From Gemmatimonadota bacterium (GTDB lineage Bacteria > Gemmatimonadota > Gemmatimonadetes > Gemmatimonadales > GWC2-71-9), in contig QHVB01000028.1 of NCBI GenBank assembly GCA_003222195.1, positions 1 to 64,000 of the forward strand: a stretch of DNA of 64,000 nt. The letters run 5' to 3'. The position numbers were made by a program, and so were the translations under genes. Of this stretch, positions 1-64,000 are shown piece by piece (the stretch's first letter is position 1; every line of letters begins with the position of its first letter). The notes beneath the pieces were generated by a model. The model had not been told where the DNA came from. It was given only the letters and a program-made list of their open reading frames with translations, and made no database searches.

Positions 1-1
1 C

Positions 2-145
2 TGGGGTTACCGCTTCCCGCTGCTGAGCGGGCTCGGCGGCCGGTTCGAGATCGCGTACACCATGATGGCGCACAACACCAACCTCGGACTCCCAGCGACG
101 AACACGCTCGCGCTCCAATTCGGCGCGATGATGCCGTTGCGATAA
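2..145 (+). CDS. C-terminal end of an outer-membrane beta-barrel-like protein (partial)
   Basis: Only the last 47 codons lie in the window; the frame is open from base 2 to a TAA at 143-145. The residues alternate polar/hydrophobic with glycine-rich turns (RFEIAYTMMAHNT, TLALQFGAMMPLR), which is what the closing strands of an outer-membrane barrel look like, although the last residue is Arg rather than the usual Phe. A strong terminator follows 25 bp downstream, so this is the last gene of its transcript. The family cannot be named from so short a piece. Confidence 0.5.
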   Translation, partial: WGYRFPLLSGLGGRFEIAYTMMAHNTNLGLPATNTLALQFGAMMPLR

Positions 146-170
146 CCGCCTGAGATCCTCTGTCCCGGTG

Positions 171-208
171 ACGGCCCCGCGCCTGCCGCGCGGGGCCGTT
201 GCGTTTTT
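171..208 (+). terminator. Intrinsic terminator after the partial barrel gene
   Basis: A perfect 11-bp GC-rich stem (ACGGCCCCGCG pairing with CGCGGGGCCGT, 7-nt loop) is followed by TGCGTTTTT. It lies between the stop at 145 and the ATG at 235, and it argues against starting the next gene at the TTG at 199, which sits in the stem. Confidence 0.85.
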
Positions 209-234
209 GCCCCAGGCGGACGACACTAACGCTC

Positions 235-1386
235 ATGCCGGATTCGTCACTGCCGCAGCTGCCGCCGCAGGAGCTCGCCGAGCGGCTCGATCGCGGGGAG
301 CCGCTCCAGGTGCTCGACGTTCGCGCCCCCGACAAGGTCGACAGCGGACATATCGCGTTGGGGTCCGAGCTCGATTTTCACGCGCAGCCGAACTCGAAGC
401 TGTTCGCGATGCCGGACGTCGCTGCGCTTCGGCTCGACGCGGCGCGCCCGATCGCGGTCATCTGCGGTCGCGGTAACTCCAGCAAGAAGGCGACGGCGTT
501 TCTGCGCGAGCGCGGCTACGAGGCCTATTCCGTCATCGGCGGAATGGCCGCCTGGGAGACCGTTTACGTCGCCCGCAGATTGTCGCCCACCCCCTCCTTT
601 TCTCACGTCGTCCAGCTCGATCGCGTCGGCAAAGGCGCGCTCAGTTACATCCTGGTGAGCGACGGCGATGCGGTCATCATTGATCCCGGCCGTCATGTCG
701 CGCGGTACGACGCCGTGCTGACCGAGCTAGGCGCGACACCGGCGGCGGTGGTCGATACCCACATTCACGCGGATTATCTGAGCGGCGCGCGGGCTGCAGC
801 GGCGCGTTGGCGGGTGCCGTACTTCCTGCACCCCGACGATGCGGTATCGCCCTACGATCAAACGCCGGGCCGGCTGACCTATGAGCCGTTGCGGGACGGG
901 GATACGATCGCCTTCGGACGGGCCACGCTGCGCGCCGCTCACGTGCCGGGTCACACGCTCGGCAGCAACGCGCTGCTCGCCGACGACGGCCTCGCGCTCA
1001 CGGGCGATTTCCTGTTCGTCCAGTCGATCGGCCGGCCCGATCTCGCGGGGCACTCCGAAGCCTGGGCGAAGCTGCTCTGGCACAGCCTGGAGCGTGCGCG
1101 GAAAACGTGGCCCGGGGACTTCCTCGTCCTGCCCGCGCACTACGCTAGCGAGGGTGAGCGACGAGCCGACCGTGCCGTCGCCGCGCGCTTCGACGTGATC
1201 GCCGCCACAAATGCCGCTGCCGTGATACAGGACGAACGCGTCTTTCTCAACTGGATTGCGGACCGCGCGACGCCCTTTCCGGAAGCATACCGCACCATAA
1301 AGGAAGCAAACCTGGGGTTAGTGGACACTTCGGATTCGGATGCGGAAGCACTGGAATCCGGGCCGAATCAGTGCGCCATAGGCTAG
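235..1386 (+). CDS. Rhodanese-MBL-fold hydrolase (persulfide dioxygenase/ETHE1-like)
   Basis: 383 residues. An N-terminal rhodanese domain (about 15-118) carries the active-site loop CGRGNSS with Cys77, so sulfurtransferase activity is plausible. A metallo-beta-lactamase domain follows (about 125-345) with metal motifs THIHAD (His176, His178, Asp180), HVPGHT, LTGD and LPAHY. The usual HxHxDH has Tyr in place of the last His, as in the HADF subgroup of these fusions. Such two-domain proteins oxidise glutathione persulfide or handle reactive sulfur in the cytoplasm; the exact substrate is inference. ATG 235 was chosen because the in-frame TTG at 199 lies in the preceding terminator. It stands alone, 69 bp before the next ATG. 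Confidence 0.85.
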   Translation: MPDSSLPQLPPQELAERLDRGEPLQVLDVRAPDKVDSGHIALGSELDFHAQPNSKLFAMPDVAALRLDAARPIAVICGRGNSSKKATAFLRERGYEAYSVIGGMAAWETVYVARRLSPTPSFSHVVQLDRVGKGALSYILVSDGDAVIIDPGRHVARYDAVLTELGATPAAVVDTHIHADYLSGARAAAARWRVPYFLHPDDAVSPYDQTPGRLTYEPLRDGDTIAFGRATLRAAHVPGHTLGSNALLADDGLALTGDFLFVQSIGRPDLAGHSEAWAKLLWHSLERARKTWPGDFLVLPAHYASEGERRADRAVAARFDVIAATNAAAVIQDERVFLNWIADRATPFPEAYRTIKEANLGLVDTSDSDAEALESGPNQCAIG

Positions 1387-1455
1387 CCTAGGACCAGCGT
1401 GTGCAAGCTTCAGCGGGACGCCCGTCTCTCATGCGTCCCCTTACCGGAGTTCATC

Positions 1456-3648
1456 ATGCAGTGTTCGCGCGTGCTGGGAGCCGTCGCCCTTCTGGGCACC
1501 CTCTCGACTTCGCTCTTCGCCCAAGGCTGGATCGATCCGGTTCGGCCGGTGCCCCAAGATCTCAACGGGCGAGTTGAGCGTCTCCGCAGCGCCGTCCAGG
1601 TCAGCATCACCGGGCGCGTTGCCCGCGTGACCGTGGAAGAGTGGTTCCGGAACAACGGTCCCGCATTGGAAGAGGGGATGTACCACTTCCCCCTCCCCGG
1701 CGAGGCCGTCTTCTCGAGCTACTCGCTCTGGCAAGGGGATCAAGAATTGCGCGGTGAGGCCATGGACGCCACGCAGGCACGCTCGATCTACGAAGCCATC
1801 GTGCGCCAGAAGCGGGACCCCGCGCTGATCGAGCTCGCTGGGCAGGGACTCATTCGCGCGCGCGTGTTCCCCATCGCCCCTGGCGAGACGCGCAAGATTA
1901 CCCTGAAGTACACGCAGCTACTCGACCGCGCGGGGGACGCGTGGCGGTTCCGCTACCTCGGCGATCGCAATCGTGGGAGTGCGCCGCGCAGCTTCCGTAT
2001 GGAAGTCGACAGTGCCGCGCGTTTCGGCGATCCCTACTCGCCTACCCACCAGGTTCAGGTCACACGCCGCGACAATCGTCTCGAGTTGACGCTCGCGGAT
2101 GGAGCCGCCGCCGGAGACTTCGAGCTGCTGCTGCCGCTCGCACGCGGCCTGATCGGCTTGTCGCTGCTGCCGCACCATCCCGTCGGTGAAGACGGATACT
2201 TCATGCTCCTGCTCGCGCCGGGGGCAGCGGCAGACGCCGCCGCGCTGCGTCGCGATCTCGTCGCCGTAATCGACGTGTCGGGCTCCATGTCGGGTGAAAA
2301 GATCCAGCAGGCCAAATCCGCGCTCATTCAGCTGCTCGCATCGATGCGTGAAGGCGACCGATTCCGGCTGGTTGCGTTCTCAGGCGGCGTCCGCCGTTAC
2401 GCGCAAGGCTGGACCAACATGACCAGCGACGCGCGCCACGACGCGGAAAGCTGGATTCGGAGTCTGGACGCAGAAGGTGGGACCAACATCGCCGGCGCGC
2501 TGGCCGAGGCGTTCGCCGAATCGCCGGCGGAGCAGTCGCTCGGCGTCGTCGTCTTTCTCACCGACGGCCAGGCGAGCACCGGAGAGACCGATCCCGAACG
2601 CATTGCCGAGCGCGCCGAGCAGGGGCGCGGCAGGTTCCGCGTGTTTTCATTCGGGATCGGCGACGACGTGAACACCTTCTTGCTCGACCGGCTCACGGAA
2701 CGCGCGCGCGGCACCACCGAGTACATCCGCCCTGGTGAGAACATCGAGCGTGCCGTGGGGGCGCTGGCGGCGAAGGTCGCGAGCCCCGTCCTTACCGACG
2801 TCACGATCACGGCAGGCTCTGGCGTCGAGCTCTACGATCTTCAGCCCGGCAACCTGCCTGACCTGTTTGCGGGAGACGAAATGGTCGTGCTGGGGCGGTA
2901 CCGGGGTGTGGGGAGCGGAGAGTGGTCTGTGACGGTTCAAGGCCGGCGCAACGGCCGGCAAGAAGAGTTCCGGACGAGCGTGGCTGACCGTGAGAACGGC
3001 GAGGCACGGTACATCGAACAGCTCTGGGCCGCGCGCAAGGCCGGCGCGCTGTCGCGCGAGATTCGGTTGCATGGGCAGACGCGCGAAGTCATGGACGCCT
3101 TGAAGCAGCTCGCGCTGCGATACGGCATCTTGACCGAGTACACGTCGTATCTCGTCCAGGAACCCACAATCGCGCTGCGGCAGCGCGCCGAGGATCGCGT
3201 CATGCAGGCTCCTGCGGCAGCGCCAGTCGATCAGGCGGGTGCTGGGTATGTCGGACGGGCGGCGCGGGAGAAGTCGATGGCTGATGCGGTGCACGTCGCT
3301 GGTGTCGCATTGACGGGGAGCGTCAATGTGTCGGAGCTAGATGAAATGCGCCGCGCGCGGTCGGGCATCAACCCGACGCAGCGCATCGGGGGCCGGCTGT
3401 TCATCATGCGCGACGGCACCTGGACCGACCTCGGCCACGGCGACTCGCTGCGGGTCGTGAGCATCGCTCCCTACAGCGACGCGTACTTCGCGCTACTGAA
3501 GGCCGTCCCAGAGTTGCGGGAGGCCGCCGTGCTCGAACCGGCGGTGTTGGTGGCCGGACGCCACGCCAGCATCAAGATTGGAGCGGGTGGCAAGACAACG
3601 TTCAATCCGGGTGAGTTGGAGCGGCTGGTGCGTGAATTCCGAGGCTAA
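1456..3648 (+). CDS. Secreted VIT and VWA domain protein
   Basis: 730 residues. ATG 1456 has GGAG 7 nt upstream and begins a signal peptide ending LFA-QG; an in-frame GTG at 1399 would bury it. A VIT (vault/inter-alpha-trypsin) domain spans about 35-150 and a von Willebrand factor A domain about 268-440, with an intact MIDAS motif DVSGSMSG at about 272 and the later Thr and Asp positions (GGTN, TDG). The C-terminal 250 residues are beta-rich and unrecognised. These envelope proteins bind partners through a Mg-dependent MIDAS site. The ECF sigma and anti-sigma genes follow within 9 bp, so the three probably form one unit, perhaps the sigma factor's target or sensor. Confidence 0.88.
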   Translation: MQCSRVLGAVALLGTLSTSLFAQGWIDPVRPVPQDLNGRVERLRSAVQVSITGRVARVTVEEWFRNNGPALEEGMYHFPLPGEAVFSSYSLWQGDQELRGEAMDATQARSIYEAIVRQKRDPALIELAGQGLIRARVFPIAPGETRKITLKYTQLLDRAGDAWRFRYLGDRNRGSAPRSFRMEVDSAARFGDPYSPTHQVQVTRRDNRLELTLADGAAAGDFELLLPLARGLIGLSLLPHHPVGEDGYFMLLLAPGAAADAAALRRDLVAVIDVSGSMSGEKIQQAKSALIQLLASMREGDRFRLVAFSGGVRRYAQGWTNMTSDARHDAESWIRSLDAEGGTNIAGALAEAFAESPAEQSLGVVVFLTDGQASTGETDPERIAERAEQGRGRFRVFSFGIGDDVNTFLLDRLTERARGTTEYIRPGENIERAVGALAAKVASPVLTDVTITAGSGVELYDLQPGNLPDLFAGDEMVVLGRYRGVGSGEWSVTVQGRRNGRQEEFRTSVADRENGEARYIEQLWAARKAGALSREIRLHGQTREVMDALKQLALRYGILTEYTSYLVQEPTIALRQRAEDRVMQAPAAAPVDQAGAGYVGRAAREKSMADAVHVAGVALTGSVNVSELDEMRRARSGINPTQRIGGRLFIMRDGTWTDLGHGDSLRVVSIAPYSDAYFALLKAVPELREAAVLEPAVLVAGRHASIKIGAGGKTTFNPGELERLVREFRG

Positions 3649-3656
3649 GACGCCAG

Positions 3657-4163
3657 GTGCCCGAAGACCTCGCTGACGTGTATCGCAACACCTATCCCGC
3701 GCTCGTGCGCTTCCTGTACCGCAAGGTCTGGGACCAGGGGCGCGCGGAGGACCTCGCGCAGGAGGCGTTTGCGCGGGCACTGGTTCATCGACCGGAGAAC
3801 GCACGCGGATGGCTCTTTGTGGTGGCGGCGAACATGGCGCGTGACGAGGCCCGCCGGGCCGCGCGAGAAAAACGGCACCTCACGCTGCTCAAGAGCGAGC
3901 CGGATGCCGTCCACAGCGCGCCGGAAGACGAGATCGACGCCGACACCCAGCGTACGCGGGTTCGCACAGCACTCGACCAGCTCACCCCGCGCGATCGCGA
4001 GGCGCTGCTCTTGTGGGATGCCGGAATGTCGTATGACGAAATCGCCGCGCAGACGGGACTGGCGCGCGGCGCGATTGGAACCACGCTGGCGCGGGCGCGC
4101 CGGAGATTAGTCGAGGCCTACGATGCCGGACAGGAAGGAGGACAGGATGTCGCACGTGGATGA
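3657..4163 (+). CDS. ECF-type RNA polymerase sigma factor
   Basis: 168 residues, normal for group 4 sigma factors. Sigma-2 spans about 5-70 (LVRFLYRKVW, GRAEDLAQEAF, the core-binding and -10 region) and sigma-4 about 105-155 (LTPRDREALLLWDAGMSYDEI then a helix-turn-helix GLARGAIGTTLARARRRL). The GTG start at 3657 lies 9 bp after the preceding stop; no ATG fits. Its end overlaps the anti-sigma start by 17 nt with a strong Shine-Dalgarno inside the overlap. It redirects polymerase to a small regulon when released by the anti-sigma factor; the signal is unknown. Confidence 0.93.
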   Translation: MPEDLADVYRNTYPALVRFLYRKVWDQGRAEDLAQEAFARALVHRPENARGWLFVVAANMARDEARRAAREKRHLTLLKSEPDAVHSAPEDEIDADTQRTRVRTALDQLTPRDREALLLWDAGMSYDEIAAQTGLARGAIGTTLARARRRLVEAYDAGQEGGQDVARG

Positions 4164-5175
4164 GGGAACGCTGCACGCGTACCTCGATGGCGAGCTGCCC
4201 TCCGGTGATCGGGCGACGCTCGAAGCGCATGTCGCGCAATGCGTGACGTGTCGCGCGGCACTCGCCGACGAGCGCGCCTTGCGCGATCGGGCGAGTGCGG
4301 TGCTGGGCCGGGCGCGGCCGCTGGAGCGTCCCACGCCACCGTTCGAGCAGATTCGCCGTACACCCGCACGGCGCCCCTGGCACGTCCGCATGCCGTTGGC
4401 CTGGGCCGCATCGATCGTCCTTGCGCTTGGCGTGGGCTATCTGTTGCGAAGCCCCACCCGGGAGGTTGCCGCTTTGCACCAACAAGAGCCGCCCGCCGTG
4501 GAGCCGACCGTCGTCGCGACAAATCAAACGCGGGCTGCGCCACCAGCCGAGCAGAAAACCGCCCCGCTGCCTCAGGAGCGTACGAGGCGGCGCGCTGCAG
4601 CTCCCGCCGACGAACAGAGCCGCACCAGCGACAAGACCACGCCACCGGCGGATGTCGTGGCAGCTGTGCCGGCTGTTGAACCTCGCAATGCCCCGGCGGC
4701 TCCGGTCGCCGCCGGGCGTGTCAATGACTCGCTGCAGCGCGAGCGGCTCCAGGCGTCGAGGCTGGAGGGAGTCGTGGTGAGAGGGGCCGCTGCGCCCGCA
4801 CGGAGCGAGCGCGACATGGCGATCGACGGCGCGCCCGTGCAGCCGTCGAATCCAAAGACTTGGCCGCTGATTGACCGTCGGCTTGCGACGTCTGTACTCG
4901 GGGAGGAACCGGTCGCAGTGCCTGGCCTGGCCGTCCGGAGTTTCCGGCGCGGGCCGGGGAATGACGGCACAATCGTCGTCGAGCAGACGCTCGACTCCGT
5001 CACGGTCATTCAGATCTTTCAGCGGCCGGCACGGACGTCACTCAACAACTCAGCCGAACGCGGGCGCGCCGACCATTTTGGGCGGTTCGTCGGAGGATTG
5101 CGGGTAGAGATAGCCGGTCCCGTGTCGACAGATTCGCTGAACCGCTTGCTCGACCAGGTGAAACCGCTTCACTAA
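4147..5175 (+). CDS. Zinc-finger transmembrane anti-sigma factor
   Basis: 342 residues. The ZAS motif H28-x3-C32-x2-C35 marks a zf-HC2 anti-sigma domain that binds the adjacent ECF factor in the cytoplasm. One membrane helix follows at about 87-103 (WAASIVLALGVGYLL), then a Pro/Ala/Arg-rich stretch (about 115-200) and a compact periplasmic domain (about 240-342) I do not recognise. ATG 4147 is preceded by AAGGAGGACAGG; the upstream in-frame ATG at 4123 has nothing comparable. Its stop shares the tetranucleotide CTAA with the convergent gene. The periplasmic tail is the likely sensor. Confidence 0.9.
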   Translation: MSHVDEGTLHAYLDGELPSGDRATLEAHVAQCVTCRAALADERALRDRASAVLGRARPLERPTPPFEQIRRTPARRPWHVRMPLAWAASIVLALGVGYLLRSPTREVAALHQQEPPAVEPTVVATNQTRAAPPAEQKTAPLPQERTRRRAAAPADEQSRTSDKTTPPADVVAAVPAVEPRNAPAAPVAAGRVNDSLQRERLQASRLEGVVVRGAAAPARSERDMAIDGAPVQPSNPKTWPLIDRRLATSVLGEEPVAVPGLAVRSFRRGPGNDGTIVVEQTLDSVTVIQIFQRPARTSLNNSAERGRADHFGRFVGGLRVEIAGPVSTDSLNRLLDQVKPLH

Positions 5176-5768
5176 GAGGCACGCCGTCGCCAGGCGATCA
5201 GCTCGGCGACGACACTCACGGCGATTTCCTCGGGCGTCACCGCGCCAATCGCCAGTCCGACCGGCACACGCACGCGGCGCAGGCTCTTCGCGGGCACTCC
5301 TGCGGTGGTCAGACCCTTCGTCACCACGATTTTCTTGCGGCGGCTTCCCAGCAGGCCGACGTATCCGGCCGCCGACGGCGCCACGCGCTCGAGAATCAGC
5401 GCGTCATTGCGGTGCCCGCGGGTCGCGATCACCACGGCGTCGGTGCTCGTGAGCGGGTAGCGGGTGAGCGCCGCCTCCACCTCGGCCGCCAGCACGGCGA
5501 TGCCGTCCGGAAAGCGCGACGCGTCCGCGTAGTCCGCGCGGTCGTCGACGACCACGACGCGGAATCCCGCCGCCGCTGCGGCGCGGGCGATCGCGGCCCC
5601 GACGTGTCCTGCCCCGAAGACGAGTACGCGTGGTGCCAGCGTCAGGCGCTCCTCCATAAAGCGACCGTCGCGCGTGAGTGTCGCCGCGGCACCGGGGGGG
5701 CGATCCGCGCGGAGCGGCTCGAATGTCTTCAACGGCCCCGCGTCCCATGCCGTGGCCGTTCGCACCAA
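5172..5768 (-). CDS. XdhC C-terminal (Rossmann) domain protein lacking the N-terminal domain
   Basis: 198 residues. The sequence has the XdhC Rossmann domain: LVFGAGHVG (about 49-57), VVVDDRADY, VVIATRGH, GYVGLLGSRRK. XdhC proteins insert or sulfurate molybdenum cofactor for xanthine dehydrogenase-type enzymes. Normal XdhC is about 250-350 residues with an N-terminal domain; here an in-frame TGA at 5844-5846 and the next gene at 5920 leave no room for it. No molybdenum hydroxylase gene is near. The start is TTG 5768 or GTG 5765. Either a short stand-alone XdhC-like protein or a truncated remnant. Confidence 0.75.
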   Translation of the reverse strand: MVRTATAWDAGPLKTFEPLRADRPPGAAATLTRDGRFMEERLTLAPRVLVFGAGHVGAAIARAAAAAGFRVVVVDDRADYADASRFPDGIAVLAAEVEAALTRYPLTSTDAVVIATRGHRNDALILERVAPSAAGYVGLLGSRRKKIVVTKGLTTAGVPAKSLRRVRVPVGLAIGAVTPEEIAVSVVAELIAWRRRAS

Positions 5769-5919
5769 CCGGCAGGTACTGGAGTCGACCCGCGGGCACG
5801 CGCGACCGTCGCGAGCGCCCCTCGCGTGCCGGCCGTCACCAAATCAGCCGCGACGCGCCAAATGTTCATGCGACAAACATACGCGCGCCGCGGCTGACTC
5901 TCACCGTCTTCCCCGCTGT
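5769..5919. other. Intergenic region 5' of the XdhC-like gene
   Basis: 151 bp between two minus-strand genes. Reading upstream from the XdhC start gives about 25 codons to a stop without an ATG. I see no convincing hairpin, promoter or missing XdhC domain here in any frame. Confidence 0.4.
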
Positions 5920-6330
5920 TTACGGCGTCACAACGATTTGACCGGACATCCCGCTCCCGAAGGCGCTCGAGTGGTTTGTACAGCGATAGCGAAACGTGGT
6001 GGAGGTGGTCACGGTGGGGAACGTCCGCTGGTATGAGCCAGTCGTCTGGTTACCTGAGTTGCCTTGGCCGTCCTCAAACGTGATGTTGTGACTGGCCGTT
6101 GTGCCTGACCAATTCCAGGTGACGGTGCCACCACTCGACAGCGGCCCGTTCGACGGGGTGAATGAGTTGTTTGCCACCGTCACCGAAAGCGTCGGAGCGG
6201 GTGGCGGCGGTGGAGGCGGCGGAGGCGCTGGAGGTGGTGGCGGAGGAGGCGGGGGATTGGTCCCCGTGCTACTGCCGCAGGCTGCTGCGAACGCGATCGC
6301 CGCAATCCCAAGCAAACGACTCATCGACAT
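5920..6330 (-). CDS. Blue-copper (cupredoxin) lipoprotein with polyproline linker
   Basis: 136 residues. ATG 6330 follows GGAGGCCGTT; the signal ends in a lipobox AFAAAC (lipidated Cys18). A polyproline linker (nine Pro, Ala, nine Pro, residues 26-44) holds the domain off the membrane. The cupredoxin fold (about 47-136) has the four type 1 copper ligands His81, Cys117, His120 and Met128. It is a one-electron carrier on the periplasmic side. It lies directly 3' of the alternative complex III operon on the same strand (104-bp gap), so it may be an electron acceptor of that complex; this is inference from position. A second such lipoprotein is at 45938. Confidence 0.88.
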   Translation of the reverse strand: MSMSRLLGIAAIAFAAACGSSTGTNPPPPPPPPPAPPPPPPPPPAPTLSVTVANNSFTPSNGPLSSGGTVTWNWSGTTASHNITFEDGQGNSGNQTTGSYQRTFPTVTTSTTFRYRCTNHSSAFGSGMSGQIVVTP

Positions 6331-6434
6331 AACGGCCTCCGTGGAGTGAGAGCGCACGGGCGAGTAGGCGTTGCAACCCGCTACCCGTGCACGAGTTCCG
6401 TCAAGTCGGATGTAGTCGTTTCTGTGTGAGAGCG

Positions 6435-7643
6435 CTAGTGTTGCTCGCGTTCCAACGCGTCGGCGGCGAGACGAGGGGAGATGATCGGATAGCGGCCGGC
6501 GAACCAGCCCCAGGAGAGGAAGAAGAGCCCCGCGAAAAACAGCGTGACTCCCGCTTCGGTCAGGCCGATCGCAGGACCCTTTCCGTCATTGATCGAGGGC
6601 ACGACCTCGAGATAGCGCTCGAGCCAGATCCCGAAGAGACTCACGAGCGCGAAGCCCACCATCGTCGGCGAAAACTTCTTCGGCTTCACGCCCAGCAAAC
6701 CGATGAACGGAATCAGGAATACCATGAAGAACACCGCCGTGCCGACGGGGCGCCACGCGCCGGTCAACCGATAGAAGATGAAATACGTCTCCTCGGGCAG
6801 ATTGCCGTACCAGATGACGAGGAACTGCGACCACATCAGGTATGCCCAGAACACCGTGAACCCGAAACAGAGCTTGCCGAGGTCGTGCTGCTGGCGCACC
6901 GTGTAGACACCGGCGAGGCCCATGGCGCGGCGCAGCGTGATGGCGAGCACGGCCAGCATCATGAGCGCGGCCAGGAAGCTGCCCATGAAGTAGAACGCGC
7001 CGAACAGGTTGCTCACCCATTTCTGTGCCAGCGACATGATCAAATCGAACGCGAGCAGGCTGTACCCGAAGGCATAGGCGAGCACCAGGATCGCGGCGTC
7101 GCGCGTGATGACGCCTGAGTCGGTGAGACGCGCGACGACTTCGCCGCTCTCCAGCTCACGCGCGTCGGGCGCGGTGTCGTGACGTACGAAACGCCAGGAC
7201 AACCAGGACAAGAGGACCAAGATCAAGCCGTTGCGGAGAAAAAACCATTTGCTAGTGAGCCACCAGGCGACGTCGGGTCGCGGCTCGTGGATCCACGTAA
7301 AGATGTATTGGCGGCCGATGACGAGCCCGATGAAGAGGACGACCGCCACCGTCGTGAACGCGGCGGCGGCTTCCGCAAACCGAATGACGACGCCGCCCCA
7401 GTGGCCCTTGGCGAGCTTCAGCACCGCGGCGAACACGACCATACCCTGCGCGAGTCCGGCCCAGAACATGAAGTTCGCGTGGTAGGCCCACCAGGTCCTC
7501 TCGGGATGTCTGCTGAGCAGCCCGAGGACCAGGACTATACCGCCGGCAATCGCGGCGATGGCGCCGAACAGTGTGAAGCGCGCGACCGGAGCCTGGCGCG
7601 CCTTCTGAACGAGATCGGATCTGCTGGCGACCGCGACGCTCAT
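6435..7643 (-). CDS. actF: Alternative complex III subunit ActF (NrfD-like membrane protein)
   Basis: 402 residues with about ten membrane helices, the NrfD/PsrC-like quinol-binding fold. ATG 7643 overlaps the actE stop in ATGA. ActF is the second, shorter NrfD-like subunit of alternative complex III, which takes electrons from menaquinol and passes them to cytochrome or copper carriers. Characteristic stretches are WWAYHANFMFW, LIGRQYIFTWIHEP and MWSQFLVIWYGNLP. It is the last gene of the act operon; a 104-bp gap with a GCACGGG/CCCGTGC inverted repeat (6354-6390) but no T-run separates it from the cupredoxin gene. Confidence 0.9.
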   Translation of the reverse strand: MSVAVASRSDLVQKARQAPVARFTLFGAIAAIAGGIVLVLGLLSRHPERTWWAYHANFMFWAGLAQGMVVFAAVLKLAKGHWGGVVIRFAEAAAAFTTVAVVLFIGLVIGRQYIFTWIHEPRPDVAWWLTSKWFFLRNGLILVLLSWLSWRFVRHDTAPDARELESGEVVARLTDSGVITRDAAILVLAYAFGYSLLAFDLIMSLAQKWVSNLFGAFYFMGSFLAALMMLAVLAITLRRAMGLAGVYTVRQQHDLGKLCFGFTVFWAYLMWSQFLVIWYGNLPEETYFIFYRLTGAWRPVGTAVFFMVFLIPFIGLLGVKPKKFSPTMVGFALVSLFGIWLERYLEVVPSINDGKGPAIGLTEAGVTLFFAGLFFLSWGWFAGRYPIISPRLAADALEREQH

Positions 7644-8179
7644 CGGCTGCCCCCGCCCCGGGCGTTCAGCTGCAGGCTGCGGACGTAGTTCACCAGATCC
7701 CAGCGATCGTTGCCGTGAATCTTGTCGCCGTAGCGCGGCATGAGGCCGCGGCCCATGCGCTGCGCTTCGACGATCATGCCGTAGATGGCGCCGTCTGTCA
7801 TCTTGGGGCGCGTCGGATCGACGAGCGACGGCACGCCAGGGAACGGGCCACCGCCGGCCAGCGACACGGGACCATCGCCCTGGCCGCGCTCGCCATGACA
7901 CACCTGGCAATAGGTCTGAAAGACCCACTGCCCACGATTCAGCGACTCGGCGGTGCGCGTCCGTGGATTCGCCAGCCGATCGGCGAGCTCCCGCGTCAGC
8001 GGGAGCTCCGCGCCGGCGACCGGAACCGCGCCCTCGACCGGCGGAATGGGCCGGGCGTACGGCTTGATGTTGCGCTGGTGCCGCATCGTCGCGAACCAGC
8101 CGACCTTGTGGACGACGGTGTCGGGGTCGCACGCGCTGAGCAGCGTGAGCGCCGCGATCAGCAGCGCGCGCCTAGCCAC
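7640..8179 (-). CDS. actE: Alternative complex III subunit ActE (monoheme cytochrome c lipoprotein)
   Basis: 179 residues. GTG 8179 is preferred to ATG 8203 because GGAGGAAG lies 8 nt upstream and the product then starts as a lipoprotein signal, MARRALLIAALTLLSAC. One heme site CQVCH lies at about 92-96, and GLMPRYGD supplies the likely Met ligand. The fold is a class I cytochrome c domain. It overlaps the end of actD by 8 nt and the start of actF by 4 nt. In the complex it accepts electrons from ActA/ActB on the periplasmic face. Confidence 0.9.
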   Translation of the reverse strand: MARRALLIAALTLLSACDPDTVVHKVGWFATMRHQRNIKPYARPIPPVEGAVPVAGAELPLTRELADRLANPRTRTAESLNRGQWVFQTYCQVCHGERGQGDGPVSLAGGGPFPGVPSLVDPTRPKMTDGAIYGMIVEAQRMGRGLMPRYGDKIHGNDRWDLVNYVRSLQLNARGGGSR

Positions 8180-8735
8180 GGCGCACTTCCTCCGCGCCAG
8201 CATCGCGCAGCAGCTTCTCGACCGGTGACGCCTTATCCGACGCTGCGGGCACGAAGATCCCAAAGCGGTCGTTGGTGAACCGCTCGTCGTACTGGATCGT
8301 CCCGAGCCGGCGCGCGGCAAACGCCGAATTGAATAGGATACCGAGGATGGTGGACAGCGCACCAAACAGGATCGTCATCTCGAACATGATGACGACGTAC
8401 GGCGGCACCGAGCCGACCGGCTTGCCGCCGAGGACGATGGGCCAGTCGTACGACATCCACAGCGTCAGCCAGGCGCCGATGGCGCAGCCGGCGATCCCGC
8501 CGATGAGCGTGAACATCCGCACGGGACTCACCGCCTGGCCCAGCGCGTCCTCGATCTCGTGACGCGGGACGGGCGAATAGACGGTGAAGTCGGTGTGCCC
8601 GGCGGCGCGCAGCTTCTTGATGGCGTCGACCGTCGTGTCGAGATACGAGAAGACACCCAGCACGCCGGGGGTTGGCGGCGGGTGAATGATGTCTTGCAGC
8701 GGCTTGGGGAGCGGCAGGCGCAGGTGCGTCGTCAT
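8172..8735 (-). CDS. actD: Alternative complex III subunit ActD (DUF3341)
   Basis: 187 residues. ATG 8735 overlaps the actC stop in ATGA. The pattern GVLGVFSYLDTTVDAIKKLR...DFTVYSPVPRHEIEDAL followed by two membrane helices (about 80-103 and 118-140) is the DUF3341 family, the ActD subunit. It has a soluble N-terminal domain and a membrane hairpin and no cofactor. Its role is structural. Confidence 0.9.
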   Translation of the reverse strand: MTTHLRLPLPKPLQDIIHPPPTPGVLGVFSYLDTTVDAIKKLRAAGHTDFTVYSPVPRHEIEDALGQAVSPVRMFTLIGGIAGCAIGAWLTLWMSYDWPIVLGGKPVGSVPPYVVIMFEMTILFGALSTILGILFNSAFAARRLGTIQYDERFTNDRFGIFVPAASDKASPVEKLLRDAGAEEVRRG

Positions 8736-10099
8736 GTGTGCTGAACTCCCGCACGCGCTTTCTGCCGCCTGGGCGGCGCGAGCACTTCCTTCACTTCCGA
8801 GATCGCCACCGCCGGGAAGTTCTTCACGAACAGCAGGAACCACATGAAAAACCAACCGAAGCTGCCGGCCATGATGCCCCAGTCCGCCCAGGTCGGGTTA
8901 TAAACGGCGTTCGTCCAGGTCGTGTAGGGCTCGCCCGCGAGCGACACCACGATAATGACGTACCGTTCGAACCACATGCCGATGTTGACGAAGATCGAAA
9001 TCACGAACAATGCGGTGATGTTCGTGCGCACTTTCTTGGACCACAGCAGCCAGGGCAGCAAGCCGTTGCAGATGTTCATCGTCCAGCTCGCCCACCAATA
9101 CGGCCCGAAGGCGCGATACCAGAACGCCGCGCGCTCGGCTGGATTGCCGCTGAACCAGGCGACGAAGTTCTCGGTCACATACGAGAAGCTGACGATCGAG
9201 CCGGTCAGCAGGCACAGCTTCGCGAGGTTCTCGAAGTGATGGACCGTGATGACTTCTTCCAACTGAAAGAGCTTGCGGATCGGCGTGAGCAGCGTGATCA
9301 CCATGCCGCAACCCGAGTAGATCGCGCCCGCCACGAAATAGGGCGCGAACAACGTCGCGTGCCAGCCCGGGACGATCGCCATCGCAAAGTCCCAGGACAC
9401 GACGCTGTGCACCGACAGCACGAGCGGCGTCGCGAGCGCGGCCAGGTAGAGATAGCCACGGGTGTAGTGGCGCCACTGCTCGTTCGCGCCGGTCCAGCCG
9501 AGCGACGTGATCGCGTACAGTTTCTTGCGCCACCCCGTCGCCAGGTCGCGCACCGCGGCGATGTCGGGGATGAGGCCCATGATCAGGAACACGGTCGAGA
9601 CGGTGAAGTATGTCCCGATCGCGAACTCGTCCCAGATGAGCGGCGATTTGAAGTTGGGCCAGAGCCCGCGCTCGTTGGGATACGGAATCAACCAGTAGAA
9701 GTACCACTGCCGCCCGATGTGAATCAGCGGGAACAGTCCCGCCGTCATTACCGCAAACACCGTCATCGCTTCGGCGGTGCGATACACGGCCGTGCGCCAG
9801 CCCGAGCGAAACAGGAACAAGATCGCCGAGATCAGCGTGCCCGAGTGCGCGATACCGACCCAGAAGACGAAACAGGTGATGAAGACCGCCCAGTACACCG
9901 GGTGCGAGTACCCGGCGAGCCCGAGTCCGTAGCGGATGAGGAACAGCAGCGTGATGATGCCGATCGCGAGCAGCGCGACCGCCGCGCCGAGCAGCAGGAA
10001 ATACCCGCGCGTCGGGTTGCCGAGCGTCCGCGCGATGGTGCGCGTGACGTAATCGTAGGTCAGCCGCGACGACGGGGGGGGCGCCTGCGTCTCAGCCAT
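8732..10099 (-). CDS. actC: Alternative complex III subunit ActC (NrfD-like quinol site subunit)
   Basis: 455 residues with about ten transmembrane helices; NrfD/PsrC family. Typical segments are FVFWVGIAHSGTLISAILFLFR, GRQWYFYWLIPYPN and MWFERYVIIVVSL. ATG 10099 overlaps actB by 8 nt. In alternative complex III, ActC carries the quinol-oxidation site and resembles ActF, as expected from an ancient duplication. A run of C residues in the first codons gives three prolines in a row. Confidence 0.92.
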   Translation of the reverse strand: MAETQAPPPSSRLTYDYVTRTIARTLGNPTRGYFLLLGAAVALLAIGIITLLFLIRYGLGLAGYSHPVYWAVFITCFVFWVGIAHSGTLISAILFLFRSGWRTAVYRTAEAMTVFAVMTAGLFPLIHIGRQWYFYWLIPYPNERGLWPNFKSPLIWDEFAIGTYFTVSTVFLIMGLIPDIAAVRDLATGWRKKLYAITSLGWTGANEQWRHYTRGYLYLAALATPLVLSVHSVVSWDFAMAIVPGWHATLFAPYFVAGAIYSGCGMVITLLTPIRKLFQLEEVITVHHFENLAKLCLLTGSIVSFSYVTENFVAWFSGNPAERAAFWYRAFGPYWWASWTMNICNGLLPWLLWSKKVRTNITALFVISIFVNIGMWFERYVIIVVSLAGEPYTTWTNAVYNPTWADWGIMAGSFGWFFMWFLLFVKNFPAVAISEVKEVLAPPRRQKARAGVQHT

Positions 10100-13079
10100 G
10101 ACTCGGCGTCTCTTGCGCGACGACACGCGCGAGATACGTGATCGCGGGTTTGGTGTTCAGGCCGGCGAGCACATGGTAGCCGCGCGGATTGCCGGCGAGC
10201 TCGGAAACGCGGGAGTTCCGGTCGTTGAGATCGCCGAAGACGATCGCCTCGGACGGACAGGTCTGCGCGCACGCCGTGACGATGTCACCGTCGCGCACGT
10301 TCCGATTCTCGAGGCGCGCCTGATTCTGCGCACCGCGGATACGCTGCACGCAGAACGTGCATTTCTCCATGACGCCCTTTTCCCGCACCGTGACGTCCGG
10401 GTTCAGCAGCATCGAGAGCGGCTCCGGGAAGGCTTCGTACTGCCCGCCACGCTCGGCGTAGTTGTACCAGTTGAAGTAGCGCACCTTGTACGGGCAGTTG
10501 TTGGAGCAATAGCGCGTGCCGACACAGCGGTTGTAGACCTGGCCGTTGAGGCCGTCGGGCGTGTGATAGGCGGCGTACACGGGGCAGACCGGCTCGCATG
10601 GCGCGTTGCCGCACTGCTGGCACAGCATGGGCTCGTTCACCGCGCCCTGCGGGTTGCCGTGCTCGTCTGTGCGCCAATACCGCTCCAGCCGCATCCACGA
10701 CAATTCGCGGCCGCGTTGCATCAGCTCCTCGCCCACGGTCGCGATGTTGTTTTCGGCGTAGCACGCCGTCACGCAGGCGCCGCAGCCCGTGCACTTCGAC
10801 AGATCGATCGCGAGACCCCAGCGCGGATGCTCGCCGCGGTAGTTCCCGATCGACGCCTTCTCATGCTGGCGCTCGCCCCACCATTCGACGGCTTCCTTGG
10901 CGTACTCGGGCGTCTCTTCGAAGTGGAACGGGTGGTCGCCCGGATGCAGCGCTTTCGCCCGCGCGAGCGGGAGGACCTCGGTCGTCCCTAACCCTAGCTC
11001 GCGTGGCCCGCCTTCGGTCGTGACGATCTTGCGATGCTCGCCGGTCTTCGTGGCGCTTGCGCGCACGCCGAAGTTGCGGCCGCCGTAGTCGTTCGCCTGC
11101 GCGCCGAGCAGCTCGAACGCGTTGGCCGAGCGGTCCTTGGCGTACCGGCCGTAGGCGGTATGGCCCTGCCCCGTCGGCACGGCGAGCACGTCGGGACGGA
11201 CCGAGCGCGTGATCCAGGCGGGGAATTTCTGCGCCCCGAAGGAGGACTTGAGCAGAATGAAATCACCGGTCGCGAGACCCCATTTCGCCGCCGTGTCGGG
11301 ATGCACCTCGACCCAGCTGTGCCACGCGATTTTCGAAACCGGATCCGGAAGCTCTTGGAGCCACGGCTTGTTGGCGCCTCGGCCATCGTGGAGAATCGGA
11401 TGCGGGAAGACGATGACGTCTTGATCCTGGCCGCCGGAGGCGGCAGGGGCGGCAAAGCTGATTCTCGAAAGGCTCGGCGCGAGCCGCACCGCGCGAGTCG
11501 GAGCTTCCGTGTAGATCCCGCCCTTCGCCAACGAGTCCATCCAGTACTGATCGAAGTTCGTGGCGTGCTTTGCGCGCCACTTGCCCTGGAGATAGTCCTC
11601 GAACGTCCCGGTCTTCCCGGAAAGCTTGAGAATCACGTCACCCGTCGGGCGCGTGTCGAACACCGGCTGCACGACCGGCTGCTGCAGCGCGGTGACGCCG
11701 GCGCGCGGCCGGCTGTCGCCCCATTGCTCGAGCGAGTGATGGTCCGGCAGGATCAGATCACAGGCGGCCGTCGTCTCGTCCATGTAAGACGAGAAACTGA
11801 CCTTGTAACCGACCTTGCCGAGCGCCTGCTGGAAGGCGCCCGGGACCGAGTACGCCGGATTCGTGCCGTGCACGAACAACAGGGCCACCTTGCCGGCCGC
11901 CATGTCCGCCATCAGCGCCGTGAGGTCGCCGAAGGTGTGCGTAGAACCGATCGCGAGATCCGCGCCGAACTTTACGAGGGTTCCGACTGCGCCAGCCGCG
12001 TAGTTCAGGATGTTGACTGCCGCGGCAATCTCGGCGCCGTTTGGGCCTTGTGTCGCCATGCCGCCAGCGACCGCGAGGCCGCCACCCGAGATCGCGAATT
12101 CTCTGGCGAGACGAACGATCACGTCCTCATCGATGCCGATCGTGGCCGCGACGGCACGTGGTGCGTAGCCCGCGAGCAAGGAGCTGAGCCGGCTGGCATC
12201 GGCGGGCAGCCGCGCCAGGTGCCGCGCCACGATGACCTGCGCGAGCGCCAGGGCCAGCAGTCCCTCGGTCCCCGGCCGCGCGGCGATCCATTCGTCGGCA
12301 TTCATGCCGGTCAGCGACAACCGCGGGCCGACGTACACGAACTTGGACATCGACGCGGGCCGGCCGGCATCGAACGCGTGCGCGCGCGAGAAGCCGTTCT
12401 GGAATTCGACGGGGGAGAGCCAGGTATCGAGGAAGTCCGCACCGAAGGAGAGGATGTACTTTGCATTCCCGAAGTCGTAGGCGGGTACACTGGCGGTGCC
12501 GAACGCCATGCGGTTGCCGGCGCGGAGCGCTTCGAAGGCGAACGGCTCGTAGCTCATGCGCCTGCCGCCGACCTGCTTCATCCACTCGTCCACCAGATCG
12601 CCGAACGACGACTGCTCGGTGCCGCTCAGGAACACGATGCCTTTGCCCTGCGCCTCGCGGACCTTCGCCGCGACTCGCTGGATGGCGCCGTCCCAATCGA
12701 TGTCTTCGAAAACGCCGCGGGCGTTGCGGACCATCGGATGCGCGACGCGATCCGGATTGTAGAGGCCCTGCAGCGCCGCCTGCCCGCGGGCGCACAACCG
12801 GCCGCGATTGATCGGCGAATCGGGATTCCCCTCCAGCTTCACCGCGCGGCCTTCACGGACACGCACCCGGACGCCGCAGCCCGCCGCGCACTCGCGACAT
12901 GTCGTGGCGTAGTAGGTCGCGGTGCCCGGAATCTGATCCTCGGGCTGGATGAGGTAGGGGATCAGGCGTTCGGTCGGCTCGGGCCCGATCCCGCACGCAG
13001 ACGCGGCGGCGGCCCCGGCCCCGGCGACGCCAAGCACCTTCAGAAAGCGGCGACGATCGACGGGAAGAGAGTCACTCAT
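10092..13079 (-). CDS. actB: Alternative complex III subunit ActB (molybdopterin-oxidoreductase-like plus Fe-S domain)
   Basis: 995 residues, the usual length of fused ActB. A Tat motif RRRFLK (residues 9-14) and AAAASAC show folded export. The N-terminal about 700 residues are molybdopterin-oxidoreductase-like (with CRECAAGC near residue 60) but the family binds no molybdenum. The C-terminal ferredoxin-like region (about 755-990) has four Cys clusters: CTGCGACVTAC, CQQCGNAPCEPVC, CVGTRYCSNNC and CTFC...CAQTC, for the [4Fe-4S]/[3Fe-4S] chain. Electrons from quinol at ActC pass through these to the hemes. It starts 1 nt after actA ends. Confidence 0.93.
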   Translation of the reverse strand: MSDSLPVDRRRFLKVLGVAGAGAAAASACGIGPEPTERLIPYLIQPEDQIPGTATYYATTCRECAAGCGVRVRVREGRAVKLEGNPDSPINRGRLCARGQAALQGLYNPDRVAHPMVRNARGVFEDIDWDGAIQRVAAKVREAQGKGIVFLSGTEQSSFGDLVDEWMKQVGGRRMSYEPFAFEALRAGNRMAFGTASVPAYDFGNAKYILSFGADFLDTWLSPVEFQNGFSRAHAFDAGRPASMSKFVYVGPRLSLTGMNADEWIAARPGTEGLLALALAQVIVARHLARLPADASRLSSLLAGYAPRAVAATIGIDEDVIVRLAREFAISGGGLAVAGGMATQGPNGAEIAAAVNILNYAAGAVGTLVKFGADLAIGSTHTFGDLTALMADMAAGKVALLFVHGTNPAYSVPGAFQQALGKVGYKVSFSSYMDETTAACDLILPDHHSLEQWGDSRPRAGVTALQQPVVQPVFDTRPTGDVILKLSGKTGTFEDYLQGKWRAKHATNFDQYWMDSLAKGGIYTEAPTRAVRLAPSLSRISFAAPAASGGQDQDVIVFPHPILHDGRGANKPWLQELPDPVSKIAWHSWVEVHPDTAAKWGLATGDFILLKSSFGAQKFPAWITRSVRPDVLAVPTGQGHTAYGRYAKDRSANAFELLGAQANDYGGRNFGVRASATKTGEHRKIVTTEGGPRELGLGTTEVLPLARAKALHPGDHPFHFEETPEYAKEAVEWWGERQHEKASIGNYRGEHPRWGLAIDLSKCTGCGACVTACYAENNIATVGEELMQRGRELSWMRLERYWRTDEHGNPQGAVNEPMLCQQCGNAPCEPVCPVYAAYHTPDGLNGQVYNRCVGTRYCSNNCPYKVRYFNWYNYAERGGQYEAFPEPLSMLLNPDVTVREKGVMEKCTFCVQRIRGAQNQARLENRNVRDGDIVTACAQTCPSEAIVFGDLNDRNSRVSELAGNPRGYHVLAGLNTKPAITYLARVVAQETPSHG

Positions 13080-13080
13080 A

Positions 13081-13626
13081 TTAGTAATGGCACACGCTAC
13101 AATCGCGCGTTACGTTGTTTTTGATGTGGCAGCGCACGCACCAACCCATCCGCAACGTCGAGACCTGCGACACCTGAGCCATTTGTTGGACGTCGCCGTG
13201 ACAAGTCGCGCATGCCTGCGTGCCGAGCGCCTTGATATGCCGCATGTGCGGGAAGCGCACGAAGCCCGGCAGGGCGTGGATCCGAATCCATTCCGGCGGT
13301 TTTCGCTCGCGCCAGGCATCCCGCACCTTCTTGATCTCCGCCTGATGCGACGGAGGGCCCCCGCCGATCAGCTGATGGCAGCCGATGCACGTCTGCAGCG
13401 ACGGGATCCCCGGCTCGCTCGAGACGGACGCCGAATAATGACAGTACATGCAGGGGATCTGGTCCTGCCCGGCATGAATGTCGTGGCGGAAGAAGATCGG
13501 TTGGCGCGGCCCCTTGAGCCTACTGGTGTCGCTGGCGCTGAGGACTGGTGCTTTGTAACGCGAGGAAGCCGGTTGAGCCTGTTGGCCGTTCGCGACCACA
13601 GGCGGGAGGGCGAGGATAAACACCAC
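13081..13626 (-). CDS. actA: Alternative complex III subunit ActA (pentaheme cytochrome c)
   Basis: About 181 residues with five heme motifs: CMYCH, CIGCH, CATCH, CVRCH and CSVCH, as expected for ActA. The start is unclear. GTG 13626 gives a very short leader, whereas the in-frame sequence upstream (RGHLRSAAVVVFILALPP) reads as a proper signal peptide but contains no ATG, GTG or TTG before it. A CTG at 13644 has AGAGG 4 nt upstream and an ATT lies at 13656. First gene of actABCDEF; the 95 bp before it should hold the operon promoter, but I cannot pick a convincing one. Confidence 0.88.
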   Translation of the reverse strand: MVFILALPPVVANGQQAQPASSRYKAPVLSASDTSRLKGPRQPIFFRHDIHAGQDQIPCMYCHYSASVSSEPGIPSLQTCIGCHQLIGGGPPSHQAEIKKVRDAWRERKPPEWIRIHALPGFVRFPHMRHIKALGTQACATCHGDVQQMAQVSQVSTLRMGWCVRCHIKNNVTRDCSVCHY

Positions 13627-13720
13627 GACCGCAGCTGAACGCAGATGACCTCTAATGTCCGGGGCGATCTGTTGTATCAGAAGGCTGACGAATGTATGCA
13701 GGGAGCGGAATGTGGCACAA

Positions 13721-13748
13721 GTAGGGGCGCAGCATGCTGCGCCCCTAC
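13721..13748. repeat. 28-bp palindromic repeat, copy 1
   Basis: A perfect inverted repeat, each arm GTAGGGGCGCAGCA read towards the centre. It abuts the stop codon of the next gene (TAG at 13748-13750) and sits upstream of actA. The same core GCAGCATGCTGC with GGGGC/GCCCC arms recurs at 33386 and 60644. There is no T-run, so it is not a standard terminator; a REP-like or mobile palindrome is more likely. Confidence 0.9.
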
Positions 13749-14209
13749 TATTCCGGACGCGCCAGTAGTTGGTATTTCAATCTGACCACGTCGACAAAGG
13801 CGTGCACCGCGCCCAGGTCGACGAAATCCATCCAGCAATGGCGCACGCCGTCGAACAGCGCTCCGTCGCGCACGGCCTGCTTGATGACGCGCGGCAATCC
13901 GTTGGTCGCGCTGATTTCCTGCTCCTCGGGTGCCGACAAAACAAATGTCCCGCTGACCCCGGACTGCATTGGATGCAGGTAGCCCAGCTTGCGGCCTCCG
14001 ACCTCGTACATCCATACCCATTTCCACGTCGTGCCCAGGTATACCACTTGCTCGGTAACGTGACGCAGACTGCGCAGCTCCTCGCGCGCCCTCTTGAACC
14101 GTTGGGCGGCGCGGGGCGACAGATCGCGCGCCGGCTGATCGGGCTTGGGACGCTGGCGCGGGCTCAGGTAGAGGTGGCTGGCCCAGTAATCAGTGTTCGG
14201 CTTGTTCAT
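13748..14209 (-). CDS. Conserved small protein, DUF3788-like
   Basis: 153 residues, no signal peptide or membrane helix. The stretch VYLGTTWKWVWMYEVGGRKLGYLHP followed by a short beta-strand block is reminiscent of the DUF3788 family; I hold this loosely. Function unknown. The start (ATG 14209) overlaps the end of the MenC-like gene by 20 nt, making it the last gene of the 20114-13748 operon. Its stop codon touches palindrome copy 1. Confidence 0.65.
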   Translation of the reverse strand: MNKPNTDYWASHLYLSPRQRPKPDQPARDLSPRAAQRFKRAREELRSLRHVTEQVVYLGTTWKWVWMYEVGGRKLGYLHPMQSGVSGTFVLSAPEEQEISATNGLPRVIKQAVRDGALFDGVRHCWMDFVDLGAVHAFVDVVRLKYQLLARPE

Positions 14210-15353
14210 GGCGCCCCAAAAGTACAGGCGTGGTCAAGAGGCGGAATCGACCCGGGTCGAGCAGCCGGCCGCACGACTGCTGCGGGACCGCCATACGGCC
14301 GTCCTTCCCCATCGCCAGCTTGATCACGTCCCCGTTGCGGCCGAACCACCGGCTCGATGGCTCCAGATCGGATGGGTAGACGAACAGCGGGAGGGACGCC
14401 GCCGCGAGCGCCGCCTGCGAGCCGATGCCCGATTCCGGCATCGTGCCGGCCCACAGCTTGGCGCCGTACTCGGCCGCCAGGCGGTAGATGCGGCACACCT
14501 CCGTCAGCCCGCCGACGCGGTGCACCTTGATGTTCCAGACTTTCGGGCCGTTCAGCGCCATGATTTGGCGGGCTGCGCGGGCGTCGCGCAGCGTCTCATC
14601 GAGGCAGATCGGGGTGCGCAGCGTTTCCCCGAGCCGGGCGTGCCCGACCAGCTCGTCAGGGTGAAGTGGTTGCTCGATGTAGAGCAGACCGGCATCGTCG
14701 AGCGCGCGCAGCGCCGCCTCGTCGCGCGGCCACTCGTAGGCCCCGTTCGCGTCTACCGTAAGCGGGACATCGCTTCCCTCGAGCCCCAGCCGCGCCGCGC
14801 GGACCGCGGCCGCGTCCCAGCCGGGGGCCACCTTGATCTTGATCCGCGCGTATCCGTGCCGCACCGCGTCATACACGGCGCGCGTCAGCTCAGCGGGATC
14901 GCGGCCGGGGGGAATGCCGAGCGCGACACCGCAGGGAACAGCGGCCGCCGGCTTCACAGCCAGCCGCTCGCCGAGCAACGCGGCGAGACCCGTGACCCGG
15001 GTGTGCGCTTCGAGATCCCACGCGGCTGTTTCGAGTCCCGCGCGCGCAAACCAGTTGCCGCGTACGCCATCCCGCACCACCGCGTCCACTGCCTCTGGCA
15101 ATGAATCTTGGAAGTCCCGACCCACGACGCGCGGCAGGAGCACCCGCGTGATCAGGTCGCGCGCGCTGGACAGCGTCTCCTCGGAATAGAAGGGAAGATC
15201 GAAGGGAGGGCACTCACCGTACCCGACGTGGCCGGCGTCGTCGTGCAGCACCACGATGAGCGAGCGCCGCTCCGTCATCGTGCCGCCCGAAATGACGAAG
15301 GGCTCGATGAGCGGCAGCGTGAGCTCGAACAGCTCAGCGCGGGTGATTCGCAT
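14190..15353 (-). CDS. Enolase-superfamily enzyme, o-succinylbenzoate synthase / N-acylamino acid racemase type
   Basis: 387 residues. The muconate-lactonising-enzyme barrel has all catalytic positions: Lys172-x-Lys174 (RIKIK), metal ligands Asp201 (VDANG), Glu227 (YIEQP) and Asp252 (LDET), and Lys276 (IKVHRVGG). This pattern fits MenC (menaquinone synthesis), but the same fold also racemises N-acyl amino acids or epimerises dipeptides. The ActABCDEF chain would use menaquinone, yet no other men genes are here and the neighbours are catabolic, so I do not assign menC. ATG 15353 overlaps the upstream gene by 20 nt. Confidence 0.82.
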   Translation of the reverse strand: MRITRAELFELTLPLIEPFVISGGTMTERRSLIVVLHDDAGHVGYGECPPFDLPFYSEETLSSARDLITRVLLPRVVGRDFQDSLPEAVDAVVRDGVRGNWFARAGLETAAWDLEAHTRVTGLAALLGERLAVKPAAAVPCGVALGIPPGRDPAELTRAVYDAVRHGYARIKIKVAPGWDAAAVRAARLGLEGSDVPLTVDANGAYEWPRDEAALRALDDAGLLYIEQPLHPDELVGHARLGETLRTPICLDETLRDARAARQIMALNGPKVWNIKVHRVGGLTEVCRIYRLAAEYGAKLWAGTMPESGIGSQAALAAASLPLFVYPSDLEPSSRWFGRNGDVIKLAMGKDGRMAVPQQSCGRLLDPGRFRLLTTPVLLGRHEQAEH

Positions 15354-16488
15354 CAGGGAACGGCAAGAGATCCAGGAAGCACAGCTCCCCACCGCGCCGC
15401 TCGAGCTGTCCCCGCGCTTCACGTTCCAACATCACGGCAATCAGGCCATCGCGCGGGTCGAAAAGCAAGACGTGCAGCGCGCGCTGCGTCCGCGAGCCAC
15501 CGGTCGCCGGATACTCCTCGAGCGGCAACTGAAAAAACGTGTGCAGCTGAACCGACGAGCAGCCGCGAACCGCATACTCGACGATCATTCGGCCGCTGTT
15601 GATGTTTCCTGTTCCGCAAAGCTCCGGGATCCCCGGGCTTGCGCCCGGGGTCAGCCGAGCCAATACCCGCCGATTGCGATCGCTCAATTCGGGTCCACCA
15701 TACGCCACACCCGCCGTCGAATCGAACAGTCGATTGAACACCACGAGGGCATCCGCACGGGACGCAGCCTTCATCATCTCGAGCTGAAAGTCGTCGTCGA
15801 AGCGCGCATTCATCAATTTCATCGCAAGCCTGACCGGAGCGTGCGCGCGGATGCGCGCCGGAACTTCACGCAGCCAGCGGAGAATCTGCCCCGTTTCGTC
15901 CGACAAGTGATCACCGGCCAAGGTGGGAGAGAAGTCTTTCTCGACCAAGAGCGGCGCCTCTCCCCACGCCTCCGCCAGCGCTCGCGTCGTGAACGCATAC
16001 TCGGCGTCGCGAAACGGCTCGTCGAGGCGCGGCAGGTGATACTTGACCGACGGCACCGCCAGCAATCGACCGGCGCGCGTGAGATCGCGCGCCGCCCGCA
16101 CGAGCGCGACGTAGTCGTCAAACGAGCGATCCCACCCCCTGCCCTTCCACGTGACCGTCCAGCCGTCGTCGCGGCGCTCGACGTTCATCTTCGTCTCGTG
16201 AATCGCCCAGGCGGCCATCGACTGGGCCCCGGACGCGTCCTGAGCGATGACGGTTTTGAGCACTGCGAACGCGAGCCCCGCTTCGGCGTCTGTCTCGAGC
16301 TGACCCGCGTTGAGCGACAGTTGGCCGGATCCCTTCCCGATGGGATGCGGCAGCGGCTGGTCGAGATAGCGCGCCGAGAGATCGATCCGATAGGTCTCGC
16401 GTATGTGCGCGGGAAAGTCGCGCGGCAGCGCGCGCTTGAACCGCTCGAAATCCTTAGTGAGCGAAGCGCGAGAGTCTAAACTGCTCAT
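15334..16488 (-). CDS. Dihydroorotate-dehydrogenase-like TIM-barrel protein
   Basis: 384 residues. The segment VRLAMKLMNARFDDDF...SRADALVVFNRLFD...GVAYGGPELSDRNRRVL and the later GTGNINSGRMIVEYAVRGCSSVQLHT match the order of DHOD/PreA-type FMN barrels (substrate Lys, Asn, GG-loop, phosphate-binding end strand). It lacks the usual DHOD N-terminal catalytic base region I could recognise. No pyrimidine genes are near; overlaps on both sides (20 and 35 nt) bind it to the catabolic operon. Substrate unknown. Confidence 0.6.
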   Translation of the reverse strand: MSSLDSRASLTKDFERFKRALPRDFPAHIRETYRIDLSARYLDQPLPHPIGKGSGQLSLNAGQLETDAEAGLAFAVLKTVIAQDASGAQSMAAWAIHETKMNVERRDDGWTVTWKGRGWDRSFDDYVALVRAARDLTRAGRLLAVPSVKYHLPRLDEPFRDAEYAFTTRALAEAWGEAPLLVEKDFSPTLAGDHLSDETGQILRWLREVPARIRAHAPVRLAMKLMNARFDDDFQLEMMKAASRADALVVFNRLFDSTAGVAYGGPELSDRNRRVLARLTPGASPGIPELCGTGNINSGRMIVEYAVRGCSSVQLHTFFQLPLEEYPATGGSRTQRALHVLLFDPRDGLIAVMLEREARGQLERRGGELCFLDLLPFPDANHPR

Positions 16489-17719
16489 TGGGCGCTTCCC
16501 CGGTGAGCACGAGCCGCGCTACGAGCTCGCCAACAGCCGGGCCGTGCTTGAAGCCGTGCCCCGATCCGCCGCCGACGAGCCAGGTGTTTGCCGCCTGCGG
16601 ATGGTGGTCGATGATGAAGTGCTCGTCGGGAGACTCTTCGTACTGGCACACGCGTGACTCGAGCAGGGGCGCGCCCTTGAGACCCGGGAAGCGATAGGCG
16701 AGGTAGTCGCGCGCGATCTGGAGGGCGGCGGCGGTCGGGGTCCGCTCACCGGTGGTCGGATCGAACACCGGTCCGCGCGAGTCGTCCGCGACCTTGAAGC
16801 CGCGCCACTCGTTGCCGGGAATGCCGTACATGAAGCGGGTGCCGTGGTCCGCCCAGACGGGCAGCGCTTCTTCGGTGTAGCGCCGGTCACCGGAGGGCGT
16901 ACCGAAGAAGAAGACTTCCTGCCGGGTCGGGCGCACACGCTCGCCTATGACATCCAGAAACAACAGACCCAGCCAGGGGCCACACGCGAACACGAAGCGA
17001 TCGGCGCTGAGCGTCGTGCCGTCCGACAGCGTCACACTGGAAAGCTCGCCGCCGCGCGGCTGGATCGGCGCCTGCATCGCGAGCTGGCGGTACTCGCCAC
17101 CTTCGGCGATGAATCCCTCGAGCACCGCGGCGCAGGCGCGGCGCGCCGTGAGATAGCCGCCGTCCCGTTCGAGGATCGCCCAGCGGACCTGTTCGCAATT
17201 GATTTGCGGGAAGCGGCGCGCGACCTCGGCACCTTGCAGTTCTTCGAACGTGACACGCGCGTCGCGCAGGATCGGCAGTGCCGCCTTCTCGTACTGCTCG
17301 TCGCTCTCGACCAGCCAGAGCACGCCGATGCCGTGATACAGCTGCCGGTGCCACCGCGTCTGGTGCTCTTTCCAGAGCACGAGCGCCCGCGCCGCCAGGT
17401 TTGTGTAAACCGCGCGGGGCCCGTAGGTCGCGCGAATCACGCGGGTCTCCCCGCCTGAGCTCGCGCGCGAATTCCCCGGTCCCCAGGCGTCGAGGAGGGT
17501 GACGCGGGCACCCTGGCGGCGCAGAAACAACGCCGTCCAACCGCCGAACGCCCCTGCCCCGACGACGACAACGTGGGGCTGCTTGGCTCTAGGCATCAAG
17601 CCTCCGAGCGCCAGAGCGGCGCTGGTTTTGAGGAACGCGCGGCGCGCTACCGTAGGCGCGCCTCGCGCACCACGCGCCGGACGGCGTCCCGCTCGACGGC
17701 CGGCAATGCCGGACCCCAA
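16454..17719 (-). CDS. FAD-dependent amine oxidase, sarcosine/N-methyltryptophan oxidase family
   Basis: About 421 residues from TTG 17719 or 380 from ATG 17596. The FAD motif VVVVGAGAFGGWTA, then SSGGETRVIRATYG (the conserved region round the flavin linkage) and GGGSGHGFKHGPAVGE at the end identify the MSOX/SolA family, which oxidises secondary amines to aldehyde/ketone and H2O2. Just before ATG 17596 the frame reads ARRAFLKTSAALALGGL, a Tat-like signal, so the longer form may be exported; but ATG 17596 itself has GGAGG 4 nt upstream. The long form overlaps the DapA-like gene by 73 nt. Confidence 0.8.
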   Translation of the reverse strand: MGSGIAGRRAGRRPARGARGAPTVARRAFLKTSAALALGGLMPRAKQPHVVVVGAGAFGGWTALFLRRQGARVTLLDAWGPGNSRASSGGETRVIRATYGPRAVYTNLAARALVLWKEHQTRWHRQLYHGIGVLWLVESDEQYEKAALPILRDARVTFEELQGAEVARRFPQINCEQVRWAILERDGGYLTARRACAAVLEGFIAEGGEYRQLAMQAPIQPRGGELSSVTLSDGTTLSADRFVFACGPWLGLLFLDVIGERVRPTRQEVFFFGTPSGDRRYTEEALPVWADHGTRFMYGIPGNEWRGFKVADDSRGPVFDPTTGERTPTAAALQIARDYLAYRFPGLKGAPLLESRVCQYEESPDEHFIIDHHPQAANTWLVGGGSGHGFKHGPAVGELVARLVLTGEAPNEQFRLSRFAH

Positions 17720-18513
17720 GGATCGTCGCAGGCGTCATCGGGAATCACGCCGTCGGCGGCGAGGGCCCAGAGCATGCGGCGAATGTAGCCTTCCATTGGA
17801 TCTGTGAAGGTTGCCTGCGCAAAAGCATCCAACTGCGCGGACAGGCGCATGAAGACGCGGTCGTCTCCGTTTGCACGCGCGCTCAGGAGGGCTGCCTGAA
17901 GGTCGGTCAAGGCCGCACCCATGCCGATCAACGCTGCGCGCGCGCCCATCATCAGCGAGTAGCCAAGAAATCGGTCTTCACCCGTGATCAACAGCTTGTC
18001 GGGGTGCTGGCGCGTCACCGCCGCGATCCGTTGGAACGCCATTATTGAATCGAGCGTCGCGACCTTGATGCCCAGGACGTTGGGCAACGAGAGAATCCCG
18101 TGCAGGGTCTTGTCATCGTAGCTCACGCCTCCGGCCGCTTCATACAAATAGAATGCGATGACCGGCAGCTCCTGCGACAGCTCGTCATGATACACGATCG
18201 CGTTTTCGGGCACGGGAAACGCGAGCAACGCATCGGCGCCGCCGTGCTTCGCGTCGCGGGCCATGGTCGGTCCGTTCGCGCCGGCGACGATGACTTTTCC
18301 GGGAAGCGCGGCGCGCCACTCTTCCAGTACCACGCGCCGTTGATCGTCCACGAGATGGGGCCCCCGACCGGTGTGCGCCCACACGGCGACTCCCGCGATG
18401 GGTTGCCGCGCCATCCAGCTCGCGTAGGCGCGTTGCGCGGCGAAGTCGATTGTCGAGCCTCGAAACGGGACCGGCACCGCGGGAATCAGGCCCCACTCCA
18501 AACGCTGGCGCAC
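17647..18513 (-). CDS. DapA-family class I aldolase/lyase
   Basis: 288 residues, typical for the dihydrodipicolinate synthase/N-acetylneuraminate lyase superfamily. The Schiff-base lysine is Lys150 in LGIKVATLDS and the tyrosine is in IAFYLYEAAG. The phosphate/carboxylate loop is not the DapA GTTGE form (here AHTGRGP), so it is unlikely to make lysine; members of this kind cleave or dehydrate keto-sugar acids or hydroxyprolines. GTG start, 27 bp after the amidohydrolase gene, with no clear Shine-Dalgarno. Confidence 0.82.
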   Translation of the reverse strand: MRQRLEWGLIPAVPVPFRGSTIDFAAQRAYASWMARQPIAGVAVWAHTGRGPHLVDDQRRVVLEEWRAALPGKVIVAGANGPTMARDAKHGGADALLAFPVPENAIVYHDELSQELPVIAFYLYEAAGGVSYDDKTLHGILSLPNVLGIKVATLDSIMAFQRIAAVTRQHPDKLLITGEDRFLGYSLMMGARAALIGMGAALTDLQAALLSARANGDDRVFMRLSAQLDAFAQATFTDPMEGYIRRMLWALAADGVIPDDACDDPWGPALPAVERDAVRRVVREARLR

Positions 18514-18540
18514 GGCCGGACGGTCTGACAGTCGGACCGC

Positions 18541-19314
18541 CTAGGCCGAAGCGATGTGCTTCACGTTCCCCGATTCGATCGCCCGACGTTGATCGGGAGA
18601 GAGCTCGAGCAAATCGAGCTTCGCGACGCTGGTTTCCGGCAGTCGCAGCGGCTGTCCCGTGCCGAACACGAAGCGTTCGACACCGATCGTCTCGAGCAGC
18701 GTCGCGAGGTGGTCCTCGGGTGGACCCCAGAGCCAACAGATGTCCCACCAGATGCGACGCGCCTCCTCTGGTGTCGAGCCGAAATGCACTTCTTCGATGA
18801 GGGCCCGATCGGCATGAGTGACGATCAGCCGCACGTCGGCGTCGGAGCGGACCAGGGCGCGCAGCGCGGCTGCTGGGAGCTCGGCGACACGGTCGTTGGG
18901 ATGGCGCTGACGACCGTCTTCAAGTCGCACCGCGAGCATCAGCGGCACGCGTGCCGTGCCGCATGCGGCCGCGAGCACACGCATATCCCCACCTGCGGGT
19001 TCGAGCCCGAGATACAACGGATCGCAGCGCACCGCCGGCGCACCGGCGTTGGCGGCGTCCGCAAGCACCTGCTCCCACTGCGCCAATCCCGGATGGACCG
19101 TCGGCACCGGCTTGAAGCGTTTCTGTGCGCGGGCGGTCTCATACAGCCATGCGTTGCCTTCCGTCGGATCGCGCCAAAACAGACTGGGCAGATGCGTGAT
19201 CCACGCGACATCGATCTCGGTGCGATCGAGCGCGCGCGTGAGCGCCTCCGGCGACGTGCCGGGGACCTTGCGCCAGGGGTATGCGCCCAGGAACGCGTTG
19301 CAGTCGATCCGCAT
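18541..19314 (-). CDS. Amidohydrolase-like TIM-barrel protein (degenerate metal motif)
   Basis: 257 residues. It resembles the amidohydrolase-2 family in layout (MRIDCNAFLGAYPWR at the N-terminus, VTHAD mid-barrel, FGTGQPL near the end), but the N-terminal HxH found in the neighbouring gene is replaced by DCNAF, so metal binding may be altered or lost. ATG 19314 shares a base with the preceding stop (TGATG). It may be a partner or diverged paralogue of the next protein. Confidence 0.72.
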   Translation of the reverse strand: MRIDCNAFLGAYPWRKVPGTSPEALTRALDRTEIDVAWITHLPSLFWRDPTEGNAWLYETARAQKRFKPVPTVHPGLAQWEQVLADAANAGAPAVRCDPLYLGLEPAGGDMRVLAAACGTARVPLMLAVRLEDGRQRHPNDRVAELPAAALRALVRSDADVRLIVTHADRALIEEVHFGSTPEEARRIWWDICWLWGPPEDHLATLLETIGVERFVFGTGQPLRLPETSVAKLDLLELSPDQRRAIESGNVKHIASA

Positions 19315-20114
19315 CAGTCGGAAGGAAAGGCGCCCGGTGGAAAGATGCGCGCCGCGTTCTTCCAGCGAATGGCGGCGATCTCATCCTTGGCGAGCAGGGT
19401 CTCGAGGTACCGGAGCTTTGCCCATCCCGTGTCCATCGTGATGTCGCTACCCCACAGCAGGCGGCTCACACCGACGCTCTCGAGGCATGCTTCCAGCATG
19501 CCGCCGTCCACACCGCTGCCCGAGAGATCGACGTAGACGTTCGAGACGTCACGGACCGCGCGCAATGAATGCAGCCAGTCGCCCCCGCCGCCGATGTGGG
19601 CGAGGATGAAGGCGACGTCGGGGTGACGGCGCGCCAGCGTGCAGAGCTCGACCGCGTCGGACGCTTCCTGCCCCGGCCAGTCGTGGCGACGATGCTGCCA
19701 AATGTGCTGGAGGACGGGAACGCGCCGCTCCAGCGCCAGGACGGCGATCGGATCGAGCAGCGGATCGTCCGCGCGGCGGCTCGCCGCCAGCTTGATACCG
19801 ATCATGCCCGCATCGAGACACCGCACGATCTCGGCGCGGGCCTGCGCGGTGTAGTTCGGATTGACGCACACGTAGCCACGGATCGTTTCCGGGTGCGCGC
19901 GCTGGAGCGCAAGGAGTGCGTCGTTGCCGGCGGTGACGTCCCGGGGCGAGGGAAAGTAGGTGGGCGATGTGAGGCCGAAACTCCCCAGGATCGACGCCAC
20001 ATGGACCGTAATCCCGATCTTCCGGCCGGCGGTCAGGCGGCTTTCGTTGCGCTCGCGCCAGTCCGCGCGGGGCGTCCGCTGATGGTAAAAGTGGGCGTGG
20101 ACGTCGATCAGCAT
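19314..20114 (-). CDS. Amidohydrolase-2 family metal-dependent hydrolase
   Basis: 266 residues. The metal motif HAHF (VHAHFYH, residues 6-10) is intact, with GIKLAAS, VLQHIWQH, AHIGGG and WGSDITMD giving the later His and Asp ligands. This family hydrolyses lactones, decarboxylates or cleaves C-N bonds. First gene of a tightly coupled seven-gene operon running to 13748. ATG 20114 is preferred; GTG 20120 adds two codons. Confidence 0.82.
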   Translation of the reverse strand: MLIDVHAHFYHQRTPRADWRERNESRLTAGRKIGITVHVASILGSFGLTSPTYFPSPRDVTAGNDALLALQRAHPETIRGYVCVNPNYTAQARAEIVRCLDAGMIGIKLAASRRADDPLLDPIAVLALERRVPVLQHIWQHRRHDWPGQEASDAVELCTLARRHPDVAFILAHIGGGGDWLHSLRAVRDVSNVYVDLSGSGVDGGMLEACLESVGVSRLLWGSDITMDTGWAKLRYLETLLAKDEIAAIRWKNAARIFPPGAFPSD

Positions 20115-20168
20115 TGCCACAATTTACGCCCCTTTTATCTTGGGGGTCGACCTTGAGGGGAGACCTCG

Positions 20169-20735
20169 ATGGAGACGATGGCTAGCCGCGCGCGCTCGGT
20201 CCTGTTTGAGCCTCGCACGACGTTCAGGGAAGTCGAGTCCGAGTTTACGAAACCGGGCGCAATTTGGGGCAAATACATCCTGCCGCTCGCGGCGATCGGG
20301 CCGATTGCCGGCGCGATCGGCCGACTGGTCTTCGGCCAGCGCATCGCCTTGACCACGCTCACCAGCTCCGTCTCGATCTCGGACGCCATCACCTGGGCGA
20401 TCATTTCGTATCTGCTGGCCCTGGCCGCGGTCTTCGTCTTGACCCAGGTGATCAGCCTGCTGGCCCCTGGGTTCGGCGGTCAGAAGAACGACGTGCAGGC
20501 GCTCAAAGTCGCGGCCTACGCGAGCACGCCCGTGTGGCTCGCCGGCGCCTTCAGTGTCTATGCGCGGCTGGTACTGGTTGGGGTCATCGTGTCGGCGTAC
20601 TCCCTGTTCCTGCTCTACGTCGGACTGCCGATCCTGATGAAAGTCCCGCAGGACCGGTCGATGGGCTACACGGCCGTGGTGATCATCGCCGCGGTCGTGA
20701 TCTTCCTGCTCGTCAGCACCTACACGCTCTTCTAA
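20169..20735 (+). CDS. Yip1-family inner-membrane protein
   Basis: 188 residues. Five hydrophobic helices follow an amphipathic N-terminus with FEPRTTFREVESEFTKP, the usual opening of bacterial Yip1-domain proteins. ATG 20169 has GAGGGGAG upstream. The role of these proteins in bacteria is unknown. It is a single plus-strand gene between two minus-strand operons, and its stop shares the CTAA tetranucleotide with the convergent aminotransferase gene. Confidence 0.85.
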   Translation: METMASRARSVLFEPRTTFREVESEFTKPGAIWGKYILPLAAIGPIAGAIGRLVFGQRIALTTLTSSVSISDAITWAIISYLLALAAVFVLTQVISLLAPGFGGQKNDVQALKVAAYASTPVWLAGAFSVYARLVLVGVIVSAYSLFLLYVGLPILMKVPQDRSMGYTAVVIIAAVVIFLLVSTYTLF

Positions 20736-21883
20736 ATCCCGCGCAGGGATTCGTGCAGCATGTCGAGGGTACGGTCCACCGTACCCTCGTCGTGCGCCAG
20801 GGAGACAAAATTGTAGGCGGTCCGCTTGAACAGGAGACCGCGTTGCGCCGCCCGCTGTGCCGCCGCGCGCGACAACTCTTCGGTCGCATAGTGGAGGAAA
20901 CACATCTCCGCGATTCCGGCGACCGCGGTGACGACGCTCGCATGCGAGCGCTGGACTTCGTGGAGGCCGTGGAGCAGTCGCGTCCCGACGCGATGGAGAT
21001 GGTCGCAGACGCCGTCGCGCGCGAACACGGTGAGCGTCGCCCGCGCCGCGGCAAGCGCCACCGCTTCAGTCGCCAGAGTCGATGAGATCCAGGTTCGACT
21101 CGCGCCGGCCATCAGGTCCGCCCGGCCTCCCACCACCGCGAGCGGGAATCCATTCGCCAGCGCCTTGCCCAATACGACGAGGTCCGGCGCGGGCTTGAGG
21201 TCGTAGCGCGCGACCGCGCCACCGATCGCGAGGCGAAACGCCGTCTTGATTTCATCGAAGATGAGGATGGCACCGGCCCGCTCGGTCTCCGCGCGCAACA
21301 GCTGCAGCCACTCGCGGGTGGGCTCGGAAACGATGACCGGCTCGACGACGACGGCGGCGAGGCGCGGCGCGCGCGCCCGAATCATCTCGCGGCTGCCCGC
21401 CACGTCGTTGAACGGCAGCTCGCCGAACAGCCCCCGCACCGCGGCCGGCACACCCTCCGTCGCACCCTGACACCAATCGAGCCAGCCGTGGTAGCCGCAG
21501 CCGAGGACCTCATCACGGCCGGTCGCGACGCGCGCCAGCCGCACAGCGGCCGCGACGGCCTCGGCGCCCGTCTTGAGGAAGCGAACCTGCTCGAGCCAGG
21601 GAATCTGTTCGCCCAGCGCTTCGGCCAGCTCTTCTTCGGCGACTGGGGGCAGCGGGCCGACCACTCCGGCGGCGATCGCGGCCTCGGCGGCACGATTGAC
21701 CTCGGGATGTCCGTATCCCAGCGCCACGGCGCCAAGTGCCATGACGTAGTCGACGTACTCGCGGCCGTCCTCGTCCCACACGCGGCAGCCCGACGCCCGC
21801 ACCATGCGGGCCGGCGTCCCGAACAGCGACTCGGGCCGCTTGCTACCGGTCGACGTGAAGCCCGGAACGCGCCAGTCGTTCAC
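20732..21883 (-). CDS. Class III aminotransferase, glutamate-1-semialdehyde aminomutase type
   Basis: 383 residues, shorter than HemL (about 430). The N-terminus STGSKRPESLFG, VWDEDGREYVDYVMALGAVALGYGHP, the FDEIKTAFR pocket and the PLP lysine Lys240 in LGKALANGFPL are those of GSA-like enzymes acting on sugar or amino-sugar substrates. It lies in an operon with a sugar kinase and a heparinase-like lyase rather than heme genes, so amino-sugar metabolism is more likely than tetrapyrrole synthesis. GTG 21883 overlaps trmJ by 41 nt. Confidence 0.85.
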   Translation of the reverse strand: MNDWRVPGFTSTGSKRPESLFGTPARMVRASGCRVWDEDGREYVDYVMALGAVALGYGHPEVNRAAEAAIAAGVVGPLPPVAEEELAEALGEQIPWLEQVRFLKTGAEAVAAAVRLARVATGRDEVLGCGYHGWLDWCQGATEGVPAAVRGLFGELPFNDVAGSREMIRARAPRLAAVVVEPVIVSEPTREWLQLLRAETERAGAILIFDEIKTAFRLAIGGAVARYDLKPAPDLVVLGKALANGFPLAVVGGRADLMAGASRTWISSTLATEAVALAAARATLTVFARDGVCDHLHRVGTRLLHGLHEVQRSHASVVTAVAGIAEMCFLHYATEELSRAAAQRAAQRGLLFKRTAYNFVSLAHDEGTVDRTLDMLHESLRGI

Positions 21884-22595
21884 CGTATTTGGTCACCTCG
21901 ATAGCCATCGCGCGTAGCAGTTTGATCTCGCGAGCGTCCAGTGGTGCGCGATGCGCGATCTCGCGCATCGTCCGCATCACGCCGGCCTGGTTCCTGGTCT
22001 TGAAGAACTCGATCGCCTGCAGCGCGCGGGCCACATCCATGAACAGCCGCTCGAGCTCCGCTACGTCAGCGGGCTCGGCGGAGCGACGGGGTGCCTTGAA
22101 TGGACGCGAGTCCGCGCCGCGCGCGAGCGCGAGCTCGTACAGCATGATGATGACGGCGTGGGCGAGGTTCAGCGAGGCGTACGCGGGATCGCTCGGGATC
22201 GTCACGACGCGATGACACCGATCGAGGTCCTCATTGGAGAGTCCCTTGTCCTCACGGCCGAACAACAACGCGACCGGCCCTCCCCCTCCTTCCGCCAGAC
22301 TCATCACTTCGATGGCAGCATCTCTGGGACGCTGGAGGTTGCGCTTGGCGGTCCGTCCGCGCGCCGTAAACCCGACGACGTGCACGCAGTCCGCCAGTGC
22401 GTCTGCGAGGCTCGGGTACGTCCGGACGCGCGCCAGTACATCCTGCGTCTGATGCGCGATCCCTTCGATGCGGTAGGCCTCGTACTCGCGGGGATTCACG
22501 AGTCGCAGATCCCGCATGCCGAAGTTCTTCATCCCACGGACGACATGCGCGATGTTGACGAGATCCTGCGGCTCGTGCAGAACGATCACGATCAT
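21843..22595 (-). CDS. trmJ: tRNA/rRNA 2'-O-methyltransferase, TrmJ-like (SPOUT)
   Basis: 250 residues. SpoU-family motifs: NIAHVVRGMKNFGMRDLRLVNP (motif 1), LLFGREDKGLSNEDLDRC (motif 2) and IPSDPAYASLNLAHAVIIMLYEL (motif 3), making the deep trefoil knot that binds SAM. A short helical tail fits TrmJ, which methylates the ribose at position 32 of tRNAs. ATG 22595 overlaps the preceding stop in ATGA, so this housekeeping gene is embedded in a carbohydrate operon. Confidence 0.88.
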   Translation of the reverse strand: MIVIVLHEPQDLVNIAHVVRGMKNFGMRDLRLVNPREYEAYRIEGIAHQTQDVLARVRTYPSLADALADCVHVVGFTARGRTAKRNLQRPRDAAIEVMSLAEGGGGPVALLFGREDKGLSNEDLDRCHRVVTIPSDPAYASLNLAHAVIIMLYELALARGADSRPFKAPRRSAEPADVAELERLFMDVARALQAIEFFKTRNQAGVMRTMREIAHRAPLDAREIKLLRAMAIEVTKYGERLARSGLHVDR

Positions 22596-25381
22596 CCGAC
22601 GAGCTCCACAACGCCAAACCGGCCGGGATCCTGGCGATCGCCCCGGAGCCACACCCACCCACCGCCGCCGCTCCACACCAGCTGTCCCACGCGCCGCAGG
22701 CGGCCGGGCAACATTTCGTTGACGATGAGATCGAAGCGCACGCGACCACCCGCATGGGGGTACGCACCAGGTGGCCATGGAATGGCGACCGTCACGCAAT
22801 ACCCGGTGTCGGTGCGCCGCCACGCTCCTCGCACCTGTGCCGGGTCCGTCGCGGTGTGGTCGCGCGAGTCAGACGTCGGGCTCGCCCGCACTGTGTGACC
22901 GTCGTCATTCGGCACGATGAGGTAGCCGACCGGCGCCACACCATCCTGCCCCGCGGGACCGGAGGCTGGAGCGATATAGACCTGCAGGCCATCTGAATGG
23001 ATGTCGTCCGGTTCGTTGTCGAGCTTGAGCGGTGCTGCACCCGAGGGGCGCAACACAACGTCGGGCTTGGTGACCTCGACGGCGACATACAACGCCGACT
23101 CGTCCCAGGCGGCGTGAGCAACAGCAGAAAGATCTTCCGGACCAGGATAGGCGTCCTCGCTGCGGCGATACTGATCCTCGAGTCCTAGCTCGAGCGGCTC
23201 CGACACATCGAATCCCTCAAGCGAGCCGTCCAGACGCGGCGGGCTGCTGACGCGAAACGCCGGAGCAGCAACGGGCGTCGGCGCATCGATCTCGAGCAGC
23301 GGCGAGAAAGGAAGCGTTGCCTCACGCTGGCCGCGCAGCGTGATGGAGGCGTCTCCCTCCGGTTCGATGACCCACTCCGCCGTGCCGAGGCGATGGCGTT
23401 CGACGCCCGATGTCGTCTCGACCTCGACCGTGTCGCCGCGGATCCGCACGGCTCGAATGACGGGCGCGTCCTTGTGCGTTTCGATCACGCTGACAATGCG
23501 CGCGTTGCGTCCGCGCACCCGCACCACGTAGAACAGCGCCCGGTCGTGCTGTTCCGGCAGCCCAGGTCCCTCGGCCTGCAAGAGGTCACCCTCGAAGAAT
23601 AGATGTGCCGTGAACTGCGCCTGCTGCTGCGCATGGGAGAGCACCACGGCGCCGGGCACGTCCGGAATGAAGCGTTGTACGCGCGTGACGAACTCATCCG
23701 GCAGCTCGTCGTCGACCCAGCGGCCTTTTGTGTCCACGCCTCCTCGACCCGCAAGGTGCCATGGCAACTCGAGCACAGTCTCCTCTTTCGCTCCGAGCAG
23801 CGTGACGTCGACGATGTACTGCGGACCGGCGGTGACCATGCGCCGCACCGGATCGAAACGTCCACACACCCAGACCCAGTCGCCACGATCATCGAAGCAC
23901 TCGCAGCTCGCGTTGCCCGGCGCCTGAGATTCGCCATTCAATCGCGGAGCGTTGTGCGCCAGCGTCGACCGATACCAAAAGAGATCGTGCGCGACGTACG
24001 ACCCCGTACCGGGATCGGGAAGCCAATAGACACCGTCCGCGTGCAGTGTGAGCTGCAGCCGATCGGGATGGCCATGTCCGCCGCCATACGGTCCACACTC
24101 GAGACTGACATAGCGGCCGTCGCGGCGCAGCACCGCCAGGCCTTGGCCTTCGAGCAACACGCTCTGCGGACTCCAGGACTCCTCGGCAGCCGGAAGTTCG
24201 GGCACCATCTCGAGGAGTGACCACCAGGACAATCGTGAGCGGGAAACGGGGAAGGGCTCCCGAGACCCGGGTGCGTCGTGAAGATAGGACTCCAACAACT
24301 GCAGCGTGGGCGGTTCGGCCTGCGTGTAGAGCGCTGATAGCCAGGGGAGCAGGTCGTGCGGCTGCTCGAGCCTCGCCAAACCAATTTCCCACAATTCGAG
24401 GTACGCCGGTTGGGCCAGCGACACACCGAATCGTGAGTCCTTCCGGGCCGGATAGGTGAAGTCCGGAAGCGCCGTGAGCGTCGGGGCCCGCAGCGCGGCG
24501 TGCAAACGCTCCGCGAGCCGCTGATCTGCGGTGAAATCGACGCCCGCCAGACGCGCCCAGCCGGCTCCAGTGAGCATGCCTCGCAAGGCAAAAAGATGAT
24601 AGTTCTCACCCTCATACCACATCCCGTCCCGGCCATAGCCACGCAGCAAGTGCGCGATGAGTCCTGTGTCTCCTTCAATGACGCGCTGCGCCAACTCTTC
24701 GTCCTCGAACCATACGGCGACCGCGGCAAGCGCCGCATTGTTCCACGTCTGCCGGTTTGAAAACCCTTCGTCGTACTCACCGATCAGCGTCGCGGCTTCC
24801 TCGGCGACCTGGTTCACGCCCCGGGCGGTGGCGTCGTCGAGTTCGTCGGACGTGCGCAGCAACGTCGCCGCGGCGACATAATTGCATGTCCAGAGCGATT
24901 CGATGTAGGTCGAGTAAAACAGCCGGCTGGGGCCGAGGACGTTGTCGCGATTGGGATAGCGCCAATAGCGCTGGGCGTAGGCGTTGAGGATGTCGCGCGC
25001 GCGCGCCGCGGCCGCGCGATCGTCCACTCCCCCTCTCCCCCCTCCCCCGAAACCGGCCAGCGCGGCGAGATCCGCCGCGCGCTCCGCAAGCCACAGATGC
25101 TGATAGCGCACCCAGCTCCAATCGTGTCGCTCGCCCCGCCAGGTCTTGCCGCAGCGCGGGCAGCGATGCTCGGTCGGACTCCACGGATCGAAGGTCAGCG
25201 CGGTGCCATCCTCGGGACAAAAACCCCCGTCGGTGGTCAACACGGCCTTGTGGTCGGGGATCACTGGTGTTCGGTCGAGCAGGGGACGCACTCGTTCGCG
25301 CAGATGCGTGAGGAGCGCCTGCAAGTCGGCGGAGCCGCCGACGGCATCGCGGCGGGCGGCGAGCCCTTCCGCCGTCACCAC
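22592..25381 (-). CDS. Heparinase II/III-like polysaccharide lyase with C-terminal CBM9/DOMON-like domain
   Basis: 929 residues. A CxxD...CPRC cysteine group (about 55-80) may bind zinc. An alpha/alpha barrel follows (about 90-390), then the heparinase II/III beta-sandwich with GGHGHPDRLQL (about 437) and LAHNAPRLNGES (about 480). From about 710 a beta domain PPRLDGSL...AAWDESALYVAVEV...DGLQVYIAP matches the family 9 carbohydrate-binding/DOMON layout. No signal peptide is visible, odd for a lyase. It should cleave uronic-acid polysaccharides by beta-elimination. GTG 25381 or 25378, overlapping the kinase stop; ends in ATGA with trmJ. Confidence 0.83.
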   Translation of the reverse strand: MVTAEGLAARRDAVGGSADLQALLTHLRERVRPLLDRTPVIPDHKAVLTTDGGFCPEDGTALTFDPWSPTEHRCPRCGKTWRGERHDWSWVRYQHLWLAERAADLAALAGFGGGGRGGVDDRAAAARARDILNAYAQRYWRYPNRDNVLGPSRLFYSTYIESLWTCNYVAAATLLRTSDELDDATARGVNQVAEEAATLIGEYDEGFSNRQTWNNAALAAVAVWFEDEELAQRVIEGDTGLIAHLLRGYGRDGMWYEGENYHLFALRGMLTGAGWARLAGVDFTADQRLAERLHAALRAPTLTALPDFTYPARKDSRFGVSLAQPAYLELWEIGLARLEQPHDLLPWLSALYTQAEPPTLQLLESYLHDAPGSREPFPVSRSRLSWWSLLEMVPELPAAEESWSPQSVLLEGQGLAVLRRDGRYVSLECGPYGGGHGHPDRLQLTLHADGVYWLPDPGTGSYVAHDLFWYRSTLAHNAPRLNGESQAPGNASCECFDDRGDWVWVCGRFDPVRRMVTAGPQYIVDVTLLGAKEETVLELPWHLAGRGGVDTKGRWVDDELPDEFVTRVQRFIPDVPGAVVLSHAQQQAQFTAHLFFEGDLLQAEGPGLPEQHDRALFYVVRVRGRNARIVSVIETHKDAPVIRAVRIRGDTVEVETTSGVERHRLGTAEWVIEPEGDASITLRGQREATLPFSPLLEIDAPTPVAAPAFRVSSPPRLDGSLEGFDVSEPLELGLEDQYRRSEDAYPGPEDLSAVAHAAWDESALYVAVEVTKPDVVLRPSGAAPLKLDNEPDDIHSDGLQVYIAPASGPAGQDGVAPVGYLIVPNDDGHTVRASPTSDSRDHTATDPAQVRGAWRRTDTGYCVTVAIPWPPGAYPHAGGRVRFDLIVNEMLPGRLRRVGQLVWSGGGGWVWLRGDRQDPGRFGVVELVG

Positions 25382-26379
25382 GTCCGCACCCCCTCCGCGG
25401 ACCAGGCGAGGGGCAAGACTCTTGCCGTTGCGGCCACGGGCCGTGCATCGCCACGCATCACGAAGAACATGCAGCCGCCCGCGCCGGCGCCGGCGGCCTT
25501 CCCGCCGAGCGCTCCAGCTTTGGCGGCGGCGGCTTCGAGCTGTGCCATTTCCGTCGTGCGCATGCTCGGATCAAGGGCCTGCTGATGGTTCCAGTTTTGG
25601 GTGAGCAGCGCGGCGACCCGCGCGAGATCGGCGGCGCGTAATGCTTCGACCATCGCGTTTCCCGTCTCCTTCAAGCCGTGCAACGCACCGGTGACCTTCC
25701 CATCGCCGCGCTCGTACGCACCCATGACGCGTGAGATGGTGTCGCCGGAAACACGACTCTTGTTGGTGTAGCAGATCAGCATCTGCCGTTCCAGCGCCGT
25801 CGCGAACGCAGGCTCCAACGTGATCGGTTCCACGCCCACGTCCGGATCGCGAAAGCTCAGGCGGTGAAAACCTCCCAAGGCGGCGGCATACTGGTCCTGC
25901 TTGCCGCCGGGGAGCCGTGCCTCGATGGTTTCGACCTGCCAGGCCTGATCGGCGACATCCTGAGAGCGCGAGCTCATGTCGTCCTGGCGCGCGCGGAGCA
26001 ACGCACCGACCAACGCCACGCCGAGCGCGCCCGAGCTGCCGAGTCCCGATCCGGGTGGCGCATCGCAGCGCGTGGTGAGGGTGAAGCCGCCGAGCACCGG
26101 AAACATGCGCAGCGCCGCCGTCAACAACGGAAGCTTCCCACCGGGGACGAGCCCGCCGGCATTCGCGCACTCGAGCGTTTCGCCCAACTCTTCCGAGACC
26201 AGCCGTAGGAGCTTGTTCCCGAGCGCGAGTTTCACATGCGCGCGCAATGCGATCGCGCCGTTCACCACGACGCCGCCCTCGCGCGTCGAAAACGGCGGCA
26301 CATCGGTCCACCCGCCAGCGAAATCGAGTCGCAGCGGCGCGCTCGCGTGGAATTCGGTGGGGAGATCGCGCCGTCTCAT
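25375..26379 (-). CDS. GHMP sugar kinase (HddA/fucokinase-like)
   Basis: 334 residues. N-terminus APLRLDFAGGWTDVPPFS (substrate end), the ATP loop PPGSGLGSSGA and the C-terminal GKAAGAGAGGCMFF motif identify a GHMP kinase close to D-glycero-D-manno-heptose-7-phosphate kinase and L-fucokinase. It would phosphorylate a free sugar or sugar phosphate released by the neighbouring lyase or mannosidase; the substrate is not resolved. ATG 26379 overlaps the transporter lipoprotein stop in ATGA. Confidence 0.85.
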   Translation of the reverse strand: MRRRDLPTEFHASAPLRLDFAGGWTDVPPFSTREGGVVVNGAIALRAHVKLALGNKLLRLVSEELGETLECANAGGLVPGGKLPLLTAALRMFPVLGGFTLTTRCDAPPGSGLGSSGALGVALVGALLRARQDDMSSRSQDVADQAWQVETIEARLPGGKQDQYAAALGGFHRLSFRDPDVGVEPITLEPAFATALERQMLICYTNKSRVSGDTISRVMGAYERGDGKVTGALHGLKETGNAMVEALRAADLARVAALLTQNWNHQQALDPSMRTTEMAQLEAAAAKAGALGGKAAGAGAGGCMFFVMRGDARPVAATARVLPLAWSAEGVRTW

Positions 26380-27842
26380 TGCTGCACATGCCACGTAACG
26401 ACACTCGGCAGCTCGCCGCGCATGTCCATGCGTACGCCACGCACGCGCTGGTTCATCGCCTGGACACCGCGCGCGTGGTACAGCCACACAACCGGCTGTC
26501 GCTCCGCGAATACGCGCTGCGCCAAAACCGGATCCGCCGGCACCGGAATGCCGGTGAGCTCGCCGAGCGGCTGAAGAAAGCCGAGGCCCGGATCTCCGGG
26601 AATCCCCATGACCGCGGCAGAGAAATCGTGACGGTAGCCGTACACGCGATCCAGAAAAGCCGAGAGCTCGAGCTGCCGGATGGTCACATGAAATCCCACT
26701 GCCGCGAGTCGAGCCTGGAGCATCTGCTCGAGCGGGGCCTCGCCGCTGCCGACCGATAGGAGCTCGAAGCCCGGTGGCGTGGCCAGTTGTGCGACGAGGC
26801 GTCGCGCCGAATCAGGATCGAGCGGGATGTGGGGCGGCGCGAGGTACCCGGGGAGACCGGGCGGGACCGGGCCCTCTGCGGGCGCAGCGAGGCCAAAGAG
26901 ATAGCCGTCCACGATCTCCCGGCGGTCGATGGCGAGCGCGGCGGCGAGCCTCGCGCGCGGATCGTCGAACGGCGGGCGGCGAGTGTTGAACACGAGCCCA
27001 TACGGGAAGATCAGCGGATACTCGCGAATCGCGAGCGCGGGATGCCGGCGCACAAAGGCGACGTGCTGGGGACTGATGCCCGCGAAATCGAGCTCCCCCG
27101 CGACGAGCGCCGCGAGCTTGACCATCGGCTCATCGACGACGACGACGATCAGCCTGTCGACTTGCGGCGGGCCGCCCATGGCAGCCGGAAAGTCGGTGTT
27201 GCTCGCAAACACCCACCTGCGATGCGGTTCGTGCGTGATGAATCGGAACGGACCGTTCCCGACCGGACGAAAATTCCAGGATGCCTGCCGCAGGCGCGCA
27301 TGCGGGACACTGTCCAGGAGATGCGCCGGTAGGAGTGCGAGGTCGGTGAATACGTCGGGCAAATCGTCGGGTGCGCGCGCGGCCGCTGCGCCGGAAAAGT
27401 GGAGCGCCACCGTCGAATCGTCGGGCGCGGCGATCGACGCGAGGGTTTGCAGGTCGGTGAGGCGCGGATACCCCGTTGCGGGATCGCGCGCCGCCTGCAG
27501 GGTCCAGACGACGTCGCGCGCCGTCGTCGGCTGGCCGTCATGCCAGCGCACGTCGGTCCGCAGCCGGAACGTCAGTGTCCGGCCGCCGTCGGACCAGCGC
27601 CAGCTCCGCGCCAGATAGGGCCGCGGGACGAGCAGCGAGTCGTAGCGCGCCAGGGTCGTCAGCAAGACGTAGCGTTGGACTTGCCGCGCGAGGGGATGGT
27701 TGGTGAGCAAGGGATTGATGCTCGCCAGATCGGCGCCGGACGCGAACAACACCGTCGCGCCGCGTCGCGTGGCCTCGTCCCCGCACGCGCTCGTCACGAG
27801 CAGCGCGGCGGCGAGCAGCACGGGAACGGGAATGCGCGACAC
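26376..27842 (-). CDS. ABC transporter substrate-binding lipoprotein, oligopeptide (SBP_bac_5) family
   Basis: 488 residues. Signal with lipobox LVTSAC (Cys20). The SBP_bac_5 hallmarks are present: LARSWRWSDGGRTLTFRLRTDVRWHDGQPTTARDVVWTL and VGNGPFRF. This family binds peptides, nickel or oligosaccharides outside the inner membrane. GTG 27842; the two cognate permease genes are divergent, 46 bp away. No OppD/OppF-type ATPase gene lies in the window. Confidence 0.88.
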   Translation of the reverse strand: MSRIPVPVLLAAALLVTSACGDEATRRGATVLFASGADLASINPLLTNHPLARQVQRYVLLTTLARYDSLLVPRPYLARSWRWSDGGRTLTFRLRTDVRWHDGQPTTARDVVWTLQAARDPATGYPRLTDLQTLASIAAPDDSTVALHFSGAAAARAPDDLPDVFTDLALLPAHLLDSVPHARLRQASWNFRPVGNGPFRFITHEPHRRWVFASNTDFPAAMGGPPQVDRLIVVVVDEPMVKLAALVAGELDFAGISPQHVAFVRRHPALAIREYPLIFPYGLVFNTRRPPFDDPRARLAAALAIDRREIVDGYLFGLAAPAEGPVPPGLPGYLAPPHIPLDPDSARRLVAQLATPPGFELLSVGSGEAPLEQMLQARLAAVGFHVTIRQLELSAFLDRVYGYRHDFSAAVMGIPGDPGLGFLQPLGELTGIPVPADPVLAQRVFAERQPVVWLYHARGVQAMNQRVRGVRMDMRGELPSVVTWHVQQ

Positions 27843-27888
27843 GCCCGCATTCTAGCGGGGCGCGAGAGGCGGCGCGAGATTCCCGCCG
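27843..27888. promoter_or_regulatory. 46-bp divergent intergenic region
   Basis: It separates the binding-protein gene (minus) from the permease genes (plus) of one transporter, so both promoters must lie here or inside the genes. I see no clear -35/-10 pair; GAGAGGCGG is about 17 nt from the permease ATG. Confidence 0.4.
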
Positions 27889-28866
27889 ATGCTCGCCAGG
27901 TTGGGGCACCGTCTGCTCGCCGGTCTCGCCGTCGTGCTCGGCGTCGTGACGCTCACCTTCCTGCTGTTGCACGCCGCACCGGGCGATCCTGTCGACATAA
28001 TGCTGGGCCCAACGGCAACGGCCGAGCAGCTTGCCGCACAACGCCGCGCCCTTGGGCTCGACCAGCCGCTGCCACGGCAGTTCGCGACCTGGGTGGGACG
28101 CTCTGCGCGGGGCGACTGGGGCACCAGCATCGCCACGGGCCGACCCGTGGCCGCCATGTTGGGAAACGCCTGGCCCGCCACAGCGCGCCTCGTCGTGCTC
28201 TCGCTGATCCTGAGCTACCTGATCGGCCTCGCGGTGGGCGCGCTGCAGGCGGCTCGCAGTGGCTCACGACTCGATACGCTGCTCTCGGTTGTATCCGTCA
28301 CGCTCTTTGGGATTCCCGGCTACTGGTTGGGGCTGATGTTGGTACTCGTTTTCACCTACTGGGCGCGGCTGCTTCCAGCATTCGGGATCGCGGGGCTCGA
28401 TTCCGACTACCTGCAGGGAACCAGTTTGCTGGTCGATCGCCTGCGCCATCTCGCCTTGCCGCTCGTGACGCTGACCCTCATTGGGATCGGTGGCGCCGCG
28501 AGGTTCGTGCGCGGCGCGATGCTCGAAACGCTGAGCCAGCCGTTCATCACGACCGCGTGGGCCAAGGGACTCACGGCGCGACGCGTCGTCGGCCGGCACG
28601 CGCTCCGGAACGCGCTGACGCCGGTCGTGATTCTGCTGGGACTGTCACTGCCGGCGCTCTTTTCGGGCGCCGTGTTCGTCGAGACGGTGTTCGCGTGGCC
28701 CGGCGTCGGCCGCGTCCTCGTGGAGGCAGTGAAGGCCCGCGACTATCCCGTCGTCATGGCCGCGACAGCCGTCAGCGCGGTGCTCGTTGTCGCGGGCAAC
28801 GTGCTCGCGGATGTGCTGGCCGCCTGGCTCGACCCGCGGGTTCGCAGCGGGGAGGCCGCGCAATGA
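27889..28866 (+). CDS. ABC transporter permease, DppB/OppB type
   Basis: 325 residues, six membrane helices. The EAA-type loop (WAKGLTARRVVGRHALRNALTPV) contacts the ATPase, and the opening LGVVTLTFLLLHAAPGDPVD with the periplasmic ALGLDQPLPRQF is the DppB pattern. It pairs with the next gene to make the channel for the divergently encoded binding protein. Its stop overlaps the next start in ATGA. Confidence 0.92.
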   Translation: MLARLGHRLLAGLAVVLGVVTLTFLLLHAAPGDPVDIMLGPTATAEQLAAQRRALGLDQPLPRQFATWVGRSARGDWGTSIATGRPVAAMLGNAWPATARLVVLSLILSYLIGLAVGALQAARSGSRLDTLLSVVSVTLFGIPGYWLGLMLVLVFTYWARLLPAFGIAGLDSDYLQGTSLLVDRLRHLALPLVTLTLIGIGGAARFVRGAMLETLSQPFITTAWAKGLTARRVVGRHALRNALTPVVILLGLSLPALFSGAVFVETVFAWPGVGRVLVEAVKARDYPVVMAATAVSAVLVVAGNVLADVLAAWLDPRVRSGEAAQ

Positions 28867-29711
28867 CCCGCCCCTGGCTCCTGCGGGATCGGCGCGGCGC
28901 ATTCGGGGTCCTCATCCTCATCGTCTTCGTCGCCTGCGCGATCGCGGCTCCGCTCGTCACGAACGGCGAGCCGACAGTACAGCGCGACATTGTGGCGACG
29001 CGGTTTGTCCCTCCGCTGTCTCGCGACGTCAACGGCGTCTTTCATCCAATCGGCACCGATCGTTTCGGCCGCGATGTCTGGACGCGTCTCGTGTATGGTG
29101 CGCGCGTGTCGATGGGTGTCGGCGTCCTTGCGGTGCTGGTCGCGGTGATCCTCGGCGTGGTGGTGGGTGCGCTCGCTGGTTACTGGCGCGGCCCGCTGTC
29201 CGTGGCACTGCTGGCCCTGACCGACTTCGCGTTAGCCCTGCCGCGCGTCGTGCTGTTGTTGCTGCTCGCGGCGCTCTGGCAACCGAGTACGCTGCTGGTC
29301 GTCGCGGTGCTCGGCCTCACCGGCTGGATGGGCATCGCGCGCCTCGTGCATGGCGAGGTGCGGTCGCTCGCGGCTCGGCCGTTTGTCGAAGGAGCGGTCG
29401 CCGTGGGCGCGCGCCGGCTGCGCATTCTCGCCCGCCACATCCTGCCCAACGCGCTCACGCCCGTGATCGTCGCCGCCGCTCTCGGCGTCGGCAACGCGAT
29501 CGTGCTCGAGGCGGGACTTTCTTACCTGGGCCTCGGAGTGCAGGCGCCCACACCGTCGTGGGGCAACATGATCACATCGGGCAGCGACACGCTCGTGAAT
29601 GCGCCGTGGGTGGCCATCGCGCCCGGCGTCGCGCTGGTCCTGGTTGTCGTGGCGTGCACCCTGCTGGGCGACGCGCTGCGGGATGTGCTGGATCCAAACG
29701 TGAGGGGCTAA
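28863..29711 (+). CDS. ABC transporter permease, DppC/OppC type
   Basis: 282 residues, six helices. The periplasmic HPIGTDRFGRDVWTRLVYGARVS and the EAA loop GAVAVGARRLRILARHILPNALTPVI are diagnostic of DppC. ATG 28863 overlaps the dppB-like stop. Its own TAA shares CTAA (29708-29711) with the convergent esterase gene. The ATPase subunits must be encoded elsewhere. Confidence 0.92.
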   Translation: MTRPWLLRDRRGAFGVLILIVFVACAIAAPLVTNGEPTVQRDIVATRFVPPLSRDVNGVFHPIGTDRFGRDVWTRLVYGARVSMGVGVLAVLVAVILGVVVGALAGYWRGPLSVALLALTDFALALPRVVLLLLLAALWQPSTLLVVAVLGLTGWMGIARLVHGEVRSLAARPFVEGAVAVGARRLRILARHILPNALTPVIVAAALGVGNAIVLEAGLSYLGLGVQAPTPSWGNMITSGSDTLVNAPWVAIAPGVALVLVVVACTLLGDALRDVLDPNVRG

Positions 29712-30346
29712 ATCAGACTGCGCAGCGTTGCCTCATCGATTTCATGCCCGCCATCGAACGGTATGCGCTCGTAGTCGACCTTGTGCTCCTTGAGACGCGA
29801 CTCCGTGCTCGCGACAATCTTCAGCGTGAAGAACTGATCCTTCGTTCCGTAGACGAGCGTCAGGCGCAGATCGCGCAGGCGTGCGCTCACGCGCGCGTCT
29901 CCGAGATCGAGATCGGGCGGCACTTCCCCGCCCCAGATCATCAGCCGATCGATGCGCGCTGCCCCGAACGCCGCCCACCGGCACACGGTCGCCGTGCCCT
30001 GCGAGAATCCCAGCGCGGTAACGCGTGCGTTGCCGGGCACGACCTGCGCGTGGAGCGCGTCCAGAAAGCGAACGTAGTCGTCGATCTCGTGGACCCGGTC
30101 CTCTCGCGTCATCCAGCTCGCCCCCACGCGCCGCTCGCTGGGATTCTCAGTCAGGTAAAAGCGTGACAAGCCCTCGGGCGCAACGATGCAGCGGCGCTCG
30201 GATTCGAGGGCGCGAAAGCGCTCGAGAAAGCGGGAGGCAAGCTGACCGTAGCCGTGACAGACAAACCACACGTCCGTCGCGCCCTGGGGTGACCCCAGGG
30301 TAAAGCAGCGCGCGGTCCGGGGTGTCGAGAAAAAATGCTCCTGCAT
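29708..30346 (-). CDS. Alpha/beta-hydrolase, carboxylesterase/phospholipase type
   Basis: 212 residues, no signal peptide. The oxyanion segment VCHGYGQLASRF, the nucleophile elbow GFSQGT (about residue 112), an acid in YGTKDQFF and the base in DGGHEID complete a catalytic triad of the small carboxylesterase family. Substrate unknown. ATG 30346 shares a base with the alpha-mannosidase stop (TGATG), so both are co-translated. Confidence 0.87.
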   Translation of the reverse strand: MQEHFFSTPRTARCFTLGSPQGATDVWFVCHGYGQLASRFLERFRALESERRCIVAPEGLSRFYLTENPSERRVGASWMTREDRVHEIDDYVRFLDALHAQVVPGNARVTALGFSQGTATVCRWAAFGAARIDRLMIWGGEVPPDLDLGDARVSARLRDLRLTLVYGTKDQFFTLKIVASTESRLKEHKVDYERIPFDGGHEIDEATLRSLI

Positions 30347-32991
30347 CACGTCACCAGAATCGAGACGATTTCATGCGGTTCGGCGACGAAGCGCACGATA
30401 TTGCCGCGCTGCTCGAGCACGAGGGCGACTGCTTCCCGTTCGTCCGCGCGCACGCGATGCGCCGTCTTGACACCATTCGCGAAGCGCCAGGCCCCGGCCG
30501 CCTTCCGACTGGTTGCGTTGTAGCACCGCAGCACCGTCGGCGACCCGATTTGCGCCGGCTTCAGAGCCGTGTAGACCAGACCGGAACCCTCGAGCGCGAT
30601 GCTGACGGGAGTGATGGTCAACGGCGCCGCGGCATCGCGCAGCCACAGACCGTGCAGGGGCAGGAACGCATCCTCCCAAAGCTGCGGCAGGACGTCACCG
30701 CGCTCGATGTCGCCGGCGCTCACCGGCACGATCGCCAGATCGATCCGGCTCGAGCCGATGGATTGCGCTGCGGGAATGGCGGTCGGCCAGCCGGCGTGAC
30801 CGGGTCGCGTCGGCAGGTCGCCACGCGACAGATCGCCGATCGCCCGCAGCAGCGTAACCAGGAGATCCCCCCGTGCCGTGCACTCGTATTCGAAGCACGC
30901 GGGAGCGAGGACGGCGAGTCCGCGCGGACCGTGCGCCGCGGCAACGAAGCGGTGCGCTGGCGCCGTGCGAACGGGGGTCTCGCGCGCGGGTTGGGCGCCG
31001 TCCGGGGAGGCATTCACGGCCGGACGTTCGACCGCGCCGAACGGCGCACCGGCCGTCGCCGGCACGCCGCCCAGTCCGGTCATGAGGCGAGCGCGCAGGC
31101 GGTGATAGCGGTTGCGATTGTCGACGTCGAGAGTGACACGAACGATCGGACTGTCCGCGAACAGCTGCACGACGAGGCGCGCGTCGACTCCGCGCACAAC
31201 CTCCCACCGCGCCTCCAGCGCGGCGACCAGTGGACCTCCCGCAAGCCGGCGCACGGCGATAGGGCCGCGGCTGGGCTTGATGCGATCGCGCACCGGCGGG
31301 CAGTAACTGTAGGCGTCGCCCGCATCGCCGCCATCCTCCAGGCGTAGCAGGTCTCCATAGCGCTCATTGCGCCGGCGGTCGTGCAACGTGAGGGCGCCAT
31401 TCCGCTCGAGCGAGACCGCAACGAACCGATTTTCCAGCGTGCGGCCGCGGACGCGCACTTCCTCGCTGCGCGAGCGGGGCACCGGCGGGCCAGACGTCAG
31501 CGCGGCGATACCGAGCCCTGGCACCGACGGCGCGCGAAACGCGATGCGGACCTGATCCACTTCATCCTGGTCCGGATAATGGCGCGTCGCCTCGCGGCGC
31601 TCCTGCGCGGGCCGCTGCGCGAGCACCTGGACGGGAATCGCTCGGCCCTCGCGATCGTAGAGGCTGAACGGGCGATAGCCCGTGCCCTCTCGCGCCCGAC
31701 GGCGACCTTCGCTCGGCGGGCCGACGAGCACGTTGCGACGAAAGACGGTGATGTCGGTGACGGTCACGCCGCCGCGCGCGCGCACCGCAGGATTCCACAG
31801 CACTAACCCCGGCGCAGTGCCGTCCGTCCGCTCGCGCTGCACGTCTGGATCGTGGCCGGCGAGATCCATCAGCGCGCCGCGTGTCAACTCCGCGGCGTAC
31901 GCCGCGACCTCCGTGAGGCGATGCTCGGCCGCCGCCGCGACTGAGTCGGCGGTACACCCCGCGATCGTGTCATGGAACTGCGTGCGAATGAGCGTTCGCC
32001 AGGCCGCCTCGAGGATCGGGCGCCGATCTCGACCGCCCGAGAGCCGGACCAGGGCCGCCAGCGGCTCCGCGATGCGTTCCAACCACAACTCGATCTGCCC
32101 GTGCCGGCGTTTGAGCGGCGCGCGCGTGCCGTGCACGCCTTGCAACGTCCATGTGTAACCGTACGACCAGCGCAGCTCACCCTCGATGGGTGTCGCCGGC
32201 GTGCTCTCGGCGGCCTGAAAGAACTCGTCGAGTCGAGAGATGCGGAACGCGCTTGCGGGCTCGAGGTCGGCGAGCAGGTCGCGGAGTCGGGCGAGGGCGG
32301 GATGGGGCGCGTGATGATCGGCGCCCACGAACAGCGGAATGTGTTTGCCGGCGGCGCGCTGGACGAGTGTCGCACGCACTTGGGTCCACAGATCCGGCAA
32401 CCGCGCCCCAGCGCCCGGTAGCGCGGCGCCGATCTCGTATCCCTCCGGCGGCAGGTGCCAGAGCAGAATCTCACGGCTGTCCCCGCCAGAGCCTCGCCAG
32501 CGAAAGAAGTCGCGCTCCTGTCCCGGCCGGCCCCCGAGGCCACGCCACAGGACGCCGTACTTCAGACCGAATTCCCGCGCCAGCGTGGGCAGCACGGCAG
32601 GATGGCCAAAGGCATCGGGGGAATACAGCACATCCAAACGCCCGCCGAGACGCTCCGCATCGGCGGCGCCCAGCAGGAGGTTGCGGATGAGTGACTCTCC
32701 GGAGGGAATCAGCTCGTCGGCCAGGACATACCAGGGCCCCACCTGGAATCGTCCCGTCTTCACGAGCGCCTTGACGTCGCCCTCACGCTCGGGGCGCGCG
32801 CGGAGATAGTCCTCGACGATCACCGTCTGGCCGTCGAGCAGAAACGTCCGGAAGCTCGCGTCTGTCTGAAGCCGGTCGATGAGCTCATCGAGCATCGGGA
32901 TCAGCCGGGCGTGAAAGGCGGCGCGCGGGAGGTACCACTCCCGGTCCCAATGCGCGTGCGGTATGAGATGAAAGATGAAGGTGGTCGTCAC
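30346..32991 (-). CDS. Glycoside hydrolase family 38 alpha-mannosidase
   Basis: 881 residues. N-terminal HAHWDREW (the zinc-binding HxHxD equivalent), the nucleophile Asp126 in YSPDAFGHPAV, FVGADHHAPHP and the three-helix bundle region RTQFHDTIAGCTADSV are the GH38 signature; beta-sandwich domains follow to the end. It removes alpha-mannosyl residues from oligosaccharides using a bound metal. GTG 32991 overlaps the preceding stop (GTGA) and no signal peptide is present, so it acts in the cytoplasm on imported glycans. Confidence 0.92.
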   Translation of the reverse strand: MTTTFIFHLIPHAHWDREWYLPRAAFHARLIPMLDELIDRLQTDASFRTFLLDGQTVIVEDYLRARPEREGDVKALVKTGRFQVGPWYVLADELIPSGESLIRNLLLGAADAERLGGRLDVLYSPDAFGHPAVLPTLAREFGLKYGVLWRGLGGRPGQERDFFRWRGSGGDSREILLWHLPPEGYEIGAALPGAGARLPDLWTQVRATLVQRAAGKHIPLFVGADHHAPHPALARLRDLLADLEPASAFRISRLDEFFQAAESTPATPIEGELRWSYGYTWTLQGVHGTRAPLKRRHGQIELWLERIAEPLAALVRLSGGRDRRPILEAAWRTLIRTQFHDTIAGCTADSVAAAAEHRLTEVAAYAAELTRGALMDLAGHDPDVQRERTDGTAPGLVLWNPAVRARGGVTVTDITVFRRNVLVGPPSEGRRRAREGTGYRPFSLYDREGRAIPVQVLAQRPAQERREATRHYPDQDEVDQVRIAFRAPSVPGLGIAALTSGPPVPRSRSEEVRVRGRTLENRFVAVSLERNGALTLHDRRRNERYGDLLRLEDGGDAGDAYSYCPPVRDRIKPSRGPIAVRRLAGGPLVAALEARWEVVRGVDARLVVQLFADSPIVRVTLDVDNRNRYHRLRARLMTGLGGVPATAGAPFGAVERPAVNASPDGAQPARETPVRTAPAHRFVAAAHGPRGLAVLAPACFEYECTARGDLLVTLLRAIGDLSRGDLPTRPGHAGWPTAIPAAQSIGSSRIDLAIVPVSAGDIERGDVLPQLWEDAFLPLHGLWLRDAAAPLTITPVSIALEGSGLVYTALKPAQIGSPTVLRCYNATSRKAAGAWRFANGVKTAHRVRADEREAVALVLEQRGNIVRFVAEPHEIVSILVT

Positions 32992-34319
32992 GGCATCAGC
33001 TGTGACAACTCCGCGAGACTGGAGAGGTGCACGTGGGCCACGCGGCGTTCGCGCGCGAGCAGTGCGCGCACATCGCCGCGCGCCTGCGCGTGATGCAGCT
33101 GGCCGAAGGTCCAGCCCATCTCCGGAATCTCGACGTCTTCGCGGATGTCGGTGGTGATCACCAGGAAGAGGCCGCTGTCGGGTCCGCCCTTGTGCAGCTG
33201 CCCCGTGGAGTGCAGGTAGCGGGGGCCGAAGCCGAGCGTCGTCGCGCACCCGAGCGTCCGGCCCCAGGCGGCGCGCAGGTTTTGAAGCTGGCCAAAGACA
33301 TCGGGTGTGGGCGGGACGTAGGCGAGAATGGCGAGATAGTCGCGTGGACGATACGCGTTTCGGAGTTGCACAGGCGTGAGGGTTGGGAGGGGCGCAGCAT
33401 GCTGCGCCCCTCCACCCGATTGGCCCGTCAGCTCGGCGCGCGCCAGCCGCTTCGCCTCCTCGACGTCGGGCTGATCGAACGCGTTGACGCCCAGGCGTTC
33501 ACACAGCGCCGCGGTGGCGTACTCCCAACGCTGGAACTCGACGCCGAGGTCGAGGGGATCGGCGGAGAACATCTCCGGACCGGCAGTTTGCGAATCCGGG
33601 AGCGCGGCGCCGACGGGGGGGCGATCCTGCACGATCGGAATCACGCCGCGACCGTCTTTGCCGGAGCTCTCGGCGATGAGCTGCTCGATCCACGAGGCGA
33701 GCGCGGCGATCGGGGGCGGAGGGCTCACGCGCAGTTTGTCACGGCCAGCCCGGGCGCGATCGGCGATCGCCGTGCCCATCGCTTGGGCCGCCGGAATATC
33801 CACGCGGCGCGTTCGCTCGAGCAGGGTGCGGCCGTCGAGTCCGCTCAACGCCGCCGGCACCATTCCGATCGCCGTGAGCGCAGAATAGCGGCCGCCCACG
33901 TCCGGTGGATGTGGGATGACCGCGCGGAACTTCTGCCGGCGCGCGATCTCGGCGAGCGGAGTGCCGGTCTCGGTGATGGCGATGAACTGGTCGGGCCGCG
34001 CCCGCGCGGCGAAATATCGACAGAACGCGAGCGTCTCGATCGTGTTGCCGGACTTGCTGGAGATGACGAAGAGCGTCCGCGCGAGGTCCGGACCCTGTCC
34101 CGCGGCGCGCACGGCCTCGGGATTGGTGCTGTCCAAGACCTGCAGGCTCCTGACCCCAAACGTCTCCGCGAGCACGTCGGCGACGAGACTCGAGCCGCCC
34201 ATGCCACAGACGAGGGTGCGGGAGAGCCCGTCGGCTCGGACGGCCGCCGCCAGCGCGGTGTGGTCATCCCACTGCGCCAGCGATTCCTCCGGTGCACGCA
34301 TCCAGCCGAGCAGATTCAT
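32988..34319 (-). CDS. pgi: Glucose-6-phosphate isomerase (SIS domains)
   Basis: 443 residues. VCGMGGSSLVADVL and VISSKSGNTIETLAFC are the first SIS-domain substrate loops, with LTAIGMVPAALSGLDG and the C-terminal PRYLHSTGQLHKGGPDSGLF of the transaldolase-PGI fusion type. It interconverts glucose-6-P and fructose-6-P and would feed mannose released next door into glycolysis. Residues about 302-311 (GGGAQHAAPLP) are encoded by the second copy of the palindromic repeat, inserted in frame at a domain-linker position. ATG 34319 has no clear ribosome site. Confidence 0.9.
   Translation of the reverse strand: MNLLGWMRAPEESLAQWDDHTALAAAVRADGLSRTLVCGMGGSSLVADVLAETFGVRSLQVLDSTNPEAVRAAGQGPDLARTLFVISSKSGNTIETLAFCRYFAARARPDQFIAITETGTPLAEIARRQKFRAVIPHPPDVGGRYSALTAIGMVPAALSGLDGRTLLERTRRVDIPAAQAMGTAIADRARAGRDKLRVSPPPPIAALASWIEQLIAESSGKDGRGVIPIVQDRPPVGAALPDSQTAGPEMFSADPLDLGVEFQRWEYATAALCERLGVNAFDQPDVEEAKRLARAELTGQSGGGAQHAAPLPTLTPVQLRNAYRPRDYLAILAYVPPTPDVFGQLQNLRAAWGRTLGCATTLGFGPRYLHSTGQLHKGGPDSGLFLVITTDIREDVEIPEMGWTFGQLHHAQARGDVRALLARERRVAHVHLSSLAELSQLMP
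33386..33413. repeat. 28-bp palindromic repeat, copy 2, inside pgi
   Basis: The same palindrome as at 13721 with outer pair GG/CC instead of GT/AC; perfect over 28 bp. It lies wholly inside the isomerase reading frame, which stays open through it (encoding GGAQHAAPLP on the minus strand). Confidence 0.88.
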
Positions 34320-34367
34320 TGGCGGCCAAACATAATGCGCATAAGTTAGGCTCGGAGAGTCCTCCCG

Positions 34368-36923
34368 ATGATGCCGCTGAGCCGCCGCGCTCGCGTCCTG
34401 GCCAGCGTCGCCGGTCTGTCGCTGCTGGCGATGGTGCTCCGCTACGCGTTCCCCGCGAATGCGCGGCGCACCGTTGTCCTCATCAGCGATCTCTCCTGGA
34501 CGTGGGCCGCCGCCTTCGCGGCGTACGCCTGCTTCGCATCCTCCCGCTGGGTCACCACATCGGAGCAACGCCGCGCGTGGCGCTGGATCGGCGCCGGCTG
34601 CGCGTCGTTCTTCACCGGGCAGCTGGTGTGGAACTATTACGATCTCATTCGCGGCGCGCCGCCGTATCCCTCCCTGGCCGACGTCGGATTCCTCGGTTTG
34701 TACGCGTGCCTGATCGCGGGTCTCGTGACGCTGGTCCGCGGCCAACCCGCGCGCCGCACCGATCCCGAGCTCGTCCTCGATACCGTGCTCGTGACGTTCA
34801 CGGTCGGCGCCCTTGCGTACGAGTATCTGCTTGAGCCACTGCTGACCGCCGGCGCGCCGGTCTCCGCCGCCGCGCTCGTGACGAGCATCGGTTGGTCGAT
34901 CGGCGCCGTCACGGTGCTGTGGATGATTCTGATGCAGATGCTGCGCCGCCCGGTGTTCCCGGCCGCCACGGCGGCGCTCCTGCTGCCGGCCGTGATCGCA
35001 TTCGTGATCGGCGACCAGGTCTACGCCGTGGTCGCGCTGCGGGGCACGTACCAGGCCGGCGGATCGCTCGACCTCACCTGGGACGTCGGGTTGCTGCTGA
35101 TCGCGGCCGCCGCCGCCGTCGCACCCGACTACGCGCAGCATCTCCAGCGCGGGCGCTCGCCGACCACCGAGTCGAGCACCGCGGCACGCTTCATCGCTCT
35201 GGTCATCGGCCTGGCCGCTATGACCGGAATGGCGATCGGCGCCGTGCTGCACGCCGCGCCGGAGCCGGACGAGGCCGTCATCATCGGCATCGGGATGGCG
35301 ATCATCGCCGCCCGCGTGCTCTACTCCCTCGGCGTGAGCCGACGCTACGCGCAGATCCTCGAGGATGAAGTGGCCAACCAGACGCGCTCGCTTATGAGCT
35401 CGCTGGGAGCGACGGCATCGGCCGAGCGCAATTTGCGTCTGCTGATGGAGGCCGTCCCGGAGGCGATTACGGTGGTGGACCGTGACGGCCACGTCCTCGA
35501 CGAGAATGCGGCCGGTCGGACGCTCGTACACGCGTTCCCGGGGGAAGCGAACGCCGGCGGGAAGCGAGCGGGCTTCGGGTGGCTGGAAGGACCCGCCTCC
35601 CGCATCGCGCGGGAGAACCTCGCGGCGGCGTTTGACGGCGAGCTGCGGCGCTTCGAGGTGCCGTTCCAGCGGCCCGACGGCAGTGAGGGGACCGGCCAGG
35701 TGCTGCTCGCGCCGGTGCGCGAGGCCGGGCGCATCCCGAAGGTTCTCGCGCTCATCCGCGACATCACGGACCAGCGGCGGGCCCAGACCCAGCTGCAGCA
35801 GGCCGAGAAGCTCGCCGCCCTGGGACAGCTCGTGAGCGGGGTAGCGCACGAGATCAACAATCCCGCCGCCATCATCTCGGGGTTCGCACAGACCCTGCTG
35901 CTCGATCAGCTCACACCGGAGCAGCGCGAAACAGTCCAGATGATGTACGACGAGGCGACGCGCATCGGCCGGATCACCTCCAACCTGCTCGCATTCGCCC
36001 GCGCGGGCAGCAAGGAGCGCACGCTGGTCGAGCTCAACGAAATCGTGCGCCGGACGTACGCGCTGCGCTCCTACCATCTGACCACGCTGAACATCACGGT
36101 GAACCTCGAGCTCGAAGACGCGAACCCGAAAGCGTGGGCGAATGGATCGGAAGTGCAGCAGATGCTGCTGAATCTGCTCATCAACGCCGAGCAGGTGTTG
36201 ACGACCATGTCAGGCCGGCGGGCGATCACGATCCGCACCGCGCTCGCCGGTGACGAAGGCGCCTTGCTGGAGGTGGCCGACACCGGCCCCGGCATCCCGA
36301 CCGACATTCAGGACAAAATCTTCGATCCGTTCTTTACGACCAAGCCGGAGGGCGCGGGGACGGGGCTCGGGCTCTCGATTTGCTACGGCATCGTCCACGA
36401 CCACGGCGGCCGCATCTCGGTTCACTCAGTCCCCGGACAAGGCGCGACGTTCAGCATCGCCTTGCCGCGCGACGCGCGCGCACGCCCGCGCACGACCCCC
36501 CCGCCGATGCCCGTGCCCGCCGAAGCCCGCGAGCCGGACGGGAAACTCTCCGTGCTGCTGATCGACGACGAAGAGGGGCTGCGCCGGGCGGTCGTGAGTT
36601 TTCTGAAGCGCCGCGGCATGCACATCGTGGCGGTGGAAGATGGCGGCGATGCGTTGCGGGTCCTGCGGCGCGAGCGCTTCGACGTGATCGTATCGGATGT
36701 TCGGATGCCCGGCATGAGCGGCGGCGAGTTTCTGGAGCGCCTCCGCCGCGAGTACCCGGCCATGGTGAACCGGCTGATCTTCACGACCGGCGACACCTTC
36801 GCCGCGGACACGTCCACCTTGCTGCGTGACGCCGGTGTGCCGTCGCTGGTGAAGCCGTACGATTTCTCCAAGCTGGAAACGGTCCTGCGCGAGGTCGCCG
36901 AGTCGGCTAGAACCTCGATTTGA
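34368..36923 (+). CDS. Membrane hybrid histidine kinase with receiver domain
   Basis: 851 residues. Eight to nine membrane helices (1-320) form an unrecognised sensor; a PAS domain (about 350-470), HisKA with phospho-accepting His494 (GVAHEINNPAA), HATPase_c (about 600-705; DTGPGIP, TGLGLSICYGIVHDHGG) and a C-terminal receiver (about 725-845; phospho-Asp777 in SDVRMPG, KPYDF) follow. It senses a membrane-associated signal and relays phosphate to its own receiver and then to an unknown output. No DNA-binding regulator is adjacent. It overlaps the usher gene's 3' end by 17 bp, convergently. Confidence 0.9.
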   Translation: MMPLSRRARVLASVAGLSLLAMVLRYAFPANARRTVVLISDLSWTWAAAFAAYACFASSRWVTTSEQRRAWRWIGAGCASFFTGQLVWNYYDLIRGAPPYPSLADVGFLGLYACLIAGLVTLVRGQPARRTDPELVLDTVLVTFTVGALAYEYLLEPLLTAGAPVSAAALVTSIGWSIGAVTVLWMILMQMLRRPVFPAATAALLLPAVIAFVIGDQVYAVVALRGTYQAGGSLDLTWDVGLLLIAAAAAVAPDYAQHLQRGRSPTTESSTAARFIALVIGLAAMTGMAIGAVLHAAPEPDEAVIIGIGMAIIAARVLYSLGVSRRYAQILEDEVANQTRSLMSSLGATASAERNLRLLMEAVPEAITVVDRDGHVLDENAAGRTLVHAFPGEANAGGKRAGFGWLEGPASRIARENLAAAFDGELRRFEVPFQRPDGSEGTGQVLLAPVREAGRIPKVLALIRDITDQRRAQTQLQQAEKLAALGQLVSGVAHEINNPAAIISGFAQTLLLDQLTPEQRETVQMMYDEATRIGRITSNLLAFARAGSKERTLVELNEIVRRTYALRSYHLTTLNITVNLELEDANPKAWANGSEVQQMLLNLLINAEQVLTTMSGRRAITIRTALAGDEGALLEVADTGPGIPTDIQDKIFDPFFTTKPEGAGTGLGLSICYGIVHDHGGRISVHSVPGQGATFSIALPRDARARPRTTPPPMPVPAEAREPDGKLSVLLIDDEEGLRRAVVSFLKRRGMHIVAVEDGGDALRVLRRERFDVIVSDVRMPGMSGGEFLERLRREYPAMVNRLIFTTGDTFAADTSTLLRDAGVPSLVKPYDFSKLETVLREVAESARTSI

Positions 36924-39474
36924 GCCGAAGTTCCAACCCATCCCGTCCGATCCCGTTTGCGGTGGGCGCCAGCGTGAAGCGCAGCGGTTCCGCATCGACG
37001 GCGAGCGCATCGAGCACTCGCTCGTCGACCGACAGCTCATAGTCACCCGGCTTGACGCCCATCAGATAAAACCCGCCGTCGTTGAAGGTCACCAGCGTGC
37101 GCTGGACCCCCCGCTGGCGGTCGGTCAGAATGAGCGTGACACCGCCGACCCCCCCCCCGGAACCGCTGCGCACGACACGCCCCTCGATAACACCCGCCTC
37201 GACCACCGGGATCTCGAGACTCCGGAACCGGTTTGGACCCGGCACGATGCTGGTCCGCGCGAACAACGGCACCAAGAGCGGCGACTCGAGCGAGAGCGAG
37301 TCGAGGCTCACCATGACGGGCTCGAACGGCACGAGGTCCCAGACGTGATACGCCCCGGCAGAGTCGGTCCGCGCGGACAGTGACCCGATGAGCACGCGCG
37401 CGTTCACGATCGCCGGCTCGCCGGGGTCGCGGATGCCGTTGGCGTTGACGTCGAGGTACACGCGGCCCGACAGTCCCGAGCGCTCCAGCGAAGGACCAGG
37501 CGCGACGCCGAGACGGTCGGTGCGGCGGTCCCACAGCACTGATCCCTGCACGAACTGCGTCGCGTTCACCGGCTGCCCCGGTGGCGCCGATACGGCGGTG
37601 ACACTCCGCAGGGCCGAGAAGTACGATGTGATCGTGACGGTGTAGGTGGGCCCGGCGTCCCCCCGCATCCAATGGGCGCCGACTTCGAGCCGCACACCGC
37701 GCGCGACGGGATGGGCCGCGAACGCCGACCAGGACGCCAGGCCAGCCTGGCGTTCCACTTCGGTGTTGGTGCGCACCAGCGTCTGACTGAGGAAGGCCCC
37801 CCAGCGTGGCCGCGGCATCATGAAGGTCGACAGCCCCACGAACTCGCGGTCACCGATGGCCGGGCCATGTTCGGTACGCGCATAGGGGAGGATCCGCACT
37901 TCGTCCGTTTGCAGCGACGCGCCGAGGCGCGTCCGCGTCAGCACTCCGACGTCGCTTTGGATCCGCTCGAGCCGGCCGTCGAAGAAGAAGAAACCGTGGC
38001 TCGTGGCGGGCCGCCAGAAACCAGTGAGCGTCATCTGGTTGCGGAGGCCCGGCACGGCGAGGACGGAGGCCGAGTCGTGCGCGAAATGCACGTACTCCCC
38101 TTCGAACCGCAGATCGACGGAGGGCTCGTACCGGAGCGCCCCACGCACGAAGCCGGCACCGACGAGCTCGCTTTGTGTCGACCAGGCGTTGGTCGGGTTG
38201 CCCACGAGCGCCACGTAGGGGTGCGTGCGATCGGGCAGTGAATCGCGCCAGAATTGATCGACGCCGCCCTGCACCGTCCACCGCCGGTTCGCCCCATATC
38301 GGAGATCGAGATTCGCCGTCGCGTTGCAGGTGAACGACGGCTGCGGACAGCGGCCACCGGAGAGGCCGTACTCGAACTGCCGCGCGGGAAGCAGCTCGTT
38401 CAATACACGGTAGGTCCGGTTGAACTCGCGGATCTCACCGAACGGGCCGTACGCCACAAAATCGACGGGATTCTCGCCGTAACGCACCGGCAGATCGATT
38501 GCGAAGCCGCCGCTCGCGTTCGCGGAATCGAACGCGACAAGCTCACCGCCGCGGTATGCCTCCACCGACCAGCCCGGCTCGAGACTCCCGGCGTAGCGGA
38601 GCGAGCCGACGAGCGACGGGCGGACGAACGGCGCGTTGGTGATCGCGATGCCCTCGAGCGGGCGCGAGCGCGGGCCCGACGACGGCGCGTCGCCGAGATG
38701 CAGCTGCTTCACCCAGCGATTCTCGCGCCACACGCCGGTCCACGACGCGTCAATGTGCACGCGACCGAGCTCCGCCGGTCCCACGCTTTGCCCGAGCATT
38801 TCGAGCGAGCCGCCGCCGACGTCGGCGCCGACCCCGAATCCGTACGTCGATCCCGCGAACGGATCGCTCGAGGGTGAAAAGAGCGAGTAGTCGATGACGA
38901 CGCCATCCCACGACGGCCGCTGCAGGCCCAGCGTGACGTCAGGTCGCATCCCGTCCGGACGCCGCAAGTACGCCTCGCGAGCGGCTTCGCGGCGCAGGCG
39001 AACCGCGATCGGCAGCGTGCTCGGATCGACGACGGTCGCCGTCAGGTCCGACCAATCCACGACGAACATCACGCCGAGCAGGTCGCCCAATCGCTCGCTG
39101 CCCACATACAGCTCGGGCGTCTCGAATCGAATGAATTCGCGCTCGATGCGCACGCGACGATCGCCGTATTCCATCGAGTCGCTGCGTGGATCGATCACGA
39201 TGCGGCGGTTTCCAGGGTCGACGGTCGCTTCCAGCCGTCCATCCGGCGTCAGCCGGTGACGGATCTCGGCGAGCTGAAAAAACTGCGACAGCGGCAGCAG
39301 GACCTCGGACCGGACGCGATAGGCCTGCAGGGTCGTGCCCGTAATCCGGCCGATCCGGAGATCGACGACGACCGCTTCCGGTGCAGTATCGCGAGGAGCC
39401 TGTTGGGGGGGGGGCGAGGGGGGCGACACGTGCAGCGCGGCCACCAGCAGGAGAGGCGCCTGCACGAGGAACAT
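36907..39474 (-). CDS. Usher-like outer-membrane assembly protein with C-terminal Sdr/carboxypeptidase-like domains
   Basis: 855 residues. A signal peptide is followed by a Pro-rich stretch and small repeated alpha/beta units (YVGSERLGDLLGV). From about 255 the order LHLGDAPSS...LEGIAITNAPFVRP...LRYAGSLEPGWSVEAYRGGELV...GGFAIDLPVRYGENP...RTYRVLNELLP follows the FimD-type usher barrel and plug: secretion-channel strands, plug, then the post-plug strand. From about 670, GRVYLDVNANGIRDPGEP and two later beta-domains replace the usual usher C-terminal domains. The gene follows three subunit genes and a chaperone-like gene in one operon. Usher assignment rests on pattern and context. Confidence 0.7.
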   Translation of the reverse strand: MFLVQAPLLLVAALHVSPPSPPPQQAPRDTAPEAVVVDLRIGRITGTTLQAYRVRSEVLLPLSQFFQLAEIRHRLTPDGRLEATVDPGNRRIVIDPRSDSMEYGDRRVRIEREFIRFETPELYVGSERLGDLLGVMFVVDWSDLTATVVDPSTLPIAVRLRREAAREAYLRRPDGMRPDVTLGLQRPSWDGVVIDYSLFSPSSDPFAGSTYGFGVGADVGGGSLEMLGQSVGPAELGRVHIDASWTGVWRENRWVKQLHLGDAPSSGPRSRPLEGIAITNAPFVRPSLVGSLRYAGSLEPGWSVEAYRGGELVAFDSANASGGFAIDLPVRYGENPVDFVAYGPFGEIREFNRTYRVLNELLPARQFEYGLSGGRCPQPSFTCNATANLDLRYGANRRWTVQGGVDQFWRDSLPDRTHPYVALVGNPTNAWSTQSELVGAGFVRGALRYEPSVDLRFEGEYVHFAHDSASVLAVPGLRNQMTLTGFWRPATSHGFFFFDGRLERIQSDVGVLTRTRLGASLQTDEVRILPYARTEHGPAIGDREFVGLSTFMMPRPRWGAFLSQTLVRTNTEVERQAGLASWSAFAAHPVARGVRLEVGAHWMRGDAGPTYTVTITSYFSALRSVTAVSAPPGQPVNATQFVQGSVLWDRRTDRLGVAPGPSLERSGLSGRVYLDVNANGIRDPGEPAIVNARVLIGSLSARTDSAGAYHVWDLVPFEPVMVSLDSLSLESPLLVPLFARTSIVPGPNRFRSLEIPVVEAGVIEGRVVRSGSGGGVGGVTLILTDRQRGVQRTLVTFNDGGFYLMGVKPGDYELSVDERVLDALAVDAEPLRFTLAPTANGIGRDGLELRLKSRF

Positions 39475-39477
39475 GGG

Positions 39478-39990
39478 TTACTGGTAGACGAGCGAGACGA
39501 TGACGTTGCCCTGGTAGATCCCGGGCTTGGCCGCGACAGCAGGCGCGACGGTGCCGCCGATCCAGACGTACATGGTGGGATTCGCCGGTGGCCCGAACCG
39601 CCCGACGGAACCGAGCGCAGGGTTGAACACGGTGCCGCCCACCGGATTGTTCGTGGAGCGTCGCCAGATCGCCGCGAGCGCACTGAACGCAATCGGCATG
39701 GTGGAGCCCGGCAGCGCTTGAATGTTGGTCAGCTGGGTCGGCAGCGTGAAGCTGATGATCACGAACGCGTTGGCGCTGCCGCTGACTTGCCACTCACCGG
39801 CATTCACCGCCGTGGGCAAGATCGTGCTGGGAACGCCCTTGATCACCGTCCCAAAGTTCAGGTCGCGCAGCGTGGAGATCGTCATCCCCACGGTGACGAC
39901 AACGGCGTCGGCCGATACCGAAGAACCGGCCTGGGCGGCCGCGCGCGCGGCCAACCCGACGCACAGCGCCAACACGAGCGCCTTTCTCAC
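39478..39990 (-). CDS. Secreted pilus-type subunit C (DUF4402-like)
   Basis: 170 residues. Signal peptide ends AAA-QAG. The mature protein begins with an alternating hydrophobic strand (SSVSADAVVVTVGM) like a chaperone-usher donor strand, then LRDLNFGTVIKGV, the motif shared by all three subunits, and ends IYQGNVIVSLVYQ. It is a beta-sandwich by pattern. GTG 39990 overlaps the chaperone stop (GTGA); 3 nt separate its stop from the usher ATG. Probably an assembled fibre subunit. Confidence 0.72.
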   Translation of the reverse strand: MRKALVLALCVGLAARAAAQAGSSVSADAVVVTVGMTISTLRDLNFGTVIKGVPSTILPTAVNAGEWQVSGSANAFVIISFTLPTQLTNIQALPGSTMPIAFSALAAIWRRSTNNPVGGTVFNPALGSVGRFGPPANPTMYVWIGGTVAPAVAAKPGIYQGNVIVSLVYQ

Positions 39991-40844
39991 GGAACGACCA
40001 GCCGCACCGAATCGCGAACCGCGGGAGCCTTCAGCACCACCATCGGATCGAGATCCTCGCGCTCGGCGACGACTTCGTAGCGCAGCCAGTATCGCCCGCG
40101 CGGTAATCCGGGCTGGGGAATCGCGCTCGCCAGACGCGGCTGCATCGCGATGTACACCCCAATGGGGGACGCAAACGTCGTCACGACCGAATCACCGACG
40201 CGCTGCGCATGGACGGCACCCGTCGAATCCACCAGCGTTTCGCGAATCATCCCGATGAAGGCCGCGTTGCCGCGACGCTCGAGCTTGCTCCGGGTGATCA
40301 GCGAATCCCCGACGATCTGTGCAGTGACCTGAGACAGCGTCACCCCCGTACTGACGGGACCCTTGCGGTAGTTCACACCAATAATCGTGCGGACCTCGAG
40401 GGTGAGGCCGACCTGAATCGCCGTCGTGTCGGCGACGCCGGTGATGGGCACGCGTCCTGCCTGCGCCGCGATCACGAGGCGGAGCCAGTATTCCCCGTCG
40501 GGTAGACCGGCCGGCGGGCGGGCCAGGAGCCGCACCGTCTGACGCTCGCGTGGTCCGACCGTCAACCGGCGCGGGAAAGCCTGAATCCACCCGAGGGCCG
40601 AGACGGTCGAATCGCGCCTCAAGGTGTCGAGCATGATCCGGCCGGTCGAATCGGTGGTGGGATATCCGAAAATCGTCGAGATCGCCACTTCGACAGGTTC
40701 GGTGCCGGGATTGTACAGCAGCACGGACCCGCTGCGCAGGCGGTGATCGATGAAGACCGCGTGCGGCGCGACCATAACACCCTGCGCCGCCAGCGAGGCG
40801 GTGCCGAGAGCGAGCGTGACGGCGATAGCGAGCGTGCGCATCAT
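39987..40844 (-). CDS. Periplasmic chaperone-like protein of the chaperone-usher locus
   Basis: 285 residues, longer than PapD (about 240). Signal peptide ends LAA-QG. Two beta-sandwich domains are suggested: the first has VLLYNPGTEPVEVAI and a G1-like strand block RLTVGPRERQTVRLLARPP with DGEYWLRLVI, which resembles the L-P-x-D-R-E-S-x-F-W-L-N region of fimbrial chaperones; the second ends YWLRYEVVAE. It should cap subunits in the periplasm. ATG 40844 overlaps subunit B (ATGA). Confidence 0.7.
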   Translation of the reverse strand: MMRTLAIAVTLALGTASLAAQGVMVAPHAVFIDHRLRSGSVLLYNPGTEPVEVAISTIFGYPTTDSTGRIMLDTLRRDSTVSALGWIQAFPRRLTVGPRERQTVRLLARPPAGLPDGEYWLRLVIAAQAGRVPITGVADTTAIQVGLTLEVRTIIGVNYRKGPVSTGVTLSQVTAQIVGDSLITRSKLERRGNAAFIGMIRETLVDSTGAVHAQRVGDSVVTTFASPIGVYIAMQPRLASAIPQPGLPRGRYWLRYEVVAEREDLDPMVVLKAPAVRDSVRLVVP

Positions 40845-41302
40845 AGCACCGTGACCGTGAGGATGAGTGTGGCCGTGTATGCCCCGGCGCGCTGGTTCGT
40901 CGTCGGATTCGCGGTGGCACCGACAAAGACGGACGCACGACCATTATTCGGGACCGTCGCCGTGAACGGCTGCTTCGGATCGAATCCCACCTGGCTCCCA
41001 ATCGCTTGTGTCGCCGAAAAACCCGCGTCACCCGCTCCAAAACTGATCGGCATCAGCGCGCCGCCCGGGCCGGTCATCGCGACCGGCAGCACAAACGTGA
41101 GTAGCACGGGACCCTTGGGCCCTCTAATGTCGATCTGTCCGCTGTTGGCGGGGTCGGTCCGCAACACGACGCGTGGCACGCCCGGCAGGACGGCACCGAA
41201 CGTCACGCCGCGGATACCCGTCACCGTGAGCGCCCTGCCCTGCGCGCGAAGCGGCACGGCCAGCAGCACCACGGCGATCACGACCCACCACTTCCGTTTC
41301 AT
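40841..41302 (-). CDS. Secreted pilus-type subunit B (DUF4402-like, short N-terminus)
   Basis: 153 residues from ATG 41302 (GTG 41311 adds three). Signal peptide ends LRA-QG. The shared motif VTFGAVLPGVPRVV is present, but only about 11 residues precede it in the mature protein against 24-28 in subunits A and C, so the donor-strand-like extension is missing. It ends YTATLILTVTVL. A subunit without a donor extension would be expected at the tip or as a terminator of a fibre. Confidence 0.7.
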   Translation of the reverse strand: MKRKWWVVIAVVLLAVPLRAQGRALTVTGIRGVTFGAVLPGVPRVVLRTDPANSGQIDIRGPKGPVLLTFVLPVAMTGPGGALMPISFGAGDAGFSATQAIGSQVGFDPKQPFTATVPNNGRASVFVGATANPTTNQRAGAYTATLILTVTVL

Positions 41303-41328
41303 GGTTTGCACGCGTCTCCTCGCGACAG

Positions 41329-41361
41329 CGCCGGCAGAGGAATTTGCATCCCCTGCCGGCG
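41329..41361 (-). promoter_or_regulatory. Hairpin between subunit A and subunit B genes
   Basis: The 90-bp gap between the first and second genes of the operon holds a 13-bp stem with one mismatch (CGCCGGCAG/CTGCCGGCG core, loop ATTTGCA). No T-run follows. In many fimbrial operons such a stem protects the major subunit mRNA or lowers downstream expression. Confidence 0.6.
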
Positions 41362-41392
41362 CGCCATCAGCCCGACGCCAAAGACTCCTAGC

Positions 41393-41890
41393 TTAGTAGA
41401 CCACCGTCATGACGATCGAACCCGTGTAGACGCCCGCCGCCTGGTTCGTCGCCGGCTGCACCTGCGCGCCAATCCAAACCCACAGCTGGCCGGATGCGTT
41501 CAGGCTCGGGCTCACGCCCACCGACGGAGGAAAGCCAATCCCACCGGTCTGCGTGCTGTTCTGAGCATGCACACCAGCGTAGCTCACGATCGGCATGGTG
41601 TTACCACCAGAACCGAGCGTGGCGGGGAGCGTGAACGACAGGGTTACCTGAGTGCTTGCCTGGCCGCTGATGTCAAAGCGGCCGGCGTTCGCGAGGTCCA
41701 TAGCTACGACCGTCTTGTTCACGCCCGGGAACACGTTCCCGAAGCTCAACTGCTGAGCGCCAACCACGTTGATCGGCGTCTGCACGGTTGCCGTCGCCGT
41801 GATGCTGGCGTTGTTCGTCTGGGCCTGGAGCGTCGTGCCCGTCAGAACGAGGGCGGCAACGACCAGGGACAGCTTCGTGATGCTGCGCAT
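41393..41890 (-). CDS. Secreted pilus-type subunit A, probable major subunit (DUF4402-like)
   Basis: 165 residues. ATG 41890 has AGGAGT 4 nt upstream; signal peptide ends LQA-QT. The mature N-terminus NASITATATVQTPINVV is a classic alternating donor-strand-like segment, followed by LSFGNVFPGVNKTV and the C-terminal strand VYTGSIVMTVVY. First gene of the operon, set apart from the rest by a hairpin and preceded by a sigma-54-like promoter, so it is likely the most abundant subunit. Confidence 0.75.
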   Translation of the reverse strand: MRSITKLSLVVAALVLTGTTLQAQTNNASITATATVQTPINVVGAQQLSFGNVFPGVNKTVVAMDLANAGRFDISGQASTQVTLSFTLPATLGSGGNTMPIVSYAGVHAQNSTQTGGIGFPPSVGVSPSLNASGQLWVWIGAQVQPATNQAAGVYTGSIVMTVVY

Positions 41891-41970
41891 TCGGACTCCT
41901 ATGTTTTGTGTCGAGCTTTTGATCAGTTGGAGTGCCATTCGGCGCCTCCACGCTTCGGAAGCAATGTCAT

Positions 41971-41987
41971 GGCAAGGCTTATGCCAA
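41971..41987 (-). promoter_or_regulatory. Sigma-54-type promoter of the chaperone-usher operon
   Basis: The minus strand reads TTGGCATAAGCCTTGCC: the -24 GG and -12 GC are exactly 10 bp apart, and TTGGCA plus TTGC match the consensus TTGGCACG-N4-TTGCW. It is 80 bp upstream of the subunit A ATG. Confidence 0.5.
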
Positions 41988-42092
41988 CCGACAATTTCCT
42001 GTTCGCTGTCAAATTCTTTGACGCAGTCGAGTGGAAATAGCGGAAGCCAAAATAGGACTTGGAGTTAGCGAACGCAAGCGAGAACGAGTGTC

Positions 42093-42140
42093 AGAATTAT
42101 TGACGGTGTTGGGGGCGGGACTGAGCCGGCAAGAATTATT
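42093..42140. repeat. Pair of AT-rich dyads (possible activator sites)
   Basis: AGAATTATT occurs at 42093-42101 and 42132-42140, 39 bp apart; the second is a dyad GAAT-T-ATTC. They lie between the two divergent sigma-54-like elements, about 70-115 bp upstream of the expected plus-strand start, the usual distance for an enhancer-binding protein. Confidence 0.4.
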
Positions 42141-42180
42141 CAAGTTATCGCAGCATAAAGCATTACGTCGTTACAATTGC

Positions 42181-42197
42181 CCGGCACGCCGCCTGCC
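42181..42197 (+). promoter_or_regulatory. Sigma-54-type promoter of the small secreted protein gene
   Basis: CCGGCACGCCGCCTGCC has GG and GC spaced by 10 bp, with GGCACG identical to the consensus -24 box and TGC in the -12 box. It ends 48 bp before ATG 42246. In GC-rich DNA chance matches are possible. Confidence 0.4.
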
Positions 42198-42245
42198 TTA
42201 GTGAGGAGCCGAAATCCAACGGTAACTCACTCAGGGGAGCAGGCA

Positions 42246-42518
42246 ATGCGGTTCGGGATCGTAGCGGTTCTGGTGGTTGGCGCGCTGTCGCTGATGGGGC
42301 GGGATGCAGAAGCCCAAGCTCGTGGCACCCTGCAAGCAACCGCGACCGTGGTCGACACCCGCCAAGGCTTTGAGGCTATCTCGGCCGTCCGGCAGGCGGT
42401 TAGCGCTTCCAGAATCGAGAGCCAGCATGCTGTCGCGACAGTGGCGCAGATTTCGACCGAGCGCCCCGCCTCGAAGCCGAGCACGATGATCGTGACGGTC
42501 GACTTTTCGAGGAACTAG
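42246..42518 (+). CDS. Small secreted protein, possible pilus accessory
   Basis: 90 residues. ATG 42246 follows GGGGAGCAGGCA; the signal peptide ends AEA-QA. The mature N-terminus RGTLQATATVVDT resembles the donor-strand segment of subunit A (SITATATVQTP), and the C-terminus STMIVTVDFSRN looks like a closing beta-strand; the middle is helical and polar. I know no family for it. It is divergent from the chaperone-usher operon and shares its regulatory region, so a role as a minor component or regulator of assembly is possible. Confidence 0.6.
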   Translation: MRFGIVAVLVVGALSLMGRDAEAQARGTLQATATVVDTRQGFEAISAVRQAVSASRIESQHAVATVAQISTERPASKPSTMIVTVDFSRN

Positions 42519-42740
42519 CTACAGGCCGAGCCGCACCGAAATCACTTCCCCATCTGCATTGAAAACCGGACTCCCCGACGATCCGCCGGTCGTCATCCCG
42601 TCGAATTGGATCAGGTCCGCGGTCACGCGCGACAGGATTCCCGCGGTCATCGATGTGCGGACGATGGAGGTACGATCGCGCGCCGTCCGCGATTCGCCGG
42701 CGACCAATCTTCCGCCGCGCGTCGGTGCCGACCTCCTCAC
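42519..42740 (-). pseudogene. C-terminal remnant of a trypsin-like (S1) protease
   Basis: About 73 codons ending TADLIQFDGMTTGGSSGSPVFNADGEVISV: the serine-nucleophile segment of chymotrypsin-fold proteases (GGSSGSPVF). The regions with the catalytic His and Asp are absent; the frame is closed by a TGA at 42750-42752 and the next gene occupies the rest. It is therefore a 3' fragment, convergent with and adjacent to the small secreted protein gene (stops 42516-42518 and 42519-42521). Confidence 0.65.
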
Positions 42741-42822
42741 GAACCGCCTTCATCAAGGCCGTCGTGCGCTTCGCCTACGGGTGCCCTGGACGCCCCGCGA
42801 GGTCGTCGCGCATCGTGTAGGG

Positions 42823-43872
42823 ATGGACAACCTCGCCCATGCCCTCGTCGGCGCCGCGCTCGGTCGTGCGGTCGCAGATCGCCACGTCGCTCGCGCGGGT
42901 CTGATCGGTGCCATTGCCGCCAACATGCCGGATTGGGCCGAAACGTTTACGGGTTACTGGGGATGGTCCCGCGCCGATTTTCTCGTTCATCATCGCGGCA
43001 TCACGCATTCGCTCGTTGCTGCGCTCGTGCAAATCCCCGCGCTCATCCTGATCATCGGACTCATCGCGTGGGCGTGGACGCGCTGGCGCGGCTCCGGCTC
43101 CATCCCACCCTGGCGCTGGCTCGCGCTCTGCGTGGCGATCACGTTTCTCAGTCACCTATTCATGGACTGGCAAGGTTCGTACGGTTGGCGCCCGTTTCTC
43201 CCCTGGAGCAGCAGGTGGTACTACCTCGATTGGGTCGCCATCGTCGATCCGTTCTTTTGGCTGTTGCCGTTGGTCGCGCTCGCCTGGGGCAGCGAGCGCC
43301 ACTGGATACCGCTCAGCGGAGTCCTGGTGATTGGCGGCTTCATCACCATCTTGCTCGTCTGGCGCCACGATGTCGTCGCGTCCTGGGTGGTCGCGCTCGC
43401 CGGTGCCATCGGTGTAGTCGCGATCATCGGATGGGTTCGCTACTGGTTCGGCCCAGTCGCGCGGCAGCGCGTTTCTGCGCTCGCGTTGGTGCTTCTTGTC
43501 GTGTACACCGGCGCGCAGGCAGTCGTGGCGGGAAGTCGCAAACGGGGGATCCAACAGGCCGCCGCGCTTCGCTTCGGCACCGGAGCGTCATGGGCGGCGC
43601 TCACAAATGTGGGTCAACCGTTTACGTGGGAAGCGATCTATGCCAGCGCCGACACCGTCGCGAGTGACGACTGGCAGATCGCACGGCATCTGCGCCAACC
43701 GGCCGTCGTGCACGCCGTCACCGACACGCCGGACGGCCGCGCCATCGCGCAGTTCGCTCGCTTTCTCGCGGCCGAAGTGGACACGACCGATGCTACGATC
43801 TATCTCCGCGATGCGCGTTACGCGCGTGCGGGACGCAGCGGGTGGACGGTGATGAGTATCAGGATGAAGTGA
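42823..43872 (+). CDS. Membrane-bound metal-dependent hydrolase, YdjM/DUF457 family
   Basis: 349 residues. MDNLAHALVGAALGRA at the start, HHRGITHSLVAALV and FLSHLFMDWQGSYGWRPFLPWSSRWYYLDWVAIVDPF are the His/Asp motifs of the YdjM-type integral membrane hydrolase family; five to six membrane helices follow. The C-terminal 90 residues form a soluble domain. Substrate unknown. ATG 42823 is chosen because the family motif begins there. Confidence 0.87.
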   Translation: MDNLAHALVGAALGRAVADRHVARAGLIGAIAANMPDWAETFTGYWGWSRADFLVHHRGITHSLVAALVQIPALILIIGLIAWAWTRWRGSGSIPPWRWLALCVAITFLSHLFMDWQGSYGWRPFLPWSSRWYYLDWVAIVDPFFWLLPLVALAWGSERHWIPLSGVLVIGGFITILLVWRHDVVASWVVALAGAIGVVAIIGWVRYWFGPVARQRVSALALVLLVVYTGAQAVVAGSRKRGIQQAAALRFGTGASWAALTNVGQPFTWEAIYASADTVASDDWQIARHLRQPAVVHAVTDTPDGRAIAQFARFLAAEVDTTDATIYLRDARYARAGRSGWTVMSIRMK

Positions 43873-44137
43873 ACTTGCGACCGGAGCGCCGGTCCCGCGA
43901 CTGCCGACGCGGCTGCAACGAGCGGCGCTCCACGCGGCTGCGGCGTTCCGTGCGGCCCCGCCGTTCGACGACGACCGGGACCTGGCGCCCGCGGCGCTCG
44001 GTGACGCGTCGATCCAGCCCGGAGCGCCGATCGGGCCGCACGCGGCGCTCGACCTGATGGCGGGTGGGGCGGTGCTCGCTTTCCATCCACACGAATCTGC
44101 CGCATCGCCGAAATTCGTGCCAGCCGAACTCACCCAC
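43859..44137 (-). CDS. Small arginine-repeat protein
   Basis: Up to 92 residues from GTG 44137. The core is a repeat of Arg pairs spaced about seven to eight residues apart (ERRVRPDRRSGLDRRVTERR ... ERRGRTERRSRVERR), strongly basic and low in complexity. No known fold; an RNA- or DNA-binding or a membrane-surface peptide is possible. It overlaps the convergent hydrolase gene by 14 nt and lies just before the divergent kinase gene (14 bp). The repeat could also reflect antisense coding bias, so I am not certain it is expressed. Confidence 0.4.
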   Translation of the reverse strand: MGEFGWHEFRRCGRFVWMESEHRPTRHQVERRVRPDRRSGLDRRVTERRGRQVPVVVERRGRTERRSRVERRSLQPRRQSRDRRSGRKFTSS

Positions 44138-44151
44138 TACATTTCTCGCCC

Positions 44152-45921
44152 GTGACCACGCCAGACCGGCGGTCGACGCCTCCCAGTGTGACGGCCGTCA
44201 CCAGCGCTTCCACGCAGACTCCGCCCGCGGGTCTGCTCGACGACGCGCTGCGGGCGCTCGAGCCGACGTTCCGGCTCGACAACCTCGTGGCGCTGTCGTC
44301 CGATCGCGCGTTGTATCACGGCTGGGACCGATTGCTGAAGCGGTCCGTCTCGATCCGCGTGCACCTCGCCGCTGAAGCGCCGGGCCGCGCGTGGTTCATG
44401 CGCGAGACCGAAACGCTGGCGCAGCTCGACCATCCGGCGATCCGGCATGTGTATGCCGCCGGCGAGATCGCTTCGTTCGCGTATCGCACCGCGAACTGGA
44501 TCGAAGGCGAAAGCCTCGCCGACGCGCTGCGCCGCGGGCCCCGCCCGATTCCACAGGGTATGTCGCTGATTCGAGATCTCCTGGCCGCCCTCGAGCACGC
44601 GCATGCGCGCGGCATCATCATGCGCCGCATCGTCCCCTCGACGCTGATGATCAACACCGGCGGCCAGGGCGTCATCACCGACCTGCGCTATTCCAACTGG
44701 TGCCTGCCCTACCTGCCGCCGATGCAGGCCGACGATGCGGGCGCGGCGTACATGGCGCCTGAGGTCCGCGCCGGCGAGCCGGGGGAGCCCGCCAGCGACG
44801 TGTACACGGTCACGGCCAACATCTACGCGGCGCTCACGGGCAACGCGCCCGATCTCGATCCATCCCAGATCGTGCCGCCACGCCAGCTGCGCCAGGCCGT
44901 CCCGGCGGCCGTCGAGCGCGTCATCGTGCGCGCGCTGTCGCGTGTCCCCAAGGACCGGTATTACACGGCGACGGAAATGCTGGAGGACTTCGTGAGTGAC
45001 GCCGGCACATTCCAGGTGCTCGCCGCCGCTCCTGCCGTCACCGAGTCGGGTTTCGAGCGGCGGCTGCGGCGGGCACTCGGCGACGATTACGAGCTGCTCG
45101 AGGAGATCGGCGCCGGCGGCTTCGGGCGAGTGTACCGCGCGCGGGATCTCGCGCTCGAGCGGGACGTGGCGATCAAAGTCCTACATCCGGCGCTCACCGC
45201 GGATCCCGGCGTCGTGGAGCGCTTCCGGCGCGAAGCGCAGCTCGCGGCCCGGCTGCGCCATCCGAACATCGTCGCCATCCTCGACATTATGGGACGCGCG
45301 GGACTCACCTGGTACACCATGGAATACGTCCCCGGTTCGAACCTGGCGCAGGTGATCCAGCGCCACGGGACCTTTTCCCTGGATCAAACCGAGCGACTGC
45401 TCAACGAGGCACTGTCGGCGCTCGAGCACGCCCACAGCGTGGGTCTGATTCACCGCGACCTAAAACCGGAAAACATGCTGATCGACCCGGACGGCCGGCT
45501 GCGCATCACCGATTTCGGCCTCGCGCTGGCGCTGCGCGGCGGGGCGCGGTTCGGCGGTGCGACGTCGCGCAGCGGAACGCCGCAGTTCGCCGCGCCGGAG
45601 CAGCTCCTGGGCGAGCGCGTCGACCAGCGAGCGGACCTGTACTCGCTGTCCGCGGTCGCCTACTTTGCGTTGTTAGGCAGGCCGCCGTTCAGCGGGAAGA
45701 CGCCCGAGCAGATTCTCGCGAAGCAGACGACCGACGACGTGCCACCACTCGCCGCCGAGCGACGCGACGTGCCGCGGGAGGTCGAGGATGTGCTGCGGCG
45801 GGCCCTGCGCAGTGAACCTGCCGAGCGGTTCCACTCGGCGAGCGCGTTTCACGCGGCCGTGAGAGGCGCGTTTGGAGGATTTCTGCGGCGCCTGGCCGCG
45901 CTGTTCCGACCGGAGAGCTAA
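44152..45921 (+). CDS. Tandem pseudokinase - Ser/Thr protein kinase
   Basis: 589 residues, GTG start, no membrane helix. The C-terminal kinase (about 315-570) is complete: GAGGFGRVY, Lys342 (VAIK), HRDLKPEN with His434, DFG at 454, and the SGTPQFAAPEQL activation segment. The N-terminal domain (about 35-285) has the same fold order but the VAIK lysine is Arg69, HRD is MRR (157-159), the catalytic-loop Asn is lost and DFG is DLR (177-179), so it cannot transfer phosphate. It probably regulates or docks the active domain. Confidence 0.9.
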   Translation: MTTPDRRSTPPSVTAVTSASTQTPPAGLLDDALRALEPTFRLDNLVALSSDRALYHGWDRLLKRSVSIRVHLAAEAPGRAWFMRETETLAQLDHPAIRHVYAAGEIASFAYRTANWIEGESLADALRRGPRPIPQGMSLIRDLLAALEHAHARGIIMRRIVPSTLMINTGGQGVITDLRYSNWCLPYLPPMQADDAGAAYMAPEVRAGEPGEPASDVYTVTANIYAALTGNAPDLDPSQIVPPRQLRQAVPAAVERVIVRALSRVPKDRYYTATEMLEDFVSDAGTFQVLAAAPAVTESGFERRLRRALGDDYELLEEIGAGGFGRVYRARDLALERDVAIKVLHPALTADPGVVERFRREAQLAARLRHPNIVAILDIMGRAGLTWYTMEYVPGSNLAQVIQRHGTFSLDQTERLLNEALSALEHAHSVGLIHRDLKPENMLIDPDGRLRITDFGLALALRGGARFGGATSRSGTPQFAAPEQLLGERVDQRADLYSLSAVAYFALLGRPPFSGKTPEQILAKQTTDDVPPLAAERRDVPREVEDVLRRALRSEPAERFHSASAFHAAVRGAFGGFLRRLAALFRPES

Positions 45922-45937
45922 CCAAGCGGAGGTTCTC

Positions 45938-46336
45938 ATGCGTCTGTGCTACGGGCTGTTCCTCGTGTTCCTCGTTGCCTGCGGTTCCAGTACGTCGTAC
46001 TCGAGCAACCCACCCCCACCGCCACCGCCAGCCCCTCCCCCTGCGCCCAATAGCGTCTTTGTCGCGGTCTCGAACTTTCAATTCACCCCCGACACTGTGA
46101 AGCTCACCGTGGGAACCCCGGTGCGATGGACGAATGAGGGCAGCGTGTCGCACTCCGTGACATCCGACAGCACGGGTTCATTCAACAGCGGGACGCTGTC
46201 CAACGGAGGCGTCGATCAGTACGGGATGCCATATGCCGGCTCGACCTATGACCGCACGTTCGCAACGGCAGGCACGTACCCCTATCACTGCTCGTTCCAT
46301 CGGCAGATGAAGGGGGTCGTGATCGTCTCGAATTAG
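45938..46336 (+). CDS. Blue-copper (cupredoxin) lipoprotein
   Basis: 132 residues. ATG 45938 follows GCGGAGG; lipobox LVAC (Cys15), then a Pro/Ala linker (25-38) and a plastocyanin-type domain with copper ligands His72, Cys118, His121 and Met124. A membrane-tethered periplasmic electron carrier, similar in design to the one at 5920 but with a shorter linker. It is 16 bp after the kinase gene and 2 bp from the convergent exporter gene's stop. Confidence 0.88.
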   Translation: MRLCYGLFLVFLVACGSSTSYSSNPPPPPPPAPPPAPNSVFVAVSNFQFTPDTVKLTVGTPVRWTNEGSVSHSVTSDSTGSFNSGTLSNGGVDQYGMPYAGSTYDRTFATAGTYPYHCSFHRQMKGVVIVSN

Positions 46337-46338
46337 CC

Positions 46339-47355
46339 TCAGCGCCAACGAAAGATCTTGAGGGCAACCACGAAGCTCACGGCACCCCACGCCACCACGA
46401 TGGCGATCGGGGTGCCGAGCGTCGTAATCGCCGCGCCGTCGATCATGACGGCGCGCAGCGCGTCGTTGAGGGCGGTGAGCGGCAGCGCTTTCACGAACGG
46501 AATCATCGCGTTCGGGAAGCGCGAGTAGGAGAAGAAGGTCCCCGACAGAATCCACATCGGCAGCATCACGAGGTTCATCAACCCCGACACGCCCTCGATC
46601 GTCCTCGCGCGGCTCGCGACGAGGAGGCCGAGGCCGGCGAAGGCGAACGAGCCAAGCAAGGTGATGCCCCCGAGCGAGGCGAACGATCCGCGCACCGCGA
46701 CGCCGAACAGCAGCCACCCGAACCCCACAAGCGCCACGACTTCCACGATCAGAAAGACGAGCCGCGAAAGAATGAAGCTCAGCAAGTAGTGGCTGCGGCG
46801 CATGGGTGTCGCCATGTAGCGCTTCAGCAGCTTGCGCTGGCGCGCCTGGACGACCGAAAACCCGACGCCCCAAATCCCACTGCCCAGCAGGTTCATCCCC
46901 AGCAAACCGGGAATAAGGAAATCGATGTAGCGCGACCCGGGCGCGACGGCACGGTCGTCCCGCACGGCCACCAGGTCTGTGCGACCGCGCGCACGCTGTA
47001 ACACATCGTCGACCTCGAGGCGCGCGAGACCGCTCTCGGTGCGGGTCGAGTCGTAGCGATAGACGACAGGATCGCCCGGAACCACGACCAGCGCGACTCG
47101 ACCGGTCTTGAGGCGTAGCCGCGCAGTGGCCGTATCGAGCACCGTGGCGATGAGGCGAGGCGAGGAGTCGAGCGTCGCGGCCAGGGCGCTGTCGCCGATC
47201 CCCGCCACCACTCCCACCTGCAACTTCCCGGGACCGGTGTTGCGGAAGGCGAGGCCGAGCGCGAACGCGAGCACGATCGGAAAGCCGAAGACCCAGAACA
47301 CCGCCTCCGGCTCGCGGTAAAACTCGCGCATGCGCGACAGGGCGAGCTGATACAT
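46339..47355 (-). CDS. ABC-2 type transporter permease
   Basis: 338 residues. One N-terminal helix (FWVFGFPIVLAFALGLAF), a periplasmic domain (about 40-165) and five C-terminal helices, with SYRFPNAMIPFVKALPLTALNDALR in the last third, the ABC-2 membrane signature. It pairs with the ATPase encoded 7 bp upstream to export a drug, lipid or glycan. ATG 47355 chosen; GTG 47373 would overlap the ATPase gene. Confidence 0.88.
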   Translation of the reverse strand: MYQLALSRMREFYREPEAVFWVFGFPIVLAFALGLAFRNTGPGKLQVGVVAGIGDSALAATLDSSPRLIATVLDTATARLRLKTGRVALVVVPGDPVVYRYDSTRTESGLARLEVDDVLQRARGRTDLVAVRDDRAVAPGSRYIDFLIPGLLGMNLLGSGIWGVGFSVVQARQRKLLKRYMATPMRRSHYLLSFILSRLVFLIVEVVALVGFGWLLFGVAVRGSFASLGGITLLGSFAFAGLGLLVASRARTIEGVSGLMNLVMLPMWILSGTFFSYSRFPNAMIPFVKALPLTALNDALRAVMIDGAAITTLGTPIAIVVAWGAVSFVVALKIFRWR

Positions 47356-47362
47356 CGGATGC

Positions 47363-48289
47363 TCACGTATCACGGAGCTGCCGTCCGGTGAGCGCGACGA
47401 AGACGTCGTCGAGCGAGGCGTGATGCGTGGTGAGCAGCGACAGCTCCACACCGCGCTCTCGAAGCAGCGCGAGCAACGCGGGGAGGGCGCGGTGCAGCTC
47501 TACGACCGTGAGCGAGACTCCGTCGGGACCCGTCCGCACCGCCGACACACCCCCCATTTGTCGCAAGACCTCGACCAGATCGTCCGCAATCCCGCCCTCC
47601 GCCAGCGCGAAGTCCACCACGTGGTCCGCGCCCAGCGACGCAATCAGCTCCTTGGGAGTTCCCTGGGCGATGATCTTGCCGTGATCCATGATCGCGACGC
47701 GATCGCAGAGGCGCTCGGCTTCCTCCATATAGTGCGTCGTGAGCAACACCGTCCCGCCGTCCGCACGGAAGCGGCGGATGATTTCCCACAGCTGCCGGCG
47801 CGACTGCGGATCCAGGCCGGTCGTCGGCTCATCGAGGAACAACAGCTCGGGTTTGCTGACGAGCGCGCACGCGACCGCGAGCCGCTGCTTCTGCCCGCCC
47901 GAGAGGGTCACGACGCGCGCCTTGCGCTTTTCCTCGAGCCCGACGAGCGCGAGCACCTCGTCAACCGTGTGCGACTGCCGGTAGAACGACCGGAACAGCG
48001 CCAGCACCTCGCCGACCTGGAGCTTGTCGGCGAGCTGGGTTTCCTGGAGCTGAATGCCGAGGCGCTCGCGCAGCGCCCGTCCGGCGGCGCCGTCGCGCCA
48101 CGGCGTGCCGAGGATCTCGACCTCACCCGAATCCGGGAGCGTCAGCCCCTCGAGGATTTCGATGGTAGTGGTCTTGCCGGCACCGTTGGGTCCGAGCAGT
48201 CCAAAGCATTCGCCCGCTTGGACGACGAGATCGAGACCCGCAACGGCGACGACGTCCCCGAACCGCTTGGTGAGCGTGCGACAGTTGAT
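47363..48289 (-). CDS. ABC-2 transporter ATPase with a non-standard start codon
   Basis: About 308 residues. The complete CcmA/DrrA-type ATPase is present: CRTLTKRFGDVVAVAGLDL, Walker A GPNGAGKTTT, Q-loop, signature LSGGQKQR, Walker B LLFLDEP and the switch His. But no ATG, GTG or TTG precedes Walker A in this frame; the first is GTG 48007, inside the protein. ATC at 48289, just before NCRTLTKRFGD and 3 nt after the upstream stop, is the best place for the start, with a second ATC at 48298. AGAGAAGAAA precedes it. A sequencing error or rare start codon would both explain this. Confidence 0.8.
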   Translation of the reverse strand: MNCRTLTKRFGDVVAVAGLDLVVQAGECFGLLGPNGAGKTTTIEILEGLTLPDSGEVEILGTPWRDGAAGRALRERLGIQLQETQLADKLQVGEVLALFRSFYRQSHTVDEVLALVGLEEKRKARVVTLSGGQKQRLAVACALVSKPELLFLDEPTTGLDPQSRRQLWEIIRRFRADGGTVLLTTHYMEEAERLCDRVAIMDHGKIIAQGTPKELIASLGADHVVDFALAEGGIADDLVEVLRQMGGVSAVRTGPDGVSLTVVELHRALPALLALLRERGVELSLLTTHHASLDDVFVALTGRQLRDT

Positions 48290-48291
48290 CG

Positions 48292-48684
48292 CTACGATGG
48301 TTTCTTCTCTTTGTCTTCTTTGTCTTTTTCGGGAGTCGCGTCGTGCGCCGCCTTGAGCGCCTGGTCGAGCTGCATGGTCATGCTGCTCACACCATCTGCC
48401 AGCGCACGCACCTTCATGTTGAGCCCCGTCCCTGACCGGCCCGCCACGACCGCCAGTTGACCGGCCACGTCGGGGAGAGTGCCGAGATTCGCCGTAAGCG
48501 CGCGCTGGCGCATGTGCGACAGCTCGCGCGCGATGTTTCCGCAGATGCCGTTGATGATCTTCGGGTTCGCGGCGCGGTTCGATTCGAGCTCGGCGACCAG
48601 CTTCTTCACGTGATCCACCGTCCGCACGTAGTGCTGCAACTCCTCGATGCGGCGGATCTGCGTGGCCGACTGCTTCTGCACCAC
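48292..48684 (-). CDS. Conserved helical protein of unknown function
   Basis: 130 residues, almost all helical, with no signal peptide. The first 60 residues are amphipathic (IRRIEELQHYVRTVDHVKKLVAELE), then GTLPDVAGQLAVVAGRSGTG and a charged tail ending EKDKEDKEKKPS. No family recognised. GTG 48684 or 48681; 2-5 bp after the phosphatase stop, and its stop is within 3 nt of the ATPase start, so it may be coupled to the exporter. Confidence 0.65.
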   Translation of the reverse strand: MVQKQSATQIRRIEELQHYVRTVDHVKKLVAELESNRAANPKIINGICGNIARELSHMRQRALTANLGTLPDVAGQLAVVAGRSGTGLNMKVRALADGVSSMTMQLDQALKAAHDATPEKDKEDKEKKPS

Positions 48685-48686
48685 GC

Positions 48687-50282
48687 CTAGTTTCTCGGCG
48701 CGAGGATGTCGGTCCGGGCGTGACCGTCTACGAGGGAAAGCGGCGTCACCCCCAGCAGCACGCCAAGCGTCGGCGCGATGTCAACCGTGTTCATGCGCCC
48801 GGCAAACGACCCGCGGCGCACACCCCGACCCCAGAAGATGATCGGCACGTGCGCGTCGTCCTCCGACGGCTGGCCGTGCATCGCGATCGGCAGGTTGGGA
48901 ACGTCCCAGACCGAGCCGGGCTGCAACGTCACGGTGAGGACGACGCCGGCGTCAGGAGCGAGATGGTGGATCCAACGCCGCGCTACCGGATCGGACGCCG
49001 TGTCGGCACGCGACAAGTCGGCGGGTCTGATCACCCGCGCGACGCCCTGGATCCGGACGATGCGCGCGGTAAGGGCGTCGAGGACGCTGTCGGTCTTGAT
49101 TCCCAACGCGGCCAGGCGGCCGTTGTCGCGCAAGAACAGCATGCCGGTGTCGAACTCCAGCCACTCGCGCGAAGGGGGTCCGCCGCCCCCGCTCGCCAGG
49201 CGGTCGAGGTCCCGATTGATCGCGGTGATCAGCGTGTCGAGCCCGACGCGATAGGCCGCTCCGCCGGTCTTCGCCCGGGTCCGTTCCGGGTATGAGGTCA
49301 CACCGTGATCGGCGGTCAGCACGACCACGAAATTGTCGCGCCCCACGCGATCGGTGAGCCGCTTCAGGAACCAGCCGAGATAGTGGTCGAGGCGCAACAC
49401 CTGATCGTGGATCTCGCGGGAGTCAGGGCCGTACGCGTGACCGACGGCATCAGTCGTGGACAAGCTGACTGCGAGCACGTCGGTGCCCCCGCCTCTGCGG
49501 CCGAGCCGCAGCGCCTCGAAGCCCTCGAGCGCGAACAGCAGCGTGAGCGAATCCATGGCGGGGACGCCAGCGATCGCCGCGGCGGCGCTAATGCTGTCGG
49601 CGGGCAGCCGGTGGGGGAAAACCACGTCCGCCCCCCCGTTTTCCCAAACCTCATTGTCCGGTTCCCTGTAGGCGCTGTCCGGAAGCAGCAGCGTCCACGA
49701 CGTGCTGGCCGCCTTGAAGGGCAACCGCCGGGCGTTGAACGCCTGCACCCAGGAGGGCAGCGTGTCGGCGTAGTAGCGGCTCGTGGTGAACAGACCCGAC
49801 TGATACCAGAACACCTGCTGTTTCGCCTGACCGAGAGGGAGAATCGCGCCCCGATCCTTGCGGCTGACCGATAGTGCGCGATCCGCCGGATCCGACGCTT
49901 TCAGCCAATCGAACAGCGTCGTGCCGCGGAACCGCCGGGGCGAGGCGCCCGGGCCGGTGGTGCCGAGCAGCGGCGCCAACGAATCCTGCACGCCCTCCGA
50001 ATTGCGGATGATGCCGGTGTGCGCGGGCCACATGCCGGAGAGGATCGTCGCATGCCCCGGCGCCGTTTCGGTGACGGCGTGATCCTGATAACCGTCGGTC
50101 AAGAACGCGCCTTCGTTGGCGAGCTGCGCCAGGCCACCGGTGAGCTGGCTTCTCCAGCGCGAGAAGTAGTCAGGGCGAAGCTGGTCGACGGTGATCACGA
50201 CGATCAGCTTCGGCCGCGCCGGCGCCGGCGGAGGGGAAACAAGGAGCCCCGTCAGGAACGCGAGATAGACGGAGAGATTCAT
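48687..50282 (-). CDS. Secreted alkaline phosphatase-superfamily enzyme (PafA/NPP-like)
   Basis: 531 residues. Signal peptide from ATG 50282 (AFLTGLLVS then Pro-rich). Metal and nucleophile motifs: ITVDQLRPDY (Asp), nucleophile Thr in TETAPGHATILSGMWP, TDAVGHAYGPDS and LTADHGV with a late H in GHARTD. It hydrolyses phosphomonoesters or phosphodiesters in the periplasm. Position in the operon: 20 bp after the MFS gene. Confidence 0.9.
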   Translation of the reverse strand: MNLSVYLAFLTGLLVSPPPAPARPKLIVVITVDQLRPDYFSRWRSQLTGGLAQLANEGAFLTDGYQDHAVTETAPGHATILSGMWPAHTGIIRNSEGVQDSLAPLLGTTGPGASPRRFRGTTLFDWLKASDPADRALSVSRKDRGAILPLGQAKQQVFWYQSGLFTTSRYYADTLPSWVQAFNARRLPFKAASTSWTLLLPDSAYREPDNEVWENGGADVVFPHRLPADSISAAAAIAGVPAMDSLTLLFALEGFEALRLGRRGGGTDVLAVSLSTTDAVGHAYGPDSREIHDQVLRLDHYLGWFLKRLTDRVGRDNFVVVLTADHGVTSYPERTRAKTGGAAYRVGLDTLITAINRDLDRLASGGGGPPSREWLEFDTGMLFLRDNGRLAALGIKTDSVLDALTARIVRIQGVARVIRPADLSRADTASDPVARRWIHHLAPDAGVVLTVTLQPGSVWDVPNLPIAMHGQPSEDDAHVPIIFWGRGVRRGSFAGRMNTVDIAPTLGVLLGVTPLSLVDGHARTDILAPRN

Positions 50283-50302
50283 GGCCACCAAACTAGCAAT
50301 GG

Positions 50303-51517
50303 TCAAGCCATTGCCGCCACCGGGTCATGGGGCCGCTCCCGGAACGCGAGCACTCCGGCGATCGCCACCACGCAGGCGGCCAGCAGGAATGGCACGCCAT
50401 GCCCCAGGGTCGCGAAGGCAAGCGTGGCGCCGACCGGGCCCACGATGCTCATGATGCCGCGAAACGTCTGTTGCGCCCCCATGACCAGTCCGAGCTCGTG
50501 GCGATCGGTTCGCTGGCTCACCAGCGACGTGGACGCCGGAAACAGCAGCGCGGTCCCCATCGGCACGAGAATAAGGAAGAGAATGAACAATGGCATGGCG
50601 CGCGCCGGTGTGAGCAGGCTCGCCGGCAGCGGCATCAACGCGAGACCGAGGAGCAGCGAGATTGTGCCGATCTGCATGGTGCGGATTTCCCCGAAGCGCG
50701 CGTTGAACCAGCCGACGATCGTGGCGCGCATGATGACGCCGACCACCCCGAAGATCGGGAAGAAGTAGCCGATGGTTCGGGCGCTGATCGCGAAAGTGTC
50801 TTTCAAATACAACGCGAGCACGCCGATCACGACGTTCAATGCGAGCATCCCGACGACGTAGATCCAGATCACGCGATGCGCTGGCGTGGCGGGCTGGCGC
50901 ACGATCTCCAAGAGCGCCTGCCGCACCGATCGGCCCTCGGGCACCACGAAGTGTCCGCTGGGACCGCGCGCTTGCGCCGCTCGCGATTCCGGCAGCCATT
51001 TCCACGCGAAGAACACGTTGACCAGGACCATCACCGCCGCGACGAGGCCGGGCGCCTGACGGCCGAAGTTATACGCCGCCGAGCCGATGAATGGGCCGAT
51101 CACGACGCCCGCGCTGGTCGCCGCCGATAGCCAGCCCAGTGCCTTCGCGCGTTCTCGCGGTTCCATAGTATCGGCCACGTACGCCTGCGCGACGCCGGTG
51201 GTGCCGCCTCCGAGGCCCTGCACGATGCGCGACGCGAACAGCATCCACAGGCTTGTGGCAAAGCCAAAGATGACGTAGGCGAACGCGGAGGCGCCGAGGC
51301 CGATGAGCATGGCCGGCCGCCGGCCGTAGCGGTCGGAGAGCTTTCCCCACACCGGCGACGAGATGAGCTGCGCGACCGCAAACGATGCGATCAGGGGTCC
51401 GACGAGCCACTCGGGCGCCTTGAGATCGAGCGCATAAAACGGCATCAGCGGCGCGACGAGCATCAAACCCATCATGTCTACGAAGCACACCGCCATCAGC
51501 ACCCAGAGCCGCTTCAT
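50303..51517 (-). CDS. MFS transporter (TetA-like drug/metabolite exporter)
   Basis: 404 residues, 12 membrane helices. The loop 2-3 motif GKLSDRYGRRPAML and the antiporter motif GVVIGPFIGSAA in helix 5 put it in the 12-helix drug:H+ antiporter group. ATG 51517 overlaps the iron-type permease stop in ATGA. Substrate unknown. Confidence 0.9.
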   Translation of the reverse strand: MKRLWVLMAVCFVDMMGLMLVAPLMPFYALDLKAPEWLVGPLIASFAVAQLISSPVWGKLSDRYGRRPAMLIGLGASAFAYVIFGFATSLWMLFASRIVQGLGGGTTGVAQAYVADTMEPRERAKALGWLSAATSAGVVIGPFIGSAAYNFGRQAPGLVAAVMVLVNVFFAWKWLPESRAAQARGPSGHFVVPEGRSVRQALLEIVRQPATPAHRVIWIYVVGMLALNVVIGVLALYLKDTFAISARTIGYFFPIFGVVGVIMRATIVGWFNARFGEIRTMQIGTISLLLGLALMPLPASLLTPARAMPLFILFLILVPMGTALLFPASTSLVSQRTDRHELGLVMGAQQTFRGIMSIVGPVGATLAFATLGHGVPFLLAACVVAIAGVLAFRERPHDPVAAMA

Positions 51518-53142
51518 CGTCTCGCTCCGACGCCTAACACCAGCGCGCTCACGAGCATGAGCACGACGCCAAACGCCGCGGCCACGCCGGTCTCGGCCAG
51601 CCGCAAGCTCGACAGGATTTCGATGGACACGGGGCGCGTCTCGTAGGTGTACAGGACAATGGAGGCCACGATGTCGCCGAGCGCCGCGACGAAGGCGAGG
51701 CTGGCACCAGCGGCGAGGCCGGGCCTGAGCTGCGGCAGCGTCACGCGCGTGAGCGTGCGCCAGCGGCCGGCCCCGAGACTCGCGGCCGCTTCCTCGAGGG
51801 ACGGATCGAGCTGCCGATACGCCGCGAGAATCCCCCGGCCGGTGAGCGGCAGCGCGCGCACGAGATAGGCGAGCGGAAGAATCGCGGCGGTGCCGACCAG
51901 CACAAAGCGCAACTGGAGCGGTGCGTGGACGCTGAAGGTGATCGCGAGCGCGATCGCGAAGACCGTTCCCGGGAGCGCCCACGGCAGCGCCAGCAATCCT
52001 TCGATCGCGCCCCGCCACCTTACGCGCTGCCGTACGACGAGCCAGCCGGCCGCGAGAGCGAGCGCGACGGCGACGGCCGTGCTGGCGGCGGCCATCCACA
52101 GCGAGTTCAGCATGGGCCGCAGCCGCTCCGCTTCCGAAAAGAGACGGCGGTAGTTATCGAAATTGAGGACGGGCGGGAGAATTTCGGTCGTCCAGGCGCC
52201 GTAGGGGACGAGTGAGACGAGGGCCAGCGTGAGATGCGGCAGGAGGAGCAGCACCGCGAGGCCCCACCCCAGCGTCGCCGCGAGCCAGCGCACACTGGTG
52301 CGTCGGATCGGCCGCGGCCGAGGTGCGATCCCCTTCCCCAGCGCGACCAGGATGTCGTCACCTTCGGTGCGACGCAGGATCAGGAGACCCGCCACCGCGA
52401 CGATCGCGAGTGCCACCGTCTCGACCATCGCGAGCGGCAAGTCGCCGTTCAGCTTCGTCGCCACGATCTGCGTGGTCATCACGCGAAATCCGCCGCCGAA
52501 GATGTAGGGCGCGCTGAACGATCCCAACGCCGTCAGGAACGTCAGCATCGCCGCACCGACCAGTGAGGGGCGCAGCAGCGGCACGATGACGCGCCCCAAC
52601 GTCGCGCGCCGATCGGCGCCGAGTGCCTGCGCTGCCTCCAGCATCGCGACGTCGAGCTTGGCCAGGCCGGCGCGCGTGAAGAGATAGAAGTAGACGTACA
52701 TCGAGTAGGCGTGCACGAGCAGAATGGCGGCCGCGCCCTGCAGCCGCCACGGCGCATTTTCGAGATGCAGCGCCGCCTGGATCGCGCGCGCGATGAACCC
52801 GGACTCCCCATACAGAAACAGGAACGCGATCACTCCGACGAGCGGCGGCAGCACGACCGGGAGCGCGATCAACGAGCCCAGCGTCTTGCGACCCGGGAAA
52901 TCAAACCACTCGAACAGGAAGGCGAGCGGGATCCCGATCGCGGCGGCCAGCACCACACTCACCAGAGAAATCCAGACGCTTGCCCACAGCGCCGCCCACT
53001 CACCAGGCCGCGTGACGAAGGCGCTCAGCGCCGTCGTATCGGCGGCGTCGGCGCCAACTACGAGAATCGGGTAGATCACCACCCACGCGAGAATCAGCGT
53101 GAGCCCCGCGGCCGCGACCTCCGACCGCCGCAGGCGGATCAC
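51514..53142 (-). CDS. ABC transporter permease, FbpB/ThiP type (fused)
   Basis: 542 residues: two permease halves of six helices each, with two EAA loops (AAQALGADRRATLGRVIVPLLRP and AAASLGAGRWRTLTRVTLPQLRP). This fused form serves Fe(III), thiamine or 2-aminoethylphosphonate importers. GTG 53142 overlaps the ATPase stop (GTGA). Confidence 0.92.
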   Translation of the reverse strand: MIRLRRSEVAAAGLTLILAWVVIYPILVVGADAADTTALSAFVTRPGEWAALWASVWISLVSVVLAAAIGIPLAFLFEWFDFPGRKTLGSLIALPVVLPPLVGVIAFLFLYGESGFIARAIQAALHLENAPWRLQGAAAILLVHAYSMYVYFYLFTRAGLAKLDVAMLEAAQALGADRRATLGRVIVPLLRPSLVGAAMLTFLTALGSFSAPYIFGGGFRVMTTQIVATKLNGDLPLAMVETVALAIVAVAGLLILRRTEGDDILVALGKGIAPRPRPIRRTSVRWLAATLGWGLAVLLLLPHLTLALVSLVPYGAWTTEILPPVLNFDNYRRLFSEAERLRPMLNSLWMAAASTAVAVALALAAGWLVVRQRVRWRGAIEGLLALPWALPGTVFAIALAITFSVHAPLQLRFVLVGTAAILPLAYLVRALPLTGRGILAAYRQLDPSLEEAAASLGAGRWRTLTRVTLPQLRPGLAAGASLAFVAALGDIVASIVLYTYETRPVSIEILSSLRLAETGVAAAFGVVLMLVSALVLGVGARR

Positions 53143-54098
53143 AGGGCGATCACGCGCGTGGCTTCGACGTACACCCGCTGCCCCACGCGTGCGGCGTCGG
53201 GCTCGGCGAGCACCTCGAAGTGCTGGTGGTCATCGCTTTCAATCTGAAAGAAGGCGGCCGCGCCGACATAGCGCCGCTCGCGCACGAGGCCCGGCAGCCC
53301 GGCCTCGGAGAATCGCAAACGCTCGGGCCGCACGACGAGAACGCCCTTGCCGTTGCCTCCGAGCGCGCGGGCTGCGTCGCCCCGAAACACATTGGCACGG
53401 CCAACGAAGGTGGCCACGAAGAGATTGGCCGGGTGCTCGTACAGCACGTCCGGCGCGCCTACCTGCTCCAGCCGTCCCTGGTTGAGCACGGCAATGCGGT
53501 CGCCCAGGTCGAACGCTTCCTCTTGCTCATGCGTCACGAAGACGGTGGTAATCCCGACGCGCTTGATGACTTCACGCAGCTCGTGGCGCGTGCGCTCGCG
53601 CAATGCTGGGTCGAGGTTGGACAGTGGCTCGTCCAGCAGCAGCACGCGCGGCTCGGGTGCCAGGGCGCGTGCCAGCGACACGCGCTGCTGCTGGCCGCCG
53701 GAAAGCTCGTGCACCTTGCGCCGCTCAAAGCCGGCGAGATCGACGAGCCCCAACGCCGCCGTGATTCGTGCATCGCGGTCCGGTGACTTCGGCAGTCCGA
53801 AGCCGACGTTGTCGCCCACATCGAGATGCGGAAACAGCGCGTAGTGCTGGAACACCATGCCGAAATGGCGCCGCGCCGGAGGCACGGCCGTCACATCCTC
53901 GTTCGCCACGGCGATCCGACCGGCGTCCGCCGTTTCGAACCCCGCCAGCAGGCGCAGCATCGTCGTCTTGCCACTGCCCGAGGGGCCGAGCAACGACAGG
54001 ATCTCGCCGCGCGCGATGTCGAGCGTGACGGGGCCGACCGTGACATCGAGGCTCCAGCGTTTCTCGATCGCTTGAATCTCGAGGAAGGGCGCGGTCAA
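53139..54098 (-). CDS. ABC transporter ATPase, FbpC/PotA type
   Basis: 319 residues. Walker A GPSGSGKTT, Q-loop FQHYALFPHLDV, signature LSGGQQQRVSLARAL, Walker B LLLDEPLSNLD, then a TOBE domain (about 230-319; VVRPERLRFSE). TTG 54098 is used: it overlaps the binding-protein stop as TTGA and puts APFLEIQAIEKRW at the N-terminus. Confidence 0.92.
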   Translation of the reverse strand: MTAPFLEIQAIEKRWSLDVTVGPVTLDIARGEILSLLGPSGSGKTTMLRLLAGFETADAGRIAVANEDVTAVPPARRHFGMVFQHYALFPHLDVGDNVGFGLPKSPDRDARITAALGLVDLAGFERRKVHELSGGQQQRVSLARALAPEPRVLLLDEPLSNLDPALRERTRHELREVIKRVGITTVFVTHEQEEAFDLGDRIAVLNQGRLEQVGAPDVLYEHPANLFVATFVGRANVFRGDAARALGGNGKGVLVVRPERLRFSEAGLPGLVRERRYVGAAAFFQIESDDHQHFEVLAEPDAARVGQRVYVEATRVIAL

Positions 54099-55135
54099 CG
54101 GCCTCCCCCTCCTCCGGTGCCGCGCACGTGCTGGTCCCACCAGCGCATCCACGCGGGGCCGTGCTCGGCGAGGAAATTCCAATCCACGTCGGCGACGACC
54201 ATGCGGTGACGTACATCGCGCACCCAATCGGGCAACGAATCGGCGGGGAGGTCCTGCCGGGCGGGCACGCGAAACACCTCACGCGCAGCCGCGAGCTGCA
54301 TTTCCACGCTGCCCACGAAGTCGACATACGCCCGCGCCGCAGCGAGGTGCTTCGCGCCTCGCACGACGGCGATGCCGTCCTCGATCGCCACCGTGCCGCT
54401 CTTTGGAAAGACGTAGCCGATCGGCATGCCGCGGCGACGGCTGATCAACACGTCCGGCAAATCCCAGATCGTGATCAACCCCTCCTGCCGGGCGATCTTC
54501 TCGCTGATGAGGGCGGGGTTTTGCTCGTAGACCTTCGTTTGGCCGTCGAGTCGCCTGAGCCAGCCAAATCCCGCGGCGGTGTCGCCGGTTTGCTTGAGCC
54601 CACGCGCGATGATGAGGCCGAACACCGCGCGCATCGTTCCGCTCGCGAGCGGGTCGCGAATGATCAGCTTGCCTTTCCACTTGCGATCGAGGAGGTCGTC
54701 CCAATCCTGCGGCGCCTCCGCTGCCGGCACGACCTTCTCGGCATAGAGAAAGACGGCCGGTGTCTCGTACGCCGCGAGGTAGCAATCGCCCGCGCCGCGG
54801 CCGCGGGGCGGGATCGCGTCGGCCCACACAGGTCGCCAGCAGTCGAGCAATGACTCGGCTGCGGCCTGCGCCAGGACCAGCGAGGGACCGCCGAACCACA
54901 CGTCGGCCTGAGGGTTGGCGCGCTCGGAGCGCAGGCGGTCGTACACGTCCTGCGAGCCCATGTCGAGCCAGCGCACGTCGATGTCGGGGTGGAGTGCTTC
55001 GAAGCGCTTCTCGAACAGCGTCAGCAGGTCGCGCCCGTGGGGACTGTAGACCACCAAGGGAGTACGGTGATCCCGCGAGCATCCCACCACAAACGCGATG
55101 ACTGCGCACATCCAGAGCCGGTGCTTATGGGACAT
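54095..55135 (-). CDS. ABC transporter substrate-binding lipoprotein, Fe(III)/FutA type
   Basis: 346 residues. Lipobox FVVGC (Cys19). LVVYSPHGRDLLTLFEKRFEALHPDIDV and ADVWFGGPSLVLAQAAAESLL are typical of the Fe(III)/2-aminoethylphosphonate/putrescine cluster; the tail ends in GTGGGGGR. The substrate cannot be settled from sequence. It overlaps the PIG-L gene by 11 nt. Confidence 0.87.
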   Translation of the reverse strand: MSHKHRLWMCAVIAFVVGCSRDHRTPLVVYSPHGRDLLTLFEKRFEALHPDIDVRWLDMGSQDVYDRLRSERANPQADVWFGGPSLVLAQAAAESLLDCWRPVWADAIPPRGRGAGDCYLAAYETPAVFLYAEKVVPAAEAPQDWDDLLDRKWKGKLIIRDPLASGTMRAVFGLIIARGLKQTGDTAAGFGWLRRLDGQTKVYEQNPALISEKIARQEGLITIWDLPDVLISRRRGMPIGYVFPKSGTVAIEDGIAVVRGAKHLAAARAYVDFVGSVEMQLAAAREVFRVPARQDLPADSLPDWVRDVRHRMVVADVDWNFLAEHGPAWMRWWDQHVRGTGGGGGR

Positions 55136-57626
55136 TGCGTCGCTTCAGCCCCAGCAGGTTCACAAACAACCGATACGCACCGGGCACGCCAGCGGGCAGC
55201 TGTCGGAAGAAACTCAACCCCGTGTATACGTACATCCCTCGTTGAATCGGCGCGATCAGCAGCCCACCCTTCAGCTCCGCCGGTGGATTCGGCGGTCCGG
55301 GATCATGCGTTTCGAGCACCGGGACGTACGTGGTATCCCAGGTGTGCGCGAAATACAGCCCCCGCTCCTGAACCCAGCCGCGCCAATCTTCGGGCCCGAT
55401 AGTGTTGGGATAGTGAAAGACGGGATGCGCGGGATCGAGCTCGGTGACGGGCGCGTTTTCGTCCGTCACGCGATCATGCGGGCGCGCGATGGTGAGCGGA
55501 TAGGGCGCAAAGCCGCCGTCGACGAACGGATACTGCTGATACTGGACGATCAGGAGCCCGCCGTTGCGCGCGTAGTCGAGCAACCGGCCGTTGTTGGCGA
55601 CGAGCGCGGGGTCGGTTTCGTACGCGCGGCTGCCGATGACGATGGCATCGAAATGCGACAGATCGCCGCGCGCCAAGGAATCGGGGCCAATGAGCTCGAC
55701 CGGCACGCCGACGGCGAGCAGCGCTTCCGGCACGCGGTCGGCGGCGCCGCGCACATAGCCGACGTGCGAGAGCGCCGGAAGCGCGAGACGCGCAGCCCGG
55801 ATCTGCGCCACCGACGGCTTCGTCAGCGCGCGCGGCCGGATGTGCGGATAATCGATGACCTCGAGCCATCCTGAGCCCCCCCCGGCACGCACATCGTAGG
55901 TCCCTGGCTTGAGGCTGTCCGCCGCCGGTGGTGCCACGTTGACGACGACACTCTTCGTCTCGTCTTCGCGCGTGAACGAGAGACTTTCGGGCGAGATGGT
56001 CGGCCAGCCGGTCGGCGGCGTGACGGTGGTTCGAGCGGTCGCGGCTCCGCGCGCACGATTCGTCACCGTGATCATGAAGTGCCGCGGGGCGAGCGCGCCC
56101 CCCCCCCCGTCGATCGGCCACAGCAGCTCGTCAGGTGTAATGGCCACTTCCACGTCACGCGTCACGAAGATCGGTCGGCGGATCTCGCCGATCGCCTGAT
56201 CGCGATAGCGATACACGACTTCGCGCGTCAGCGTGACCGGCTCGCCGCCGATTGTCAGCCGTACACGCGCCGTCACCGGCGGCGGCTCGAACGGCAGGCC
56301 GCGCACGTCGGGCGGTGCGGCCGACCAATCGTACAGCCCACCGCGATTCGTCAGCGGGCGGCGCAGAAAATAGGGCTGGGTGCGCTCGGGATTCGCTGCA
56401 ACGGTTAGGACGTAGCGGCGCGCTGCCAGAGCGCCCGGTGCGACCGCCGGCGCGCCCAACTCCAGCCGCTCGATCCCCCAGCCGCTCGGCGCCGCGATGG
56501 CGATGCTATCGACGCGCACGGTGCTGTCACCGGCATTCCAGACCGAGACTTCGACCTGGAGCCGTTCGTTTGGGATGACGATTCCGTCATCCGCTGTGCC
56601 GTCGAGCGTGACACCGGCGGCCATCGCGATGGCTCGGTCCAGCAATCCACGCTGCACCGAATCCGCGGAAGCTGAGCCGAGCAGTCGCGACGCGCGGAGC
56701 AAGTACGGCAGCGCGGCCGACGGGCGCCAGGGATTCAGCGCCGCACGCGCGGAGTCGATGAGGGCGGCATACCCGGTGACGTGAATCGTCGTGTCGACCC
56801 CCGTGAACATCGACGTCTCGCCGCCGTTGCTTCCCGCTCCCGCGCTCGGTGCTTTGGTCGCGATCAGCGCTACGCCGGAGCTCGCCGGACCCGCTCGTTG
56901 CAGCTGGCCCATGTCCTGCGAGCGGTGGCGGCTGCGGCTCGCCATGGCAATCTGGAAATACGACTGCCCGATAATCGGATCGAGGATGCCGACGGGCAAC
57001 GTCAGCGTCGTCGCCGAGGGATCACCGCGCGTCGAGCGGAAGAACTTCTGAGGACCGCCCGCCGAATCGCGGAGCAGATCGAATGCCTGGCGCGCGAGAA
57101 TCGCCGAGACCTGGTGGTGACCGTGGCCATCGGCGGGCGTCCCCGAAAACACCGCGATGATGATCTGCGGCCGGAACCGGCGGATGACGTCGAGGACGTC
57201 CTTGAGAATCGAGTCGCGCGGCCAGAACCGGAACGTTTCGTCAGCGGTCTTCGAGTACCCGAAGTCGTAGGCGCGCGTGAAGAACTGGCGGGCCCCGTCG
57301 AGCTCTCGGGCCGCCAAGAGCTCTTCGGTACGAATAACCCCGAGCTCGGGGCCGAGCTCGGGGCCGATCAGGTTCTGGCCGCCTTCGCCGCGTGTCAGCG
57401 AGAGATACGCGGCTTGCGCGCCCAGGCCTCGCGACAGGAGCACGAGCAGCTGCGTGTCCTCGTCGTCGGGGTGCGCACCGATCATGAGAACACGCTTGTT
57501 GCTGCCGAGCTGTCGCAACGTGGTGGCCAACGCGGCGACGCCGCCGGTGCCGGCCGGGGACATCTGTCCCCGAGACACACCGACGGCGCCGAAGCTCAGC
57601 AGGAGCCCGACGACACACGCTTTCAC
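55125..57626 (-). CDS. Secreted PIG-L/LmbE deacetylase with C-terminal GATase-like domain
   Basis: 833 residues. Signal peptide, then the Zn motif GAHPDDED (residues 50-57) and GTPADGHGHHQVS of the N-acetylglucosaminyl deacetylase family (about 40-260). Two beta-sandwich domains (about 340-590) precede a class I glutamine-amidotransferase-like Rossmann domain (about 640-830; FDAIVIGSRAYETDPALVANN). It should remove acetyl groups from amino-sugar glycans outside the cell. GTG 57626 shares a base with the preceding stop (TAGTG). Confidence 0.88.
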   Translation of the reverse strand: MKACVVGLLLSFGAVGVSRGQMSPAGTGGVAALATTLRQLGSNKRVLMIGAHPDDEDTQLLVLLSRGLGAQAAYLSLTRGEGGQNLIGPELGPELGVIRTEELLAARELDGARQFFTRAYDFGYSKTADETFRFWPRDSILKDVLDVIRRFRPQIIIAVFSGTPADGHGHHQVSAILARQAFDLLRDSAGGPQKFFRSTRGDPSATTLTLPVGILDPIIGQSYFQIAMASRSRHRSQDMGQLQRAGPASSGVALIATKAPSAGAGSNGGETSMFTGVDTTIHVTGYAALIDSARAALNPWRPSAALPYLLRASRLLGSASADSVQRGLLDRAIAMAAGVTLDGTADDGIVIPNERLQVEVSVWNAGDSTVRVDSIAIAAPSGWGIERLELGAPAVAPGALAARRYVLTVAANPERTQPYFLRRPLTNRGGLYDWSAAPPDVRGLPFEPPPVTARVRLTIGGEPVTLTREVVYRYRDQAIGEIRRPIFVTRDVEVAITPDELLWPIDGGGGALAPRHFMITVTNRARGAATARTTVTPPTGWPTISPESLSFTREDETKSVVVNVAPPAADSLKPGTYDVRAGGGSGWLEVIDYPHIRPRALTKPSVAQIRAARLALPALSHVGYVRGAADRVPEALLAVGVPVELIGPDSLARGDLSHFDAIVIGSRAYETDPALVANNGRLLDYARNGGLLIVQYQQYPFVDGGFAPYPLTIARPHDRVTDENAPVTELDPAHPVFHYPNTIGPEDWRGWVQERGLYFAHTWDTTYVPVLETHDPGPPNPPAELKGGLLIAPIQRGMYVYTGLSFFRQLPAGVPGAYRLFVNLLGLKRRNVP

Positions 57627-58912
57627 TATTGGGAAAGGTACACGGCGCCACCCTTCATAACGAACTTCACGCGTTGCAGTTCCGTGATATCGCGCGTGGG
57701 ATCGCCCGCAACGGCGATAATGTCAGCATACAGTCCGGACGCGATCGCACCGAAATTTTGCTCCTGGCCCAGCAGCGCGGCCGCAACCGAAGTTCCTGAC
57801 TGAATCGCCTGCATCGGCGTCATGCCGTACTGCACGTAGTACTCGAATTCCTTCGCCTGATTGATCTCGGTCCACGGAAACCCGCCGACATCGGTGCCCA
57901 GCGCGATCTTCACGCCTTTCTTCAGAGCACGACCGAACGCCTTCCGCTCGAGATTCACGAGCGCCACCCACACTCCGCCGCGCGCGACCACATGCGCCCC
58001 GACCGTGACGGTCGGCACCCAGTACACGTTGTTGCGCACCATCACATCCAGCAGCGAGTCGGTCAGGCCGTCGCCGTGCTCGATGGAATTCACGCCCGCC
58101 CGCAGCGCCGCCGCGATGCCGTCCGAGCCGATGGCGTGCGCCGCGACCATGTGCCCCATCCGGTGCGCCTCGTCCACGATCGCCTTGGCTTCGGCGTCGG
58201 TGAAGTTCACCCAGCTGTGGAGCACGCTGTCCGGGGTGAAGTAGTAGCGGCGGTCGCTGTAGTACTTGATCCAGTCGGCGCCGTGCTGGAGCTGCTGGCG
58301 CACTGCGAGCCGCGCGTTGTCGACGCCATCGACCGGCTGCACGCCATGGGGAAGCTCGAGCTCCCAGTTCGTCGACGTGATCGGATACATCCCCGTCGGC
58401 GCCATCGCGCGCGTCGATGTGAAGACGCGCGGGCCGGGAATCTCGCCGCGGTCGATGGCGAGCTTCACGTCCACGTCGGCGTACATCGCGCCTTCCGTCT
58501 CCAGGTCGCGGATCGCCGTGAACCCGTGCTCCAGGGCGAGCCGCGCGTTGCGGGCGGCAAGGATGGCCCGATAGGCGGTCGATTGCTTGAGCAGCTGGTC
58601 TTCGTAATCCTGCGAGGTGACGTCGCCCTGGAGCAGCAGGTGCGTATGGGCGTCGATCAATCCGGGGAGCACGGTCATCTGGCCGAGGTCGATGACGCGG
58701 GCGTTGGGCGCCTGCGCCTGGATCTGCGCCAGCGGGCCGACGGCCCGAATCCTTTCGCCTTCGATGAGAATTCCTACATTGGGTTGCGCGGTGGCCGATC
58801 GGCCATCGACCAGGCGACCTGCTTTGATCAGGATCTGCTGGGCGGGGGCCGTCTGGGCGTGGACCGCGGGAAGCAGAATCAGACCGGTACACAACAGCGC
58901 TAAACCGCGCAT
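57626..58912 (-). CDS. Secreted amidohydrolase (imidazolonepropionase/prolidase-like)
   Basis: 428 residues. Signal peptide ends VHA-QT from ATG 58912 (GGAG 9 nt upstream). HTH metal motif DAHTHLLL (about 95), carbamylated Lys in ADWIKYYS, AAHAIGSDG, IEHGDGL and GTDVGG. These extracytoplasmic enzymes act on Xaa-Pro or cyclic substrates. First gene of a run of ten minus-strand genes ending at 46339. Confidence 0.9.
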   Translation of the reverse strand: MRGLALLCTGLILLPAVHAQTAPAQQILIKAGRLVDGRSATAQPNVGILIEGERIRAVGPLAQIQAQAPNARVIDLGQMTVLPGLIDAHTHLLLQGDVTSQDYEDQLLKQSTAYRAILAARNARLALEHGFTAIRDLETEGAMYADVDVKLAIDRGEIPGPRVFTSTRAMAPTGMYPITSTNWELELPHGVQPVDGVDNARLAVRQQLQHGADWIKYYSDRRYYFTPDSVLHSWVNFTDAEAKAIVDEAHRMGHMVAAHAIGSDGIAAALRAGVNSIEHGDGLTDSLLDVMVRNNVYWVPTVTVGAHVVARGGVWVALVNLERKAFGRALKKGVKIALGTDVGGFPWTEINQAKEFEYYVQYGMTPMQAIQSGTSVAAALLGQEQNFGAIASGLYADIIAVAGDPTRDITELQRVKFVMKGGAVYLSQ

Positions 58913-58971
58913 CGGAAAGAGCTCCAAGACGAGGGCGCGGCAAATCTATCATCCAAGCCACGGAGGCGTAC

Positions 58972-59856
58972 ATGCCCGTCCTCGTGACCTGTGAATGCGG
59001 GAACTCCTACGATCTGAAGGACGAATTCGCGGGCAAGCTGGTCAAATGCCCGAAGTGCGGCCGGCCCGCCCGCGCCCCCAGCGTCGCCACTGCGGTGAAG
59101 CAGGTCGATCCGGCGTTCGACCGCGACATTTTCCTGCTGCGGCAGCAGATGCTCAAGATCTCCGAGAAGTACGACGTCGGCGATGAGCAGGGGAACAAGG
59201 TCATCTTCGTCGAGCGCCCGGCGCACGCGTTGCGGAATATCGGTGCCGCGCTCGTCACGCTCGCGGGGCTCTTCCTCGGCATGCCCGCCTGGATCGAGTT
59301 CATCGACACGCTGCCGTCCGGGGGCCTCAAGACGATCCTCGGTATCGTCGGTGTGTTTGCGATTCTCTTCGGGTCGATCGCGCTGGGTATCGCGCTGTCG
59401 GTCAAGCGGCACGTCACGTTCTATCGCGATCAGTCCAAGCGCGAGAAGCTGCTCGACATCCTTCAGGACAAGAAATTCCAGCCGATCACGATGACCTATA
59501 CCGTCCGCGACGCGCGCGGTCGGAAGCTCGCCAAGCTGGGCAAGAACTGGTTGTTCAACGCGTTCCGCAAACGCTGGTACGTGTGGGGGCCGGACGGGCG
59601 CGTGCTGTTCCTCGCAAAAGAAGATTCCATCATCCTGTCGCTGCTCCGCCGTTTCCTCGGGCCCTTGTTCGGTGTGCTGCGTACCAACTTCATCTTTCTC
59701 CCGGCCGGCACCGACGACGTGATCGGGGAATTCAAGCGGAAGTTCACGATTCTCGACCGCTATGTGCTCGACATGACGGCCGACCCACAGCGCCTGATGG
59801 ATCGGCGCCTCGCCATCGCGCTCGGCGTGATGCTCGATACCGGAGAGCGCCGGTGA
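58972..59856 (+). CDS. Zinc-ribbon membrane protein with LURP-one/scramblase-like domain
   Basis: 294 residues. A zinc ribbon Cys7-x-Cys9 ... Cys26-x2-Cys29 opens the protein. FLLRQQMLKISEKYDVGDEQGNKVIFVERP begins a LURP-one-like barrel that is interrupted by two membrane helices (about 83-105 and 118-140) and resumes with TYTVRDARGRKLAKL and WYVWGPDGRVLFLAKEDS. ATG 58972 follows GGAGGCGTAC. Its stop overlaps the rhomboid start in GTGA, so the two may act together in the membrane. Confidence 0.75.
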   Translation: MPVLVTCECGNSYDLKDEFAGKLVKCPKCGRPARAPSVATAVKQVDPAFDRDIFLLRQQMLKISEKYDVGDEQGNKVIFVERPAHALRNIGAALVTLAGLFLGMPAWIEFIDTLPSGGLKTILGIVGVFAILFGSIALGIALSVKRHVTFYRDQSKREKLLDILQDKKFQPITMTYTVRDARGRKLAKLGKNWLFNAFRKRWYVWGPDGRVLFLAKEDSIILSLLRRFLGPLFGVLRTNFIFLPAGTDDVIGEFKRKFTILDRYVLDMTADPQRLMDRRLAIALGVMLDTGERR

Positions 59857-60626
59857 CACCCGAAGTCCCGGGCAGCGGCAGCCCCGACCACGAAGAGCCG
59901 ATCCTCATCACGCCCGAGATGCTGGCGCCCGCGCGGACGGTCAAACCAGCCGCGCGGCGCGATGGCCGGATCGACTTCGAGCGCGGCATGCGGCGGCTGC
60001 CGCTGTTCATCGTGACGCTCATCGTCGCGAATGTGGCGGTGTTTGCCTGGGAGATCGCGTCGGGCGCGTTTGGCGACCGGAAGGCGCTGATCGAATCGGG
60101 CCTCCACGTCGCGAATCAGATCAATCCGCTCGCAGCCGGCGCCCTCGTGCGCGCGCGGGTGCTGGCCGGAGAATGGTGGCGCGTGTTCACCTCGATGTTC
60201 CTCCACGGTGGGCCGGATCATCTGATCGGCAACATGGTCGCGCTCTATATCGTCGGCATGGCGTGCGAGCACGCGTTCGGTGCGGCGCGCACGGCGCTCG
60301 TCTACTTCGGGAGCGGCGTGACCGGCGCCGCCTTCAGCCTCGCGACCGGTCCGGGCCCGTCGGTCGGTGCCTCGGGCGCGATTTTCGGCGTGCTGGCGGC
60401 GGTGGCGGTGATGCTGTACAGGAACCAGGACCGTTTCTACGTGCGCGACAAACGCATCGGCTTCGTGCTTGCCGCGTGGGCCGCCTGGCAACTGTTCACG
60501 GGATTCCTGTCGCCGTTCATCGACAACTTCGCGCACCTCGGCGGCATGACCGGCGGTGCGATCGCGGCCCTGTTGCTTACACCCGTACTCGCGCCGCCCC
60601 GCGAAACCATTGTACGGATTTCCTAA
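59853..60626 (+). CDS. Rhomboid-family intramembrane serine protease
   Basis: 257 residues, six membrane helices. FLHGGPDHLIGNM supplies the oxyanion His and Asn, VGASGAIFG the catalytic Ser (about 170), and NFAHLGGMTGG the catalytic His. It cleaves membrane-spanning substrates. GTG 59853 overlaps the previous gene (GTGA). The first 50 residues are cytoplasmic, Pro/Glu-rich and unrecognised. Confidence 0.92.
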   Translation: MTPEVPGSGSPDHEEPILITPEMLAPARTVKPAARRDGRIDFERGMRRLPLFIVTLIVANVAVFAWEIASGAFGDRKALIESGLHVANQINPLAAGALVRARVLAGEWWRVFTSMFLHGGPDHLIGNMVALYIVGMACEHAFGAARTALVYFGSGVTGAAFSLATGPGPSVGASGAIFGVLAAVAVMLYRNQDRFYVRDKRIGFVLAAWAAWQLFTGFLSPFIDNFAHLGGMTGGAIAALLLTPVLAPPRETIVRIS

Positions 60627-60643
60627 CAACAGCGACGGGTGCA

Positions 60644-60673
60644 TGTAGGGGCGCAGCATGCTGCGCCCCTACA
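60644..60673. repeat. 30-bp palindromic repeat, copy 3
   Basis: Perfect over 30 bp, the same family as at 13721 and 33386, with extra TG/CA outside. It lies in the 84-bp gap between the convergent rhomboid and M16 genes; no T-run follows on either side, so it could at most be a bidirectional stem-loop terminator without a U tract. Confidence 0.9.
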
Positions 60674-60710
60674 GTATTTCCCCCTACCGCCCCCTAGCGC
60701 CCGTCCTCGA

Positions 60711-63497
60711 TCACCGTGACGCCAGCGGCTTTCCGTCCGCGTCGAGGAACCGCACCTCCCCAAAATTCAGCTCGCGGATCCCGGCTTCAATCTTCGACCG
60801 ATCGCCCACGATCACCCAGACCAGATGGTCGGGGCGGATCGCGTCCTGCGCCGCGGTGGTCGCGTCAGGAATCGTGAGCGCGCGCACGCGCTGCGCGTAG
60901 GTCTCGTAGTAGTGATCGTCCAGGCCGTACGTCACGAGCTGCTCCAACGAACCCTGCACGGCGTCCATGGTCTCCCAATTGCCGGGCAGCGTCAGCGTGA
61001 GATTCGCCTGCGCCTTGGCCAGCTCGTCGGCCTCGACCGGTCGCGGGCCCAAAATGCCGCGCAGCTCGCGATCGACTTCGATCATCGATTCCTTCGTCTT
61101 GTCGGTCTGCACCGGCGCGTACGCAATGAACGGGCGTTGGCCGCGCGCATCCCAGACCAATGTGAACGCGCCGTACGACCAGTGTTTCGCTTCGCGCAGA
61201 TTCATGTTGACGCGCGACGTGAATTGCCCGCCCAAGAGCGACGTCATCGCCTCGATCGCGTACTCGTGCGGATTGGATTTCGGCGGCGCGAGATCGCCGG
61301 CGAAAATGATCGACTGCTCGGCCCCGGGGCGATCGAGAATGTAGACGAGGGGTCGCGGCTGATCCGCGACGGTGCTGACGTTCTTCTGCGGCACGTCACC
61401 GCCCTGCCAGCGATTGAACAGCCGCGCGAGTCGCGGCTGAATCTCGGCAAGCGAGATGTCCCCCACCACGACGAGCGTCGCGTGATTCGGCTTGAACCAC
61501 GTCCGGTGGAAGCGCACCAGATCGTCACGCGTCATGCGCGTCACCGACTCCGCGGTGCCGGAGCCGGTCAGCGGGTTGCCGTAGGCGTGGTTCGCGCCGT
61601 AGAGCAGCTGCGGGAAGACGCGCAATGCCATCTGCACCGGCTGCACTTTTTCGCGCTGGATGCGCGCGAGGCGCTGCCGCTGCTGCCGCTGGAAATCGGC
61701 CTGCGGGAAGAACGGATTGAGGATCACGTCGGCGAAGATGTCGAGCGCCGGATCGAGATTGTCCTTGAGCGTGGATAACGACACGCTGGAGACATCGAGC
61801 TGCGAGCCGGTGCTGAGTACGGCGCCCAGCTGCGACAGCGTATCGCTGATTTGCAGCGCCGTGCGCTTCGTGGTCCCCTCGTCCAGCATATCGAGTGTGA
61901 GACTCGCCGTCCCGGGCGCCGCAAACTGGTCGGCCGCGTACCCGGCGTCGATCAGGAGCGTCATGTTCACCTGCGGAATGGAGTGACGCTCGGAGAGCAC
62001 GATCTTGAGCCCGTTGGGGAGCGTCGCGCGGGCGATCGCCGGGAAGCGCGCCTCGGGTGGCGTGCCGGCGGCGGGAAGCTTCGACCGATCCGCGCCATTC
62101 GCCGCGACATCGTACGTCGGATAGGGGTGGACCTCGACGACGAAGTCCCCGTCGTTGAGCCAGCGAGCAGCGGCCGATCTCAAGTCGGCAGCGGTCGCGG
62201 TCGCAATGCGCTGGCGCGTCACCTGATAATGATCGGCGTTGCCGGCGTACACCTCGTTGATCGCCAGCACGTCCGACTTGCCGCCGAATCCGCCGATCCG
62301 CTCGATGCCCCGGATGAAGTTGGCTCGCGACTGCGTCTTGACGCGCCGCAGCTCACCGGGCGTCGGGCCGGTCCGGATGAACCTGCCCAGCTCCTCATCG
62401 ATCGCGCGTTCGACGCGGGCGAGATCGCCGCCCGGCTTGGCCGTGGCGCGGATCACGAGCTGCCCCCCGATCTCCCGCAGGTCCACGTACGCGACGACGT
62501 CGGTGGCGATCTGCTCGTCATAGACGAGCCGCTTGTATAACCGCGAGGTCTTCCCGGCCGCGAGCACGTCGGTCACGAGGTCGAGGTAGTCGCCGTCCGC
62601 CGATCCGAACTGCGGGATATTCCATTGTTTGTAGATCCGCGCCTGCGGCACGCGATCCTGCATGATCTCGCGGTGCGAGCCGGTGCGCTTCGCGATCCAG
62701 ACGTCCTGCTTCGCGATCGGCGGCGTCGCGGGAATGTCGCCGAAGTACTGCTCGACTTTCTGCCGCGCCGTTTCCGGCGTGATGTCGCCGGCCAGCACGA
62801 TGACCGCGTTGTTGGGGCCGTAATAGGTGCGGAACCACTGCTTCACGTCCTCGACCGATGCGGCGTTGAGGTCCTCCATCGACCCGATCACGGTCCACGA
62901 ATAGGGATGACCCGCCGGGTACGCGCCCTCCGCCATCAGGAGATTGACTTTCCCGTAGGGCTGATTCTCCCCCTGCCGTTTCTCGTTCTGCACGACGCCG
63001 CGCTGCTCGTTCACCTTCGCCGTATCGATCACCCCGAGCAGGTGGCCCATCCGGTCCGATTCCATCCACAGCGCGACGTCGAGCGCGCTGGTCGGGATGT
63101 TTTCGAAATAGTTGGTGCGGTCGTTGTTGGTCGTGCCGTTCTGGTCCGTCGCGCCGATGCGCTCGAACGGCTGGAAGTAGTCGTCGTTGAAGTGCTCGCT
63201 GCCGTTGAACATCAGATGCTCGAACAGATGCGCGAACCCCGTGCGGCCGGGCTTCTCATTCTTGGAACCCACGTGGTACCAGATGTTCACGGCGACGATG
63301 GGCGCCTTGTGGTCCTCGTGCACCAGCAACGTCAGGCCGTTTTTCAGAACGAACCGCTGGTACGGGATCGTAATTGGCGCCGGCGCTGCCGCTTTGACGC
63401 GAGTCCGCGGGGAGCGAACGGCCCCCCGACGCTGGGCGGCCACCGACGACGCCGCCGCGAACCCCAACAGCAGGGTCAGTAAGGCGATACGTCTCAT
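60711..63497 (-). CDS. Secreted M16-family zinc metalloprotease
   Basis: 928 residues. Signal peptide ends VAA-QR. The N-terminal half has the inverted zinc motif HLFEH (about residue 87, HxxEH) with downstream Glu; the C-terminal half is an inactive M16 repeat in which the motif position reads LDMLDEG. ATG 63497 is preceded by GAAGGAG. A TAATAT box on the minus strand (63546-63551) may be its -10. Members digest peptides taken into the periplasm. Confidence 0.93.
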   Translation of the reverse strand: MRRIALLTLLLGFAAASSVAAQRRGAVRSPRTRVKAAAPAPITIPYQRFVLKNGLTLLVHEDHKAPIVAVNIWYHVGSKNEKPGRTGFAHLFEHLMFNGSEHFNDDYFQPFERIGATDQNGTTNNDRTNYFENIPTSALDVALWMESDRMGHLLGVIDTAKVNEQRGVVQNEKRQGENQPYGKVNLLMAEGAYPAGHPYSWTVIGSMEDLNAASVEDVKQWFRTYYGPNNAVIVLAGDITPETARQKVEQYFGDIPATPPIAKQDVWIAKRTGSHREIMQDRVPQARIYKQWNIPQFGSADGDYLDLVTDVLAAGKTSRLYKRLVYDEQIATDVVAYVDLREIGGQLVIRATAKPGGDLARVERAIDEELGRFIRTGPTPGELRRVKTQSRANFIRGIERIGGFGGKSDVLAINEVYAGNADHYQVTRQRIATATAADLRSAAARWLNDGDFVVEVHPYPTYDVAANGADRSKLPAAGTPPEARFPAIARATLPNGLKIVLSERHSIPQVNMTLLIDAGYAADQFAAPGTASLTLDMLDEGTTKRTALQISDTLSQLGAVLSTGSQLDVSSVSLSTLKDNLDPALDIFADVILNPFFPQADFQRQQRQRLARIQREKVQPVQMALRVFPQLLYGANHAYGNPLTGSGTAESVTRMTRDDLVRFHRTWFKPNHATLVVVGDISLAEIQPRLARLFNRWQGGDVPQKNVSTVADQPRPLVYILDRPGAEQSIIFAGDLAPPKSNPHEYAIEAMTSLLGGQFTSRVNMNLREAKHWSYGAFTLVWDARGQRPFIAYAPVQTDKTKESMIEVDRELRGILGPRPVEADELAKAQANLTLTLPGNWETMDAVQGSLEQLVTYGLDDHYYETYAQRVRALTIPDATTAAQDAIRPDHLVWVIVGDRSKIEAGIRELNFGEVRFLDADGKPLASR

Positions 63498-63563
63498 TGA
63501 GGAAGCTCCTTCGTGTAGGCTGACGGCGGGCTGAACGGTGTGAAGATATTACATTTAAGCGAC
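63498..63563. promoter_or_regulatory. 66-bp divergent region between M16 peptidase and acyl-CoA dehydrogenase genes
   Basis: It must hold both promoters. TAATAT on the minus strand (63546-63551) and the AT-rich ATTACATTTAA on the plus strand are the only candidates I see. Confidence 0.4.
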
Positions 63564-64000
63564 ATGGCTACCCTCGCCGAGCCCAAACGCATAGTCAGCG
63601 CCGAGGAGGCGCGTGAGGTCGCCGAGGCGGCACGCGAAGAGCAATGGACGTCGCCGAGTTTCGTACGCGAGCTTTTCCTCGGCAACTTGCGGATGGATCT
63701 GATCCATCCCTACCCCGAGCAGGATCCTGACGAAGTCGCCCGCGCCAAACCGTTCCTCGACAAGCTGGAGCGCTTCCTCCGCGAGGACGTGGACTCCGAC
63801 CGCATCGATCGCGAAGGCGAAATTCCCGAAGCCGTCGTTCAGGGCCTGCGGGACCTCGGGGCATTCGGGATCAAGATTCCGCGCGAATACGGCGGGCTGG
63901 GCCTGTCGCAGCTCTCCTACATGAAGGCGATCGAGCTCGTCTCGTCCGTCGATGGCTCGCTGACGGCGCTGCTCTCCGCGCACCAATCGATCGGCGTTCC
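63564..64000 (+). CDS. Acyl-CoA dehydrogenase (partial, N-terminal)
   Basis: The first 145 codons of a gene cut off by the window end. RIDREGEIPEAVVQGLRDLGAFGIKIPREYGGLGLSQLSYMKAIELVS is the N-terminal helical domain of acyl-CoA dehydrogenases, which oxidise acyl-CoA at C2-C3 with FAD. An N-terminal extension of about 60 residues suggests a long-chain or AidB-like member. ATG 63564. Confidence 0.88.
   Translation, partial: MATLAEPKRIVSAEEAREVAEAAREEQWTSPSFVRELFLGNLRMDLIHPYPEQDPDEVARAKPFLDKLERFLREDVDSDRIDREGEIPEAVVQGLRDLGAFGIKIPREYGGLGLSQLSYMKAIELVSSVDGSLTALLSAHQSIGV

Follow-up and report, generated by a model that had tools for sequence, protein, structure and literature searches.

Chaperone-usher pili are classed as alternative, classical and archaic, three groups that comprise six clades (PMC9452303). 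Among the archaic systems, Csu of Acinetobacter (PMC9452303, PMC4654587) combines a chaperone, a plugged usher with two C-terminal domains and Spore-coat-U pilins, and its chaperone, CsuC, holds the carboxylate of the subunit through Arg89, Tyr196 and Arg174 (PMC4654587). Among the classical systems are Fim of E. coli K-12 and the flexible Saf and Afa fibres, in which SafD is a single-domain minor subunit that caps the tip of a polymer of SafA, a subunit that bears an N-terminal extension (Nte) (PMC5700814).

Here we describe an operon from a soil bacterium of the Gemmatimonadota (GenBank assembly GCA_003222195.1) that, with high probability, specifies a chaperone-usher fibre system belonging to a lineage that is separate and undescribed. 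The operon lies in contig QHVB01000028.1, positions 1 to 64,000 of which, the whole stretch of DNA that was analysed, are referred to as the window. The window system appears to share with Csu a chaperone, a plugged usher, two C-terminal usher domains and pilins related to Spore-coat-U, and its chaperone has candidates for two residues of a non-classical carboxylate anchor (the Arg of domain 1, strand F, and the Tyr of domain 2). It differs from Csu in that its pilins are DUF4402 proteins that lack a cysteine pair, the N-terminal domain of its usher is unrecognisable, its C-terminal usher domains are SdrD_B/CarboxypepD_reg-like, no gene for a two-domain tip adhesin follows the usher, a single-domain subunit without an Nte is encoded upstream of the chaperone, and the operon is accompanied by a stem-loop and a divergent gene for a small secreted protein. 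With Fim it shares the same parts and an usher that is co-linear from the barrel to CTD2 (E 6e-11), whereas its pilins have no detectable direct similarity to those of Fim, the Arg8 position of the chaperone is unconserved and there is no lectin-type adhesin. Like Saf and Afa, which belong to the classical systems, it would work as a polymer of major subunits with an Nte, topped by a minor single-domain subunit. In the open papers that we searched there was no mention of DUF4402 (PF14352), and none linked chaperone-usher systems with carboxypeptidase regulatory-like proteins.

Organization of the operon

Five open reading frames on the minus strand, running from 41890 to 36907 and transcribed in the order subC, subB, chaperone, subA and usher, are found where the first-pass annotation had placed an operon of three secreted subunits, a chaperone-like protein and an 855-residue usher-like barrel. 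The features of the locus are as follows.

41393 to 41890, minus strand: subC, the first and probably major DUF4402-like subunit, with an N-terminal extension
41328 to 41362, minus strand: GC-rich stem-loop with perfect pairing, conserved, in the interval that separates subC from subB
40841 to 41311, minus strand: subB, a DUF4402-like subunit without an N-terminal extension, predicted to form the tip
39987 to 40844, minus strand: periplasmic chaperone of 285 aa, with profile matches to archaic and classical chaperones
39478 to 39990, minus strand: subA, a DUF4402-like subunit with a donor-strand-like N-terminal extension
36907 to 39474, minus strand: usher-like outer-membrane protein of 855 aa, aligned by hhalign with archaic and classical ushers
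38410 to 38610, minus strand: putative plug domain within the usher (residues ~289-355), an island in the AF2 model that is co-linear with the plug region of FimD
36955 to 37485, minus strand: probable equivalents of usher CTD1 and CTD2, with the SdrD_B and CarboxypepD_reg matches
42246 to 42518, plus strand: small divergent secreted protein of 90 aa, in the same place in 15 loci

The first-pass annotation had also called the five genes coupled, which is true of the last four: subB overlaps the chaperone gene by 4 nt, the chaperone gene overlaps subA by 4 nt, and the gap between subA and usher is 3 nt. The first gene, subC, is in contrast separated from the other four by 81 nt that contain the stem-loop. 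(Note that neither this stem-loop nor the small divergent gene had been included in the first-pass annotation.) All five products have signal-peptide-like starts, as read by eye, and an AGGAG is present a few bases 5' of the subC ATG at 41890. The operon is flanked by an unrelated convergent histidine kinase gene and, past the small divergent gene, by a YdjM-like gene. In the source genome as a whole the usher is present in a single copy, DUF4402 matches at E<=0.001 are confined to the operon, and no PF00577 usher was found.

The large protein resembles ushers

The domains that can be delineated in the 855-residue protein are a signal peptide, an unusual N-terminal domain (residues ~33-160), a predicted barrel, a plug (~289-355) and C-terminal domains (~664-840), and we take the protein to be, on the strength of its profile alignments, an outer-membrane usher with a plug and C-terminal domains. 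In hhalign comparisons, the Gemmatimonadota usher family matched archaic ushers with an E of 1.3e-17 over 675 columns and the classical ushers of E. coli K-12 with an E of 6.1e-11 over 592 columns, and the alignments to known ushers were co-linear through the barrel, the plug and both C-terminal domains. Reversed archaic and classical usher profiles, used as controls, gave no match. (Note that the highest-scoring of the reversed controls, the one against the Pseudomonadota set, gave an E of 7e-4, and weak hhalign values are to be read against this noise level.) The PF00577 profile was reached by five of 46 members of the usher family (best 0.0014). A single-sequence Pfam search of the window protein revealed no usher domain.

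That result of the single-sequence search, together with a standard annotation of the homologues as 'carboxypeptidase regulatory-like' or hypothetical, is what one would expect if the large protein were a TonB-type, autotransporter or other non-usher barrel and its neighbours were unrelated secreted Ig proteins. The profile of the family, however, matches ushers at E 1e-17 and does not match the TonB receptors FhuA, FepA and CirA, its plug aligns to that of known ushers, and the neighbouring genes of the operon code for a PapD-like chaperone and pilins related to SCPU. Judged by sequence profile, we regard a non-usher barrel, including the plain TonB-type barrel without a plug against which the first-pass annotation had cautioned, as extremely improbable.

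The first-pass annotation had further described both the N-terminal and the C-terminal domains of the usher as unlike those of known ushers, and this description appears to hold for the former but not for the latter. In known systems the usher N-terminal domain recruits chaperone-subunit complexes. When the N-terminal region was compared alone, it gave an E of 0.005 against archaic N-terminal domains, which is inside the noise of the reversed controls, and did not match classical N-terminal domains; the archaic and classical N-terminal domains match one another with an E of 1.7e-7. Judged by these profiles, the region cannot be recognised as an N-terminal domain of the kind found in known ushers. 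The C-terminal region matches CarboxypepD_reg (6.2e-10) and SdrD_B (1e-6) in Pfam. Because a domain-only profile of this region also matches archaic CTDs (E 6.3e-7), the SdrD_B and CarboxypepD_reg matches are most simply read as divergent CTD1 and CTD2 beta-sandwiches rather than as foreign domains.

Searches of PDB sequences with the usher and chaperone profiles gave generic or chance matches only. The AlphaFold model of the usher, for which the alignment consisted of 3-4 near-identical sequences, was of low confidence (mean pLDDT 29.8), and its sole confident island is the plug, with six strands. When submitted to Foldseek, this island matched the middle (plug) domain of the Caf1A usher (3fcg; prob 1.00, E 0.07-0.12) and also other beta-sandwich domains; the likeness to Caf1A fits an usher plug and is suggestive only. 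Two cysteines just past the plug, C376 and C383 (window ~38326-38349), are nearly invariant in Gemmatimonadota ushers and could form a disulphide.

The chaperone has features of archaic chaperones

The 285-aa protein, which had been called periplasmic chaperone-like, proved on profile comparison to be a PapD-like periplasmic chaperone. Although it had no Pfam match by itself, PapD_N was detected in 13 of the 44 homologues, the best E being 1.2e-6, and the family matched archaic chaperones with an E of 1e-10 and classical/alternative chaperones with an E of 1.6e-7 in hhalign. Residue R122 is invariant in all 44 homologues and is paired by hhalign with the Arg that never varies among the archaic chaperones (CsuC Arg89; domain 1, strand F), and Y231, which is kept in 42 of the 44, falls at or within one residue of the position of CsuC Tyr196. 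The position of the classical Arg8 is occupied by H, T, P or Q. The carboxylate anchor thus looks non-classical and of the archaic type, an assignment that is partial because an equivalent of the third archaic residue, Arg174, is not evident in the alignment of the 44 homologues. In the Pseudomonadota homologues the anchor Arg is two residues earlier in the motif. The AlphaFold model of the chaperone was likewise of low confidence (mean pLDDT 37.5; alignment of 3-4 near-identical sequences).

Two classes of subunit and a candidate donor strand

All three subunits match DUF4402 in Pfam (E 2.3e-6 for subC, 4e-5 for subA and 1.6e-3 for subB), as the earlier label 'DUF4402-like' implied, although subC alone, with 28.8 bits, exceeds the gathering score of 25.2 bits (subA 24.7, subB 19.5). 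Moreover, extension-bearing (Nte+) subunits matched Spore-coat-U pilins with an E of 1.5e-7, and Pseudomonadota DUF4402 proteins matched the same pilins with an E of 1.1e-9, the reversed controls being nil in both cases. The first-pass description of three secreted, DUF4402-like subunits is confirmed. Classical pilins were reachable only via Spore-coat-U (Spore-coat-U against FimA, E 1.1e-7); compared directly with classical pilins, the window subunits gave no match (hhalign E 0.07, prob 0.8%). The window subunits also did not match SCPU (PF05229) at E<=1, whereas archaic controls gave 1e-37, and they contain no cysteine pair.

The length of the N-terminus, measured from the predicted signal cleavage ([AGS]Q rule) to the conserved FG motif, is bimodal across subunits, being mostly 24-30 residues or 9-17 residues. 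In the window, subB has 14 residues ahead of the FG motif, and subA and subC each have 26. Of the 38 operons in which two or more subunits could be measured, 35 contained exactly one short-form subunit (table count), and in 32 of those 35 its gene immediately preceded that of the chaperone. Among 56 long-form N-termini, hydrophobic residues (I/V, A/V, A and V) occupy four alternating positions in 91-100% of the sequences, and the positions between them are polar; the alternation score of these 56 sequences was 4.05 as compared to 2.63 +/- 0.10 in shuffles, above all 200 of them (maximum 2.95). The alternating long-form N-terminus is, as far as sequence can tell, a donor-strand pattern. Since a subunit without an N-terminal strand can only accept one, we predict that subB is the tip subunit; subC is probably the major pilin.

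Distribution and relatives

Searching by profile at E<=1e-20, we found the usher in 59 of 296 sampled Gemmatimonadota genomes (~20%). A chaperone homologue adjoined the usher in 45 of the 50 loci that were examined, several of the exceptions being contig ends, and in most of the 50 there were two, three or four subunit genes, arranged as subunits-chaperone-(subunit)-usher. The survey of gene order across genomes that the first-pass annotation had called for thus found the order kept, and it recurs at usher identities down to ~22%. Given the occurrence of the usher in these genomes and the recurrence of the gene order, the operon is not a chance arrangement.

Polaromonas, Sphingopyxis, Novosphingobium and Pseudoalteromonas plasmids carry loci with the same gene order (DUF4402-chaperone-usher), which are uncharacterised and belong to the same family as the window operon. 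Four of these plasmid records label the chaperone as fimbrial or molecular, but none of the ushers is named as such: they appear under 'carboxypeptidase regulatory-like' or 'SdrD B-like', or else as hypothetical proteins. The Gemmatimonadota and Pseudomonadota usher profiles match one another with an E of 1.2e-69 and are one family, and usher identity to the Polaromonas sequence is 21-39%.

Three further observations were made on individual loci. Another Gemmatimonadota genome carries a genuine archaic (Spore-coat-U) chaperone-usher operon (L090; G068:C1:3700500-3718500), which provides the only PF00577 match over the cut-off among 150 Gemmatimonadota genomes. In two divergent loci (L078 and L079) a subunit-like protein of 350-361 aa adjoins the usher and is possibly a two-domain adhesin. 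On a MAG contig (L031:971-2161), an in-frame fusion joins the chaperone to a subA that has lost its signal peptide and extension, as a result of either a deletion or an assembly error.

Relationship to archaic, classical and alternative systems

In an unrooted IQ-TREE phylogeny of 38 archaic, classical, Gemmatimonadota and Pseudomonadota ushers, the archaic and classical ones together were separated from the Gemmatimonadota and Pseudomonadota set by long branches with support of 100/100. Consistent with this, archaic and classical ushers match each other with an E of 2.7e-52, far closer than either is to the clade described here (1.3e-17 and 6e-11, respectively). EcpC, the one sequence with which the alternative class was compared, gave an E of 0.37 against this usher family, whereas archaic ushers matched EcpC at 3.5e-6, and it was rejected as a relative.

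We entertained the idea that the operon encodes an ordinary archaic (sigma) chaperone-usher system, the proteins of which have merely diverged. The usher, chaperone and subunits all score best against their archaic counterparts and the anchor of the chaperone looks archaic-type, as this idea would predict. The tree, however, sets the clade opposite archaic and classical ushers together, and the profile values do the same; the window usher falls under the PF00577 cut-off and outside the archaic clade. Moreover, an SCPU domain and a cysteine pair are both lacking from the subunits, no gene for a two-domain tip adhesin is present in or beside the window operon, and the genuine archaic operon L090 is clearly different. 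An ordinary archaic system is therefore an unlikely explanation, and the best reading is the one given by the first-pass annotation, namely an uncharacterised, divergent chaperone-usher system. We lean towards the further view that the clade constitutes a fourth major chaperone-usher group beside the classical, alternative and archaic ones, widespread among Gemmatimonadota, found also in several classes of Pseudomonadota and having its own usher N-terminal domain, DUF4402 pilins of its own, an extension-less single-domain tip, an RNA stem-loop specific to the operon and a dedicated accessory protein that is small and secreted.

Judged by profile and tree, the usher and fibre proteins form a branch of their own, which is unstudied and is overlooked by standard annotation. 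A lineage outside the archaic and classical pair would serve as a reference in asking what donor-strand assembly cannot do without. If our reading is true, the members of DUF4402, a family of unknown function, become pilins, 'carboxypeptidase regulatory-like' proteins are identified as ushers, and surface fibres are revealed in soil and freshwater bacteria in which annotation shows none.

A conserved stem-loop follows subC

The perfect GC-rich hairpin lies ~30 nt past the subC stop and has a z of -3.86 against dinucleotide shuffles. The exact motif is present in one copy in the 3.5-Mb source genome and in 14 of 101 family genomes, one copy each, and in all 14 of the latter it separates the first subunit gene from the second. 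At the corresponding site in more distant operons there are strong hairpins that differ in sequence. Three candidate explanations were rejected: Rfam contained no match to a known RNA, the single copy in the genome argues against a genome-wide repeat, and a scan for T-tailed intrinsic terminators found none, there being no T tract. The stem-loop likely serves to give an excess of first-pilin (subC) output over that of the other genes, a reading based on pilus operons in general.

A model for fibre assembly

We infer that the products of the operon very probably build hair-like surface fibres by the chaperone-usher route known from gut bacteria. Once the subunits had reached the periplasm, the chaperone, with its two domains, would complete the Ig fold of each of them by lending a strand and grip the subunit C-terminus by its non-classical (archaic-type) anchor, and the usher, a plugged outer-membrane barrel, would then take over the chaperone-subunit complexes. 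Lacking an extension, subB could not donate a strand and would be secreted first, so as to occupy the tip. The presumed major pilin subC and the minor subunit subA, at the base or as an adaptor, would follow, each inserting its alternating I-x-A-x-A-x-V strand into the groove of the preceding subunit (donor-strand exchange), and the stem-loop would probably lift the output of subC above that of the other genes. By analogy with the archaic relatives, our guess is that the fibre is a thin filament for surface attachment or biofilm.

Alternatively, the usher-like protein might export the DUF4402 proteins singly or in short complexes, to form a coat on the surface with no donor-strand polymerisation. 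Genes alone were read here, the N-terminal domain of the usher differs from that of known ushers, and three small subunits could make a short tip-like structure, all of which would be compatible with such a coat. The alternating N-terminal strand is, however, conserved in every subunit of an operon except one, the chaperone is of the donor-strand family, and the stem-loop after the first subunit gene suggests bulk output of one polymerising subunit. We give a monomeric coat little credence as compared to fibres assembled by donor-strand exchange.

A small divergent gene accompanies the operon

The mature N-terminus of the 90-aa secreted protein begins QARGTLQATATVVDT, which by eye is like a donor strand. 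The idea that the protein is a mini-pilin found no support: an iterated HMM pulled in subA, yet controlled tests gave no significant similarity, in that a profile of 14 mature small proteins scored real subunits at E 0.2 and shuffled ones at 0.02, and hhalign gave a prob of 9.6% over 14 columns. In 15 Gemmatimonadota loci the gene is divergent and upstream of the first pilin gene, and it is a conserved partner gene of the operon.
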